NCBI GenBank assembly: GCA_006503535.1
Contig: QYRS01000001.1
Span: 3,658,001 to 3,722,000 of the forward strand
DNA from: Arthrinium phaeospermum
Taxonomy: Eukaryota > Ascomycota > Sordariomycetes > Amphisphaeriales > Apiosporaceae
Length of the DNA: 64,000 nt
Direction of reading: 5' to 3'
Position numbers and translations under genes: made by a program. Under the pieces are notes generated by a model, which saw only the letters and a list, made by a program, of their open reading frames with translations, had not been told where the DNA came from and did not search any database. The number at the start of each line of letters is the position of its first letter. Within the stretch, counting starts at the first letter, position 1. Positions 1 through 64,000 of the stretch are shown piece after piece.

Positions 1-3000
1 CAAAGAAAATCCTCCATAGACCTGACACGTGAGTGTTTTCTTTTGCTGTGACTTGGTAGACTCTCATGGCATCCAGCAGTACTCGATATACAAGCGCTTC
101 CCCAGCAACTTGTCGCTCAAGTCCACGCTTCTTGCTTTTCCAATGAGGCCTCTGACACACGTGGGTGGGGGAGATGGTGATCATGTTGCTGTAAGGTAGA
201 GCTTCGGTTATTACTGCCTTGTTTTGGATATTCGAACTTCGGCATGGTTCCTCCATGTCCCTCCATGCGTGTGGGATACTCCTGGCACTCTGGAACAGGG
301 GCTCACATCAAACATGAGTCAGTGCCAGAAGTTGCAGCTGTAGAGCCCGAGCAATAGTAAACTGTCTCCCACAAACAAACAACAGAGTAACTTCTTCTTT
401 TGTGTTGCTTCTGGCGTGAGCAAATCTGACAAGTTCGGCTGCAAACAACTTGGTTCGAGAAACTTAGTCGCTCGCAAGTGTTTCCCCTATATCTCCATGG
501 GCAGCCAAGCACGTTACATGTGGCCCTTTCGTATGCGTTGCAATCGTACCCGACCAGGTCCAAGAAGCGAAGGATCTGTAAGCTTATAGACCCCTTTTGA
601 TGTCACGAAACATGCGGAATTCTGACGTGTACCAGGACAGGATGCCAAAGTCGACCTGGGTGTTCCCATCCTCTCGCACAGTTGCGGCTGGCATCACTGG
701 ACCGGGGATCTGTTCCTTTGCTGCGACAAGACCAGGCGGGTGTCGACCGCCACATTGTCGTGGGAAGCCCGCGCTGCATTTGGTCCCTCCTGAGCATAAT
801 CCGTGTTTGTGCATTTCACAGAAAGGGCTCATGGTTGGATCCTCGCTTCCTCGTCTCCCTCTCGGCCTCTGGCAGAGTCGAAGTGCTGCTGGAGCCACAG
901 TTGCTGTTGTAGATAGGAGCCACGACGCTCAACCCCTGAGACTGAGGCCGATACTCAACCACTGAAACAGCACCCTAGCTCCAGTGCATCCTCCCAACCC
1001 GACCGCTGACTCCCTCGATCGTTGGATCCTGCCTGGGCCCAGATGTCACTGCTTGTTCGCCAGTACGCCTCGTACCGCAGCACCAAACTGACACATTTGT
1101 CGCCAGCACAAGCAGAAGCCACGGTCCGAGAGTTCTGCGAGTTCGGCCAGCTTAGTCCGAGGACCAGGCGATAGCAGTGAACGGGCACTCGTGGTGTGCG
1201 TTGAGCCGCTGTTCGTGATGGTCAGCGTCAGTCCCTTGGGCCAAGTCAGCCCGGCATGAACGATAGACTCACATCGTGCAGGTAAGTCTTATATAGGCCA
1301 ACGGCGCTCAACAGAGAACCCCGACAGGAAGGACTCGTCAAGCAACCATGAGACGGGGTGTTTGAGCGAGCGCATTGCATGTGTGCGCCAACATGGCTCC
1401 CTTTAACCCCTGATTGCAACTCCAATCCGCTTATCGTCGGTTGCACTCGGGCCTATACATGCTGTGATGGTTATATAGGTCGGGTTCGGCTGCCGCCAAA
1501 ACTTGTTTGCGAAGATGATGGGAAAGCCTGCTCATGCAAAACCAAAAGTGAAGCAAAAGCTGAGGCCGTGTGTTGTTGTTTTATCGACCGGGATCGCTCG
1601 CTGTATTCTTCGTTGTTCGAACCGGTGTGGACAGCGGGAGGGGGCGTGTGGTATGTGTGGTAGGATTTTGTATGTAATAACGCGGCTGGCTATATGGCTT
1701 GGCGGGCGGTGGACAGAGATCCAAAGAGGCAGGCAGGCCAGGGATCGCCCGCGCCAGGGCGGTGGGTCGGTAGTATAGCTTCATGCGCGGCTATATGCGC
1801 CGTCGATCGAGGTTCGTGTCTCCATAAATCTTTTCTTTCTGGCTTTTCCTCTAGTCGCTCTCCCGCCCGCCCCCTGGGTTCCCGTGTCTCGGGCTAAATT
1901 AAGAAAACGTTGGACCGTGTAATTTGACGTTCTGTCAAGTTTTGCTCCAGAAATAGGCGGGCATATACGGAGTAAGTAGGGAGGGAAAAAATAGGCAACC
2001 GGCAGGCAAAAATTGTTTGTCGTACCCCGCCGGGTAACACGTGCTATGCGACTGTTCGGCGACCAAAGGCTGTGTGACCTGACCGGGAATTCTCCTTGGT
2101 TTAGGCGGCAATAAGCCCGTTCGCACACGTCTCATCTTCCCGTGCTGATCATATCTGATGGAATGTCTCACGTTTAGTTTGTCCTGTCCCGTGTGGGTGG
2201 TCGTACTACAGTGCGGGCGACGACCGACGGAATGCTGGAAAGGATTATGTCGACATGCAGTCAGTCGTTCGCGGCCTGCACCAAGCCTTTTCTTGCTGTG
2301 ACACTCCGGTGGGCTGCCTAGTTGGGTGCATCGTCATGCAACGGACTGCAGGCGGTGAGAGAAACCAAAGAAGGATCGTCCCGCTGATACAGAGGCAACG
2401 AGATTCGAATACGTAACCCGATGACTGGTGGGGAGTTGTGAGTCGTGAGTTGTATTGTCGAGTCCTATCCCCGACATATTGACAACTGTCGTTGGCGCTG
2501 GCGCGTGTCTCACTTCAACCCTACTTACTTGTCAATAAGAACTTTTCTTTTCTTTTCTGGCCCGTTCAACTTATCCACATGTTTCCCCAGCTGTCGGTAG
2601 GGGCTAGTGCTCACCGGCTTTTTTGCTTTTTCTTGCCGAATCGAGGTGGCCTGACGACACAATGAATGAGATCTAGCGTCGTATCCTGGTAGCTGCGAGA
2701 ACGACGCCTCGCCTTTGACGGATAGGTCCGAGAGCAACACATCTAACATGTGTCATCATTCTTACAATCTGGGGTCTCACAACAAGACGGGCTACTCTTC
2801 AATGGGCTCATGAATACGAGGATTCTATGCGGCCCTTGTAACAAGATTGGGGGCTTTTGCAAGAGATGTGGCTTAGTCCGATGTCGCTCGGACGGTTAAT
2901 TCAGTTGCCAGCCCTGGATATAGATATTCTGCATACGTGCTGTCACATTTATCACGTCATGTGTCGTTCGTTCGTTCGTTCCATTGCGCCTTGAATAGCC

Positions 3001-6000
3001 TGAATGTATTACCCTGATAGTGGAAACTCTGATGGCTTGGAGGGTGGACCAGACCATTGAGCCTCAAGTCGTCGTTATCATAATCCTAGTGGAAACCCAA
3101 AGCAATATCGTGGATCTCATGCTCGGGTGTACCCATAGAAGTGGTCCCTTGAAGGTGCCAAATGATGCTAGCATCGAGAGATGGAGGGTGTTATCCACCC
3201 TTTCAGCTGGGGACTTTTCTGGGCCACTATTGGTGCTTGGCACGGGGCATGGCATCTAGACTGTAACTGTGGGCAAAGTCAAGATATCTAGAGCAACGAA
3301 CGGGTGTTTATACGGGTGTTCGTGACCATGAGGCTCCCTGAGACACGCATGTGATTCTGCCAAGACACGCTATCGTATGAACACTTTCTATCTGATCCGG
3401 GGGCCGCAAATATTTCCCAGCCGACGTGGAAAGCTCACCGCAAAAGCTACGCTTCTCTAGATGGGGCTGGGCTAATGTCACAATGGAGACTGCTACGAAC
3501 GCTCGTCTTGGTCTCAGGTAGGTCTCGGAGTGTGAAATCCTACTTTGCTGCATGACAATAGTGTTGGTGATGGATACGCAAAACATAGGCGAGGTAGTAT
3601 CAATATGCGCTGATGGGATGCTACTATCAACGACGGCCAGGCCGAAAGCTCCTCCCTGGGCACTACCCTGCCGGCGACCGCACATTGAATCAACCCCATA
3701 ATTAACGTCAATCTGGTGACCGCGGTCGTATGCAGATCTCCAGCGTGGGGAAAACGCGTCTGTGTGGGCACGGGTGAGCTGATAGTCGTTTCACCCAGAT
3801 CCGAGTCGTTGGCTCCAGAGTACGCAGAAAAGGGCAAAATCCAACCCAATCCTGCATCTTTGAATCTATCGGTGGATCTATTGACCGCTATGTCCAAACT
3901 CTAAATCCCTTGCTTTGAGCCGCGTGTTGCGTCTCGCGTCTGTCTGGATGCACGAGGCAGTCCTGAGCGCAAGCGGCATGAGGAGCATCAATGTCAAACA
4001 ACAAACTGCAGACTGCTATCAACGTCTCTTTTGGCATGACTTCGTCCAGATACAAGTCTAGGCGAAGTTGAAAGGGACCCCGAAAGAAACCTTCGTGTTA
4101 TTGCTAGTATCTATGCAAGTAGGAGTTGTCGTGAAGTATTAAGCAGTGTAATTGTGAAGGCTTTCGGTTACACCGAGGGGCTGTTGCCGATTCAGACACC
4201 CCATGCCCAAGAGCCGAGATCGTGCTTCTTTCGGGCGGCGGTATCCCATATTCCAAAACCCGATAATGCTGCTTGTTATGGACAGACCCAAATCGATGTC
4301 ATGTTTCTTGGGGGGTGTTCGTGGTCGGCGCCCAGAACCCTGGACTGATCGGCAGAGCTGACAGAAATCCCCAGATGAACTATCTGCAAGCCAAAGCCGT
4401 CAGACATGCAGACTGCCGATCGCTTGTTCGACGTGGCCCTCTATACTGGGCTGGAAGCTTCCGCACTCAATGCCGATCGTGAAAGAAGGAAGCTAAATTG
4501 GGCATGCCGGCGTTCTGGTGTTGGTCGTCTTATTGCTGATGATGACGGTGACGATCATCGCACGCAATAATATATGCATGCAGTCATACAGACAACCAGG
4601 CGCTGACATTTGATGCAAGAACACTGCCTTGCAGCGGCTATTGAACGCCTACTCCCGTTTTTGCCATCCTTCCCACCTTCGCCGTGACCGTCGGTTCGCA
4701 TTCCCGACGGCCCTCGACTTGGGGTCTCTATCGACCCCATGGCTTCGGGATCTCTCTCCGGTGCGGGGCATCGTCTTTTTCTCTTTCCCAATAAATTTCC
4801 CAAATCCAATGCACTGTTGATCAATGCCTCTTCGAGGAACGGAATGGACCCGTAAGATAAAACTGACGCAATGAATAAAACTCGTTATAGCTGACGCCAA
4901 GCTGACAGGTGCAGCAGCTGCCGATTGATGACGCATCGTTCGTTATAGCGGCCGTGATCCACCTGTCAGCCGTCCTCCTGGGTTCCGGGCCGCGATCTTG
5001 CGGGGTCGCACGAAAACATCATCGAAGGGAAGGGATTTCACAGGGCGAAAACAGTTACAGGACCTGCTATTACCAGGTTCAGTCCTGATTTACGGACCAA
5101 TGTAAAATCCCAAATTTCGTTGGTAGTGTTTCTGGGGAGGTATGGCGTGACAAACGGCTGATCCTTGGTGTGATGAAAGAAGATCGTACACAAGGAAGGC
5201 TACGGTTGTAGATATCATAAAAGTGAAGACGAGTTGGAAGCTGCGTAGACTCAAGGTTTGGGCAAATGGCTTATGCATTCCCTTTCAGTCGTAAAACTAG
5301 CGCTCGCCATGCTTTACTCTGCCCCAAAGCAAATATCACCTTCGAGTTCAGGATGAGAAAAGCTGGCGGAGCAAGAAACCCTGTATATTCGAAGTCTTTG
5401 CCGTTGGTAACTTGGGATGCACCTGTTTAGGAACACCCATGAACATCGAGTCACTGCTGCCATCGGCTTGGATAAAGGCAAGATTCCTCGTCATAAATTT
5501 ACGCGATGCTACCTAATCAGAATCACCCACATGATTTCTCGGAAACGGTAGTGGAAAGGGGTTCGCTTGAACAAATGGATTTCTGTATTCTCTGCCTAGT
5601 CTGCTATTGCATGCACAGCTCTGCATATTGCCTCACAGAGGACTGCATAAAACGCGAATATTATGGAACATGTAAGCTATGTCATTGCCCGAAAGGCCGT
5701 CGTTGACCTTCGAAACTCCATCCTCCATCCTCCTATATGGTATGTTCGGTAGAAGACTACGTGAACCTCAAAACAATATGTAGCAAGCCTGGATACAACA
5801 TCACATAGCAAAGGTCATCCATCGTATTAACTCAAGCTTCCGTAACATGCGTAGGAGAGCATTCCAACAGAGACGTCCCGGAAGCAGTTCCTCATGCAGA
5901 TGTGCATTTTGCATCATGCTGACGCATCTCAGGGGCAGGTCCACGCATCTGTCACCCCACAACTACCTCGATGAGACAACGATCAGTGAAAGCATGTACT

Positions 6001-6576
6001 TTAGCAGTTTCAACCCGATTCTCCGAATAGATGGCGCGTAACATGGGATTGGTCAGCCCCTACGAGACGCACTCGGAATTTCCTGTCTCATGATATGCAT
6101 CGACTTAAGCATCTGCGGCTACCTAGGGCACCATCTCCGGTGAGCATACCATATACATACACTGACTCCCCTAGTTTAAAAAGCGCCAGAGAGAACCAAA
6201 ACCACTAGTAGTAAACCCTCGGCTCAAAACTATCCAGCGACATGAAGCCATGCAGCACCCACGGAACTTGGTGAGTTGCTACAGTAAGCATCGATTCACA
6301 GAGGGCAAAAAGCTTGGAGAGGCTGGGAATGTTCACGCTCGAGATGAGACACTCCAGATGTGTGTGCATATTTAATATACTGCCCTTCCGGACTGTGATG
6401 AAACTTTTCAATGTTGTTGGGTGGGCAAGTTAGATAGGTGTGAACCGCTAAGTTGGTACCAGTAACACGGATCGATTCCCAGTCTCACCACTTTGCCTTG
6501 AAAGTTCCTCAGCCCGAAAGTCTATTCTTGCCAGAACACCAAAAAGAATCGCCGCGGAGGCAAAAGAACAGTTTCT
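1..6576. other. long stretch without a recognisable gene
   Basis: All open frames here are short, overlap on both strands and have no recognisable domain. There is a small CGTT tetranucleotide run near 2968-2983. Some cysteine-rich minus-strand frames near 300-1190 could in principle be exons of a small secreted protein, but I could not join them with convincing splice sites. I see no transposon termini or coding relics that I can name. Confidence 0.5.
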
Positions 6577-6666
6577 TGGAGAGGGTAAGAATCGAACTCA
6601 CAACCTTTTCCATAACTATTTCTGGAGAAATGCTAAGGAAACGTCATACCACTAGACCACATCCCC
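6577..6666 (-). tRNA. tRNA-Ala(AGC)-like gene with an intron of about 18 nt
   Basis: On the minus strand a full cloverleaf can be drawn. The acceptor 5' strand is GGGGATG and the 3' strand CCTCTCC followed by A73, with one T:C mismatch at 6:67. A D-arm GTC..GAC sits in a good A-box (TGGTCTAGTGGTATGAC). The anticodon stem is TTTCC/GGAAA with T33 and anticodon AGC. The variable loop has five bases and the T-arm is GTGAG-TTCGATT-CTTAC. About 18 extra bases follow position 37, the normal site of nuclear tRNA introns. Pair 3:70 is G:T, matching the G3:U70 identity element of alanine tRNAs. A TTTT run lies about 11 nt past the 3' end. The D-arm looks more like that of fungal tRNA-Pro, and the T-stem is weak, so a degenerate or pseudo-tRNA is possible. 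Confidence 0.6.
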
Positions 6667-6891
6667 TGTTATTTTGATGAAAGCCTTGGCGTTTAAACTG
6701 GTACTCATACTAGGATATGCGACGATGTGCGGCGGTGGGCGACGACGTGCTGAATAGCGCAGCCAGTAGTGGTGGGCGACGACGGTCCGAGTCGCGTGTT
6801 GTGGGTACGGATACGAGATGGATGCACGTCCAGCGGATATGTACTTAGGAATTATGAGGGTACCGTTCGTTCCATATTTGGGTGGGTGCCC

Positions 6892-9245
6892 CTATTCTTG
6901 TATGAGGCTGCTAAAGAAGGCGCCGTCAACACCCTGTAGGACCCAGTCTTCCAAGTCGGCCTCCAGGCCAGGCACTAGAAGTCGATCCTCTTTTTCGAGC
7001 CCCGGGACGGTCTCCAGACTCAGCGCCTTGGACGACTGATCCTCCACGGAGATGGTGACGGACGTTTGAGATGGGAGTATCGGTGGGACGAGCTGGTCAA
7101 CAAAGGACGGCACCGTTTGCCAGTCCGCATTGGCGGGCTGGACATTGGTAATCTCGTACCCAGGGTGGTGGCGGGGCGTCGGCAATCGAGGATCAGGATC
7201 AAACTGCCCGACCGGCTGGGCAGCGAAGTCGCAGCGGGAGACAAGACTGGGACCAGTTTGATTGGAGCCCGTCGCAGTGCTATCGCCCTGGAAATGCTCA
7301 ATCTTGATAGTCCCGAAGTATGGAATCTGGACGGACAGCAAGCCATGAGAGGCTCCACGAGCCATTTCACCAGTCCACTGCGACTCCGGCGCGGCAGCAG
7401 CAGCGTGAACACGCGCAGAAGAGGATGCACGATAGCCCTTTCCCGAAGCCGCATCGCTCTCGATCTCGAGCAGTGGTGTAAGCAGCTGGGAGATTTTACG
7501 CGCGACTACATCCTCGTTGAGGGTGGCCATGTCGTCCATGATCTGGAGGGTGCGCTCGACCAGGCCGCGGTCGCTCAGCCGTTGATGCCGGAGGACATTA
7601 AAAGCACTGGATGAATCAACGGCGCCGTCGTGAGTGTATAAGTTGTCGGACGACTGTCGCCGTTGGCACTCTATGTGGGCTAAGCACAGCGTCATGCTAG
7701 CCGTAAAGGTAATGAAGTCGATCCCGCGGCAGTAAGCAGTGCTCGTCTTAGAGGCGCGAAAGGCAATGAACTGGACGAGGATATTGCGACTGGCGATGGC
7801 CGCAGTCACTTTGCTGTAGTCGTATCCACTTGGGATTGGGGGTGACTGCAGGAGGTAGGGCAGGTGCAGTTGTATCAGGAGGTGGTGGTACGCGATCTGG
7901 TTGATAAGACGCAGGGACTGTTGAAAATCATCGCTGGCATCATCAGAAGAGCATGTATTATCTGCCGCCCACCATTGAGCAGGCAAGCAGTTGGCGGCCT
8001 CCTGGAGCAACGTGTCGATCTTTTGCGTGTACCCCAGATCGAGGCGCCGAATGCTGTCGCGCTGGAGGATGAGACCGGCAGCGACTCCCAGCATGCGCTC
8101 GAACCGTTCCAACCCGGCACAGTCCGACAGGGCCTCGGGGGTGGCGAAGACGTTCTCCAGAATGCCTTGGGGCAAGCCCAACATGAGCGACAGGTAGCGA
8201 TCAGTGAGGACCAGACGGAGCCACATGTAGTCGGGATCGATGCGAGGTCGGCTTGCGTTCTCATCAAGCCAGCTCCCAACTGATGAACCGGTTCCCTGGT
8301 GTATCCCCAGCATCTGGGCCACTGCCAATGCTTTTCGATTGGTGAACCAGGCCCGGCGCAGATGGCCACCATTATTCATGTACATGCTCTCCAGCATGAG
8401 GCACTCAATCCCCTCGATCGAGGTTACAAGCTCGCCATCACTCGTTACAAGCTTCGAAACAGTACGGGCAAGCCTGCACGCGTACTCATGGGTGTCCTCT
8501 CCATGACCAGACCCAGTCGTCGCACGATAGACGGGTGGCGTGCCTTGCAGCCATGAGGCGAGCAGAAGAAGTTTCCTCGCCATGATGACTGGGTGGGATC
8601 CACTGGGCGGCATCTGTAATACTGCTTCGGGAGATGCGTAAACTCCATCAGAGAAGAACTGGGAGTACGGCTTGCATACAATGCCATGGTATAAGACAGA
8701 TGCAGGGACAGAAAAACTCAAGATGGAACTGAGCTCATCATCGGTAGGCCACAACTCCCGAAGAAAGTGAGATATCACGCCACAGTCGTTGGCATCGAAC
8801 GCAGAGAGTTGCAAATGAGCCGAACACGACGCCCTCGCGACGGTGATCTCATGCTCAAAGCTCTGGGTAATAGAGTGGTTAATCGAGAACTTGGCTACGG
8901 AAGCGCAGCGGGAAAACTCACCCTCTTCGGTCTCGCAGTATCTCCTTGTTCAGGTGCACTTATACGTCCTAGACTACGAGTCCCAACAGGCGTAGTTTGA
9001 CGAACAAATTGCCCAGCTACTTCAAGCGATCTGCCACTATCATCAAACTCCTGGCTGACGCATTTGGTGCGACGACTGCGGCAACCATCGCAGATCGAAT
9101 CCGCGGGCGAAGGAAACGTGCACCTGACCTTGCGCCGCTTGCATTCCCAGCAGCTTTGCGTTCCCTTGCGGATCTTGCGCCTCTTCGGCGGCGGTAGTGG
9201 TTCTCCAACAGTGGTTGTGGGGTGCTGTTCTGGGTTCGACGTCAT
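6892..9245 (-). CDS. Zn2Cys6 fungal-specific transcription factor
   Basis: This is a nuclear DNA-binding regulator of the Gal4 type, about 764 aa in two exons (9245-8922 and 8862-6892). The 59-nt intron 8863-8921 has donor GTGAGT and acceptor CAG, and the junction keeps the frame. Exon 1 carries a complete zinc cluster with Cys32, 35, 42, 52, 55 and 62 (C-x2-C-x6-C-x9-C-x2-C-x6-C), preceded by a basic stretch KRRKIRK. Exon 2 encodes a long helical region typical of the fungal-specific transcription-factor domain, followed by a Pro/Ser-rich acidic tail. The gene is transcribed away from the NmrA-like gene starting at 9704 and shares a 458-bp promoter region with it. This arrangement often means that the regulator controls its neighbour, but that is inference. 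The target pathway cannot be told from sequence. Confidence 0.88.
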
Positions 9246-9422
9246 TGTACGCCTCCGCTGTATTGTCGCGGCAGCCTTGCGGACTCGCGTGTACGGACGG
9301 CTCTATGGAGAGAGATGCGAGAGAGGCACCACAGTTTGAGAACTCATGATTTTCCAGGCCGCGGCGCAAGGAGATGAAGCGTGGGTTGGAAAAAGAAAGA
9401 GGTGGTTTGGTCAGCATTTCGT

Positions 9423-9436
9423 TCCGCCGCGGCGGA
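9423..9436. promoter_or_regulatory. CCG/CGG palindrome in the divergent promoter
   Basis: TCCGCCGCGGCGGA is a perfect 14-bp palindrome in the 458-bp gap between the Zn2Cys6 factor and the NmrA-like gene. A second CCGCGG occurs near 9500-9505. Zn2Cys6 dimers bind inverted CGG half-sites, so these are candidate sites for the adjacent regulator. Function is inferred only. Confidence 0.35.
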
Positions 9437-9703
9437 GGAAGCTGCCCCGCACGGGCGGTTTTGGTGGCTTTAGGGGCACTAACAGGTGCTGTGCTTCCTC
9501 CGCGGCGGTCGAAAATAGGGGGTGTGAAGCGGTGCGAAAGTTCAACGCAGCTCTGGCCTGGCTTTGGCTTATACATAAGTCCAAATAGCAGCATCGTATC
9601 TTCGGTTTAGATGCATCAGTGTCAACCCATTTCAATAGCATATTTAGGAGCTGCGATTGTCACATCTCACATCTCCAGATATTAACTACCTCTACTCTGA
9701 ATC

Positions 9704-11033
9704 ATGGTTAAGATAGCCATTGCTGGGGGCACCGGGCGTGAGTAACACTTGCAGACACTTATAAGTTATGTATTGCTGACATGACACAGAGGTCGCCCGC
9801 GAGATCATTGACGCTCTGATTGCTTCGGGGAAGCACGAAATAACCATATTCAGCAGAGGGGTAAGAGCATCTCGATTCTTTTGGTTAATCATTCGAAATT
9901 CTTGTTCTAACGTGGTAATCTGCAAGAGCAACGTGCCCATAGACTTGCCTTCGGGTACAAGGTGGCAGACAGTAGACTACCACGACAAGAACAGCTTGGT
10001 ACAAGGCCTTCAGGGAGTTCATACCGTCCTGTCCTTCGTGCAGCTCCTCTCGGACCCCAACCAGGAGTCCCAGAAGAACCTGATTGACGCTGCCATTCTA
10101 GCAGGCGTGAAAAGATTCGCACCGAGTGAATATGGAAGGTAAGAAACATGCCCAGCCAAGAGGGACCAATCGCTGACGTGCTGCCTTGAAGCAAGGGAAC
10201 GACTGACATGGGTTGGTGGGATGGGAAAGAGAAGATCAGGGAGTACCTCGAAGAGGTGAACCGGAAAGAGAAAGTGAGTTTCTGCCATGACAACTTCCAT
10301 CGTTATTCCACCCACTGATCCATCGCTATTCCACCCACTGATCCATCGTTATCCCACCCACTGATCCATCGTTATTCCACCCACTGATCCATCAATATCA
10401 CAGGTGCTCGAGTACACTTTGTTCCAACCCGGCCTGTTCTTGGACTACCTGGCCTACCCGTACATGACCGCCAAGCACGTTGAGCCCCTGCAGATTGGCT
10501 TCAACTTCGAGCGGCACCGCGCCATGGTCGTTGAGGGTCACGAGGACGCCGTCATGACCCTGACGACGGTGGCAGACCTCGCCGCCATTGTGGTCCGCGC
10601 CGTCGAGTACGAAGGGACGTGGCCTACGACTGGTGGTATCAGGGGGAATCGTCTCACGTTCTCGCAGATTATTGAGATAGGGGAACGAGTCCGAGGTGTG
10701 TTTACCCCCTTGCCCCATTTGCATTTCCATGGCCAAAGCAGTCCATTAACTTGTGTATACCCAAATGCAGGACAGACTTTCGACTTAGGAAAGGTCAAGC
10801 TGGCCGATCTAGAAGCAGGAGAACTCAAGTCTTCGTGGGATTTGGAGGCAGTGCACAAGGCCGTCTCCCAAGACCAGGCAGCGGCTTTCCAAAAGACGGT
10901 CTCCATCGGGTTTCTTCTAAGCAGTGCCAAGGGTGCGTGGGACTCTTCGGACGAGATGAACCAGATGTTCCCGGACTACGAATTTACCTCAGCTGAGGAA
11001 TTTCTGAAGAAGGCATGGGAGGTAAAACCATAG
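9704..11033 (+). CDS. NmrA-like / isoflavone reductase-like NAD(P)-binding protein
   Basis: The gene has six exons: 9704-9737, 9790-9860, 9927-10138, 10192-10273, 10404-10695 and 10771-11033. All junctions keep the frame and give about 317 aa. The protein opens with a Rossmann dinucleotide-binding loop (VKIAIAGGTGQVARE), followed by features of the NmrA-like/phenylcoumaran-benzylic-ether-reductase branch of atypical short-chain dehydrogenases. These include a GVHTVLSFVQ strand, an AGVKRFAPSEYG segment and a YTLFQPGLFLDYL region. Family members are NAD(P)H-dependent reductases of phenolic or other small molecules, or redox sensors without catalysis; the substrate is unknown here. The last intron (10696-10770) is a multiple of three and has no stop, so retained transcripts would also be translatable. 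Intron 4 contains a 23-bp minisatellite. The Zn2Cys6 gene is divergent from it. Confidence 0.85.
10299..10390. repeat. 23-bp x 4 minisatellite inside an intron
   Basis: Four head-to-tail copies of a 23-bp unit, each beginning ATC and ending ACCCACTGATCC, lie at 10299-10321, 10322-10344, 10345-10367 and 10368-10390. The copies differ only by T/C substitutions. The array fills most of the 130-nt intron 4 (10274-10403) of the NmrA-like gene. Confidence 0.9.
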
Positions 11034-11261
11034 CGGGTTTTCTGGCATGAAGAACCTGTGGACGCGCCCAGAAGATTTAGTTTACGTTGTGGTTTCGGAA
11101 GATGTATCGAATGTGGTCTTGAAAGTTTTTTAATGTCAAAGGGTATCAATTGTTCGTTCCAGGGCAAGGCTCTAGTTAGCAATACGACATGAATCCAGGA
11201 CCTGCCCCATCGCATTTGACCAGTGTCAAGTATTGACGGTTCGCGGGATGCCGCAGCGACT

Positions 11262-12128
11262 TCAGGCGCCCTTCAGGGCTTTGATGGCTTCTTTTTGCGC
11301 GTCAAGGGTGGCATAAATTGCCATGAGCTTGATGAGCTTCTCTTGTCCCGAAGCCCCCGCCTTCTTGGCCGCCTTTATAGTTGTTCCCAAGTCAAGCAGG
11401 ATAGTCGCACGGCACTTGGCAATTCTCTCCGCCAGCTTCTTGACATACGGGGTGTCTCGTCCGATGTCGTCTGCCAGCGCTCCTATGGTTGTGTAGTCTT
11501 TTGCCAGCGTGGCCAGCTTGGTGGCGCTGCTGCCAACAATCTGGCCGCCATCCTCGTCCTCGTCCTCTTCGCTTTCGTCGCTGTCGAGTTCGGCGCCGTC
11601 AAGGGCCAACCGGCCCTCAAGCAGTTCTAGCCGGTCGCTGAGCTCCAGCATGCGCCGGCCTTTCTCGATTTCGCTCCGGACGCCGCCGAGGTCTGTGTTG
11701 AGGCCCTGGATCTCCCGACCGCGGTCGCCTACCCGACCTTTCACCTCTTCGATCGCCCTCCGGAAGCCCAGCAGGCCGACGCGCACATCCTCGACGCGCT
11801 CCTCGCCGCCCTTCAGTTCGCTCCCCAGGCTCAGGAAGGACGTGTAGTTCGCATTGACGAGCTCCAGCAGCTCGGTCGATATGGCTGCGCTCCGGTCGCG
11901 CAAGTCCTGCCGTAAGTCTTCGAGGGTCTGGTGGCGGTCTGATAGGGAGGAGAGGTAGGAGGCGGCGTCGAATGATGGCGAGAGGAAGTCGGTGCGCGGT
12001 AAGGCGGTAGGAAAGGGAAGGTTGTTAGGGTCGTCGTCTCCGCCAGAGTCGGAAGAAGACGATGAGGGGAGATTAAAAGTGCGCGACGGTATAGGCCGCG
12101 AAGGCGACATTGGCTGTTGGAGAGACAT
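11262..12128 (-). CDS. cog2: conserved oligomeric Golgi (COG) complex subunit 2
   Basis: The protein is about 288 aa from the chosen start. COG2 is part of lobe A of the COG tethering complex, which acts in retrograde traffic within the Golgi. The N-terminal half carries the typical COG2 block: LPFPTALPRTDFLSP, then a helical region with LVNANYTSFLSLGSELK and GGEERVEDVRVGLLGF, where the coiled coil begins. The rest is a long heptad-rich coiled coil broken by an acidic loop (DSDESEEDEDEDGG), then a basic helical end. The short length fits filamentous-fungal COG2 proteins, which lack much of the animal C-terminus. The frame stays open upstream to an ATG at 12236, but the extra 36 residues look like leader sequence, so I prefer the start at 12128. 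It is divergent from hapX across about 1.28 kb. Confidence 0.85.
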   Translation of the reverse strand: MSLQQPMSPSRPIPSRTFNLPSSSSSDSGGDDDPNNLPFPTALPRTDFLSPSFDAASYLSSLSDRHQTLEDLRQDLRDRSAAISTELLELVNANYTSFLSLGSELKGGEERVEDVRVGLLGFRRAIEEVKGRVGDRGREIQGLNTDLGGVRSEIEKGRRMLELSDRLELLEGRLALDGAELDSDESEEDEDEDGGQIVGSSATKLATLAKDYTTIGALADDIGRDTPYVKKLAERIAKCRATILLDLGTTIKAAKKAGASGQEKLIKLMAIYATLDAQKEAIKALKGA

Positions 12129-12880
12129 CGTTGGCTGCCGAGATACGGAAGAAGAAGGCCTGTCTGTACCAAGACGGGCGTGGTGGGTGGTTCTTGTTGG
12201 CGTCTTGCGTAGCACCCTCAAGATGTAGTAGTGCAACCAGTCGCAATGTCACTGCCAAAAATAGCAGTATAAGGTACCTGGTGCAATGTACAAGGACAAA
12301 TGGTAGGCGGGTATATCAAATGGAAATGACGGCGAAGCTGCTTCTCTCTTTGCGCAACCTCAATGCCGGGTCAGGGTGCAGCAATTCCGCTGCCGAGCTG
12401 GAAGTTCAATTGCGCTTTGCCTTGCCTTGAGCTGTCCTTGCCTCGCACCCCACTTCAGCCGGACCCCTACAGCGCAAGCCCACTCTCACCTAGGTGAGCT
12501 GATTCGGCTACCGTACCTCCGACTGGCTCGTGGCCGGTATCGCAATAGCCCGTCTTAGGCCTTGTTAGCTTATGACCCGACGTTCTCCGATGGTTTGGGG
12601 CTAGCGATGAATTAGGGATCTGATAAACCAGCACGACCACCGAGCAGTCCTCCCAACTTGGTCCAACGGAGTAAAGGCGCTTCATGATCTCATGGCCTGA
12701 AGCTGCTAAACCTCTTGGTATTTGCGTTTTTCGGAGGAGAACTCGGCTGACTTAGGAAGATAGTGGGCCGATTACGCTATTCTGCCTCGACTTCCTGACG
12801 GGCTTGCAAGGAACCCCCATTCAGCTATGGACCCCAAGGGACCCGAACCCGAAGCGAACTGTCTGCCTTGGCCCGGCGCT

Positions 12881-12905
12881 TTAATCTTATCAATCTGATC
12901 AGTTT
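12881..12905. promoter_or_regulatory. GATA-type element upstream of hapX
   Basis: About 520 bp upstream of the hapX start, the minus strand reads ATCAGATTGATAAG, a GATAA core with a second GAT close by. In Aspergillus, SreA represses hapX through ATCWGATAA-type sites. This element is similar but not an exact match, so the link is inference. Confidence 0.25.
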
Positions 12906-13406
12906 ATTCTCAGCCCGCGGGTCAGATCACGGCTTTGTCTTTTCACCTCACAATCCCAACATCCCACCAAGCTTGTCATTTTGATTCGTTCCCCCGGCCA
13001 CACAACCGCCATCACCCTATCACATTGCATTCCTCTTGCCGTATAGACCCATCCCATGTCACATATCATCTGCTTAGATTAATTGTTTCTCCTCGTTGCT
13101 CGTTTGTGCTGTCGTCGAGTGCATTTCAATTGCATTGTTGCGCTGGTTTTTTGGCCGTGAGATCCCTCCAGTTTTGCTGTGCCCTCCCCGCTTCAGGATC
13201 CTCGTGGACAAAATCCTCCACTCTTGCTGCATCCTGCCGTACAGCCTTGCCTGCCTCCTTTTCACTGGAGGGCGGTGTCTCTATTGCGAGTCATTGCAGT
13301 TTCGGATTCGACATTCACCCTACAACACAACATCAGCGCATGATACAAAGAGTCAATATTGACCCTTTTTGCATGGGAAATTTGCCTGCGGCTACTCATT
13401 ATTGAC

Positions 13407-15209
13407 ATGGCGCCCCCTTCAACTATTGCGGTGGCGCCGCAGTCCACGCGGACGGGGAAGGTCGCTATTGCTTCAGCATCGGCTGGTGCATCGCCAGCGT
13501 CGGCTTCGTCGCCGACATCGAGCATCGCACCGACCTCACAAATTCCTCAACTTGCTATTAAGCCAGTGGCGAATGGTCCTGGCCCATATTCACCGGCGGG
13601 CACACCATCCGCTACAATCTTGCCTCAAATGCCCAAAACCTCCATCACTAGCAAGGAATGGGTTATCCCCCCACGACCAAAACCCGGCAGAAAGCCAGCA
13701 ACGGACACTCCGCCTACGAAACGGAAAGCTCAGAACCGTGCTGCTCAGAGAGCCTTCCGTGAACGCCGGGCCGCCCGGGTTGGCGAGTTGGAGGAGCAGA
13801 TCGAGGACATCCGTGAGGAGCACGAACAGATCCAGCAGGAGCTGCAGGACGAAATTCAAACCCTACAGAGCCGCTGTTCCACGCTAGAAGCCTTGTTGGA
13901 GAAGGAGCGTGCCGAGCGCACCAGGACTACGAATGATCTCGACGCCATGCGTCGCAGGTGGATGGATGAACGCGCAGCAAGTGTTGCCTCATCCCGGACT
14001 GGTAGTCTTCCCGGTCTGTCCGGTCGTTCTTACGATCTGTTTCCTGCAGCGTCATCGCATCACCACACACCACGAAGCAGCATTGCAAGCGATCATTCGG
14101 GCCACAGAAACTCGACTACTTCTTTTTCAATATCTCAAATCATCTCGCCTCCTGATGAGGATGCCCCCGCTGCTCAAAGCACCGTAGACACGGGATGCGG
14201 GTCATGCGGCCCTAATGGCTCGTGCGCGTGCGTGGAGGAAGCCCTCGCAGCCACAGCCCCTTCACTCGACTGTGGGAAGTGCACACTAGGCAGCAAATGT
14301 GAATGCCTCGAGGCAATGCTCAATGGTCCCTCTTCAACAGAGCAGGAACTGAAGAGGAAGCATTCTATCAGCTCCCAAAATGGGAACGAGGGGAAACGTC
14401 AGAGGTCGGATGTTAATGAGAACGAGATCGACTTCACTGCCATGTTTTCTAGGAAGAGAACGTCGGTCGTGGCGCCACCTCCCGCCGAGGAGTTCCATCC
14501 TCCGCCTCAGCAACTGACGATACCGCCCCGCGACTCGTGTGGTTTCTGCACAGAAGGGACATACTGCATGTGCGCCGAAGCTGCGTCGGCCGCTGCTCAG
14601 TCCACACTTGCTCCCATCGGATCCCAAGTCCAAACCCCGCCAGCATCCGAGGATGACGTAGTGTCACCCCCGCTGGAGGTGACATCTACTGGAGCCATCA
14701 AACTTCCTAGGCTACAGAGCCTCAACCGTCCTCGGCCCTTCGATACAGCGCCCGCTCCTAAGAAGAGTGGATGCGGTCCCAATGGGCCGGGTACGTGTGC
14801 CCAATGCGTGGCTGACCCCAAGTCGGGGCTCTTCTGTCGGAGTTTGGCTGCGAAGCTCAACAAGGACTCGGGTTCAGGCGCCCTTCCTTCTGGATGCTGC
14901 GGTGGCTCTGCGAGCGGCGGTGGATGTTGCAAGACAGCCCCATCTTCGTCGGCCAATACCGGCCCCACCTCGGGCCCTGGATTGAGCCTGTCGTGTGCCG
15001 ACGCGTACAAGACACTGTCCAGCCACCGGAACTTCGACAGGGCGGCAGATGACATTGGGACGTGGCTACCACAGCTCAAAGCCGTGCCCCATGAGGCGAA
15101 GGGAAGGATGCCTGAAGGCAGATCGAGGCTTCATCCCCTCGAGGTAGAAGCGGCGAGCATCATGAGTGTATTGAAGGGATTTGATGTGCGATTTGGGCGG
15201 GAACCCTGA
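13407..15209 (+). CDS. hapX: bZIP iron regulator HapX
   Basis: A single exon of 600 codons. HapX works with the CCAAT-binding complex: in iron starvation it represses iron-consuming genes and supports siderophore synthesis, and in iron excess it activates iron storage. The sequence shows the full signature. A Hap4-like CBC-binding motif (KEWVIPPRPKPGRK) lies at residues 83-96. The bZIP basic region is about 105-124 (NRAAQRAFRERRAARV) and the coiled coil about 125-185. Four cysteine-rich regions follow: CRR-A with C264, 267, 273, 275; CRR-B with C289, 292, 298, 300; CRR-C with C378, 381, 387, 389; CRR-D with C456, 464, 467, 477. A GCCGG..GGGCC patch lies near 496-508. The open frame continues 16 codons upstream to an ATG at 13359, but MAPPST at 13407 is the likelier start. 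It is divergent from cog2. Confidence 0.93.
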   Translation: MAPPSTIAVAPQSTRTGKVAIASASAGASPASASSPTSSIAPTSQIPQLAIKPVANGPGPYSPAGTPSATILPQMPKTSITSKEWVIPPRPKPGRKPATDTPPTKRKAQNRAAQRAFRERRAARVGELEEQIEDIREEHEQIQQELQDEIQTLQSRCSTLEALLEKERAERTRTTNDLDAMRRRWMDERAASVASSRTGSLPGLSGRSYDLFPAASSHHHTPRSSIASDHSGHRNSTTSFSISQIISPPDEDAPAAQSTVDTGCGSCGPNGSCACVEEALAATAPSLDCGKCTLGSKCECLEAMLNGPSSTEQELKRKHSISSQNGNEGKRQRSDVNENEIDFTAMFSRKRTSVVAPPPAEEFHPPPQQLTIPPRDSCGFCTEGTYCMCAEAASAAAQSTLAPIGSQVQTPPASEDDVVSPPLEVTSTGAIKLPRLQSLNRPRPFDTAPAPKKSGCGPNGPGTCAQCVADPKSGLFCRSLAAKLNKDSGSGALPSGCCGGSASGGGCCKTAPSSSANTGPTSGPGLSLSCADAYKTLSSHRNFDRAADDIGTWLPQLKAVPHEAKGRMPEGRSRLHPLEVEAASIMSVLKGFDVRFGREP

Positions 15210-15796
15210 TGACAAAGACTACATGTAGAACAATGGAGTACGAATAGCATAGAGATACTTCAAATAATTCGTGGATATCCTGGCGTCGCAAGACCCTGGG
15301 CGCGAGAAACGAGATACCCTTCATCGTGTACTTAGTCAATGGGACCTTCAACCTATCGCAACTTAGCACTACTTGAGGGGGTTCCTTTATTGAGCTAGCA
15401 CTCTGCCCCTATCATGATGAGAACCATAGTCTCGGTGCATCTATGTCATTGCTTTGGGTGATTCCGGTTCTGCCCTAGTCCAAGTCACCCGGCCAGCTGG
15501 CTTCTATGCTTAAACTCCTCCGTGGATCGCCAACCTTTCGTCTGGAGCCCATCTTTCGGGTGGCCTTTTTGGACATGTACGCATTGGGCACACGGTGTAG
15601 TCTCCACGGCTGGTTTTGGATACTAGGATTGGATAGCTACACCAAGAGAACGAGCATAAGCGCGAAGTATATCTTGTCGCCGTTCGCCCGACGACCTCAC
15701 CATGGTGTGCGACGTCAGTTTTGTCTGGTTCTACGTGGAGCCTGAGCTCGACGACACATACATAGGAGGAATCAGAATGAAGCCCGCGGCTCCAAG

Positions 15797-16600
15797 TTAG
15801 GCAGAATCAGTGGGGGTTCCGTACCCAATGGTATGCAGTCGTATATTTGATGGAGATGTGCTTGGATACATATCGTGATGGAGTTGCATATCTTCAGATA
15901 CCGTTACACCGCATGTACGATGGGTTATTTGGTTAGGTGGCCGCAGCTTCTGTGACACGTAGTCAGGACGCACGTGGTCTTGGGCGGCTTTTGGGTACTG
16001 ACAAATGGGGTGATTGGGGGGAGGAGGAGTAGTAGCCATCGTGGGCCCCGTAATCGCGATGGGGACGAACATTTGGTTTGAGCTCATTCGAGAATCGGGA
16101 ATATGCTAGGTCGGGATTGACGTCTTGGTCTTCAGATGGCCTTCCGCTATATCCTTGAGGTGGCACCACATTCCGTTCAAAGCGGCGGTGCCTCTTGATA
16201 CCTATCTTGAATCGAGACTCTCGATCCTCGCCTCTCGCTGCAGTCGGCATAAGGTGACTCAGTGCATTGGGGTTTCGCTCCTTTCTCGACCTATGAACCT
16301 ACCATTCTCCTCGATTGGTATGAGTCAACCCATTTGCATGCAGATCGTGATCGAAGGCAAGTTCTATTTCGGTTTCGACTTTTCTCTCCTGGACTAGCAT
16401 GTGAAGTACTCACGATACTAGTCGCAGAGTACGGTTTGAGTCCCGACGGCATATCAGGGCTGAGTTACGACTTGCCTCTGTTTACTCGAACGCCGGCAGC
16501 GAAACCCGTCTTGACGATGTCACTATCAACTGGCCAGATATCTTCACAGCCAAATAGGACATAGTTCTTGGCACTAAACGTGACATTGCTGCGTGTTTGC
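15797..16600 (-). pseudogene. possible unrecognised coding remnant
   Basis: Minus-strand translation gives several runs with protein-like composition. These include one around 16470-16590 (SAKNYVLFGCEDIWPVDSD), one around 16300-16360 (ELAFDHDLHANGLTHTNRG), one at 15963-16250 (rich in Pro, Arg and Tyr) and one at 15797-16000. They are separated by stops (a TAA near 16466, a TAG near 16300) and frame changes. Two candidate introns can be drawn, 16364-16413 (GTGAGT..TAG) and 16238-16302 (GTAGGT..CAG), but joining them does not give one clean frame. It may be a decayed gene or a real gene with introns I have not resolved. No family was recognised. Confidence 0.25.
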
Positions 16601-16814
16601 TGCTACCAAGCGAGGGTCATCTTCAGAGCCAGTCACTGTGAAGCTCTTTGCCTACAACTCTGCGCGCATCGCCTTCGCGTGCCTGCCTCAGTGGTCTAGA
16701 CCACTGCCAAAACGCAATACGATCTGGTTCGCATACCATTTCGAGGCATACGCGGCGGGTCGACGTGTTCGAGATGTTTCGGGACGCTCCTGCATGGCAA
16801 GTATGTATTGCATG

Positions 16815-16835
16815 CTGCTGCTGCTGCTGCTGCTC
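16815..16835. repeat. (GCT)7 trinucleotide repeat
   Basis: Seven perfect GCT units, in a region with no supported gene. Confidence 0.85.
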
Positions 16836-19800
16836 CTCGACCCGCTTAATCCAAGCTGTCTCGTTTTGACAGCAAACCTGTCGCGACAAACTGATTGCTT
16901 TTCCGTGAAGGGAGTGTTACGAACCCTTCTGGCGGGCGTGCGCAGCAAGCAGTGATGTCGTGGTTCGCTTTTGAGGCTGAAAAGGAAAGAATGCGGGCGA
17001 TGGGTCCACGCATACAAGGGCGTACCGGTAGCACCATGGGGGGGAAGGGCACCTACCGCTACTTGGACGGTTGCAGCTGACTTGCAGGACCTAAATCTGT
17101 ACGAGGCTGAAAGGGGCAATGCAACGGTGCGACAGACGGTAGCAGGCAGGCTCTCGACAGATGGGAGACCGGAGAGCCTCTACCGCCTGTTCATCTGAAT
17201 CTTGCAACCAGGGCACACATACCGATGGCGTGGCATATATGGGGATGAGGGGAGACCCCACTGGGGCTCCTCCGTGAGAAGTCGGTGGTCGTCGGTGAGT
17301 GTGGTTGGCATGGGTTCTGCCTCGGGTAGTATGGGGATTTCTTGTTGAGCAACCAGAAGCAGCCTTATGGGGGTGTCACATTTTGGCTGCGCTTCGATCG
17401 ACGACTCTTTGGCGCCAAGGAAGAAGTGCATGGAACATTTCGCTCGCGACCATCTGTCGACTCTATCTTGGTCGCGGAATGGCCAGCCAACCAGAGCATG
17501 CAGCAGCGCAAAAAGCAAGAGCATTGGTCCCAATCTGGCAGCGCATCCCAGGATCCCAAGGATAGAAACAAGATGGATGGGTGGTGGTGGGCTAGCAGCG
17601 GGCGGACGATTGGGACATGTGATGAGTTGGCACCCTCTAGAAAAGTGTGCGTGGTACATGCGGATTGGACAAAGCGACAGCGATGCAGCGGATAGGCTGC
17701 TGCAGGCCTTTTGGGGCTAAGCTTTTAGCTCCTCCTGCCCTCTGACTCCTCCCTCTCTCTAACCCCCCTACTAGACCGTCCCAGTAACCGTCTTCCCACC
17801 CCCTCCTCTGGCTGTGCCCGCTGCCCGCAACCCTCTCTCCGGGGCCACGAGTGCCGAACGAACGAAAATGGCGGGTTTTGTCTGGGTTTGTTGCTGACAG
17901 CAAGCAAAAGAAAGTACTGACCGACTTGCCAACACATACGCCATAGCCCGGCAAAAAGGCGGGATGAGATGGGACGAACATATGTAGTGAAAAATAATAA
18001 AAAAAGAGACGCGCACCAGGAAGTGCGAAAAAAGAAAGAGAGAGGTTGACGGCAAGAAACACGCATACGCCGGTCCCAGGTGCGTGGCAAACGAATAGCA
18101 TTGAAGACGGAGAGGTAATATGCATGGCCAACTCACTCATGACCAGCCAAGTGCAATCTGATTGCTTTCTTCTCTCTCACCTGCGAAACGCGAGAGGGAA
18201 AACGCTCGGGCTCCTCACGGCGATTGCCATTCCGGCCACTTACTATGCATGCCCATGTACATAAGCCCTTATTCTGAACCCACTGCCCGATTGGTAGGTT
18301 GGAGCAGCAGCAAATGGCAGAGGCCGGTCCGGGAGGAAAAGAGGGACTGCCTCGGCGAGGGCGCGCCAGCAGGGCAAATGGACGGGCAGGGCAAGCAAGG
18401 CAAGGGCAAGGCAAGCATAATAATGTCCCGAGATCGTGCCATTTCGTGTCGAGATCCGGTTGCGGTAACTGCCTGGTTCGCCTACGTGTTACTCAACTGT
18501 GTTTCTGTGCGTTGTTGTGTCCAATGTTACTGGCCCAGGGGTGCAATTACCGCCAGTTTATGCATTCGGTGCGTGGACGATGTACGTGTACGCGCAAATA
18601 GAGCGAAGTAAGAGCGGCCTGGCAACGGGAGCGCGAGAGAGAGGGGAGTTTGTTGTAGTCGTAGTCTTGTAGATCACCCGAAAAGGCGGGTAGTGACGGA
18701 GAAGGTTTGAGACAAAGCAGGGAGGAGTTCTTCAGCTCAAGTCAACATGGAGTTGTGACAGATGGGCAATGGTCCAATGCTCGCTCGTGATAGATACATC
18801 CATTGATTGATCTTGCTGCACAGGCCTGCCTGGCTGGGGGGTGGTGGTATTTTGGGGTGATTGATCAGATCGCATTAAGAAGACCAGTAAAAAACAGGGC
18901 CTTGCAGATATTCGTATCGTACTTGGGAAGAAACATCCAAGAAGTTGGAGCTTGGCCCTTTTGGCCTTCTACTTTCGGCCGACATCAGCGACAAAGCAGT
19001 GAACTCGTGGCCCAGTAATTGTTTCGCTCGCAGCTCGCTTGCCCGCCTAACCGGAACCAGCAAAAAGCGGTTGCACCGCGATTTACCCCACGTCGGTCAC
19101 CAACGCTGGCGCTGGCGCTGGGCCTGGCTGGCTCCACCCTTCTTTTGACCTGGCACATGCTGTTCTGTCGTGCCCGCTTGGTGCCGCCGCTGCTGGGCCA
19201 CTGATGCTGGTCGGGTACCTCACCAGGGCATTGATTCAAAGCAGCTAACCTGCCCTTATTTACTTGACGCAACCGAAACCCAGTAACGCCAACATTCTAG
19301 AGAACACAGAACCCCTAAGCTCGTCGAGTCCAGGAACAGCTGTCTTTGCTTTTTATTTGGCACTTCGTCTACTTCTATCCTCTCCTTCCTCGTATTTTTC
19401 CCGGCTCGTCAACTCCCTTATCTACTACCAGGCCATTCCCCGGGTTGCTGCGTTCTCCCAAGCCCATACCGAACAGCCCTCATTATACCCACAGTTGCCG
19501 CCTCTTTCACCAACCCCGATTTCAGATGACTTGGCGATGAGAGTAGCTGGCGCTCCAGCGACAAGCTAACGTCCAGCCAAAAACCACCCCCGACAGCTAC
19601 GGGCGAAACACGACCACGACTCGGTCCTCGATTCCCGACCCTCGAAGCTCCAATATCAGACACTGCACTTCTCGATGCGTCAATAGCATCCCAAACGAAC
19701 CCCAACCCAACACCCTCGTCATCGCACCCACCTCGAGCTCCACTAGCAGCCCCCCATCTGTGTCGGCGCTGGTAGTCGTGCTGGGTGACTGACTGACTGA

Positions 19801-19977
19801 CTCTCTGCGCGCGTGCTGGGCCCAACACAGCCTCACATGCTCCATGATGATTTCCATGCAGCGATCCCTCTCTTCGCCAGTTTGCATTCATTCATCACCC
19901 CGTGAGTCGAGCTTGGGAATACATATCACATTCAACGTGTGGCCTGGGAAGGGAATGCCCGTTTCTGACAACTCCCG

Positions 19978-22900
19978 ATGCATGATTTAGCTGTGTCTCC
20001 AACAACCACCACAACCAACCGGTCGCCCTCGCCTACTCCGTCCCCCGAGGCTCGCCCAAATGTGCCGCGGCGGCGTCGCAACCGATCGAGGAGTCCCGCC
20101 CGGGAAGAACCACTGCGGGAAACGGTGCTGACCTTGCCGATGCGACGAAGCGCCGAACACGACAGACGTGGATCTCCTCATCAGTCGGAAGGCGCAAGTG
20201 CGTACAAGAAACCTGTTGTGGCCCAGGCTCCCTCCCCGGCGCCAGTAGAACAGGACACGAAGAAGAGCGACTTTCTCCAACCCGCGGCCCCCATCCGGCC
20301 CGCCCTGAAGACCAAGTCCACGCCAACATACAGCTACCCGCAGCCGCTTCTACCTGATGCATCCCTATATACAAATCCCCAGTTGAACTTGGATGGCGAG
20401 AGTACCACTCTGGAGGAGCTAGCCCACCTGGTTCGCCTGTCCAAATACCAGGAGCGCAAGCGCGCCAATACCCGGATACGCTTACAACGAAGCCTGGTTT
20501 CGACTGCCCTTTCCGCCAGGCTAACACGATGCGGAGAGATTACCCAGAGGAACCTGGCCGACTCCTTCCGGAACGAGGATAAGAAGGCATTCGCTAACCT
20601 ATACGGCGCCATCCACGATGTCCGGAATAGCTGCGAAGACACCCGCCGCTTTGCGCTTTTGGAGCCTGACATGGAGAACCTGCAGTCCGCCCGCCTTTCC
20701 AGCGAGAGTTTGGAGGATTCCAGCAACACACCAGGAAACACCGAGCCGGGCATGTCTGTGACGCCGTTCCTGAATGACATATCGGCCTCTGCCAGGGAGG
20801 CCTTCCTGGATTTCTTTACCCAGCTACGGACCAACCCTCACTACCTGGCCACGCGGCTGTGTTCGCTATCCAGCACCGAGCTCAAGGCTCTAACTACGTT
20901 TCACCAAGGATTGGAGCCCATTGAATCCGTCTTGCCATTCAACAGCCGTCCCAGTGGGCGAGGAGGACACGGACAAGCATCTAACCGGGGCCTTGGATCT
21001 AGCCCCAGCGCAGTCGAACGCCTTCTATCCTTCCAGAGACACGACCCCCTCTCTGCTCTCATCCATACGTGCTTTGCCAACTCAGCCGGACCGGACAGTG
21101 CCGAGGACAAGCGACGAACCGAGATCTGGGCCAATGCGTGTGCGCGGCTAATATCAGAAGCTAAGAACTCTGCTAGCGAGACCATACTGACTTCAGTTCT
21201 CAACGTTTGGTCTTCCATGCGGGACTGGTCCGGCCGGAGCAATCTGGAATGGTACCTGATGAAGATCCTCGAGGACGGCGCTTTCTTGCTCGACCGGGCA
21301 GAGGACTCTAATGGAACCAGATTCAACATATCGGAGTGGACCCACAAGGACAACATTGCCGCTGACGAGTTCTACGACCGCGCCATTGACGAGCTGTTTG
21401 AGATTATTGACGATGAGGATGCCACCGGTATCCCTGAGGGCCTTCTTGAACTAGGTAACGAGATCTTGCGCCGGCTCGACAGCAGGTTCGTCGAGAGCAC
21501 TCGAAGATGGTTCGTATCCAAATGGCTCTTCTCTTCTTGGTTACTCTCCGTGGTCATCCATCCGGAGAGTTTTGGCATGATGTCCGAATATCATATTACT
21601 GAGTACGGAAGGCAGAAGATTCTCAAGCAGGTGGCCCAGCGTGCCCAACAGCTGGTTCTGGACATGACCTGGAACAATCCCCACAAGCCCGTCTCTACTC
21701 CACCAAAGATCAAGGCCCATGTGGAAAGCATCCTGGGTCGCTTCAAGCCATCCAGGGCTCAGAGGCATGCCAGGCTCCTGCCAGCCCGGTCAATCACTTC
21801 TCTCAGGGAAACGGCTGAGGTCCATCCTTACCTGGTCATCAGCCCGGCTGATATCATTACTCTGGTCAATGCCCTCTTCCCTGAGCAGCGGCGCCCACAT
21901 TCCGCTCATTCCAGTATCCGGTCTGGTGCACCTTCAATCTCCAATTTCTCTGCCATTTCCCAACCCATATCCATTGGTACCTCGCGAAGTAACTTTGATA
22001 CTGCTTCAGTGTTGAGTATGAGTGCGTCTTCTGTCCTCAGCGAGGCCACGACATCCAAGGAACCACTTCTGGAGGATCAGCTTGGACATGGTCCGCAACG
22101 TCATTCGCCACCACTTACTGATGCTGCCACCCAAAAACGGCTCAGCAACTATGAGGAAGACGGCTACCGCTTGCGGCTGGCCATGCACGAAATGGTTCAG
22201 ATACTAGGCCCAGAGGTTGTCTCGGGAGCTTGTCATCCCTGCGCAGAGAAATGGGCTGTGGTGTTCATTTCGGCCGACGGCCTCGGCCTGTCCTTGCAGA
22301 TGACGTATGACCCCGACGATGAGCCAGAGGAAGAGAACTCATCTACCACCAGTGAGACCGAGGATGAGGACCTCGATGAACGACCAGAGTTGGACAAGGA
22401 CTATCACCAGTTGCGGGATTCCGTTCTCAAGCTGGTAGAAGAGTTCGAGATACCACAGGGGCTCGAGGAGGGTGGCGCCAAGACTACTTTTAGTAATCGC
22501 GCGTCTGGTCTCAAGAAGTACAAGTCAAGGAACAAGATCCTAACCCCAGAGTCATCGATGGCCAGCCGGAACCCATACCGGAGACGTGAGCCTGGAACAA
22601 GGTCGTCCAGCAGCACATTCAGTTCTCCCACCCAGCCATCGAACAATGGTAAGGATCCGGAAACACCGGACGAACCGGAGGTGCCACCGGTGCTTGTTAC
22701 TATGCTCACGGCTGCCTCATCCCAATCCAGAATCCAGTCCGATTTCGTGTCGGCGCACCTGTACTGGAAGACACTACAGCAGCTGAATGCTTTGGCATCG
22801 CCTTCTTTGCGCAGGAACGGTTTCGCTACACTGCTCAACATCTTCTCCCGTGGGCCGAGAGACTCCATACGCAGATCAGCCTCCGCCATTGAAGAGTACG

Positions 22901-25308
22901 ATGCCTGGCTAGTCTGGCTCAAGCAGAGCCAGGAACGTCATGAAGGTCTGATTGACTCGATGATGAAGCGTCTTCGCACGCTCCGTGACAAGATGTGGTA
23001 CGTAACTGACGTCCACAACTCGGCACCATACGAGCATACTCGCAATATTTGCAGTGCATTGAAGATTATGGGCGTCCCACGAAGATGGGGTGCTTTCCAA
23101 CGTACCCGCGCTCAGCTCTCTCGAGGTCCTGCAGCCAACTTTCTTTACCGAAACGAATCCCAGATGGTGGATCTCTTGGCTGCCAGCGAGGAACAAGGTG
23201 GCCCCAACAAGCTGAGCGATGATCAGGCCGAGAAGACGGCCAAGTGGCTCGAGGTGAATGGCATCGAGAACTTTTGTCCAGGTGAAGAGCGTATACACCG
23301 ATTCTGCTGCGAGGTCGACAGCTGCATCAGCAAACTTGTTGGCGAAACCATTGAGAGTGGTCCGGTCTTATGGTCAAGTGAGCTTTATACACGCGACCGG
23401 AAATCTCTAGAAGGCTCGAAGGCTTCGGCTAGAGAGAAAGAGAACTACTGGAGCGGCGACGACTCCGCCAGCGTCATCAGTGATAGTCGCTACACGTCGA
23501 ACTCAAGTCGGCCAAACTCGATTGCTCGAGATCTACGAGCCATGACGACGCACAACGTCAGCCAGCTGTCTATCGACTCCAGGTACAGCTATTCGAGAGC
23601 CAGCGTTGCGATATCTGACGTTTTCGACTCGCAAGACTACTTCGGAATGGCCTCTCCGGTGCATGCTATCGATTCCAATGCCACCTTTTGGTCACCATTC
23701 CAGTCAACGATGCCGTCCTGCAGCTCTGTTGTCTCCAGAGCCCAATCTCCAACGACGAGCATCACAAATCTGTCGAGCGCCTTCTCCTACCCACCTCAGC
23801 GCCCTTACCCTTCCCAACAGGCCAATGGCCGCCCAGGCACTTCAACTTCCTCCAACGAAACCATACATCTTCAGCGGCTTTCGGAGGAGAAACAACGTTT
23901 CTTGGAAGAGCTCAAGCAGACATTGACAACTCTTCTGCTGTCTGAGTTTGGGAACTACGCATTCTCCAACGGTTCCGAGACAGACTCTTGGTTCGGAGGT
24001 CTCGGCCAAGAATGCATCGATCGTCGGCAAGCACAGTGTCTCGATCAGCTTGCTGCCAGGAAAGAGAGTTCCGGAAAAGGTACTCCAAAGCACAGAGTGC
24101 TTGGCAAGAAGAAGAGCTTTGGCAATCTTCGTGGCGCAGGTGACCACGGCAGCGTCGATGGGGCCGGCGAAGGTTCGGAAACCGCCACTGTCCTCAGCAA
24201 TGACAGCTCGGCCACGGTTGAGACTGCGCGAAGCCGTGGGTCAACCTCGACCACCAGGAACGAGACTCCCGACTTCCCATTCAGCAAGGCGTACAAGCGC
24301 CTGCTGGGGATGTTCTGTGTCCACCCTAACCCATACGTCAAGCTTGACGCTATTAACAAACTAAAACATCTGATCATAGCATCACTGTCGACAAGTGGAC
24401 GTCGACCTAAGTGGGGTCTGCGAAGCAACGCCATGGCGCACGAGGATGGCAACGCCGTCCACAATTCCAAAATTATGGGACAAACTATTGACAATGTCAG
24501 AGACCGTCGGTCGCAGGCCGTTCAATCACCTGTTCTTTCTCCTATGCAACCGAGATCGGCCATCAAGGACGATGCCCGCTCTGTCATCTCGATCAACCCC
24601 GCAAGCACCGATGCTATCGCCAATGTGCTCCAATCCCTCTTCCGGGATTCTGGTATCCGCCCGAAGACGCTTTTCAGGGATCTCCAGTTTATTGCTGCTC
24701 TAGTTCCCGCCGACACCCTTGACAAGACCGACAGAGGCAAGGCCTTCTGGGACATGGGCCTTGCAGCGCTGGCGGTGAAGCAGGACGTGTGCCACACAAT
24801 GGTTGAAGTTGCAGATGAGATCGTGAAATTACATACCCAGACACAGCCGAGGAAGACGTCGGTGAGCAGTGAAGGCTCAACCAATACGACACGCTCAGTG
24901 ATGCCGTACTCGCTGGGAGATGCCGCCCGCATGTGGACCATCACGGCAAAGGAGGGCGACGCGACGGCCCAAAGAGAACTTGCACTGTTCCACCTGACCA
25001 ACCCCGAGCTGGTAGAACGAGCAACCCTGCCGCTCTCCAAACCTCGCGAGGTCTTTAAGCAGACGGTCATGGAGAAGTTTGGCGCGCGGTCCGGTGGCGG
25101 CTCCCGACACTTCGGCGAGCGGGCCCGGGCTGGACTCGGCGGAACTGCGCCCTCGATGGGCATGAACGACGGTGGCAAGGATGGCGATGTGAGGAGCGAC
25201 CCCGCCCTCATGTGCGTCGCAATCCACTGGATGGAAGCCGCCGAGCAGGGTGGCGACGAACTGGCCAGGACGTTCCTGGGCCAGAACGAGATGATGGGCT
25301 TGGGATGA
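19978..25308 (+). CDS. large conserved fungal protein with Sel1-like C-terminus, function unknown
   Basis: An uninterrupted 1776-codon frame, starting at ATG 19978. The first ~120 residues are Pro/Ser/Thr/Arg-rich and probably disordered. A helical core follows, with ordered segments around residues 130-220 and 260-640. An acidic linker near 785-800 (EEENSSTTSETEDEDLDE) precedes a second helical block around 900-1150. Ser-rich low-complexity stretches separate this from a conserved block with LGMFCVHPNPYVKLDAINKL near 1445. The C-terminal ~200 residues contain SLGDAARMWTITAKEGDATA and ALMCVAIHWMEAAEQGGDEL, which resemble the alanine/glycine pattern of Sel1-like (TPR-related) repeats. I cannot name a function. 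No membrane segment or signal peptide is evident. The long intact frame shows that this part of the sequence is of good quality, unlike the 40-62 kb part. Confidence 0.85.
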   Translation: MHDLAVSPTTTTTNRSPSPTPSPEARPNVPRRRRNRSRSPAREEPLRETVLTLPMRRSAEHDRRGSPHQSEGASAYKKPVVAQAPSPAPVEQDTKKSDFLQPAAPIRPALKTKSTPTYSYPQPLLPDASLYTNPQLNLDGESTTLEELAHLVRLSKYQERKRANTRIRLQRSLVSTALSARLTRCGEITQRNLADSFRNEDKKAFANLYGAIHDVRNSCEDTRRFALLEPDMENLQSARLSSESLEDSSNTPGNTEPGMSVTPFLNDISASAREAFLDFFTQLRTNPHYLATRLCSLSSTELKALTTFHQGLEPIESVLPFNSRPSGRGGHGQASNRGLGSSPSAVERLLSFQRHDPLSALIHTCFANSAGPDSAEDKRRTEIWANACARLISEAKNSASETILTSVLNVWSSMRDWSGRSNLEWYLMKILEDGAFLLDRAEDSNGTRFNISEWTHKDNIAADEFYDRAIDELFEIIDDEDATGIPEGLLELGNEILRRLDSRFVESTRRWFVSKWLFSSWLLSVVIHPESFGMMSEYHITEYGRQKILKQVAQRAQQLVLDMTWNNPHKPVSTPPKIKAHVESILGRFKPSRAQRHARLLPARSITSLRETAEVHPYLVISPADIITLVNALFPEQRRPHSAHSSIRSGAPSISNFSAISQPISIGTSRSNFDTASVLSMSASSVLSEATTSKEPLLEDQLGHGPQRHSPPLTDAATQKRLSNYEEDGYRLRLAMHEMVQILGPEVVSGACHPCAEKWAVVFISADGLGLSLQMTYDPDDEPEEENSSTTSETEDEDLDERPELDKDYHQLRDSVLKLVEEFEIPQGLEEGGAKTTFSNRASGLKKYKSRNKILTPESSMASRNPYRRREPGTRSSSSTFSSPTQPSNNGKDPETPDEPEVPPVLVTMLTAASSQSRIQSDFVSAHLYWKTLQQLNALASPSLRRNGFATLLNIFSRGPRDSIRRSASAIEEYDAWLVWLKQSQERHEGLIDSMMKRLRTLRDKMWYVTDVHNSAPYEHTRNICSALKIMGVPRRWGAFQRTRAQLSRGPAANFLYRNESQMVDLLAASEEQGGPNKLSDDQAEKTAKWLEVNGIENFCPGEERIHRFCCEVDSCISKLVGETIESGPVLWSSELYTRDRKSLEGSKASAREKENYWSGDDSASVISDSRYTSNSSRPNSIARDLRAMTTHNVSQLSIDSRYSYSRASVAISDVFDSQDYFGMASPVHAIDSNATFWSPFQSTMPSCSSVVSRAQSPTTSITNLSSAFSYPPQRPYPSQQANGRPGTSTSSNETIHLQRLSEEKQRFLEELKQTLTTLLLSEFGNYAFSNGSETDSWFGGLGQECIDRRQAQCLDQLAARKESSGKGTPKHRVLGKKKSFGNLRGAGDHGSVDGAGEGSETATVLSNDSSATVETARSRGSTSTTRNETPDFPFSKAYKRLLGMFCVHPNPYVKLDAINKLKHLIIASLSTSGRRPKWGLRSNAMAHEDGNAVHNSKIMGQTIDNVRDRRSQAVQSPVLSPMQPRSAIKDDARSVISINPASTDAIANVLQSLFRDSGIRPKTLFRDLQFIAALVPADTLDKTDRGKAFWDMGLAALAVKQDVCHTMVEVADEIVKLHTQTQPRKTSVSSEGSTNTTRSVMPYSLGDAARMWTITAKEGDATAQRELALFHLTNPELVERATLPLSKPREVFKQTVMEKFGARSGGGSRHFGERARAGLGGTAPSMGMNDGGKDGDVRSDPALMCVAIHWMEAAEQGGDELARTFLGQNEMMGLG

Positions 25309-26155
25309 GCACAGTACCCTGCCCAGAGGAAAAGGCGAAGGAGTAGGCGCACCGTTTTCCTTTCCGTTTTATCATTTTCCTTGAAAACTATTATACCCCC
25401 TGGATATACCGCATTTAGTTAGCCTTCCTGATATCACTCTGTTATGCAAAGGCTTTCGGAGACTGGGTTTTGGATATATCATGTTGTCGCTATTGGCTTT
25501 CTTTTCATCCCTGGCTCTTTTGAGAAAGGGATTGCCATCAATTTTACGCGTTTCGCTGGTCGGCTTGCTTACGAGACACATGTTCCTTTCATGGTTCTCT
25601 CATTTTATTATCATGAATAATTGTCCTCTTTTCAGCTTGATGTCGTTGTCAGCATCTTTATATCATCAAATGTACTCGGAGTTAGTACGTCTACTTGTCG
25701 TGCATTTACATACGCCAGTAAGTTGGCGATAACCATCCCCTTGGGGGGTGGAGGGAAGGCTGTCTGAAATACCCTGTTTTCCGCTTTCGATCTCTTCTCT
25801 TTGGCTTTTGTTTTTCTGTCGGGTGCTTGGCTACGTGGGAATATACCGTTGACTTGTTGCGGTTGTCATCGATGATGTTGCCAGTTCTTGGTGGTCTTGG
25901 TTTACGATCGCTCATATAGAGATATGAACGCTGTTCTACTGCGCGCGTTGAGGGTCGATTACCATGCTACCTGGTAGTGGATTCTTACATGTCTCAATAC
26001 TAATGGAACCATTCAAATCGCATTTTCTCGTAAAGTGATTAATGTTGTTGACTTCGACTTTTCTCATTGTGATGGGGTGAGCGTGAAAAGCGGCAAACAA
26101 GGCGGTCTAAGATCGTACCCTTTCTGACTCTATTGCCATCACACTTTGCCGTTGT
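25309..26155. other. intergenic, convergent 3' ends
   Basis: A T-rich region between the 3' ends of the 1776-codon gene (+) and the DUF3176 gene (-). The short frames look like chance. No feature was recognised. Confidence 0.5.
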
Positions 26156-28405
26156 TTAGTCTCTCCTATCTGAAGACTCGTCAGATTTCTGCGAATTCCT
26201 GTCCGCCTGAAGTCTCTTGACAGCCATCGATTTCTCTTCCGTTCCTCTCTTAAGGAATTTTACTTTCACAGTCTTCGCCACATCCTCGAGATCGGCGGTA
26301 GTAAGCAGCTTCTCCTGCCGGTCCGCATTCCATGACGCCAAAGGATCGAAGTCCGCCGAAAGGAACCGCGGGCCTGGTTCCCCGGGCCCCACGAAGCGGG
26401 ATTTGTAGTAGATGAGCGGCAGCAGGTTGCTCTTCCACACCGCCTCGGTGTCCCGATGCCGCGCACTGCGCACGATCATCCACCCCACCATGGCGACGTC
26501 CAAGGCCAGAAGGCACCCGGGGAGCACCAGCCACTGCCACGCGATGCGGGTGTACGCCACGCGCCGCAGCGCCCGGCCGTCCACGCGGTCTGGCGTGCCG
26601 GGCGGGCGGAGGAAGCCCAGCCGGATCTGGTTCGTCGTCGCGCCGGCGATGGCTTCGAAGCGTTCCATGGTTGACTGGACCGTCGCGTGGTTTCGACCCC
26701 AGAACTGGGTGAGCCACCTGATAGAAAGACGTGAGAATCAACACTGTTTGGGGTCAGGGGCCGCAGTGACTTACAATCGGTCATCGCACGTAAGTTCAGG
26801 CCCGTTGCGAGGGTCCCAAGAACAGTTCCCGTTGAAGAACTTGGCGTACATTCCTCCTATGAGAGCGTATGCTAGGCCGTCTATGCGCGTGATGCAGCCC
26901 TCGTTGGCTGTTTCGGTCGGGAAGTCGGGCGCTGCCTCGACAGCAAGGAGGCGGATCCGTGTGGCATTCGGAGATGCTGAAACATTCGCCCGGGAATAGT
27001 TTTCGCCATCGACGACACACGACGGTTGTATTGCGGCCAGGCTGTAGTTGAGGACGCTTGTCGCTAAGTCCACTCTACGTAACGTCTCCGGAACATGCCC
27101 ATCATGATCCTTGTATTCGGGAACCAGCGGTGTACTGTCCAAGACCCTTTCTCGTAGCTTCCCATCTTGTACTTTAGCTTCATACGATCTGACGCAAGGG
27201 TATAATGAACACGCGGCCGCTACTGGCTCAGGATCGGTTCCATTGGCGAACGACATCGTGAATACCGTAGTGTTTACAAATGCCCATCGGGCGAGGGCAC
27301 TCTTCTGGCTTGTCATTAAGTGCGACGCCCAGCTCAGGTCGATGCGCTGGTCGTCGCCCACGTCGCTAGCATAATGGGGTGACGAGACTGATAACCACGC
27401 GGTACCTATCGACTCTCGGTGTCAGCATTTACTCTTCTTGGGTTGAATACAATGTCTCGAGAGGGGATGGTGGAAATTTCTGGAATAAGCAGTTATTCCA
27501 TCCCTCGTGAGACACTGGACTAACGTGGAATAAACACTAGAACAGGAAGGAATAAACACCGAAAGTCGCTTACCGTTACCGGTGATAAGTTCCATTCCGT
27601 TGGGTAGATGGTAGGCAGCCGCCCCCGTCGAGTTTGACTTTCCGTGTTCGATCAACTCCCCGACATCCGTACATGTGCTGCAGACTCCTATCGACGTGTG
27701 TGTCATGCCGGTTGTAGCCGAAAGTACGGGGAAGTTGCAGTTGCCAGTAGGGCATACCGGCGATATCAGCGAGTCTTTGCTCCTTGGATTCGCCAGTGCG
27801 TGGAATAGCGTGTTCCTGGGGCCGCAATTGAAGTTCCAAACCCCGTAATCTGCGTGCTCCATGGTCTTGAACCAGCTTCCAGTCGAGTTCATGTTGTTTG
27901 ATATCGGTAACGATGCTATACCTAGGTCCGAAGCTACAGTTTTGTATACGGTTCCAATGGATTGTTGCGTAAAAGGGCCAACCGATAGAGAGCTGAGAAG
28001 CACTATGATCGGTACTATGGCGAGCGGTTGTTGGGTTGCCACGGTCGGGAGCAGCTTCAGAGCCCCTAAAGAGCTCCTGCCCTCCTCGAATGTTTGCAGC
28101 TGGCCAAGGGGCCGACCTACAGCCGGCGCAGACCAGAACCAAATCCATTTCTGTTGGCTGATAACCTCTGCTGCCGTCGAAGCTAGGCAAGCGCGGAATA
28201 TCATGGATAGGATGTTGACTAAGGAGTTCAGAGTAATCTGGAAACTCCATTCCTCTTGGGAACGATCATCGACTTCGGCGAGGATGGCGATGATGGACGT
28301 TAGGATGCTCGATGCGGTCACACAAAGAAGGATGTCCCATTTCCAAGGATGGAGCACATCCTTCCAGACACTGGTTGCTAAGCTGCCGTTTTCTGGTGGT
28401 TTCAT
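26156..28405 (-). CDS. DUF3176 family membrane protein
   Basis: Three exons (28405-27574, 27405-26775, 26717-26156) join in frame to give 674 aa. The N-terminal part has the DUF3176 pattern: W-K-W-D-I followed by a hydrophobic segment (LLCVTASSILTSIIAILAEV), a second (LNSLVNILSMIFRACLAS), then QQKWIWFW and PLGQLQTFEEGRSSLGALKLL. A third hydrophobic segment (LAIVPIIVLLSSLSVG) precedes a long, probably extracytoplasmic region with paired Cys and N-x-S/T sites. A last membrane span lies near the end (VLPGCLLALDVAMVGWMIV). These proteins are common and poorly characterised in filamentous fungi; no biochemical role is known to me. Intron 2 (26718-26774) is ordinary, 57 nt. Intron 1 (27406-27573) is 168 nt and belongs to a repeated element also found upstream of the HET gene. 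Confidence 0.85.
27406..27573 (-). mobile_element. introner-like element, copy A (intron 1 of the DUF3176 gene)
   Basis: 168 nt, spliced GTAAGC...GATAG on the minus strand; removing it keeps the DUF3176 frame. Its two ends form an imperfect terminal inverted repeat: plus-strand left end CTATCGACTCTCGGTGT against the complement of the right end GTAAGCGACTTTCGGTGT, sharing CGACTYTCGGTGT. The core is flanked on the minus strand by GGTA on both sides. Internal inverted repeats (TGGAATAA..TTATTCCA and GAGGGATGG..CCATCCCCTC) allow a long hairpin. It aligns without gaps to 59054-59221. Confidence 0.75.
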
Positions 28406-30820
28406 CTTGAGGTCAAAAACGTAATTCCGATGCCAAGGTAACTTTATGGCAGAGAATCAAAGCAACCGGCATCTAAGGAATGCCAGAAACTATCGGGATT
28501 GGACATCTCCCAAACAGAATAAGAGGTATACGTCAAGATCATGCAATGGAGGAATTACAAGCTATGTCCGTACATCCTTTTGCGTCTTATCTATACCTCA
28601 AGTAGCATGGGCCGGCGAGATTCTAGCATGTCCCATGTCGTCAACTATTGGTCCTCAAGGCTTTGGCCCCAATGGCGGCGCAGTGGGGGTTGGAGTCAAG
28701 AGCCAAAGCAGGTGCATCGGTCCGTTTCCACCTACAGCAAGCTATTCAGGCTGATTTAACTTGTAGGGCGCAGCAAGGCTGTTTCTATATTCAATGTGAC
28801 TATTTTGGGGCGTGTTCACGTGTTACCACCGTTAGAGAGGCCGATCACTCTTCTGAAATCAGAAGGTGGTCTCGTAAGCTGACGTGGGGGCTAAAAGGAA
28901 CTTGCAGAGGGGGGTCGTGGGTGAAACAACCGCGATTGGCTCAATCAGCTGCCTGTAAACAAAGCAATTCTCAATATGGGGGCCATGGCAGCCAAGTTGG
29001 TTTTGCAATGACCTTTCTGTGATTTCATTCGACAAATGAGTCGTGGAGGTCTCCAAATAGACTTATCCCTTGCGAGTGCATGAAGGCAGTGCTTCACGTG
29101 GCCGCTGAGGCGATGTGTCCGCATCACGGACAGGAACTCCTCCCTCCCTGGCGAGATGCCCGAGTCGATGGTGAAGTTGCTCTGATGGTGGTAAAACGGG
29201 AGAATGAAGAGAAGCACTTCCTTACCGCGGAAGTGAAGGAAGGAGAAAAAGGGCCGAGTAGGGATGGCGATGATGGCACTTTCTTCATCAAGCGGCCGGG
29301 CTTGTACTTGTACCGCCTGTATTGGAAAGGCGACGCTGTGCGCTTCCTACCCAGGAGATGCTGCATGAGGCTGAGGCCATGGCGTGTCCCCAGGCCACCC
29401 ATCTGTGTATTTGAAGTACCACAGCTATTGCGGACTATGGGGCAAGTGAATCACTGGGTTGTGCTGGATCGGCAGACCTGCAAACTGGAAGAATACTTGA
29501 AAGAGAGAGAGAGAGAGGGGTGGTCATCGTCGTCGTTGTGGTAGTCTTCTACTTCGGGGCAAGGGGAACGAAAAACTATTCATGGAGGAGTTGAAGTCCG
29601 CGCTCAGTCAGTTACCGCGATGTGCCGTGCCCATTTCAACATCGACCCCGCCAACTTCGTTGTCGCCCTTTTATAAACGACGTTGGTGGCGGTGCCACGT
29701 CAATACGGGTTGGCGCGCAGGGTATGCGAGAAAGCTGGGGACGAGCCGCGGGCGGGATGGCAGGATCGACCGCGGGGGCAAGGACTAGAGGACTTCCGAG
29801 GTCTTCCACAGTTCTTTGACGCTGAATCAGCATGCTGATTGCTGTGGTGTAACCCAATAACGGGGCATGCAGTTTGAGATTAGTGAACCGCGGGATGCTT
29901 ATCGGCCTGAGATACATGAAGTAGGGATCTTGAGGCACTATCTCCTTGTCTCTCTTTTCGACCACTCTCCTCCAGTAGTCTCCGTGACTTGAAATTCCTT
30001 AAAATAGCAAGTATGAAGATAGTATGGAAACTTTGGTTCGTCCGGCATTGTTTCAAGTATGATGGGCAATGTGATGATATTCAAGCTGCCACACCACTCC
30101 CCATCAGCATGTTCATATTGTTAGTAATGCTGGCAACGGGACCGACGTTGGAATAAAGTTTTTAAGTGTAGATGTCAGACTTTAATTACAATCATCCCAT
30201 GTTTGATGATCAACGTTCGGCTGGTAACACCTAAGCCATAATTGCACCCAAACACAAGGAATCGTGGAAGCATTCGATCGATGTTCACGCAGCCTGATTC
30301 AATTGGTTGCCGCAGATTTAACAATCAATTGGCATTCAGTAGAGTCCTTATTGAACTGGATAACCCGAGGAACTCCTGTCTCGGAAAGGGGTTCAGCTAA
30401 CGGGGGCTGGATGTCGCAAGCATCGGGTCTCCGATAACACAAAAACGCGGGGGCTGCAAATTCGGGTGGCTGCTCTGTTGTACTGGGTACTTCTAGTCTA
30501 CTTGTCCGAGTGGCTTTCCAGCATTATGCCTGGAAAGCCAAGTATAATCTAATTATTTTCTTCTGAAGAAAACTGGGTTGCTTGGTACCTAGCCTTGTCT
30601 CCATGGCCGAGTGCGCATACATACGGAGGTTCCCTCCCGAGCGAGCGAAATGGTGGCTGGAAGCTTTAACGCACTGCCCACTTTCTGGTTTCTCAAGATG
30701 CTCAACCTGATTTTCTTCTTTTCCTGACCTTTCTTTACCTTTCTTCTCACCACTATCATAAGTATCGGCCTCCCCAGTCTCAAACTTCCATTCCGCTCCA
30801 TTCATTACCCAAACACTCGC
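28406..30820. other. 2.4-kb region without a supported gene
   Basis: Between the DUF3176 gene (-) and the next membrane-protein gene (+), which are divergent. A 154-codon plus-strand frame at 29080-29544 has no recognisable domain and ends in a GA-repeat-encoded tail; I do not call it. A short (GA)n run lies near 29503-29516. Confidence 0.45.
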
Positions 30821-33121
30821 ATGATGCCCACCTCTGCTGCCGTGTTGTCCCAATCCCAAGAGAGCATTGAGCTCGAGGATAGACCCAACACGCCTCTGGT
30901 CTCACAGACTGCTCACCAGGGACATGAATTAGGTACCCAGCAGGAAACGACCCTTGGTGGCCCCCTCGACGCCGGGAATATGTCTGAGGCCCCGTCCAAG
31001 CTGGAGTTATCGACCCACGACTTGCTGCTTCCGAAGTCACGGCCACCACCTCGACACTTCCGGGAAAGGCTAGGCACGCCCACTCTCTTCATACTCATTC
31101 TTGGGACCCTCGTACTATTTGCATGTCTTGGCGTTCTTCTTTTCTTATGGATAGCGGCCGATCAAGCATCCAGAAATGTTGACCCAGGGCCATTTTGGCA
31201 GACTATCGCTTTCTCTTACTGGATCACGCGAACAGTCACAATACTCTCCGCTGTCATGCGTGCGGTGATCACGACACAAGCTGCAGTAGTTGCTTCAATG
31301 ACATCTGCGCTGTTTCTTGAAGCCGCGAACGTCGAACTACTTCACCTGCCATTTCTATCAGTTGCTAGAGCTGTTAGATTATCCCCATTGAGTCTTCTAC
31401 AGCCCCAACTGTTTAGGAGGAAATGGAATTCCGAAGGAATGTATCCATTCGCCATTCTTTCCTCATCTATATTGGTCTTAATAAGTCAATTTATTTCAAC
31501 AATCCTACTTTCAGATTTCGACTTCGTCCGCATTGCAAAGCCCACGAATTCGACAGAAGTCCACTTTACAGACGTGGTAGGCAACAATTTTGATTTGGAC
31601 CTCTCTTATATGGAACATACTTTGGAACCAACCCAATTCTACGGCGCTGCCCCCAGTGCCTATTGGCGGTTTGCAGAGTACCATTTGGATCCGGAGCGTG
31701 AAGACCCCGCAACCGCGACGTTCACGGACACCGGTGTTACCATTCGTGCTGCCATCCCGTGGGCTGATGAAGAATCTCGACTGGGCCTCATGAAATACTC
31801 TGGAACGTCTCGGTTGTGGGACGCCAGAGTCTTTTGTTTCAGTCCAAATCTTTCCAATGTCACTTTTCGAACCTCGAACAGCACCTTCCATCTAGAAATA
31901 GAGCCAACCCACCCGATTGACGGGACGCTTCTGAGTCCTACAGCTATAGAAGGATATCTAAGTTACAGCGATGAGTACCCGGCTTTGATAAAGTCAGACA
32001 AGAAAATTGTCAAATTTGGTTTTTATTGCTCGGTGCCAACACATCGTGGAGTTGTAATTTGTCCAGCCAATGAAGTCGACGCGGAACTAGACCTGGAATC
32101 ACCACTGGAAGTTGAAGAGGCCGGATACACAAGAGGTTTTGCGGTAATCAAACTTGATCTACCCCATCAAGGTAGCATGCCAATTCTTGAAGCCGACAAC
32201 ATTGTCATCGACGATAACCAAAGTACCGAAGGCTGGTCGCTGTCGCGGCACGGGCCCTGGACCAAGGCCGTTAACCGTTCGGACCACGAGATGTTTTCAG
32301 TCAGCACATGTTTTACAAAACCGACACTGGTGACCTTGAACATCACCATGTCAGGTGCCGTAGCGGAATCTGAACCTAAGATGGGCTGGTCATGGGACCA
32401 CAGTGATCAGGGATTGCACAGTGGGTCATCGAACACATCCGAGATTCGTCGCCAACTGGGGGTCACGCCGGAAAAGGAAACCTTGAGTACCCGAGGCATT
32501 CTTAACTTGGATCCCTTCTTAGAACGAACCGAATCAAGAGACCATGCTGGGTTAAACGGATTATCCAACACCGGACTTACGCTTACCCTCTTCCCTGGTG
32601 TTGCGGAAATCGCTCTTGGGGCAACTGACTACACTGTGGCACACAGCGCCCATGGAACCTTGTTCTGGGATATCCTGAACACCACGAATAATCCAGCCTA
32701 CGCAGTCCAGGCCTTGTCGGCTACTCTCTACCAGATGCAATACTTTGACCGGAGTTATCAATGGACCTACGGCTACCCCGCCTCTTACGTCCTTTCTCAG
32801 GAAATGTCTATACCAGTGCATAGGCTCGGGCTCATCACAGTCATCGTTATTGTCGCTGCCCACGCCATCGTGGTCGGCACAACGGTTACGATGTTCCTCC
32901 TTCGGACCCGGGAGACCCTTCTGGGCAATGTATGGCAGAGCGTGGCGCAGGTGGTCTCGGACAGGACCACGGAGATCCTGTGGAGGGCGGACTCCATGAC
33001 GGATAAAGAAGTCGGGCAGGCTCTGTCGTCGAGTACGGTGTACGCACAGGAGACCAACTTGATTGGCGTGATCCGGAGGAGCCAGAATGGACGGAACGAG
33101 TTTGGCTCACGGACCGACTAG
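30821..33121 (+). CDS. large fungal integral membrane protein, function unknown
   Basis: A single exon of 766 codons. After a ~80-residue Ser/Thr/Pro/Glu-rich cytosolic-type N-terminus comes a strong membrane span (about 86-112, LFILILGTLVLFACLGVLLF). A second hydrophobic region follows (FSYWITRTVTILSAVMRAVI), then a third (FAILSSSILVLISQFISTILL, about 208-228). A ~430-residue loop with several N-x-S/T sites and paired cysteines is probably extracytoplasmic. A final span lies at about 670-695, followed by a ~70-residue tail. This layout of spans at both ends around a long middle loop resembles the DUF3176 protein upstream, but the DUF3176 motif is absent. I do not recognise the family. It starts with two ATGs in a row; the first is used here. 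Confidence 0.75.
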   Translation: MMPTSAAVLSQSQESIELEDRPNTPLVSQTAHQGHELGTQQETTLGGPLDAGNMSEAPSKLELSTHDLLLPKSRPPPRHFRERLGTPTLFILILGTLVLFACLGVLLFLWIAADQASRNVDPGPFWQTIAFSYWITRTVTILSAVMRAVITTQAAVVASMTSALFLEAANVELLHLPFLSVARAVRLSPLSLLQPQLFRRKWNSEGMYPFAILSSSILVLISQFISTILLSDFDFVRIAKPTNSTEVHFTDVVGNNFDLDLSYMEHTLEPTQFYGAAPSAYWRFAEYHLDPEREDPATATFTDTGVTIRAAIPWADEESRLGLMKYSGTSRLWDARVFCFSPNLSNVTFRTSNSTFHLEIEPTHPIDGTLLSPTAIEGYLSYSDEYPALIKSDKKIVKFGFYCSVPTHRGVVICPANEVDAELDLESPLEVEEAGYTRGFAVIKLDLPHQGSMPILEADNIVIDDNQSTEGWSLSRHGPWTKAVNRSDHEMFSVSTCFTKPTLVTLNITMSGAVAESEPKMGWSWDHSDQGLHSGSSNTSEIRRQLGVTPEKETLSTRGILNLDPFLERTESRDHAGLNGLSNTGLTLTLFPGVAEIALGATDYTVAHSAHGTLFWDILNTTNNPAYAVQALSATLYQMQYFDRSYQWTYGYPASYVLSQEMSIPVHRLGLITVIVIVAAHAIVVGTTVTMFLLRTRETLLGNVWQSVAQVVSDRTTEILWRADSMTDKEVGQALSSSTVYAQETNLIGVIRRSQNGRNEFGSRTD

Positions 33122-33806
33122 TTGCGTGCAGCGGCGGGTTTACCATGGACTTAATTTGGGTCTGTCTGCACACGTCGGTCACGCAGTCGCTTATGGACTT
33201 GGCAAATTGTTTCTAGAATTTGGGAACCCTTTGTGTCATTAATGCCCTCGTTTGTACTTTCACGATATCCAAAGCCCGAGTATGTTTCGGCGAACAATAG
33301 TTTTTGATCATTTACAACGACGCTTGTGAATCTTCTATAGCATTTAGATCAATATCTTTTGGATGAGAGCAAGGGTCGCCATTGCAATATCTGAGGGAAA
33401 TGCCAGGGTCATGGCAAACGGCTTGTTAACAAACAGAGTATATTACCCTGAAAGGTTATTGTTTATGTATGACGCATGACGAACTAACATGGCCGCAATG
33501 GAGACGGTTTCCATTTATAACGTGTTCACTATGAAAATGTGCTTGCACCAGCTTGCCACAAACACTGCATCAAGGCGAATGTTAATGACGGTTTCTGGTG
33601 TGATTCACGGTAGCCAGGTCTCCATTGAACTCATTCATACCGCCCTGCTAACTCAAGACCCTCTCTTTTTAGTAACTGAAACAGGCCTTTGATATTCGCT
33701 TAAGATATTGGTCAGCTTTCAGTTTGGTCCATGCAGACAAACCCCCTTCCTATCAAAGTCTAACAGCACCTGAACCAAATGCGTGAGGAGCTTGACCTGC
33801 CGCTTA
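33122..33806. other. intergenic, nothing recognised
   Basis: A convergent gap between the membrane-protein gene (+) and the F-box/ankyrin gene (-). One 67-codon frame looks like chance. No repeat or RNA gene was seen. Confidence 0.5.
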
Positions 33807-35164
33807 TTAAAATCGGCGATTTGGGACGCCGTTCCGTTTTTCTACCCACCTCTCAAAGAATGCCATAACCAAGGGTGACCGGCGTATAAATCGTGGCAGA
33901 CTTCCAATCGTTTCATCGAGGATATCATCTGGAATTGCCCCGTACCATCTGAGGGTTTTCAGTGTTTCTACCTTCCTCGATCCCGAGACCCACCCATGGA
34001 GTGCTTCATGGAACGGGGTACGCCCTTGAGAGTCGACAACATTAACTTTGGCGCCATTCCAAAGTATTTCGTCTGCCTTCCAATCGTTGCCATGTTTGCA
34101 TGCGACATGAAGTGCCGTAGCGCCTTTGTTAAAGTCCACGATAGGATTGTTCTCTGGAGACACCTCCAGCAGTGCCTCCGCGGATTTTGACTCCCTTCGA
34201 TGCCGCAGTGCAAAATAAAGTGGTGTATAGCCTCCTGTGTTGCATTGATGAACCTTTGCGCCGTGGAGATGCAGTAGTGTAATACAAGTCGCGAGCCCCA
34301 TGTTGACCGCCAGATGAGCAGCGGTTTCACCTCCCTCGCAAGAAATATCTGTGTCCGCCCCATAATCCAAAAGGACACCCAGAGTTGAATGAATGTAGGC
34401 TTCTCGGCGGTAAAAGCAGAAATGCCAATGCCATATGTATGGCTCCGTCAAAGCAGCCTGTATTGGGCCTACTCCCCAAAAGCCGGCACACTTGGTGTTA
34501 GGATCCGCCCCCTTGGCCAGAAGTGTTCTGGCTGTTCTTGGCAATGCGTGTATGCAAGCGATGATCAAGGCTTTGTTCTTCATCACCTGCGGACAGCAGT
34601 TAGCCATGGCCAAGACCAGACAAAGATGTGGGAGTTCAGAGCGATCATCAGAATCCGGATCGAAGGTCGCACCAAGTTTGATGAGAAAGGAGATGACTCG
34701 TGGAGAATCATACGCGAGGGCCAGAATTAGAAAACTCTTCTTCATGTTGACTCCTGTATTCATGTTACCGCGGATGAAGGGGCCGCGGGGCCCTACTGAT
34801 ATGGCGCCGTACTTTACCAATCTGTGCACAATAGTCAGTCACCTAGATCGGTCGGCGCGGATAATCAAGAGAGCCTCCCGAACCCCTTCAGATTAATTTT
34901 GTCCGTTTTGTCAGCGAGATAATGCACAATGGTCAAAGAGTCCCGTCTGACGGCATGCAGGAAAGCTTTCTCAAACCATGTTTCCCGATCCCGCCCTTCC
35001 CAGCTCTTGTAGCAACGGTCAAAATAGTACTCTATGATGAGATTGTGGAATGCCTGGCTTAGTTGTGTAACGGAACTGATGTCGACAGGATCCAGCTCCT
35101 CAAGTATATGGAGCAACAACTCGTTCGGTAGACGCAAAAGTGGCGGATGCTCTAACTGAGCCAT
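33807..35164 (-). CDS. F-box / ankyrin-repeat protein
   Basis: Two exons, 35164-34884 and 34821-33807, give about 431 aa. The N-terminus has an F-box (LLRLPNELLLHILEELDPVDISS..), the Skp1-binding motif of SCF ubiquitin ligases. The rest is a series of ankyrin-type helices (for example GGETAAHLAVNMGLATCITL, GGYTPLYFALRHRRE, KGATALHVACKHG, QGRTPFHEALHG), which usually bind substrates. The two frames are joined by a 62-nt intron with an unusual donor (GTTCGG), a CTGAC branch-point-like motif and acceptor CACAG. It restores one ankyrin repeat (..KINLK-G-LVKYGA..), but because the donor is weak, a frame break is an alternative. The upstream frame is open to 35314; ATG 35164 sits right before the F-box. 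Such genes are numerous and fast-evolving in fungi, so the substrate is unknown. Confidence 0.7.
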
Positions 35165-35836
35165 GATGGTGAAATAGTCGCTGCACCACAAAGACAATTG
35201 AGTAGGTGCTAGCTGATGAGTTGAAGATATCGTTTCTGGCCCGATATCTGGTGTCGGGTTGTGGGATGACCAGATCGGTTGAGCGGGTTTAGATGAAGTG
35301 GTGCTTCCTCCCAATTAGAATACATATTGACCTCCCCAGTCACCTGACCCTAGTAACCCAGATTCTAAGGTACTTGAAGTACTCAGTCCACTCGTTCTTT
35401 TGAATGCAGGAAGACATGTCGCTTCTTTTTCGACAGCACTGTTGTTACCTAAGATGGTGTTAGTGGTTAGTGCTGCGCTGCAGGGCAGCAAGCATGCGTG
35501 TCTGTTTGTCCCGTTATGCCAACATCCCCACCTGAGTCACTAGGAAGAGACCCACCCACAGGCCTATCGCCTGGTCGGGCCGCCCCGCAATTAGCCGCGC
35601 TTCATTGAAAACCTAGGCACGTCAGGCGTCAGGTACCACAGTAGCCAATTGTCGCAGCTACAGCAACAACCTGGAAGCAACAATCATCCCTCCACACACT
35701 CAACCTGAATTACGACCACATCCAAGCTCAGGTGCTGCAAATCTTGACGCGAACCTCGACCATCTCACAACATCATTAATAGATGTTTTAGGTCGTTTCC
35801 ATCGGCTGTTTCATCGCACTGCCAGCCAACATCAAG

Positions 35837-37100
35837 ATGCAGCAAGAGACGGCAATGGATGGGGTCTGCATTGAGCAGCCTCCCGAGCAATCCCCAGAGT
35901 ACATCCAATGCCTGCAAAGCTTGGTCCATTCGTGGGGCACATTGAAGCAGAAAGGCTTCATCATCGATCAGCTCTCCGCCTCGGATCTGGAGAAGCGAAA
36001 GCGATGCCAACGATGCTGTCGAGGTTTGTCAACCCATGTCACCAATTGATTTCGTCGTCTCCACTGCTGAACCTCCGTAGCTTTGAACGCCGCCAAGCAG
36101 AAGAAGACGGCAGACCACAAGCGTCGGTCAAGTGCATCCCCAAGCCGAGACGGCTCGGCTGTCGTTCCGGGCTATCGTGATAGAACCTCGATGCCTGCGA
36201 ACCCTGCCTCAAGCTCCTTTGCATCCAAAGGCAAGACAGCGGACAACAAGAGCAACGCCAAGCTCGAATGCCGGTATCACGACGGAGAAATGGATCGCAG
36301 GGTCTGTTGATGCACCTCGTCCCACTCACCCCAATCAATTGCTGACTCAAGGGATCTAGACCAAGAAGTGGACCTGCTGCAACATGGGCATGTTCACGAA
36401 GCCCTGCAAGGCCACCGAGGATCACGACCCTCGTCGTTACAGACCTAGTGAGCTGGAGACGAACTGGCGATTCCACCACACCCCGCCGGCCACGCCGCAG
36501 TCGCCCGCCCGCGTGGCCGTTGTGTTCGACTGCGAGATGGGCGTCACCGAGGAGGGCGAGTCGGAGCTCATCCGCGTCTCTGTCGTCGACTACTTCACGT
36601 CGGCCGTCCTGCTGGACAGTCTCGTCTGGCCCGACGTCAAGATGAAGGACCTCAGCACCCCCTTCTCGGGCGTCTCGTGGAAGGCCTTGAACGATGCGCG
36701 TCGCAACAAGACTTGTCTGTTCGGTCGGGAGAAGGCTCGCAAGGCGGTTTGGAGCCTCATCAGCCCCGAGACCGTCGTTATCGGTCATGGAGCGAACAAT
36801 GACCTGAACATCTTGCGCTGGATTCACCCCAACATCGTGGATACGCTCCTGGTCGAACAGCGTCTCCGGGAGAAGGAGAACGAGGCTAAAGAGCAGGAAG
36901 CCAAGACGGATGACCAGCAAGATGCAGAGACCAAGCCATCTGGTGGTGGCGGCATGTCTCTGAAGAAGCTTGCGAAAGATCGACTGGGAAGGGTCATCCA
37001 AGCTAAGGGTAGAGGCCATGACAGCATTGAGGATTCCATTGCTACTCGGGATATTCTTCACTGGCATGTTTCCAGAATTCTCCAGTCAGGCGAACCCTGA
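35837..37100 (+). CDS. REX-type 3'-5' RNA exonuclease (DEDDh)
   Basis: Three exons (35837-36023, 36081-36301, 36360-37100) join in frame to give 382 aa. Exon 3 holds the exonuclease domain of the REX1/REX3/REX4 group: FDCEMG with catalytic Asp193 and Glu195, a GHGANNDLNILRW segment with the second Asp, and a terminal HDSIEDSIATRD motif with the catalytic His (about 356) and last Asp. Upstream is a Cys/His cluster split between exons (KRCQRC; CRYH; WTCCNMGMFTKPCK..H), arranged like the zinc-binding region of fungal REX3-like proteins. The family trims 3' ends of structured RNAs such as RNase P/MRP RNA, U5 and pre-rRNA in the nucleus. The zinc-binding region makes REX3 more likely than REX4. 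Introns are 57 and 58 nt. Confidence 0.82.
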
Positions 37101-37836
37101 GGATTGGTCCATTGCTTGCACACATCAAAGGGACAACTTGCTCTAGTGTAGTTATCGTGTACGTTTATAGCATAGCTTGTGAGAACGACAAGGCATGCAT
37201 AATAAGCAATAATCATCATGTATTCTGTTCTGCAGATTTCCTCTTCGGGTCAATGTTCGTGTACGTCTTTGGCGCCGATGTGAGAGTGGTCCCAACCGAG
37301 GTCCCAACGGGATTTACTATTAATTAATCTTGAAAATGTCAGGAAAAGAAAACATGGTTCTGGTGTGTTTTGCCCTGGAAGTTAGCTTGGGGCATGGCGT
37401 GCGCCACTGGGATCACAAACAACGTCAGGGATAGGTTCCAGGGCCGATCAGACACGTTAGCTTCATACGTATCATGTAAACTCATGCTTTCTTTTTTCGC
37501 TTGTCCGACCCCATCGGAGCTGCGTCCTCGAGGCTCCCCAATTCCTTTTCCACTCGCAACGGAAACTCGGTCAAAGAATTTCACTGCAGCACAACACGCA
37601 ACACCACATTTTCGACTCTACATAACGATCCTATTCCAAATAACTGGTTTCTTCTACAACACAGCTGCTTCATTGAACGGCGGCTAGGCGTATGACATGT
37701 CGAGGGTTGTAGGAGCCCGAGCCACGCGGTATGTGGAGGCTTCTGAACTCCTGTCATACATCCCACGCGTCTTCGCGAACGGGTTCTGAGGAGTCGGGGG
37801 CATCCGGACCGCACTAGGAAACAGCAGGAAATCACC

Positions 37837-38826
37837 ATGTTCGTTTGCGAGCCGGCACCTATGTACGTATTCGGCACGGGCGTCAAAATGGAGCCAAGGA
37901 CCCCCTGGCAAAGCCTCCGCTGGCGTCTAAACTTGTCCTGTGACATCATGCCCATCGTCGGCTATCCTTCCATATCCGATCCCTTCAAGAATCCATTAAA
38001 GGTACACACCTGGCACAAGGACATATTAGGTGGCGGTCCCACCAAGGAAGAGGGCCAAAATCCCGGAGACAATATAAAGGTCAGGTCTCTCTCGAGAGAT
38101 AAGTACATTCCGGAAGTCATATCCAGCACCAATTTCTTCGCCCGGAGCCTGAGTCTGTATTACGGACCAGACCACGCGGTGATGGTCGTGGTCCTGCACC
38201 TCACAAGGCCGCCATTTGAATATGCCTCCCGACACACTTTACACCAGGCCCTCCGGCGGGCGGTGCACCCCGCCCTGCCCTGGCGATTGGGGGACAAACT
38301 GCCCGACGAGGGCGAGCCTTCTTCATCGACCAGCCCACCGTCGCAGGCTGTGGGCGAAACGGTCGTGGAAATCGACCGGGACGCCGGCTTGGCCACGCTG
38401 CTCCTCGCCATCAACGTAGAGGGCCACGTGATCGGGACAGACCACAACATCCATCCATGGGCCAGGCTCCAGGGCGTGCCCGGCCAAGACGGCACCGTGC
38501 CTACGAGCCTGGCCTGCATCCTCGGCTACACCGGCCACGAACTCGGCCGAGGCGAGGCGATGCCCGCCGGGGCCTTGAAGACGGTCATGCACAAGATGAT
38601 GGTGGGTGTGGCTCGCGAGCTGCGGCTGCCGGCTCCCGAGTTTGTGCGCGAGGTCACGGTGTTTCCGGTCGACGCCACGGTGCTTCATGTCCTTGTAACT
38701 ACGCTAGTACTTCTCACGGTAATGTCATCATTGCAGAATGCTTCAGACGAATTCAGGCGCAAGGGTAAATTTTCAGAACGAGGTACAGAAGCCGTGCCCA
38801 TGGATGAACGTGTGCAGAGAAGATAG
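37837..38826 (+). CDS. unknown protein, copy 1 of a three-gene tandem family
   Basis: A 329-codon open frame, the intact member of a family repeated at 39241-40325 and 40713-41087. Shared features are an N-terminal P-x(2)-[MT]-Y-[VI]-[FL]-G motif (EPAPMYVFGTG here), a central segment SLYYGPDHAVMVVVLHLTRP ending in PPFE, and a C-terminal PWARLQG region matched in copy 2. No signal peptide. A hydrophobic stretch near 285-300 (VLHVLVTTLVLLTVMSSLQ) could instead be a small retained intron (GTAACT..TTGCAG). I do not recognise a domain or fold. Genes lie in the same direction with gaps of about 0.4 kb, consistent with local duplication. Confidence 0.65.
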   Translation: MFVCEPAPMYVFGTGVKMEPRTPWQSLRWRLNLSCDIMPIVGYPSISDPFKNPLKVHTWHKDILGGGPTKEEGQNPGDNIKVRSLSRDKYIPEVISSTNFFARSLSLYYGPDHAVMVVVLHLTRPPFEYASRHTLHQALRRAVHPALPWRLGDKLPDEGEPSSSTSPPSQAVGETVVEIDRDAGLATLLLAINVEGHVIGTDHNIHPWARLQGVPGQDGTVPTSLACILGYTGHELGRGEAMPAGALKTVMHKMMVGVARELRLPAPEFVREVTVFPVDATVLHVLVTTLVLLTVMSSLQNASDEFRRKGKFSERGTEAVPMDERVQRR

Positions 38827-39240
38827 CACTCTGTCTAAAGCGCAACCAGCAACTTACAGGGTAGAATATCGGAAACTTTATGAGCGACCAAGGACTTTGT
38901 TTTGTAACGTGGGATGGTTGTGCTTTTGTCTCCCAAAGCAGGCTCCCAGGTGGTGTGGCATTGCCTTTACGAGCAATGGCTTGTGGCATGGCGCGCCACT
39001 CAAGGCACTAATGACGCCAGGGATGAGTCGGAGGCGTGACAGCCCTGTCGGCTTGCAGCGAACAGCTTGTCACCCAGCGCGCATGCCATGATTTCTTTTC
39101 CGAGGCCTGCTCGTGTTTACGTTATTATAAGTCCATCACTTTGCGAAACGACATCCATCTCGCCCCTTTTTCTCAGTCTGACCGACCAAGAAGGTGCATC
39201 TCTAGTTCAAACTGTATTATGTTGATTCCAAGTGTGGAAA

Positions 39241-40325
39241 ATGTCACAAGCGGTTATGACCGTCTTCAAGAAGGCACAAAAGGTCTTGGCGCTGAGAAGA
39301 CACATTCAGACTCTTAAGGAACGGGCTCTGGAGAGCCGAGCAGACGCGGCCAAACAAAATCCGATCACGCTTTTCGCATTCGAGCCGCATCCTACTTACG
39401 TCTTTGGGACCGGCATACAGATGGTGCCATCTACGTCGTCTACGGTGTTGCAAGCTGTCCAGCAACTTTCTACCGGGGACTGCGACGAACTTCCCGACCT
39501 GGGCGATCCTGGTCTGTCCAATTCCTTCCGGGCTCCACTCAAGATGCGCGGGTGGTCGACTCAGAGCCCGACAAAGGCCAAAACCAATGCCGCAAGGAGA
39601 TGTGTAGCCAGAGTCCTTATGACGGAAACCGTCAGCAGCCCCGTCATTCGGAGCTGGAGTACCTACTATGGCCCAGGCCAAGCCATGATCCTCGCGGTTC
39701 TGGATCTCACCAAGCCGCCCTTTGTTGAGGCCACCGAGCGGACCCTAGACTCGGCCCTCAAGCGGACGTTCTACCGGACGCTACACCGGACGTTGGATCA
39801 TGACCCCAAAATGAGGAAGCATTTGGTCGACCAAGTCTTTGATGACCGTCACGGGTTCTGGGTTCCTTCTGATAGCCGGAACTCTTCTTCCTCCCGGGGC
39901 GATACTTCTCCCTCCTCACTATTGCTGGGCGACAGGTCCGTGCATGTCGACGAGGACACCCTCGCCACTCTGCGCATGTCTCTGATCGTGGAGGGGCCGG
40001 TGAGGGCAAAAACCCGAAAAGGAACCCTTGGGCAAGGCTGGAAGCCGACCCCGATTTGTGGCGCGGCCTCCCGACCTGCCTCGCCGCCACGAGCCTGACC
40101 GAGCTCTGTGGATCCGACAGCCAGGCGCTGCAGACGGGCGACGTGTTGCCTGCCAAACTCCTGTCTACTGTTTTGAGCAATATGCTGATACAGTTGGCCA
40201 TGGAGCTGGGGCTGGCCGACCCCCTGGCCATGGAGGCGGACAAGGTGTTTCCGCGCAAGTTGTCGGCGCTGCAGATGATCCGCCGCCACGGCTCCAATGT
40301 AGCTACAACAACGGAAATACAATGA
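39241..40325 (+). CDS. unknown protein, copy 2 of the tandem family (one frameshift)
   Basis: The frame from ATG 39241 runs to 40098, but homology to copy 1 leaves it near 40010 and continues in the next frame to a stop at 40325. In the second frame, residues NPWARLEADPDLWRGLPTC line up with PWARLQG.. of copy 1. The break lies near gtgagggcaaaaaccc, where one extra G would restore a product of about 361 aa. It has the family motifs PHPTYVFGTG and TYYGPGQAMILAVLDLTKPP. It has a ~45-residue N-terminal extension (FKKAQKVLALRRHIQ..), basic and helical, that the other copies lack. Given the indel pattern of the surrounding sequence, the break may be an error rather than a real mutation. Confidence 0.6.
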
Positions 40326-40712
40326 TGATTCAATTTGCATGTCAAAGGAGTCCTATGTAAAACAACGCCGTGGGTCATCTGTCAACGTGCACCGACCTGG
40401 TACGTGTCGCGATACGACCCGTCTTTGGAAACAACGCTCACGCTTAAGTGCAGTGAGGAGTAGAAGGTAGACGAGAGAAGGAACAACTCATCACCTATCA
40501 GCTCCGTTAGATAAAGCCCTGCGGGGAGTCAATGATGCTAAATAGGTTCCGTTTTGGGCTTGAGTGTGGAGAAAATAGCAAAGCATGTGGGAATGCTAAA
40601 CATGGGGGCCAAGAAGGGCTCCGACATTATAATACGAAGTCTCCAACGCCTCAAACGACACGTTCTGACACCCCGGGCACAGCCAGGCAGCCCAAGGCAG
40701 CCATAGGTCACC

Positions 40713-41087
40713 ATGTTGGCCTACGGTCCGGCATCTACATATATACTTGGTGCATCGACCTCTGTTGACGACGACGCCACGTTGTCCCTCGGAGAACCAC
40801 TGGAGGTGCCTTCGTACCACTATTACGCGTCGAAAGAGACGTCGTACGAACATGATCCCGGACCACTGCTCACAAAGATGTTGACTCCAGAGACTATCCG
40901 CAGCACCAGCCTCTTCAAGACTGTGGGAGCTCAGACCATGTACGAGGGGCCGGGTCACGCGACGGTATTCGCCGTGCTGGACCTCTACGGCCCGCCATTT
41001 GGAAAAGTCAGCAAGGAAATCCTGGACCAAGCCGTTACTCCATGGGCGTCGATTCCAGTAGGAAAAAGAGTTATAGACGCAGTATGA
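40713..41087 (+). pseudogene. copy 3 of the tandem family, truncated
   Basis: A 124-codon frame retaining the family motifs ASTYILG near the N-terminus and YEGPGHATVFAVLDLYGPPF in the middle, then ending soon after. The C-terminal half present in copies 1 and 2 (about 150-200 residues) is missing. The central segment is closest to copy 2 (AVLDL). It is either a truncated duplicate or a short functional form. Confidence 0.55.
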
Positions 41088-41345
41088 GTAGTAGCATAAG
41101 AATATATTAACAACCCACTTATATAGCGAGGAACTTCCGGGGTGGTGATCCGGAGAAGTAGTAGTCGAGAGCCTCAACCAACCGGAAGCGCCTTTTCCTC
41201 TGCTCCACCTCCCCCCTGCCAGGCGGATCTCGCAGAAACATGATGGGACCCAATTGCTAGAGACAAAATCCAGAAACTCCAAAGACACGAGCTTCGGGTC
41301 GGAACAGCACCGCGCCAGTGGCGAAATGGCTTCCCCCCTCCTGGC

Positions 41346-41883
41346 CTAGCACTGGAAACCACAGTCCATATCGAGCGTGCGCCAGCTCTGCAATAAGTAG
41401 TCCTTTTGGTCCCAATCGCCGACGCTGCAGCGGTCGTTCTTTTGACCGGGGGCCCCGATCCCCAGCTGTCGCCAGTGAAGAAGTGGTATTTGACGAGGTC
41501 GCTGTCCAGCGAGTACGGGGTCGCTTGGAGCCAGAAACGGGGAAGATCTCGCCGTCCCACCAATCACCGGCATGGTTGAGATCACCTCCCCTTCTGGGTC
41601 GCGAACACCGTGTTCCAAGCGAACCACTTATATTGCAGGATCAACTGGGTGTGAATGCCGCACCAGCCGCCGAACATACGGACCTCGTCCTCACCATACT
41701 GGCGCTTCCCGAGCCCGGCGTCGGTCTGGTTGAGGCGGGCGGGGCCGGTCCGGCTGGACGCGCGGCGTGGGTGGGCGTGGTGGGAGCGGGAGTGGCCCCG
41801 GCGGTCTGTTGGCGTGGGTGGGAGTGGCCACGGCTTGGGTGGCGAGGCCGAGGGCGGCCAGGAAGGTGGCAGTAACGCGCATC
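41346..41883 (-). pseudogene. small secreted protein with frame breaks
   Basis: The gene starts with a good signal peptide (MRVTATFLAALGLATQAVATP). A Pro/Arg-rich pro-region follows. In shifted frames come a dibasic KR (Kex2-type) and a mature-looking part: QYGEDEVRMFGGWCGIHTQL, then ..YKWFAWNTVFATQKG, DLNHAGDWWDGEIF, YSLDSDLVKYHFFTGDSWG, and NDRCSVGDWDQKDYLLQSW ending MDCGFQC-stop. At least four single-base frame changes are needed. Two lie at short runs (AAGGGGAGG near 41587, GGGGCCCCC near 41453). Four cysteines remain in the reconstructed mature region. The family is not recognised. Small secreted cysteine proteins are common in the accessory genome of fungi. The broken frame may reflect sequencing indels. 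Confidence 0.5.
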
Positions 41884-42540
41884 TTTATGAGTGATGTGGA
41901 AACGGTCTGATGATGATGGGGATGATAGTATTTATGAGAGATGGATGGTTCCTGTTTATGGGGTATGGAAGAAGCAGTCAAGACAGGGAGCGAGGGCAGC
42001 CACTTATAGCATCTCCAATGCGTGGAAACGAGATGAGAAAGCTCAGTTTGAGAATGTTTCTAGTCACGTTTAAACTGGTTTTTTTGGATGGTCTATTAAT
42101 AATAATCTTTATTTCTCAATACCTCTATCATGAACCGGGTATTGGCAGCGCTTGTTGCGGTATGATTGGCTGGCGTGGCTATCTCGCCCACCAATGAGGT
42201 TTATTCAGTGGAGCATGAGCCCCCCCCCCTGCCCCTCTGTCATCTTGCGTGCCTCTGCCCGACCTTGAATTCTTGGCAACACACGAGGGGGAAGAAGGGG
42301 GAGCCGAGTGACCCAACGTGGTGGTCAACCCCTTCAAAACACCACTCCGTCTATCTGTTGCTGCTGCTGCTGCTGAATTACTGCCACCACGTTCGTGGCT
42401 GAATATATACTCGGTCCACCTTCTTCTTCCTCCGGCCAGCATGCATTGGAAAAATGTGGTCTGTTCGTAGCTGCCGCAGGCTGAGAGACGGCGGCATCAA
42501 CGCTCGCTCGTGAAGCGGAGTAGTTTCACGGATACCGTAC

Positions 42541-44571
42541 CCGACAGGGGAGACCTCCTCCAGCTCCACCAACACCACCCACGACAACACGCCACTGACG
42601 CTCGATCCTGTGCCGTCGCAGTACAGGGAGACCCAATTGATCTTTGACGGCATTAATTACTGTAAGTTTAATCTCCCGCTTTCTCTCCTTCCCTCTCTCT
42701 CGGTTCCAACCCAGCCTGGGAATGCGGAGGACGATTGGTTCGCGGGTGTGGCTTGCGTAGTCAATGAGCGGGTTAGCGTCGATCTGATCTCGATAGCGAC
42801 ACACTTCAACCCCTACCAGCTCCTGATCCAGAGATTGGACAAGGTCCCAGTAAGTGCCAATCCTTTTTTATCCTTCTGTCAGAGATGTACTGCGGTACTA
42901 CCCAGTCAATTGGTAGCTTGCCGGGTGCCACACCTTGTCAGACACAACGCAACCATTGGCTTTCGTGGCCGGATTGACGGGGAGCTACACTAACCTCCGA
43001 TGATCCATGTCAGCGCATCTACGTCAACTGGTCGTCTGCACCGCACCGTCCACAGGGTCCTCTCGGAGGAGCCCTACTATGTCCGCTCCTCGGCGCTGGT
43101 GCGGCGCAACCGCGACCTGTACAACTTCAAGATACAGGCCCTGCAGGAGGTCAACGAGTGGCTGGGCCAGCCCGAGAAGCAGACCAGCGACTCGACACTG
43201 ATGTGTGTGATATGTCTCTCCTATCTACGGTGCGCCATTCCCTTCTTCTTCTCATTCCATGTTGGGGATTGCTGATAATGTGGTATATAGATGCAGCAGT
43301 CCGCGTACACGGACTGGCGAGCCCTCGACGGCGCTCGGAAGATAATCCAGATGCGAGGTGGGCTTAAGGCCATCATCACAGCGAACCCCTTCAAACCCTT
43401 GCTAGCACTTTTGTCGCGTATGTGCTGTCACTCACACCATCAAGACGTTTTGCCGCTAACATCACACAGGATAGACGTCATGGCGTCCACGACAACGCCT
43501 CCACGCACCCACAAGCGGCAAATGCCACCTCCATGGCGCTGCACCATTGGGAAGGCGACCCGGCCATCTTCCAGTTCAACCTCGCCATCAGCTGCCCCTG
43601 CCCCGAGGAGCTGTTCCAGGCCCTGATCATCAACTACCTGCGCTACACCACCATCCGGCCCGAACTCAAGGCCAAGAGGCAAAAGGGCACCTGCATGGTG
43701 CTGAGTAAGCTGAAGGCCTTCTCCGTCTCGCTGGGCCTCGCGGATGAAGGGGTTCCGGGGCTGGAAGTCGTCGGGCAACGGGGTCGACTTCGACGACGAC
43801 GGCCGGACCCGGCGGAGGTCGCCGGCTTTCGGCTCGACCTAGATTCGGCAGACGAGATGGGAGACGAGGATTCGCCGAGCCAGGTGCCCAAGGAGGACCT
43901 CTGGCTCAACGTGGCCATCATCTACCGAGCCGCCATCCTACTGTACGCCCTGCGCACGCTGATCGTCGACGTGCAGCAGCAGCAGTCTAACAGGTGAAAC
44001 AAGGGTGCGAAGACGAAGCGGAAGAGGAAGAAGAAGACCTAAGCTACCTCGAGGCCGAGTTTCCGGGCATTGACGTCGAGGCCCTCCGCCTCGAGACGCG
44101 GCAGACGCTCATCGACACGCTGACGCCCATCTTCGCCGACGTGACGTGGGCCCAAACGTGGCCAAGCTCATCTTCTTCCCCATGTTCGTCGCGGGCATGG
44201 AGACGGGCTGCCGCGAGCACGAGCTGCAGGCTTTCGTCGCGGGGGGGCGGGCATTGACGTCGAGGCCCTCCGCCTCGAGACGCGGCAGACGCTCATCGAC
44301 ACGCTGACGCCCATCTTCGCCGACGTGACGTGGGCCCAACGTGGCCAAGCTCATCTTCTTCCCCATGTTCGTCGCGGGCATGGAGACGGGCTGCCGCGAG
44401 CACGAGCTGCAGGCTTTCGTCGCGGGGGGGCTCGAGCACGTGGGGCGCACCTACGGCACCCTGGGCCCCATCGCCGCCGCCGAGGAGCTGCGGGAGAAGT
44501 GGGCCGCCGACGCCGCGGGGAGAGGGTTCGGCGCCGATCACTTGGGACGGGTGGTTTCAGGGGAGGCCTGA
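42541..44571 (+). pseudogene. Fungal_trans_2-type transcriptional regulator, frame broken
   Basis: Plus-strand pieces in order resemble the helical regulatory domain of fungal C6 regulators (Fungal_trans_2/DUF3468). They are a linker (QYRETQLIFDGIN), a piece with NPYQLLIQRLDKVP, VLSEEPYYVRSSALVRRN.., LQEVNEWLGQPEKQTSDSTL, WRALDGARKIIQMRGGLKAI, FQFNLAISCPCPEELFQAL, LWLNVAIIYRAAILLYALRT and the C-terminal KLIFFPMFVAGMETGCREH..LEHVGRTYGTLGPIA. Several joins could be introns (a GTAAGT near 42663, another near 42851), but at least two changes, near 43045 and 44150, are not splice sites. A 184-bp tandem duplication lies near the 3' end. No zinc cluster was found upstream, so the DNA-binding part is missing or unresolved. 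Confidence 0.55.
44064..44430. repeat. 184/183-bp tandem duplication inside the regulator gene
   Basis: Copy 1 is 44064-44247 and copy 2 is 44248-44430. By eye they are identical except for one base (cccaaacg against cccaacg). Both copies start at CGGGCATTGACGTCGAG and end in a run of seven Gs. Confidence 0.9.
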
Positions 44572-44587
44572 ATTTATTTTTGGGTTT

Positions 44588-44708
44588 TGAGGGATGGGTG
44601 GGTTTGATGATGGGGAGTGTTTACGCGGTAATGCTTGAGTGCATCACTGAGGGATGGGTGGGTTTGATGATGGGGAGTGTTTACGCGGTAATTGCTTGAG
44701 TGCATCAC
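44588..44708. repeat. 60/61-bp tandem duplication
   Basis: Copies at 44588-44647 and 44648-44708 are identical except for one extra T (gtaatgctt against gtaattgctt). They lie just downstream of the regulator stop codon. Confidence 0.9.
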
Positions 44709-46779
44709 GGAGATTCCAAATCGGCCATGCCACAGCCGAGTTTAATTCCCAAAGCGATAATACGGTTTTCAATCAATGCACAGTCCCTGAATTCCGGGAT
44801 TGGCTGGCTATGGTGGTTTGCTCGAGGTGGAGTGTGAGCAAAACATCTTGCTCAAATGCTCTCGAGCGTGTAATTGCGTTTGACCTGGCAATGGAAGTTT
44901 TCTTTCCTCTACTTATTGGGGGTTTAAGGGTAGCTAGGAAACCGGGATTTGGAGCTTCGCGATGACGCTGCACCAAAATACTGGCTGGTACCACCCTAGA
45001 AAGCCTCCGGCTGGACGTATTATGCCCTACGGTGGTCCATTAGGTGATTCCAACCTGTGGAGTGATGAGCTGGTTAGCTCAACACCGTATAGCATAGTTC
45101 GCCGCCATCCAATACGCCGAGATAACGAAACAAAAAACGATATTTATACTATGGCCGCGCCCGGATGCCCACATCGACACCTCCAAGTCCCAGGCCCGGT
45201 CGTCAGTCATCTACGGAGGGTACCTCGCCCGGGGCCCATTCCGTTCCCGCTTGTGGTAGTCGTCAAGGGCCTGCTGTTCGGCAGGGGCCGGCGGGCTTTG
45301 GCGGTGGATGCTTGGCGGGCGCAGGTGTGTCCCGATCTCGCTGACAGCCTGCTGGGGCTCGGAAATCAGACGTTCATCGGGGGGACGACAAGGTAAACTA
45401 CTTTTGGTGATACCTTCACTATTTCTGCATTAACTACACTCAGCCCTGGTATTTGTTCCTGATTTATTCCTATGTCTTGGCAAAGAAAGCGCGTTCTGCT
45501 TGCAATCTTAAAGGATGCGTCTATTCCCCCCAGGACACCCGGCTGTTTCCTAACGGGGCAGATACTAACGCCGAGAGTTAACAGGAGCTGCTTCCGGTCA
45601 ATAATTGGCTTCAAGGCTGGTTCGCGCGCAGGGGGGCCTGACTCCAGGTAGGGGAAGATATTCGGGGCCAGTGTCGCGACCAACCGGAACTCACGGATTA
45701 CCTATTACACCCACCAACGACATGACAGATGACGTGAAGAATGTCAGTGAAATTACAGAGGATGGCGGATGCAAGGGATGGACAATGGAATGACCGGCGA
45801 CACGTGGATTAGAGCAAGCCAACAGGGTCGCCTCTCCGCGATTCGACCCTCGCCCATGGTCGTGCCTGCGTTGGTTGCCACCCGATTCCGGCTCCCCGGT
45901 TCCATTGCCAGAAAGGGGCCCCATGCCGATGCAACGCTGTCCGCGACGCAACCAACAAAATGGCATTCCGGGTTTGGTCCCAGCGGATCCGAGATCAATA
46001 GATCTGACTCGGGTTTTCTCTGCAAACAGGAAAACGAGAGAGGTATCAGACCAAGGGAAGAGTTTCGTATTATATTTTTCACAAAAGAAACAATAAACAA
46101 ATGTGGTAGTGCATCGGTCCCCTCCGCCATTGCAACGTCGCAATGCAACCGTCGCAGTGCTGTGCCGCAGTCAATTGCCCGCCAAGCCGACTTGGAGAGC
46201 AAATAGTCCGTTGGTACCGGGCAGGCGGTTCTGCCCATTGCCCATTCCACGGCGCAGCAGCAAGCGAGGAGTTCCCGCTTGGCTGCATCTCGACCCCAAA
46301 TTAAAAATGTGATAATGCACCCAGAGCACCGGAGGGGTGACACGAAATCGGATGATGATCACGCGGTGGCTGCCCTTTTCACACCCACCCTTCCGTGCCT
46401 GCAGGACGGTTTCCCATCTGTTCGTGGTCTTGTGCTGCCTCATGGTGGCAGCGGCAGCGGCAGCGTCCCCATGTGCCCTCCTCGCGCATGTGCATATCTC
46501 TCATTTCCACCGGAGTAGATCGCCATCGCTTCCTGCTTACAACTAAATGAGATTCCCGAATGGTACGCGGGACCCCCTTGACTATTGGGTTGATGACGTG
46601 AACAGCTGCATGCTACGGGGACCAAGAAACGGACGATTATCAGTCAAGGCTCAGCTATGTGACATTACTGTCTGAGTTGGGTGTGTGCCATTAATACCTC
46701 CTATCTCCGCATTGCGAGCTGTCAGCCAAGTTCTTCTCCAACGAAAGTCGTTCATTTTCCCTCTAATAATACACCCAAG
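44709..46779. other. 2-kb region without a supported gene
   Basis: A 144-codon plus frame at 44962-45396 has no recognised domain and its composition is not convincing. The 45.4-46.7 kb part has only short overlapping frames. It includes the promoter of the GMC gene. Confidence 0.45.
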
Positions 46780-48728
46780 ATGCGCTCCCGGCACGCTGTC
46801 ACCCTCCTCTCCACCCTCGCGGTACTATCGCCCCCGTTCAAGGCGCCCCAATCCTCGACGACTTACTCGGCGGCATCGGCGGCGGCATCCTCAACCCCTC
46901 GCTACGGCCGTCAAGTCCGTCCTGTCGGGCGAGGGCCTGGTCCAAGGGGTGCTGGGCGCGCTGGAGGGCGCGCTCGGCGTCGAGCAGACCTACGACTACG
47001 TCGTGGTCGGCGGCGGCACCGCGGGCAACGCCATTGGCTACCGACTGGCCGAGGCGGGCCACTCGGTGGCCATCGTCGAGGCCGGCCTGCTCTACGAGAT
47101 CGCCAAGCCCGTTCTGGGGACCACGCCCGCCGGCGACATCATCGGCATCGGCGCCAGCCCCTCGACTCGGTGCCCACCGTCGACTGGCAGTTTCGTCACG
47201 GAACCGCAGGCAGGGGCCAACGGTCGCCGCGTCCATTATGCCCGGGGCAAATGCCTGGGCGGTAGTTCCGGTAAGCAATGCAAAAGAACGATTATGTTGC
47301 CATGCTCCTCCTTTCTTCCATGATATGCAACGAAGGGGTGCTGACGGTGGACAAACCAGCTCTGAACTTCATGATCCACCACCGCGGCTCCAAGGGCTCC
47401 TTCGACAAGTGGGCCGACGAGGTCGGCGACGACAGCTACCGGCTCGAGCGCTGACGCCGTACTTTGCGAAGAGCGTGACGCTGACGGCCGCCCGACACGG
47501 AGAAGGCGACGGGCTGGAAAAGGGGCTGCAGGCCATCGGGATGGAGCGCACGACGGGCTTCAACAGCGGTCGGCTGATGGGGTACCACTACTCGCAGTCG
47601 ACGATCCGGGCCCGGGACCAGACCCGCAGCACCTCGGCCGAGTACATCTACCAGGCCTCGGACAAGGGGCTCGAGAGCCTCAAGGTCTACACGCAGACCA
47701 TGGCGCGCAAGATCCTCTTCGAGGACAGCAGCAACAAGAAGAAGGCCACCGGCGTCCGCGTCAGCTCGCTCGGGATCGAGTATGCCATTAAGGCCCGCCG
47801 GGAGGTCATCGTCAGCGCCGGTACGTTCCAGTCGCCGCAGTTGCTGATGGTCTCGGGCCTCGGTCCTCGGACGACGCTGGACGACTTCGAGATCCCCGTC
47901 GTCGCGGACCCCCGGCGTGGGCCAGAACATGTGGGACCACGTCATGTTCGGCCCGTCCTACGAGGTGGCCTTCGACACGCTGGACCGCGTGCTGCACGAC
48001 CCCGTCGTGCTGGCCCAGACGCTGGCCGAGTACGTCGCGACGCAGTCGGGCCCGCTGACGTCCAACGTGGTCGAGTTCCTCGGCTGGGAGAAGCTGCCCG
48101 CCAAGTACCGCGACGCCTTTCGTCCGAGACGCGAGGCCCTGGCTCGGCAGTTCCCCGACGACTGGCCCGAGGTCGAGCACATCTCGGGAAACGGCTTCAT
48201 TGGCGACTTCACCTTCCCCGTCCTGCAGCAGCCTCTCGATGGTAAGCAGTACGCCCCAACCTGGGCGCCATGGTGGACCCCTCTCGCGCGGCAACGTCAC
48301 CCTGCGCAGCGCCAGCACGCTCGACCTGCCGCGCGTCAGCCCCAACTGGCTCACTGCCAAGGCCGATCAGGAGTGCCGTCGCGTGGTACCGCCGCATGCG
48401 CGAGGTGTGGGCCACCGACGAGCTCAAGTCAGTCCGAGTCGGTGCCGACAAGGAGTATTGGCCTGGTCTGGACAAGAACACGGACGCCGAGATCTTGGAG
48501 GTGATCCGCGGCAGCCTCATGACACTCTGGCATGCAGCGGGAACCTGCAAGATGGGGCGGAGGAATGATGAGATGGCTGTCATCGACAACAAAGCGCGCG
48601 TGTTTGGCGTCGAGGGTTTGCGGGTTGTCGATGCCAGTAGCTTCCCTTTCCTGCCTCCCGGGCATCCGCAGAGTACTGTCTATGCCTTGGCAGAAAAGAT
48701 CGCTGATGGAATCATAGTGGAGGGTTAG
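46780..48728 (+). CDS. secreted GMC oxidoreductase (several frameshifts in this sequence)
   Basis: A flavin-dependent glucose-methanol-choline family enzyme (AA3-like; oxidases and dehydrogenases of alcohols, sugars or choline). Visible parts are a signal peptide ([19 protein letters not shown]), the FAD-binding motif [25 protein letters not shown] and [12 protein letters not shown]. An 89-nt intron follows (47271-47359), then [28 protein letters not shown] and VGQNMWDHV. The two catalytic-region motifs [11 protein letters not shown] and [20 protein letters not shown] both carry their His. The frame changes at least seven times. Identified sites are C runs near 46830, 46894 and 47160, TTT near 47193, near 47450, C run near 47910, and two between 48260 and 48380. 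Most can be repaired by adding one or two C or G, or by removing one T. Whether this is a pseudogene or indel errors cannot be settled here; the substrate is unknown. Confidence 0.7.
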
Positions 48729-48855
48729 GTGGACACTGGTGGTAGCTCAACCCATGTTTCTTTTCTGTACATACTTTTGGTGTTGGGGTGTAGGTAAAAG
48801 CTTTCGATATATGCTTGAAGTCATGTTCGTCCGATGACATCATCGCCATATGGAC

Positions 48856-50426
48856 TCACAACAATGGTTTCATTGTGGGGGATATGTCAGTCCATCTCTC
48901 GTAGGTGGTGCCTTTCTCCAGGTCATCGATGTCCTCACGTGAGAAACGCCAAGTGCCGGTACTAAGCCGCGGCAGCGTGGGAGCGGTGGAAGCCGGCCGG
49001 ACCGGAAGCTCATGATGAATGCCATGGTCCTGAATCCACACGCTCGGCACGGCGCTCGTGGTCATACTTACACGTATTGACGTTTTGGGTGAGGAATATG
49101 AGCTGGGTCGTAGCGCTACGGCAACAAGGGGGCACTTCTCCGGCGCCACTAGTGGTGATGCGATGAGACTGGGGGACGGTAGCCCAGGCACTCCGGATGA
49201 ACCTGGTGACGATTGCCGTTCTCAAGCCGAGCTTTCGGGACACTAGCCGGAATAGCGGTTTGAGGGTGGCGAGACTGCCCGCCGTGACAGCCAGCCCAGA
49301 CTCGACAGCCGACCAGATCGCTATGTCCAAAGTGTCAACTGATGAATGAGTCAGTAACTATGTCTTGTATTTGCACATGGGCATCGATTGGCTTACACAG
49401 GAAGTCCGGCCGGGTGAGGTCGTCGAGGTAGGCGAACCGGACAGCAACCCAACGCTTGCGCTGTTTGGGGAGAGATCATGTTAGCCCGCAGGCACGAAAT
49501 AAATCAAAGAGGTACACGAGTAACCCGAAATAAATCAAACTTACACTAGACCGGAGAAGATTAGAAAGCTGAGTCCAAATTTGGTCTTGAGGCTCATCTT
49601 GAGCTTCCACACAATCATGAGCGGCAGGACGACGAGGGTCAGGTCAATGAGCAAGGTACCGGCGCTAAAGATGTAGGCGAGGTCCCTGATCACACGGCCG
49701 TGGATGCACGAGCTCTGGCCGACGCCCGGGACCTCTTCCCAGAAGGCGCTGATGGGCGTGCACTGGAACATGGTGACGAGTATGAAGGCACCGCAGCTGC
49801 CTGTCGTGATACTGTGATAGTCCGGGCAGTCCAGGCGTGGTACCGGTTGGTCGTGACGCGCAAGATGAAGACCCCGATGGAGATCTTGGAAAACATCATG
49901 GTAGCACCGTACCAGATGTAACAAAGCCACCAGAACTATGCAGGAGGCCCATATTGTTAATTAGTGCCCACAAGATTTGAGCGAGGTAGCATATGAAGAT
50001 AGAAATAGACGTGATAGTTCTGTTATTTACCTGTCTAGCTCGCGCTCGATCGACTGCCAGGAGGGCACCTTCGTGCCGCCCAGTACCATAATGGATACCG
50101 GCTGTTGTGCAGGCACAGAAAAGAGTGAAGAATACCTGATCCATGTCCCATCGTCAGTCAGAGCCATCATGGTATAAAACTTCACAGATGCAAAACAGGT
50201 GCAACTCGTCCCTAATGAGAATCTGTCTCTACTCCACGGGTTCGCCAGGCGTCTTCTCATAAGCTATCAACATGAACCAGTCATCAACTCCGAAAGCTTT
50301 CACAATGCCGATTCGGGTATAGCATCGCATGGCGTTGGCCGCCGTGGCGGTGACAAGGAAGGTAATGACGACAGCCAGAAGCTGCGGTCCGCGGTTCTCG
50401 CTAAAGTCCATCAGGTTTCTTGGCAT
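48856..50426 (-). CDS. rhodopsin-like fungal integral membrane protein (frame irregular)
   Basis: The pieces in order match the fungal 'rhodopsin domain' family of seven-span membrane proteins, which have no known ligand and are often near secondary-metabolite or accessory genes. The N-terminus has RGPQLLAVVITFLVTATAAN and GVDDWFMLIAY (the typical G-x-D-D-W). Next come QVFFTLFCACTTAGIHYGTG, ISIFICYLAQILWALINN, ATMMFSKISIGVFILRVT, GAFILVTMFQCTPISAFWE (typical Q-C-x-P..W), FSAGTLLIDLTLVVLPLMIV, KTKFGLSFLIFSGL, RKRWVAVRFAYLDDL and DIAIWSAVESGLAVTAGSLA with a polar C-terminal tail. Several joins are normal introns (for example GTAAGT..CAG around 49490-49550). At least one change near 49800-49830 is not, and the first donor is weak (GTGGAG) or lost. 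It could be intact in reality or a decaying gene. Confidence 0.6.
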
Positions 50427-50692
50427 ACTATATACGTATATGCTGGTGGGTCGCGATGATGGCAGTGGTGGCGATGTGGCCCATGGAATGGTCTAGGAAA
50501 GGATTGCCAGACCTGCAGCTCTATAAGCTGAGCGCGGCGGGTTTGATTTGCGCCCTGTCGTTTTGATCGCGATTAGATCTGGGAAGACCAAAAGTTTCCG
50601 GAGGAGAGCTGGGCATGGTGCCTCCTCTGGTGAGGTATGCAGGGGCCAACTCAGCTGTGCGTAGTGCGCTGCAGCCCATCGACGGAAGCTCG

Positions 50693-50846
50693 GCTGACTT
50701 TGACTTGTATCCTGCAATGCAGAGTCTGTCGATCCGAAGAGGTCTACTCATCTGCTTCAGGTTGAGCTGCTGACTTTGACTTTGTATCCTGCAATGCAGA
50801 GTCTGTCGATCCGAAGAGGTCTTACTCATCTGCTTCAGGTTGAGCT
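50693..50846. repeat. 76/78-bp tandem duplication
   Basis: Copies at 50693-50768 and 50769-50846. Differences are two extra Ts in copy 2 (gacttgtat against gactttgtat; ggtctactc against ggtcttactc). No substitutions were seen. Confidence 0.9.
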
Positions 50847-52969
50847 CATTCCTCATCCGAGAGGGTGCATGATAGGAACACGCGAATGCATTTCCCAGCA
50901 CCGGCGGGCCAGGTGCAGTAGCTGCACTGTCTAATGCAATCCTCGAACTTCAGCTAACCAGCAGTGGAAAGGTACAAGACTGGCTTCTTGATAAGAAGCA
51001 CGAAGAAATATGGCAGCAAGTATGTTTTGGCGTCACGGGCACCGAATGATGGAGCTGTATTGAGTTCAACACTCACCCGCCGTCGAGCTTCTTGAATGCT
51101 ATCGTGTCATCCGGCTTTTGCAATGGGTTTCGGAGGATATGCTCCTATATTCTGCAAATCCCGAGTTCGCTTTTGTGCCACGATGACAAGACGACAGATG
51201 AACATCATTGATCGCGACCCATCGGCACGTCCTTCAGACACACGTGTTTTGGACTTCCGATACAGCCGTATAATCCCAAGTGAGTTATCCGGGAATGTCG
51301 TTCATCTTGTCTGCCAGCCTGTGCGCTCAAAGTTGCCGAAACCATCGTGTTCTGACAGCCATGGGGGCGGAGCTAGCGGCATCTGAGGCTCTGCGAGGCT
51401 CTGCGGGAGGCTCCGCTCTCACCATCTTGGGGGAAGCATTGCAATTTCACACTCTGTCGCAGTCTTCAATTGGAATTCCGATGATCGGCGAATCTGCTTC
51501 CTGATTTGCGTGCGCGTTATCAGACCAATGTAAGCTGTCGCCATCTTTACCTCCAGGCTTCGGTGTATGTGATGTGCTTCATTTGACCCTCCCCGCCGCG
51601 ATCGCAGGGAGATGCATGTGCAGATAGGTATCTTGAGATGGCTACGGACATGAAAATGATGTCACAGCAGCTCTGAAGATCGAGATCTTATGGCGCACTC
51701 CAAGATCTATATATAGGCGAAAACGAAACAGATGGCAGAGGTATGTGGATATCAGAAGCTTGTATCCGCAGCAAGACGGCGTTTTTGCAATGAGTGCAAG
51801 ACAGAGCAACCGAAATGATTCGTCTTGCACCTTGTCGCGTGTTCCGTTGCTGGCTGAAGCATCCGTATTGGACCAAGTTGAGCAGTCGCGTACGGAGTAC
51901 AGCGCAAGAGCAATCGACAGCAGCATTCAGAAGAATGCCCAACCCTAACGGAGCTCATGGAATACCCCATAGGAGGCAGGAGCCGGCCAACATCCAAGGA
52001 CAACTCGATGGGCCGTGTGGATGCTGATGGCCATTTCAAAGTTAGGTTGACGTAGGGAATGAGATCAGGCACGCCCACAGCAAAGCCAGCAAAGAATTGA
52101 CAGTTGTGATCGGGGCGTTGGGGTGTTGAAACTGGGAAAAGGGACCTCGGTCTCCTGATTACAGTGGAGAGTGTCGCAGTGCAGCTGGGTTTGGGCAGGG
52201 CAGGAACGCCTCTGACTTGGAAAGACCCTGACTAACCAGATGCAGATCTAGCAGCAAAAGCCACCATGTAGGTACAATTTGACTTGATACTTGATGTTTG
52301 CATCGTATTACGGGGTACTGGGTCAACATACAATTTTTGTTTTCTTTTTTTCGACTGCTCAAATACCTTGATTGTTCATGTAGTTGCAATTGAAGGCTGG
52401 GCGGCTCTTTTTGTACTAAGATTGGTCGACTGGTAATGTACTCGGGAGGGAGTCTCGTCAAAAGCTCGTACTTGCCAGGGCTGTGTTGGCAGTGGTGCGA
52501 CCCGGGAAGTCAGCCACTCCCCGCCAGCCACAACAGCTGAGCCTCGTCAGGGTTCGTCATTCGAGTCAGGGTGGTTCATGCCAATGAAAAGTCGACCCGC
52601 CCAACCGCCATGCCGGTCTACCCGCCCTACGCGCCCCCCAGCACGCGCCCGCCCTCTCGCCCCGTCGCCGCGAATGACATTGACACAGCGCACCCAGCCC
52701 CACCAGTACCGCGGTGAGCGTGGATGACTGACGATGGCCGATTCACCAGGAATGGAGACCGGGGGATGGGGCCCATTGCACAACTCAACCTGCAGCAGTG
52801 ATCGTATGGGGGTGGGTTTCCATGGAATATTTCTTGCGCTGCCCTCTGGGCCCTGACCCCGACGGTTCCTGCATTCTTTCCCTTCCTACTTTCACTTGCT
52901 TGCTCCGACGCTCGCTATTCTGACCAAGACACGCGACACCAAATTTTGTTCTGGCATACCAACAACACC
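50847..52969. other. 2.1-kb region without a supported gene
   Basis: Short overlapping frames only, none with a recognised motif. The end includes the promoter and leader of the T5orf172 gene. Confidence 0.5.
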
Positions 52970-54301
52970 ATGGGTTTCGTTCCCAACACCCCGGAGTCCT
53001 TGATGGGCCGCTCCGACTCCAAAAACCCCGAGACAACATGTAGAGGCATCACCGGCAGTGGCCGACCATGTCGCCGCCCGCTGGCTTCCTCCCCAGGGGC
53101 CTCGCCCAATGCCTCCCCAGCGAAAGGCAAACATCTGCGCGTCGACGACCCAGGAAATCCCGATGCGTACTGCCACCAGCACCGCGACCAAGCTAGTCTT
53201 TCGGCGCAGTCGAGTCCTGGACCGAGACCGAACAACCAGCCGATCCTCGAGGACCCTCGCGAGAGCGTCGAGACGCTCATGGACCGCCTCGGCATCGTGG
53301 AGCAGCAGCAGCAACAACAACAGCGACCGAATCACCGGCCACAGTCCTCCCAACACGGGCGGCCCAGTCACAGCGGCAACGAGAAGTACGACGAACCCGC
53401 TGAAACGAGACCCCACAGGCGCTATACGAAACCAAGACTGCTGTTTGGCTACTTGTGTTGCTTCCGGATACCCATCGTCGAAGAAGGGCGGCCGTCGCGC
53501 CCGGCAGCCATGCCCGTACAATCAGAGCCCACGAGCCACGCACCCGCGTCCAACCAGTACCTGCAGCCGCCTGGATCCTCAGCGGGCGGACGCCCGAGTC
53601 TGAGCTCGGCACCTGCGAAGATGTCCTCGGCCGCCTCGACTAAGTCGCAGACGTCGCAATATCTGTCGCTCATCCCGCCCAACACCTCGCCCGAGGTGGC
53701 GTCCCATCTGATGGCCGAAATGGCCAAGCCCATCTCCAAAAACGACGAGGCCGGCTACATCTACATCTTCTGGCTGACGCCGGAGTCGGAGTCCGCGGAT
53801 GAGCCCGCGGAGGCTGCCCGCGAGCTGCTGGCACCTCCCTCTAGGGGTGGCCGGCCGCGACGAGCCAGCGACGCGCTGGAGTCGTACGCCATGAAGCGCA
53901 GCCCCACGGTCGGGGGTAACACGTCCCGCTCCATCGGCGGCAACAACAACAATAACAAGAAGACGATCCTGCTCAAGATCGGGCGCGCCAACAACGTGCA
54001 GCGCCGGCTGAACGAGTGGAAGCGGCAGTGCGGCTTCAACATCTCGCTGATCCGATACTACCCCTACGTGCCGACGGCGGCGCCGACGGAGGTGCGCAAG
54101 ATGCCGCACAGCCACAAGGTCGAGCGGCTGATCCACATCGAGCTCGAGGGGCTCGGCATGCGCGTCACCGACAAGGGCAACTGCGAGTCGTGCGGGCGCG
54201 CGCACAAGGAGTGGTTCGAGGTCGAGGCCAACCGCAAGGGCATCGAGCTGGTCGACGAGGTGGTGCGCCGCTGGTCGGACTGGGACGAGACTCGGGTCTA
54301 G
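52970..54301 (+). CDS. T5orf172 / Mug113-like (GIY-YIG-related) protein
   Basis: A single exon of 443 codons from ATG 52970; an in-frame start 8 codons upstream (52946) is possible. The first ~250 residues are Ser/Pro/Gln-rich, with a small Cys/His patch (TTCRGITGSGRPCRRPL.. and YCHQH) and a poly-Gln run. The C-terminal domain begins at GYIYIFWLTPESES and contains KIGRANNVQRRLNEWKRQCG, SHKVERLIHIELEG and CESCGRAHKEWFEVE. These are the conserved blocks of the T5orf172 domain, related to GIY-YIG nucleases and found in fission-yeast Mug113 and many fungal proteins. Whether these fungal members cut DNA is not known to me. A loop of Ser/Arg and Asn repeats (53790-53960) interrupts the domain. Confidence 0.82.
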   Translation: MGFVPNTPESLMGRSDSKNPETTCRGITGSGRPCRRPLASSPGASPNASPAKGKHLRVDDPGNPDAYCHQHRDQASLSAQSSPGPRPNNQPILEDPRESVETLMDRLGIVEQQQQQQQRPNHRPQSSQHGRPSHSGNEKYDEPAETRPHRRYTKPRLLFGYLCCFRIPIVEEGRPSRPAAMPVQSEPTSHAPASNQYLQPPGSSAGGRPSLSSAPAKMSSAASTKSQTSQYLSLIPPNTSPEVASHLMAEMAKPISKNDEAGYIYIFWLTPESESADEPAEAARELLAPPSRGGRPRRASDALESYAMKRSPTVGGNTSRSIGGNNNNNKKTILLKIGRANNVQRRLNEWKRQCGFNISLIRYYPYVPTAAPTEVRKMPHSHKVERLIHIELEGLGMRVTDKGNCESCGRAHKEWFEVEANRKGIELVDEVVRRWSDWDETRV

Positions 54302-55076
54302 ATGGAGAGGAGAGGTTACTGCATATAGAGAGAGAGAGAGAGACTAAGACTGGATTACATTACATTGCATTACATAGATATACTCCGTATGGGAGGCAGG
54401 CGATGCTGGCTTTGACCAGTTCATGATACTTACACATCGCATTGGCATGGCATGGGTATGGCGTTTTATCTGAATTGACACATTTGAGGATTTTCCTTCC
54501 TCTCGACTGAACAATTTGGTATTTCTTTGACACGTGATTCATCCCTCTTGGTTTCCTTTGGCTGGGACCCGATTGCCCGGTCACTCGAATCAAGCTTTGC
54601 AAAGGTTATGAACCAGGTAACACGCAGTGAGTTGTGGTCACAACCGCGACCCACCAGACAGTTTCCAGGAAGCTCGATCAAGCTTTCGGAGATCCAGGGG
54701 CTGCGCGAAGGTTAAGGAGAGTTGGTTTACCTGTACTTATATGATTGAATAATCGTCTACGTCGAATCGTCGAAATGGTATTGGCTTCTTGCAGAAGAAG
54801 TTAAGAATTCCTATGTTGCTTATCCTCGAGCCAGATTTTGCTCCTGTAATTGTAACTGTCGCGCAGCGCAGGTGGCTTGTGAGTGTACTGACAGCAAGCG
54901 TTAGAAATCCCACATCGAATACAAACCTTGAAGTATAACGGCTCTCTGTGTTATCGGAGAAACAATACATTTCCAAAATTATATATATATGTTCTGATTC
55001 CCGTCAAATTCTCTTGCAAACAGCCAATCGTTCAACTGGCCACTGTTCTAGACCAATCGCCCTGATCATCATCAAA
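54302..55076. other. intergenic, 3' and 5' flanks only
   Basis: The gap between the T5orf172 gene and the F-box gene, both plus. It contains the (AG)8 run and an AT run (ATATATATAT near 54981), but no gene I can support. Confidence 0.5.
54327..54342. repeat. (AG)8 dinucleotide run
   Basis: A perfect AG run shortly after the T5orf172 stop codon, followed by an ATTAC-type run around 54354-54376. Confidence 0.8.
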
Positions 55077-56495
55077 ATGGAGCCTCCATGCCTAGCCAAG
55101 GAGATGAGCCGATTATCCCTGACGGGAAGAGAAGAAGCTTCGACCCCCGCCCCGGCGCCAGTGGCTCGGCCGGCTTCCCGTCTGACAGGGCTCCCGGAAG
55201 AGTTGATTGTCATGATATGCAAGCAAATTGTTGCCAACCCTGAAGCCTTCGTCTGCCTGAGCCAAACCTGCAAGAAGTTGAAGCGCATCTCCGCCGGCAC
55301 CGAGTTCAAGAATCACCACGAATGGCAGGTAGCCAGCCTGCAAGCAAATTGGTGCTTGTACTGGACCGGACGTTTTCCCTCCGCGACCGACCCCAGGCCG
55401 ACCTGGCTCCTGCCCTCCTGGCTTACCCGTGGTCCCGACGACGCCAACAAGTGCAAGCTGGGCGACCTGCTCCGGCGGGACCTGTTCTGCGCCGGGTGCT
55501 GGTCCCCCCCGAGCCCGGGCCGCGGCGTCCGTCTCCCGCCCTTCTTGTGGAACAGCGAGCTCTGCCGGAAGCGCCCCTGCGGCCACTGCCCCGGCAGCCC
55601 CGAACATCCCGGCTGGCAGTTCCTGGCGGACGGGACCTGCCTCCGCACGGCCGCGCTCATCCGCACGTGCCCCACCGGACGGTGTCGGCGCAACAGGCGT
55701 GGAACACCCCGCCTGATGCAAGCATTTACGAAAGCCATTGTGAAGGGTCCCCCCAACAGACGCAATGCCAAGAATGCGACGGCAAGACGAGGATCATGGT
55801 GCCGGGCTTGTGGGACGCCGGGCCGAGCCCCCCTATTTGGGCATGACGACCGACTGGCAGCTGACGCTCGACAAAGAGGAAGAAGACAGCCCCCTCTTCG
55901 CCGCCGCCGAGCCGGGCCGCCTCGACGACGGACACCAGCTGACCGCGTGGCTCGTGGACCGCTTCCGGCTGCACGAGCGGCTCTACATCTGCCCGCACCA
56001 CCCCATCGACGGCGACCGGGAGCGGTGCATCGCGCAGCTCGCCCCCTGGTGCAGGGCTTCCTCGACCGGATCGCAGACGAGCGCCATCACCTCGAGCACC
56101 AATTCATGGTGTCGCACTACGTCAAGTGCGCCTACTGCAACGTCAAGCTGGGACTCGGAGGCTGGCCCAACCGTCCGGAAGACCTCAAGCTCTTCCGGGG
56201 CTACTGGTGGGAGCCACCAAGGCCCCGACAGCCCTCCGGCCCCGGCCCCGCGTGGATCGTAAACCACTTCCACCGCCAGCCCACCGTCGCGCTGGGCTCC
56301 CTCCTCGACGCGGTCGAGCTGCCGCGGGACTACCCCCACGCGCGGCACCCGCGCCTCCGGCACCTGACTTGGTGCGACGACGCGGCGTGCGCGACGAACC
56401 GCCGGGCGGCGCACTTGCCGGTTATGCTCTCACGGGTGACGGAGGAAACAATTGCGCGACAGCAGTACACGACTTCTTTCTGTAGGGGCTCATAG
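55077..56495 (+). CDS. F-box protein with three frame breaks
   Basis: It begins MEPPCLAKEMSRLSL. An F-box-like segment follows (SRLTGLPEELIVMICKQIVA, then LSQTCKKLKRIS), suggesting an SCF substrate adaptor. Later parts have paired cysteines (CAGCWSPPSP, CGHCPGSPEH, QCQECDGKTR, CAYCNVKLGL). To keep protein-like sequence, the frame must change near 55680-55700, near 55815 (GGGCCGAG, one G short) and near 56045 (CGCCCCCTGG, one C short). The regions between read as PYLGMTTDWQLTLDKEEEDS and GFLDRIADERHHLEHQFMVS. The total would be about 470 aa. The last two breaks lie at G or C runs, as elsewhere in this part of the window, so the gene may be intact. The function of the C-terminal part is unknown. 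Confidence 0.55.
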   Translation: MEPPCLAKEMSRLSLTGREEASTPAPAPVARPASRLTGLPEELIVMICKQIVANPEAFVCLSQTCKKLKRISAGTEFKNHHEWQVASLQANWCLYWTGRFPSATDPRPTWLLPSWLTRGPDDANKCKLGDLLRRDLFCAGCWSPPSPGRGVRLPPFLWNSELCRKRPCGHCPGSPEHPGWQFLADGTCLRTAALIRTCPTGRCRRNRRGTPRLMQAFTKAIVKGPPNRRNAKNATARRGSWCRACGTPGRAPLFGHDDRLAADARQRGRRQPPLRRRRAGPPRRRTPADRVARGPLPAARAALHLPAPPHRRRPGAVHRAARPLVQGFLDRIADERHHLEHQFMVSHYVKCAYCNVKLGLGGWPNRPEDLKLFRGYWWEPPRPRQPSGPGPAWIVNHFHRQPTVALGSLLDAVELPRDYPHARHPRLRHLTWCDDAACATNRRAAHLPVMLSRVTEETIARQQYTTSFCRGS

Positions 56496-56703
56496 AGCCA
56501 TCTGGGGCCGACTTCGAGTCAGTAGTAGTCATGGCGTCTCAGCCTATGCTGAGAAATGAAAGTAAATTTGAATAGGATTGGGCGAGGTGGAAATAGCGAT
56601 GTTGCACATAGACCTCGCTGTGTTTGCGTATTGCCGCCAAGCCAGATAGGTATGTTGATAAAATCAAATGTCACCTGTTTGTTGTGTCCGTTGCAAGCAT
56701 GAT

Positions 56704-59034
56704 TCAACCCAGAACCAAATCAAACTCTTCCAGGCCAGGATGGTTATCCCAGGCACTCCTCTCTACAACCCCACTGGCCCGTCTGTATGCTATTCCATTA
56801 TTCCATTCGATCCACAAAACTGCGTAGTAATCCCTATACACAAGCTCTTCTATGTCCCAGTATGCCGCATATTCGTCCCTTTCTTCCCAGCTTGCTGCCT
56901 TCTTGACCGGATCCCCTACGCCTCCCCACAGAGGACCATCTCCAACCAGGGTCCTTCGGCATATTGCTGCAAGCTCAATTCTGGTATCAACCCCGCCGTC
57001 CACAGAAACAAGCGAGAAGTCATCTTCTGAGTGAAGCCAAATGTGGCCTACATGCTTGGCAAGATGATCTCGCAGATACAGTCTTGGTCTGGGCGTAACC
57101 TCGTTCTGAACCGGGAGGTTCTCTGGAAACCTCCAGGAGGCATCCATATAGACCCGGGTCGTCCTTCCGAAAAGATACGGCATTTGCGTTGGTATGACGG
57201 TGCTGTTATTGGAACCTGTCTCATGTGTTGGAAGGTGGTACCAAAACGTCTTGTGGGGGACGCTGTCGTGGCGGAAAACGTGACTTCCACAGCCAGGCGG
57301 TTTGGTGTTTCTTTGGAAACGTGAAGGGGCCAGTTCCTCGCGTGTCCAGCCGAGAGGGGGCGGATATGGGTCGCAATGCAGAGGACGTCTATGGAACCAG
57401 GAAGCTATGGGGCGACGCTGATGTCCCTGCGGCTCATGGCTTGCATACCACGTCGTGATTGAATGTGTTTGTGATGGATTCGAAGCATGTGTCTCGAATC
57501 CTATTTCGTCACCGCAGCAATCGACCGGACCTTGCCACCCAACCCACGACCATGAAGGTAGATGCGTAGTCGCAGTCTCTAGCCGCTGACTCGGCGTACT
57601 TCGCCTTCGTAGTCCATCCTCTGGTAGAAGGGGCCTCCAGCATAAAGCCAAGTCGAAGAACATGCTAGGTAGCCCAAAGAGGAAACCACCATCAAAGCCT
57701 CGACTAAGAACCGCAAGCATTCCCGATATAGCCCTGAGGGCATCGGAATCATGCGTCAAGTCTCTGTGGTTAAAGTCGCGCCCAACAGACCAGTACATAT
57801 TCAGATCTGGGAGGCCATGAGCGGTGAGGTACGCTGCAGCGTCATCTTTATCCTTCGGTTTCGTCATGGGGCGCTGCTCATCCCATACGGCGCACCCACA
57901 TTCCCAGTGAACCCTGTTGCCCACGAATATGAGTTTTCGAGCACTCATCTTGTATTCTTGGAACGTCCAGCCGCGTGTCCCATACGCTGTCCGGTGCGTT
58001 TTGTCGACGAACTCACCGACCGGAAGCTGAATCAGCGTATGGTGAGCGAATTTCAATAGGCTTTGATTCGATAGTCGGGCTGCAGCACCCGGCGCACCAG
58101 GCATCCCGTGGTCACCGTCACCCTCTGCAGCAATAATGGTCAGTAACGCGCTCCCGTATATTGCTCCCATCCTGTCCATCTCCGTGACCTTGAAATCCTC
58201 GTCATCTTGAGGAATGCACAGTGTATCCACCCATAAAAATCGCTCATCCATGCCCTCCACGAGCCGCATAGCTTGAGACACCGCGGCAGGAAGTCGAGCT
58301 GTTATGTCTGCCTGGTCGAGACTTCCGGACTTCTGGAGATCCGGCAGTGCTGCTTTGCGTGTCTGGTAGGCTGGTTTCTTGCCCCATTGATAGCTCAAGC
58401 AGATGTAGGCACCACCTTCGTTGCCGGGTACAAGACATTTGCGTCGGGTGTCGATCAGCCACGCAGGTTTGATCTGATCGATCATCCATGGATTGCCACA
58501 CGACTGGCCGTGATCACTGATGCATCGGTTCTTCCAGAAGTTGATCAGTTCCAAGTCGAACCAAGGACTCGTTGCAAGCGAGAATCGACTTGGATGATCT
58601 TCGATACCAACGCCCTTGACGATGCCTAATTTCAAAAATCCGGGACCGCGGAAGTTCAAGATCGAATCTTCCACTGAGATTGCTATGTTGTACAGTCCCG
58701 CGCCTGAAGGGATAGAAAGTTCACGGAAGACTCCATTGTGGCCTGAACAATCCATGGCTAAGATTTCGGCGATGTTCAGGCCGGTTTCAAGACACCGCTC
58801 CCTTTCGGGGTTTCTCTCGGTGATGAGGCCCCAGAGGAGGTCGCACACTGAACATGGGAGTTGGATCCCGTCCAACCCAGTCGGGGTCCATCCGAGAGAA
58901 CGTTGATCATGTCCGACGTTGAGATGGCCGGTTGAGCTGGCATCACCGGCGAATTCATAATGGACTCCATATTTGTTGTTTGTCTCTGAATAGGCCTGGA
59001 ACTCCGCTTCTTGGCAAGTGTCCATTCCTGACAT
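56704..59034 (-). CDS. HET-domain (heterokaryon incompatibility) protein
   Basis: 776 aa from ATG 59034, without introns after that point. The HET domain spans roughly residues 209-385: GGAYICLSYQWGKK (block 1), DERFLWVDTLCIPQDDEDF (block 2, typical W-V-D-x-L-C-I-x-Q) with ..MGAIYGSALLTIIAAEGDG, and YGTRGWTFQEYKMSARKLIF (block 3). The N-terminal ~200 residues contain a CSVCDLLWG motif often seen in this branch, and the C-terminal part is variable. HET proteins act in allorecognition, triggering cell death when incompatible hyphae fuse; the partner is unknown. The reading frame stays open upstream through the repeated element at 59054-59221. A short upstream frame (59366 down to 59222) does not join in frame by the element's canonical splice sites, so I place the start downstream of it. 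Confidence 0.85.
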   Translation of the reverse strand: MSGMDTCQEAEFQAYSETNNKYGVHYEFAGDASSTGHLNVGHDQRSLGWTPTGLDGIQLPCSVCDLLWGLITERNPERERCLETGLNIAEILAMDCSGHNGVFRELSIPSGAGLYNIAISVEDSILNFRGPGFLKLGIVKGVGIEDHPSRFSLATSPWFDLELINFWKNRCISDHGQSCGNPWMIDQIKPAWLIDTRRKCLVPGNEGGAYICLSYQWGKKPAYQTRKAALPDLQKSGSLDQADITARLPAAVSQAMRLVEGMDERFLWVDTLCIPQDDEDFKVTEMDRMGAIYGSALLTIIAAEGDGDHGMPGAPGAAARLSNQSLLKFAHHTLIQLPVGEFVDKTHRTAYGTRGWTFQEYKMSARKLIFVGNRVHWECGCAVWDEQRPMTKPKDKDDAAAYLTAHGLPDLNMYWSVGRDFNHRDLTHDSDALRAISGMLAVLSRGFDGGFLFGLPSMFFDLALCWRPLLPEDGLRRRSTPSQRLETATTHLPSWSWVGWQGPVDCCGDEIGFETHASNPSQTHSITTWYASHEPQGHQRRPIASWFHRRPLHCDPYPPPLGWTREELAPSRFQRNTKPPGCGSHVFRHDSVPHKTFWYHLPTHETGSNNSTVIPTQMPYLFGRTTRVYMDASWRFPENLPVQNEVTPRPRLYLRDHLAKHVGHIWLHSEDDFSLVSVDGGVDTRIELAAICRRTLVGDGPLWGGVGDPVKKAASWEERDEYAAYWDIEELVYRDYYAVLWIEWNNGIAYRRASGVVERSAWDNHPGLEEFDLVLG

Positions 59035-59053
59035 CAGTGCTGGAGGACGATAC

Positions 59054-59221
59054 CTATCGACTCTCGGTGTTAGCAAATGCTCTTCTTGGGGCGAACGGGA
59101 TGTCTTTAGAGGAAATAATGGAACCGTCTTGAATAAGTGGTTAGCCCATCCCTCTAGGAACACTGGGATAATGTGGAATAAACGCCGGATGAGGAAGGAA
59201 TAAACACCGAAAGTCGCTTAC
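59054..59221 (-). mobile_element. introner-like element, copy B (upstream of the HET gene)
   Basis: 168 nt, exactly the length of copy A at 27406-27573. The gapless hand alignment has about 36 mismatches, with the outer 17 nt on one side and 28 nt on the other identical. It ends 20 nt before the HET start codon. Splice signals GTAAGC and GATAG are at its ends. On the minus strand the flanks are AGTA and GGTA. Probably a 5'-leader intron. Confidence 0.7.
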
Positions 59222-61489
59222 TACCGGGGCACTGACGGGTATCGAGAGCCAACGTGAATGGGAAAATACGAATGTTGTAACGAGTTGTTTTATGATACCG
59301 GATCCATCCATCTAATTGAATGGAATGCTGGGATGGCGAGTTGGGAGAAATATACGGGTTGTCCATGAGCTAACATGTTTTGTGCACCAATCTTACTGGT
59401 TCTTTTGGGAGCCAACCATACCCCTTGGAGATGTCTGGCATACGCACAACTCGAGTCGAGCTCCCCTCCGCAGCTTGCCACGTATGATGAAACGATAGCA
59501 CAGCGGGGACGATGCGGCAAGGGGCTAGTCCTGATCTGCTCGGGATTACATAATCCGGCCAGGAGCCGAGCGACACTGGGGATCGTGGTCACGGCCTTGA
59601 TCCCCGAGCCGCGCCGATATTGCCCAAACCCGCTATAAGCATGGCGGATAATATCTAATGACTGCGCTTGTCCTTAATTTGCGGCGACGAGAAATCTGCC
59701 CAGTGGTGATACCAAGTTTGGCATGAGCCTCTTCATGGAAAAGCACCTCCCTGAAACATACAACAGCTCGGCATCTATGCTTGGACGCTGTAATCAATAT
59801 TACCATTTGACACATACTACCATTTCACATGAATGTTTCCACCACTGATAAGACCAATAGCCAGACATTGTCTCCCTGAATCCCATGAATGTAACCAGCA
59901 AGCAGCAACAGGAACTAGTTGAGTTGGTAGTGAGTGATCTTGGGGAGAAAGCATATTGGACTGAATCGATCGTGGCGTCGCGTAGAACCTGCGCTCAGCA
60001 AAGGGCAGGAAGGCTTGGCATCAACCATAGAATGGCTAAAGCATAACATCTTGACACCTGTATTGGCGCAATTTGTGGAACTACATGGCTTTTTGAGGGC
60101 CGACCCCTGGATCAACCTCTACGGATACAGGACAATATCAGAGTATGGACGCAGACTTTTTCCATCCTGACCACGCCACCAATGAAAACCTACTCAAAAG
60201 AGCTTGATGTAGTTATCAGAATGGAAAGCCAAAGTTTAGACAAGATGAAAGTATGGATCAAGAGCACGTGTAGCTACAAATCTCTTCCCACGCCAGCAGT
60301 ATAAGAGGCCACTCGCCCGCCGTCTCGTTTGACCTGAATTCTTTCCTCCTCAGGCCTGCCCTCGGTCCCGAGTACGACCTTAAACTGCGATCGCCATCCG
60401 GTTTGCACCGTCGGTCATCTGTCAACGAGGTTTGGGTAGCCTCATGACCAATGGTGTGAGCCGGGTGGTCCGTCACTCCTTTAGTTTTGCTTTTCATGTT
60501 TTATTCTGCGCTGGATCGTCTCGACGAGGTTTACAAGTATGTTCATTCCCTTCAACGGCTCCTGATCTGGATCTTCAGGACCCAATTAACCGTCTTTTCC
60601 GCACCAGTTCATTCACGACCGTTTCATCAATTGGGTACATCGGAACTTGGTGGATCTTCCAGTATGGCGGGCCAAGTGTGTTAGCTGCTGCGCACCTTCC
60701 CCGGGCAGGCACGCCTGCCACAACAGCGTACCTGCCGCAACTTCCAGCAAAAGCTTCACATTCAAACCGACACGCCAGCCAACTGCGCCAAACCCCCAAG
60801 ATCCCGCATCGACAAGTGAGTTCGAGCCCCAGTCAAAGCATCACCATCCCATTCGTTTTGCAATTCATTCCACGCCCTCCTTGCCAGGAAAAGTAGCAGA
60901 AATTGACAAAAAAATAACAACACAGGTCATTCCCGAGCCCTCACGGATCTCGGTACTACTCCTGCCCAATCGTGCTTAACCATTGGAGATCGGACGGGAT
61001 CCGGTGTTTCCACGATGGTATGGTCGTTAAACCTTATGCAACGTCGAGACAGGGAAGTCCGCCCCCAGATCCAGTCGTCAAGCGAAAACAAAGGGTATCA
61101 CAAACGCGCTCGCTAAATGACCAAATCATGCTATCAAACTTTCACTGGGCAACCCTGCCCGTCACCCTCGGTTGATGAAAACGTCGTAGATTTAGATATA
61201 TAAGGTCCTCTGCGTCTCCCTGTACTCCCATTGGCCAAATGGCGGGTGGGTACCGCGGTTCAGCCGAGGATTGCCCGCCCGCCCGTAGAGAATGTAGAGT
61301 TGGGAGGGAAAGTTCTTGCTGCCTGGGGCTGGGGGCCACCTCTCCCTTTTATATCAGCGGCGCGAGACCCAGACCCACCCACGCCACCCCACGCGACACT
61401 CGCACAATTCGCCATCCACATGTAATCGTAGATCTTTGGACATGATTCCTGAATAGAACACTAATAGAATCAATCAATCAATATCACTT
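59222..61489. other. 2.3-kb region without a supported gene
   Basis: Short frames only. A 78-codon plus frame at 59934-60170 reads like protein but has no recognised motif. A minus-strand frame at 59222-59366 may be a leader exon of the HET gene. An AATC run lies near 61467-61480. Confidence 0.4.
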
Positions 61490-62080
61490 TTATTTCGCTT
61501 CATGGCTCCATTTGGTGGACGCGTCCGCGTTGAGGTAGTCCCGCTACTCTGCACCCTCGCGGCCCTGTAACTGGCGCGCGATGTGGTGGTTCCTGATGAT
61601 ATCGCAACTCCCGCCGGCCTGTATCTCGAGCGCGTAGTCCAGGGCCATCACGATACTCTGTAAATGACACCTTGCCATCGTCCTCCAGTACGTCTGCCAG
61701 CATTTCTCCAACGAGATGATCCGTCTCTGTACTGTTGTCCAGCAGCAAATGCACCAGCACCGCGTCGTTCTTCGGGATGACGGTCTTCAAAAGGCTCCCC
61801 TAGATCTCATTTGACCGTTGAAGTCGGCACCTATCGACGGAGGATGATAGCCGGATCGAAGTTGGATTCGTAAGAGGTCCCCGCGGTCTAGGCAAATTTC
61901 ATCATCCCAAGCACTTCCTGGAGAGATTCTACTTACTCCGGCGATGGTCACAGTGATGTCGATCCGACCGAATCCCCCAGTAGTCGCGCGGGCCATGTCC
62001 TGCTTGCCTTCATAGCCCGCTACGTCGAGATGGAGCAAGGGGGTGTTAAGTATCTCTATTGTCATTGTGTAAAGTGCCAT
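61490..62080 (-). pseudogene. small unrecognised gene with frame breaks
   Basis: It begins MALYTMTIEILNTPLLHLDV; a GTAAGT donor near 61937 may start an intron ending in CGATAG near 61831. Further protein-like runs appear in other frames: TVIPKNDAVLVHLLLDNSTE, VGEMLADVLEDDGKVSFTE, then MALDYALEIQAGGSCDIIRN, HHIARQLQGREGAE and RDYLNADASTKWSHEAK-stop. At least two frame changes and one in-frame TAG are needed. No family was recognised. It may be a degraded gene or another victim of indel errors. Confidence 0.4.
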
Positions 62081-62274
62081 TATGGGCTTATACCATCTAT
62101 CATCGTTATCAATTACCTACAAAAGCCCGCCGGGCTACGCACCCCGAAAAGGGGGCACCATGGGTAGCATATTACATATGTGTGTACAAGAACACGGTGT
62201 GAATCAATCATCACTCGGTCGTCCAAGATTCTCTCGGCTATGCTCGTGAACGGGGAAAACGTCACCCAAAGGCT

Positions 62275-63506
62275 TCATTGCCGGTAGCCCGGTAGTTCCG
62301 ACCTAGCATCCCCGCTGTACATCTCATGCCGCCCCGGCACCATGGTGTCGTTCCCGGTCGGCACCGGGGAGGGCGTCGACTGGAGCGCCTCGTGCTTGGC
62401 CCTGGCGTCCCAGTAGGCCGCGTCGCCCGTCGTTCCGTACGCGTTGGTGGCGGACGGCGGTTGCTGCTGCTGCTGCTGTTCGCCGTACCCGTACCCGCCG
62501 TTCGGCACGAGCCCCTGTGGTGTCGTCGTCGTGTTCTGAGCCATTGCAGAGGTAGCGGCGGCCCCTTCGGGAGGGAGATAAGAAGAAGCTGTGGTCGGTA
62601 GCTCGGTCTTGCCGCGAGTCTTGTCGCGGCGCCTCCGCCAGAGCAGGAACGCGATGAGCCCCAGGAGCAGCACTCCGACGCCGGCGCCCACGCCGATCCC
62701 GCCGCTCGCTCCTGCGGACAGGCCGTTGGAGCCCTCTGATGATGTCGGTTGGCTGGATCCTGTTTCGGACGGCAACGACGGAGGCGCGTCTCCCGACGAT
62801 GCAGAGGCCGAGATTCCAGGTGTCGATGCCGATGTTGGAGACTAAACTCGGTTAGCATTGGACTTCACGCTCCCAACCGCCATGAGGCGAGTCGCCCATG
62901 GAAGGGGCAGAGCGCGGGTAGGCAATGAGAGCATACCGGGGTCTGGTAGACCATGGCTATGGCGAACAGGTGCTGGCCAGGGTCCTGCTTGGGTTGGTAG
63001 ATCTTCTGGGTGTTGGCTTGGAAGTCGGTCATGGTGACGGTGGGGGATCCCGAGGTCCCATGTCGGGATATGCAACGGAACCAATCCAGATGGGGTCTGT
63101 CGAAGGGCTCAGGCACGCACGAGAACGAGTAGGCGCTATAATGACAGTCAATCATCGAGTCAGCAACGCGGGATTGAAAAGGCAAGGAATAAGTCTTGCA
63201 CCATCAAAGTGAGATGCGAGACACTTACTTGGGACAACATGTAATTGCATCCTCTTGGCTCTTCGAGCAGGAGGCGGACGTGTAGTTCGGCGGGCACTGC
63301 GTCCCGACGTAGGTTCCGGTAGGCTCTCCCCTCGAAGGGAAGCAATTGTCCGTCTGCGATGGGCCGCCCAGCACGGTTCGCGCGTCCATTTGCCCTCCGT
63401 TCCACGACCAGATCCACCAATCCTTCGTATTGAGGCATCCTTGTTTGCTCGGAACCCAGTTCCCGGGCAGCGACGGCGCTGCCGTGGTCGTGTCGGGCGA
63501 CGACAT
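62275..63506 (-). CDS. single-pass membrane protein with Cys-rich outer domain
   Basis: Three exons (63506-63229, 63135-62937, 62841-62275) join in frame to give 347 aa; introns are 93 and 95 nt. Residues ~20-180 form a probable extracellular domain with paired cysteines (CLNTKDWWIW, CFPSRGEPTGTYVGTQCPPN, ITCCP, FSCVPEPF, FRCISRHGT). A Ser/Thr-rich stalk follows, then a Gly/Ala/Leu-rich membrane span (GGIGVGAGVGVLLLGLIAFL) and a basic stop (WRRRR). The cytosolic tail has a poly-Gln run and ends in a Gly/Tyr-rich stretch. The layout matches many poorly studied fungal surface proteins (Mid2-like or stress-sensor-like). No signal peptide is obvious at the chosen start, so it may be inserted directly or have a missing 5' exon. 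Confidence 0.75.
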
Positions 63507-64000
63507 CCTTCCTCGATGCTTTGCACTGCGATCTACCCACTTGCGATGCCAATTAACCCAGTGCGGAGACGAGACTGTAGGAATATTGCGGTCGATGTTG
63601 ATCAACAGATGATCTGTTGTTCGAAGAATGGTTGATCGCGCTCAACGCCCAAGCGACCGTTCGGAGGATTGGTTCTGGCGGCCAGTGGAAGAAGCATGGG
63701 GTTTTAGTCGCACGAGCAGAAAATTGGAGGGAAGAGCTCGCAGTGCCGGCAGGTATCCAGCAGATATTGCTTTTCAGCTCAAGGGCGATACCCGTCATTG
63801 GCGCAGTCCCGCTGCTCCTGCTGACCTGCTCGTGTTCCTCCTGCCCCCTGCCCTCTGCCGTGGCGTATCGGACATTCTCATTGGCTCTTCCTTGCTTCAA
63901 CAATAGAACCTGATGCGCAATGAGACTTGGCGTCATCTATCGTCTGCATGTCTCTGGTTCCATATCGCGCAGGGCATCTCAATACGCCGTATTGCCGGGT
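63507..64000. other. window end, promoter side of the membrane-protein gene
   Basis: Overlapping short frames on both strands with no domain. Probably upstream region of the gene at 62275-63506; the window ends before the next feature. Confidence 0.4.

Follow-up and report, generated by a model that had tools for sequence, protein, structure and literature searches.

The window, a stretch of 64,000 nucleotides, carries a DUF3176 gene on its minus strand. Its two open frames, at 27574..28456 upstream (DUF3176, PF11374) and at 26774..27405 downstream (the remaining part of the gene), are given as stop-to-stop limits rather than annotated exon ends, and are separated by a 168-nt element at 27406..27573 (copy 1). 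Read on the minus strand, this element has the form of an intron, GTAAGC...GATAG, and relatives of the gene are contiguous over the junction. A second element of 168 nt (copy 2) is located at 59054..59221 on the minus strand, adjoining a HET-domain open frame at 56707..59052 on the same strand.

As the first-pass annotation had reported, the two copies align without a gap over 168 nt with 36 mismatches (132/168 matching, 78.6% identity). The identical run of 17 nt at one end was likewise borne out, while the run at the other end, given as 28 nt, is actually 30 nt long. When copy 1 was compared with every other position of the window on both strands, the best match was at most 75/168. A BLAST search with copy 1 plus 100 nt of flank per side gave a match (E 1e-28) that ends at the element, with an overrun of about 6 nt at one end. 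Because similarity halts at the element borders, the pair did not arise within a longer duplicated stretch, an origin that the same annotation had named as one that would refute its proposal.

The placement of copy 2 needed correction. It does adjoin the HET gene, but it lies outside the HET coding sequence and in the 5' leader at most. If copy 2 were spliced out, the joined ends would form a TAG. Two aligned Apiospora homologues put the start codon of the HET protein 28 nt 3' of the copy (59023-59025), with a further ATG at 19 nt (59032-59034). Hence copy 2 is only possible as a 5'-leader intron. The HET protein itself shows 80% identity to an A. marii protein. On the plus strand, 45393..45584 may represent a decayed third copy (192 nt, GTAAAC...CTAAC...AACAG, ends placed by eye), to which nhmmer gave a profile match of 22 bits with an E value of 2e-5 computed among the collected family loci. 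If it is a decayed copy, it possibly shows such introns ageing into ordinary ones.

Extent and make-up of the family

The genome carrying the window comprises 48.4 Mb in 19 contigs, and the whole-genome BLAST suggested by the first-pass annotation returned many further copies. Among the best 40 of 102 candidates scored with copy 1 and the best 40 of 91 scored with copy 2, the query included in each case, the other places were 75-96% identical; one extra row with copy 1 was a 25-nt fragment of an already listed place. The element ends were used as patterns with at most 3 mismatches. The 25-nt 5' end gave 97 genome matches (46 forward, 51 reverse) compared with 0 for the reversed-pattern control, and the 21-nt 3' end gave 90 matches compared with 3. 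Merging the end patterns with BLAST yielded 124 candidate places on 18 of the 19 contigs, at 63 of which both ends were found by pattern. Sequence was inspected at 103 of these 124 places, namely the first 83 and a later 20 kept as a hold-out. A profile built from 40 copies identified 57 full-ended copies among those first 83 and a further 18 in the hold-out, which makes 75.

The lengths of the 57 copies fall into a main class of 160-181 nt (n=44), a shorter class of 130-150 nt (n=12) and one composite of 466 nt. In several of the 12 short copies, the segment between two 5'-proximal GTGTTTATTCC repeats is gone, as if deleted between direct repeats. The composite (L021, G000:C10:1057481-1057946) consists of four partial units and constitutes a single intron of a GCN2-like kinase gene. 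Fifty copies were aligned out of the 56 that scored above 125 bits, six of odd length being omitted, and their identity to the consensus is 80-96% with a median of 90%.

In minus-strand reading, the element begins with GTAAGCGACTTTCGGTGT and ends with GCTGACACCGAGAGTCGATAG. Its 5' splice site is strong, its branch point reads CTNAC with the A placed 17 nt before the 3' terminus, and it closes with TAG; in copy 1 the branch-point-like motif reads CTGAC at 27421..27425 (minus strand), as seen in its sequence and in the 50-copy alignment. An inverted repeat of 13 bp, CGACTYTCGGTGT, is set 4-5 nt inside both ends. Its 5' arm in copy 1 is CGACTTTCGGTGT (element positions 6-18, 27556..27568, minus strand) and its 3' arm ACACCGAGAGTCG (element positions 152-164, 27410..27422, minus strand), and each of the 13 pairs is conserved in 45-48 of the 50 aligned copies. 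An exact search of the genome with the repeat core gave 74 matches, 72 inside family places and 2 lone ones; by exact repeat search, no longer partner element with the same repeats, which could act as a transposase source, was found in the genome. The predicted folds of the two window copies beat all 200 shuffles (z -5.9 and -3.5). RNAalifold on the 50 copies returned just 3 weak pairs, with the terminal inverted-repeat stem absent, and the predicted fold is thus without covariation support.

Restored frames and candidate empty sites

Removal of the element joins the frames of a nonribosomal peptide synthetase (1066 aa), the GCN2-like kinase (810 aa), a 744-aa protein, the DUF3176 protein (505 aa), a kumamolisin-type protease and others. 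A Pfam domain crosses the junction in 6 of the 14 spliced ORFs that were scanned. All six belong to the first batch of ten (kinase, condensation, epimerase, MFS, amidohydrolase and 2EXR), and no Pfam domain was found across the junction in the four of the second batch (L007, L022, L052 and L079). As splice signals stand at both ends and frames are restored on removal, the copies constitute an introner-like family. Indeed, many similar introns lie in unrelated genes and their likeness reaches both splice borders, which is the mark of an introner, and splicing of the copies is judged probable from the restored frames and the conserved splice signals. The first-pass annotation had proposed such a family for the window pair, and both the further copies and the conserved frames restored by precise removal support it. 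It had also suggested that the family could explain recent intron gain in accessory genes; the copy in the GCN2-like kinase gene shows that the family extends beyond such genes.

The comparison with intron-less homologues, another check put forward at that stage, was carried out at protein level for two loci, and the relatives of both DUF3176 and the GCN2-like kinase are continuous at the insertion sites. For the kinase, 120 of 145 homologues were compared; 115 span the junction, and 115/115 show no gap within 9 residues of it. Of 55 matching DUF3176 homologues, 53 span the junction and 30 of these are ungapped, among them the four most similar (80-86% identity). Matches to the spliced DUF3176 protein at 80-86% identity come from Apiospora arundinis, A. 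saccharicola and A. sp., which together with the A. marii match of the HET protein places the host in Apiospora. This genome also has three nearly full-length DUF3176 paralogues that pass the insertion site in a single stop-free alignment, and five shorter matches cover it in the same way. The window gene itself splits at the site, with matches at 1-305 and 295-505. The close homologues P0002 (84% identical, DUF3176) and P0164 (86-87%, GCN2-like) are continuous at the respective sites, which suggests that these sites are empty. At these two loci, DUF3176 and GCN2-like, the elements would occupy new intron positions.

Target site and genomic context

Among the 57 copies, GT follows the element in 44 and G in 54, while G precedes it in 40 and AG in 0. 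The 18 hold-out copies gave GT downstream in 12, G downstream in 17, G upstream in 15 and AG upstream in 2, so that the prediction set down beforehand (at least 70% GT and almost no AG) was narrowly missed with 12/18 GT and 2/18 AG. Pooled, GT lies downstream of 56/75 copies and AG upstream of 2/75. The downstream GT in 56/75 copies compares with 1/23 ordinary introns in the same loci (Fisher p of about 1e-9), a small control of introns that are predicted only (GTRNGT donors, 45-110 nt, element ends excluded). A stricter de novo search for ordinary introns had given 12, including one element end, and the relaxed search gave the 23. Thirteen of the 57 copies are without the downstream GT, some of them among the best-scoring.

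No target-site duplication was detected, flanking direct repeats being no commoner than in shuffled flank pairs. Since the element opens with GT and its downstream flank has one as well, a 2-bp duplication is inseparable from a target preference. A GT/GGT duplication as the rule, with AAGC...GATA as the core and the duplication completing the splice sites, was attractive because the inverted repeats would then be equidistant from both ends. It was nevertheless rejected: many copies have a preceding base that differs from the last base of the element itself, the high-scoring copies L002, L003, L019, L027 and L084 have no downstream GT, and the profile score, taken as a proxy of age, shows no difference between GT and non-GT copies (p 0.94). 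A subset of copies may still carry such a duplication. Separately, the high-scoring copy L084 (G000:C4:117785-117952) is abutted at both borders by a 13-nt direct repeat, the only long one seen.

The contexts of the copies were first assessed by a plain open-frame test. With 60 nt on both sides, 32/42 copies are open in the sense direction compared with 72% of random positions; because this test separated copies poorly from random positions, codon usage was used instead. The codon-usage score, computed over 150 nt per side with training that omits the scored locus and with cut-offs chosen after the scores were seen, classed the 57 copies as coding sense (21), coding antisense (0), non-coding (28) and undecided (8), and errs at some loci, as the GCN2-like copy scored 1.5, below the coding class, and a BCS1-like sense copy was classed as non-coding. 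The 18 hold-out copies stayed outside this classing since their flanks were too short. Downstream GT is found in 15/21 coding and 22/28 non-coding copies (p 0.74). The preference is alike in both classes and is thus not the product of selection for splicing. The splice signals gave a different picture, with GT and AG intact in 20/21 coding versus 18/28 non-coding copies (p 0.014), and GT, AG and branch point all intact in 20/21 versus 15/28 (Fisher p 0.0014).

Several non-coding copies are antisense to the adjoining gene. Five such neighbour ORFs were scanned with Pfam, and two exceeded the cut-off, a BCS1-like AAA protein (L031) and Bys1 (L082); L053 gave a sub-threshold MFS match, and L029 and L040 gave none. 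At L060 (G000:C17:332823-333319), a single BCS1-like gene holds a head-to-head pair of copies separated by about 190 nt, and the pair is bracketed by two BCS1_N pieces (positions 21-93 and 120-182) that are both on one strand. Judged by eye, the sense copy is apparently an intron with its AG 6 nt past its own end, and the antisense copy sits within another intron of the gene. With 28/57 copies non-coding and some antisense to their neighbour, a DNA element fits better than a purely intronic one.

Mode of spread and comparison with known introners

The best explanation overall, to which we assign a probability of roughly 0.7, is that the window pair belongs to a mobile family of introner-like elements, about 100 copies strong, in this Apiospora genome. 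In this explanation each unit is non-autonomous and measures about 168 nt, a second form having 130-150 nt; it has dual-purpose ends, inserts preferably at G^GT and is spliced from exons. The ends would do double duty, since they hold the inverted repeat CGACTYTCGGTGT together with the 5' splice site, the branch point and the 3' splice site. Insertion would prefer G^GT without a detectable target-site duplication. A copy landing in sense within an exon would be spliced out exactly and the original mRNA restored, so that the insertion becomes a new intron, while antisense insertions in exons would be removed by selection. Outside exons, insertions could persist either way round and their splice signals would decay. 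Copy number, the signals at the ends, the preferred target, the restored frames and the split between coding and non-coding sites come directly from computation; we infer that the introns are spliced and that movement takes place at the DNA level, with an enzyme supplied in trans.

Propagation through RNA, as argued by the published authors for Dothideomycete elements, supposes that an excised intron is reverse-spliced, so that copies arise only in transcripts and in sense. Insertion does look seamless, the splice signals coincide with the element ends, and the sense-only distribution in coding sequence (21 versus 0) is predicted by this route as well. It is hard to reconcile with the antisense copy that lies inside the BCS1-like gene, flanked by two parts of a single domain, with copies antisense to an adjoining gene such as those at L031 and L082, with a GT preference that is equal outside coding sequence, or with the scarcity of upstream AG (2/75), and we therefore regard it as unlikely, albeit the strongest of the rivals. 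Occurrence in any context and orientation, loss from antisense exon positions and decay of unneeded splice signals are all observed, and hence movement as DNA is favoured over reverse splicing, although it is not proven. Whether the family is, more specifically, an ascomycete introner moving as DNA, MITE-like, with termini that are at once transposon ends and complete splice sites and with a G^GT target, is to us an evenly balanced question.

Insertion through the repair of double-strand breaks, the route proposed for Hypoxylaceae stwintrons, would agree with the absence of duplications above chance, and the 13-nt repeat flanking L084 is what repair of a staggered break would give. By itself, however, it does not predict a downstream GT in three quarters of the copies, a bias that the stwintrons do not have, and it seems to us improbable, appreciably more so than the RNA route. 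Two further readings have hardly any likelihood. A transposon that landed in pre-existing introns, its sequence becoming intronic by hitch-hiking, would account for the inverted repeats and the mobile-element distribution, but coding copies are alike from the 5' through to the 3' splice site and paralogues are intron-less at the DUF3176 site. A larger duplicated segment, or conversion of one locus by the other, might be suspected from the distance of 31.6 kb between the window copies on one contig, but similarity ends at the element borders, the flanks of the two copies are unrelated, and flanks also differ among the inspected places of a family whose candidate places occupy 18/19 contigs.

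No earlier description of Apiospora introners turned up in the open-licence literature of PubMed Central. The family departs from published ascomycete introners in its G^GT target and in its non-genic and antisense copies. Introner-like elements of Dothideomycetes are known from Fulvia fulva, Zymoseptoria tritici and relatives (PMC4457414, and van der Burgt 2012 as cited in it); those of fungi are described in PMC3443670 as solely co-linear with transcribed DNA, and a preference of the Dothideomycete elements for AG/GY sites is cited in PMC8469720. Like these, the Apiospora copies appear as similar spliceosomal introns, here predicted, in many unrelated genes. A stable fold is predicted for the two window copies, though the 50-copy alignment lends it no covariation support; decay toward ordinary introns is here suggested by one weak match in the window. 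Unlike them, judged here from DNA, the Apiospora copies also lie outside genes and in antisense, and instead of AG/GY the sites show AG upstream in 2/75 and GT, which is a GY, downstream in 56/75.

The Hypoxylaceae and Xylariaceae harbor internally symmetrical stwintrons and canonical introns derived from them (PMC8469720, PMC9024468 and PMC12403724). These have terminal inverted repeats and random sites according to PMC8469720 and PMC12403724, the former indicating that the sites are seemingly random, with an upstream AG or a downstream GU at about 1 in 16. The Apiospora family resembles them in its inverted repeats, in the lack of a detectable target-site duplication and in its dozens of copies or more. 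Their 10-nt palindrome TTTCTAGAAA is absent, by eye, from the consensus of the 50-copy alignment, and, in contrast to a nested stwintron pair that splits a donor, the Apiospora unit looks by sequence like a single GT-AG intron.

Introners derived from DNA transposons are known from algae and protists (surveyed in PMC9860276 and described by Huff et al. as cited there). The survey reports target-site duplications in 49/130 introner families, some of them supplying a splice site. The Apiospora element is similar in its inverted repeats, its non-autonomous nature and an mRNA length that would be unchanged once the predicted splicing has taken place; it differs from those with duplications in bringing both splice sites itself, with no duplication seen. 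If the DNA-level interpretation is true, the G^GT target would make sense insertions in exons scarless in mRNA, fungal intron gain would be a direct by-product of DNA transposition, and the view that fungal introners propagate through RNA would be contradicted. The same survey (PMC9860276) sets ascomycete families apart as an outlier without terminal inverted repeats or target-site duplications, and earlier authors favour reverse splicing, whereas the Apiospora family has inverted repeats. Together with a sharp, context-independent target and non-genic and antisense copies, these repeats offer a direct handle on how fungal introners spread.
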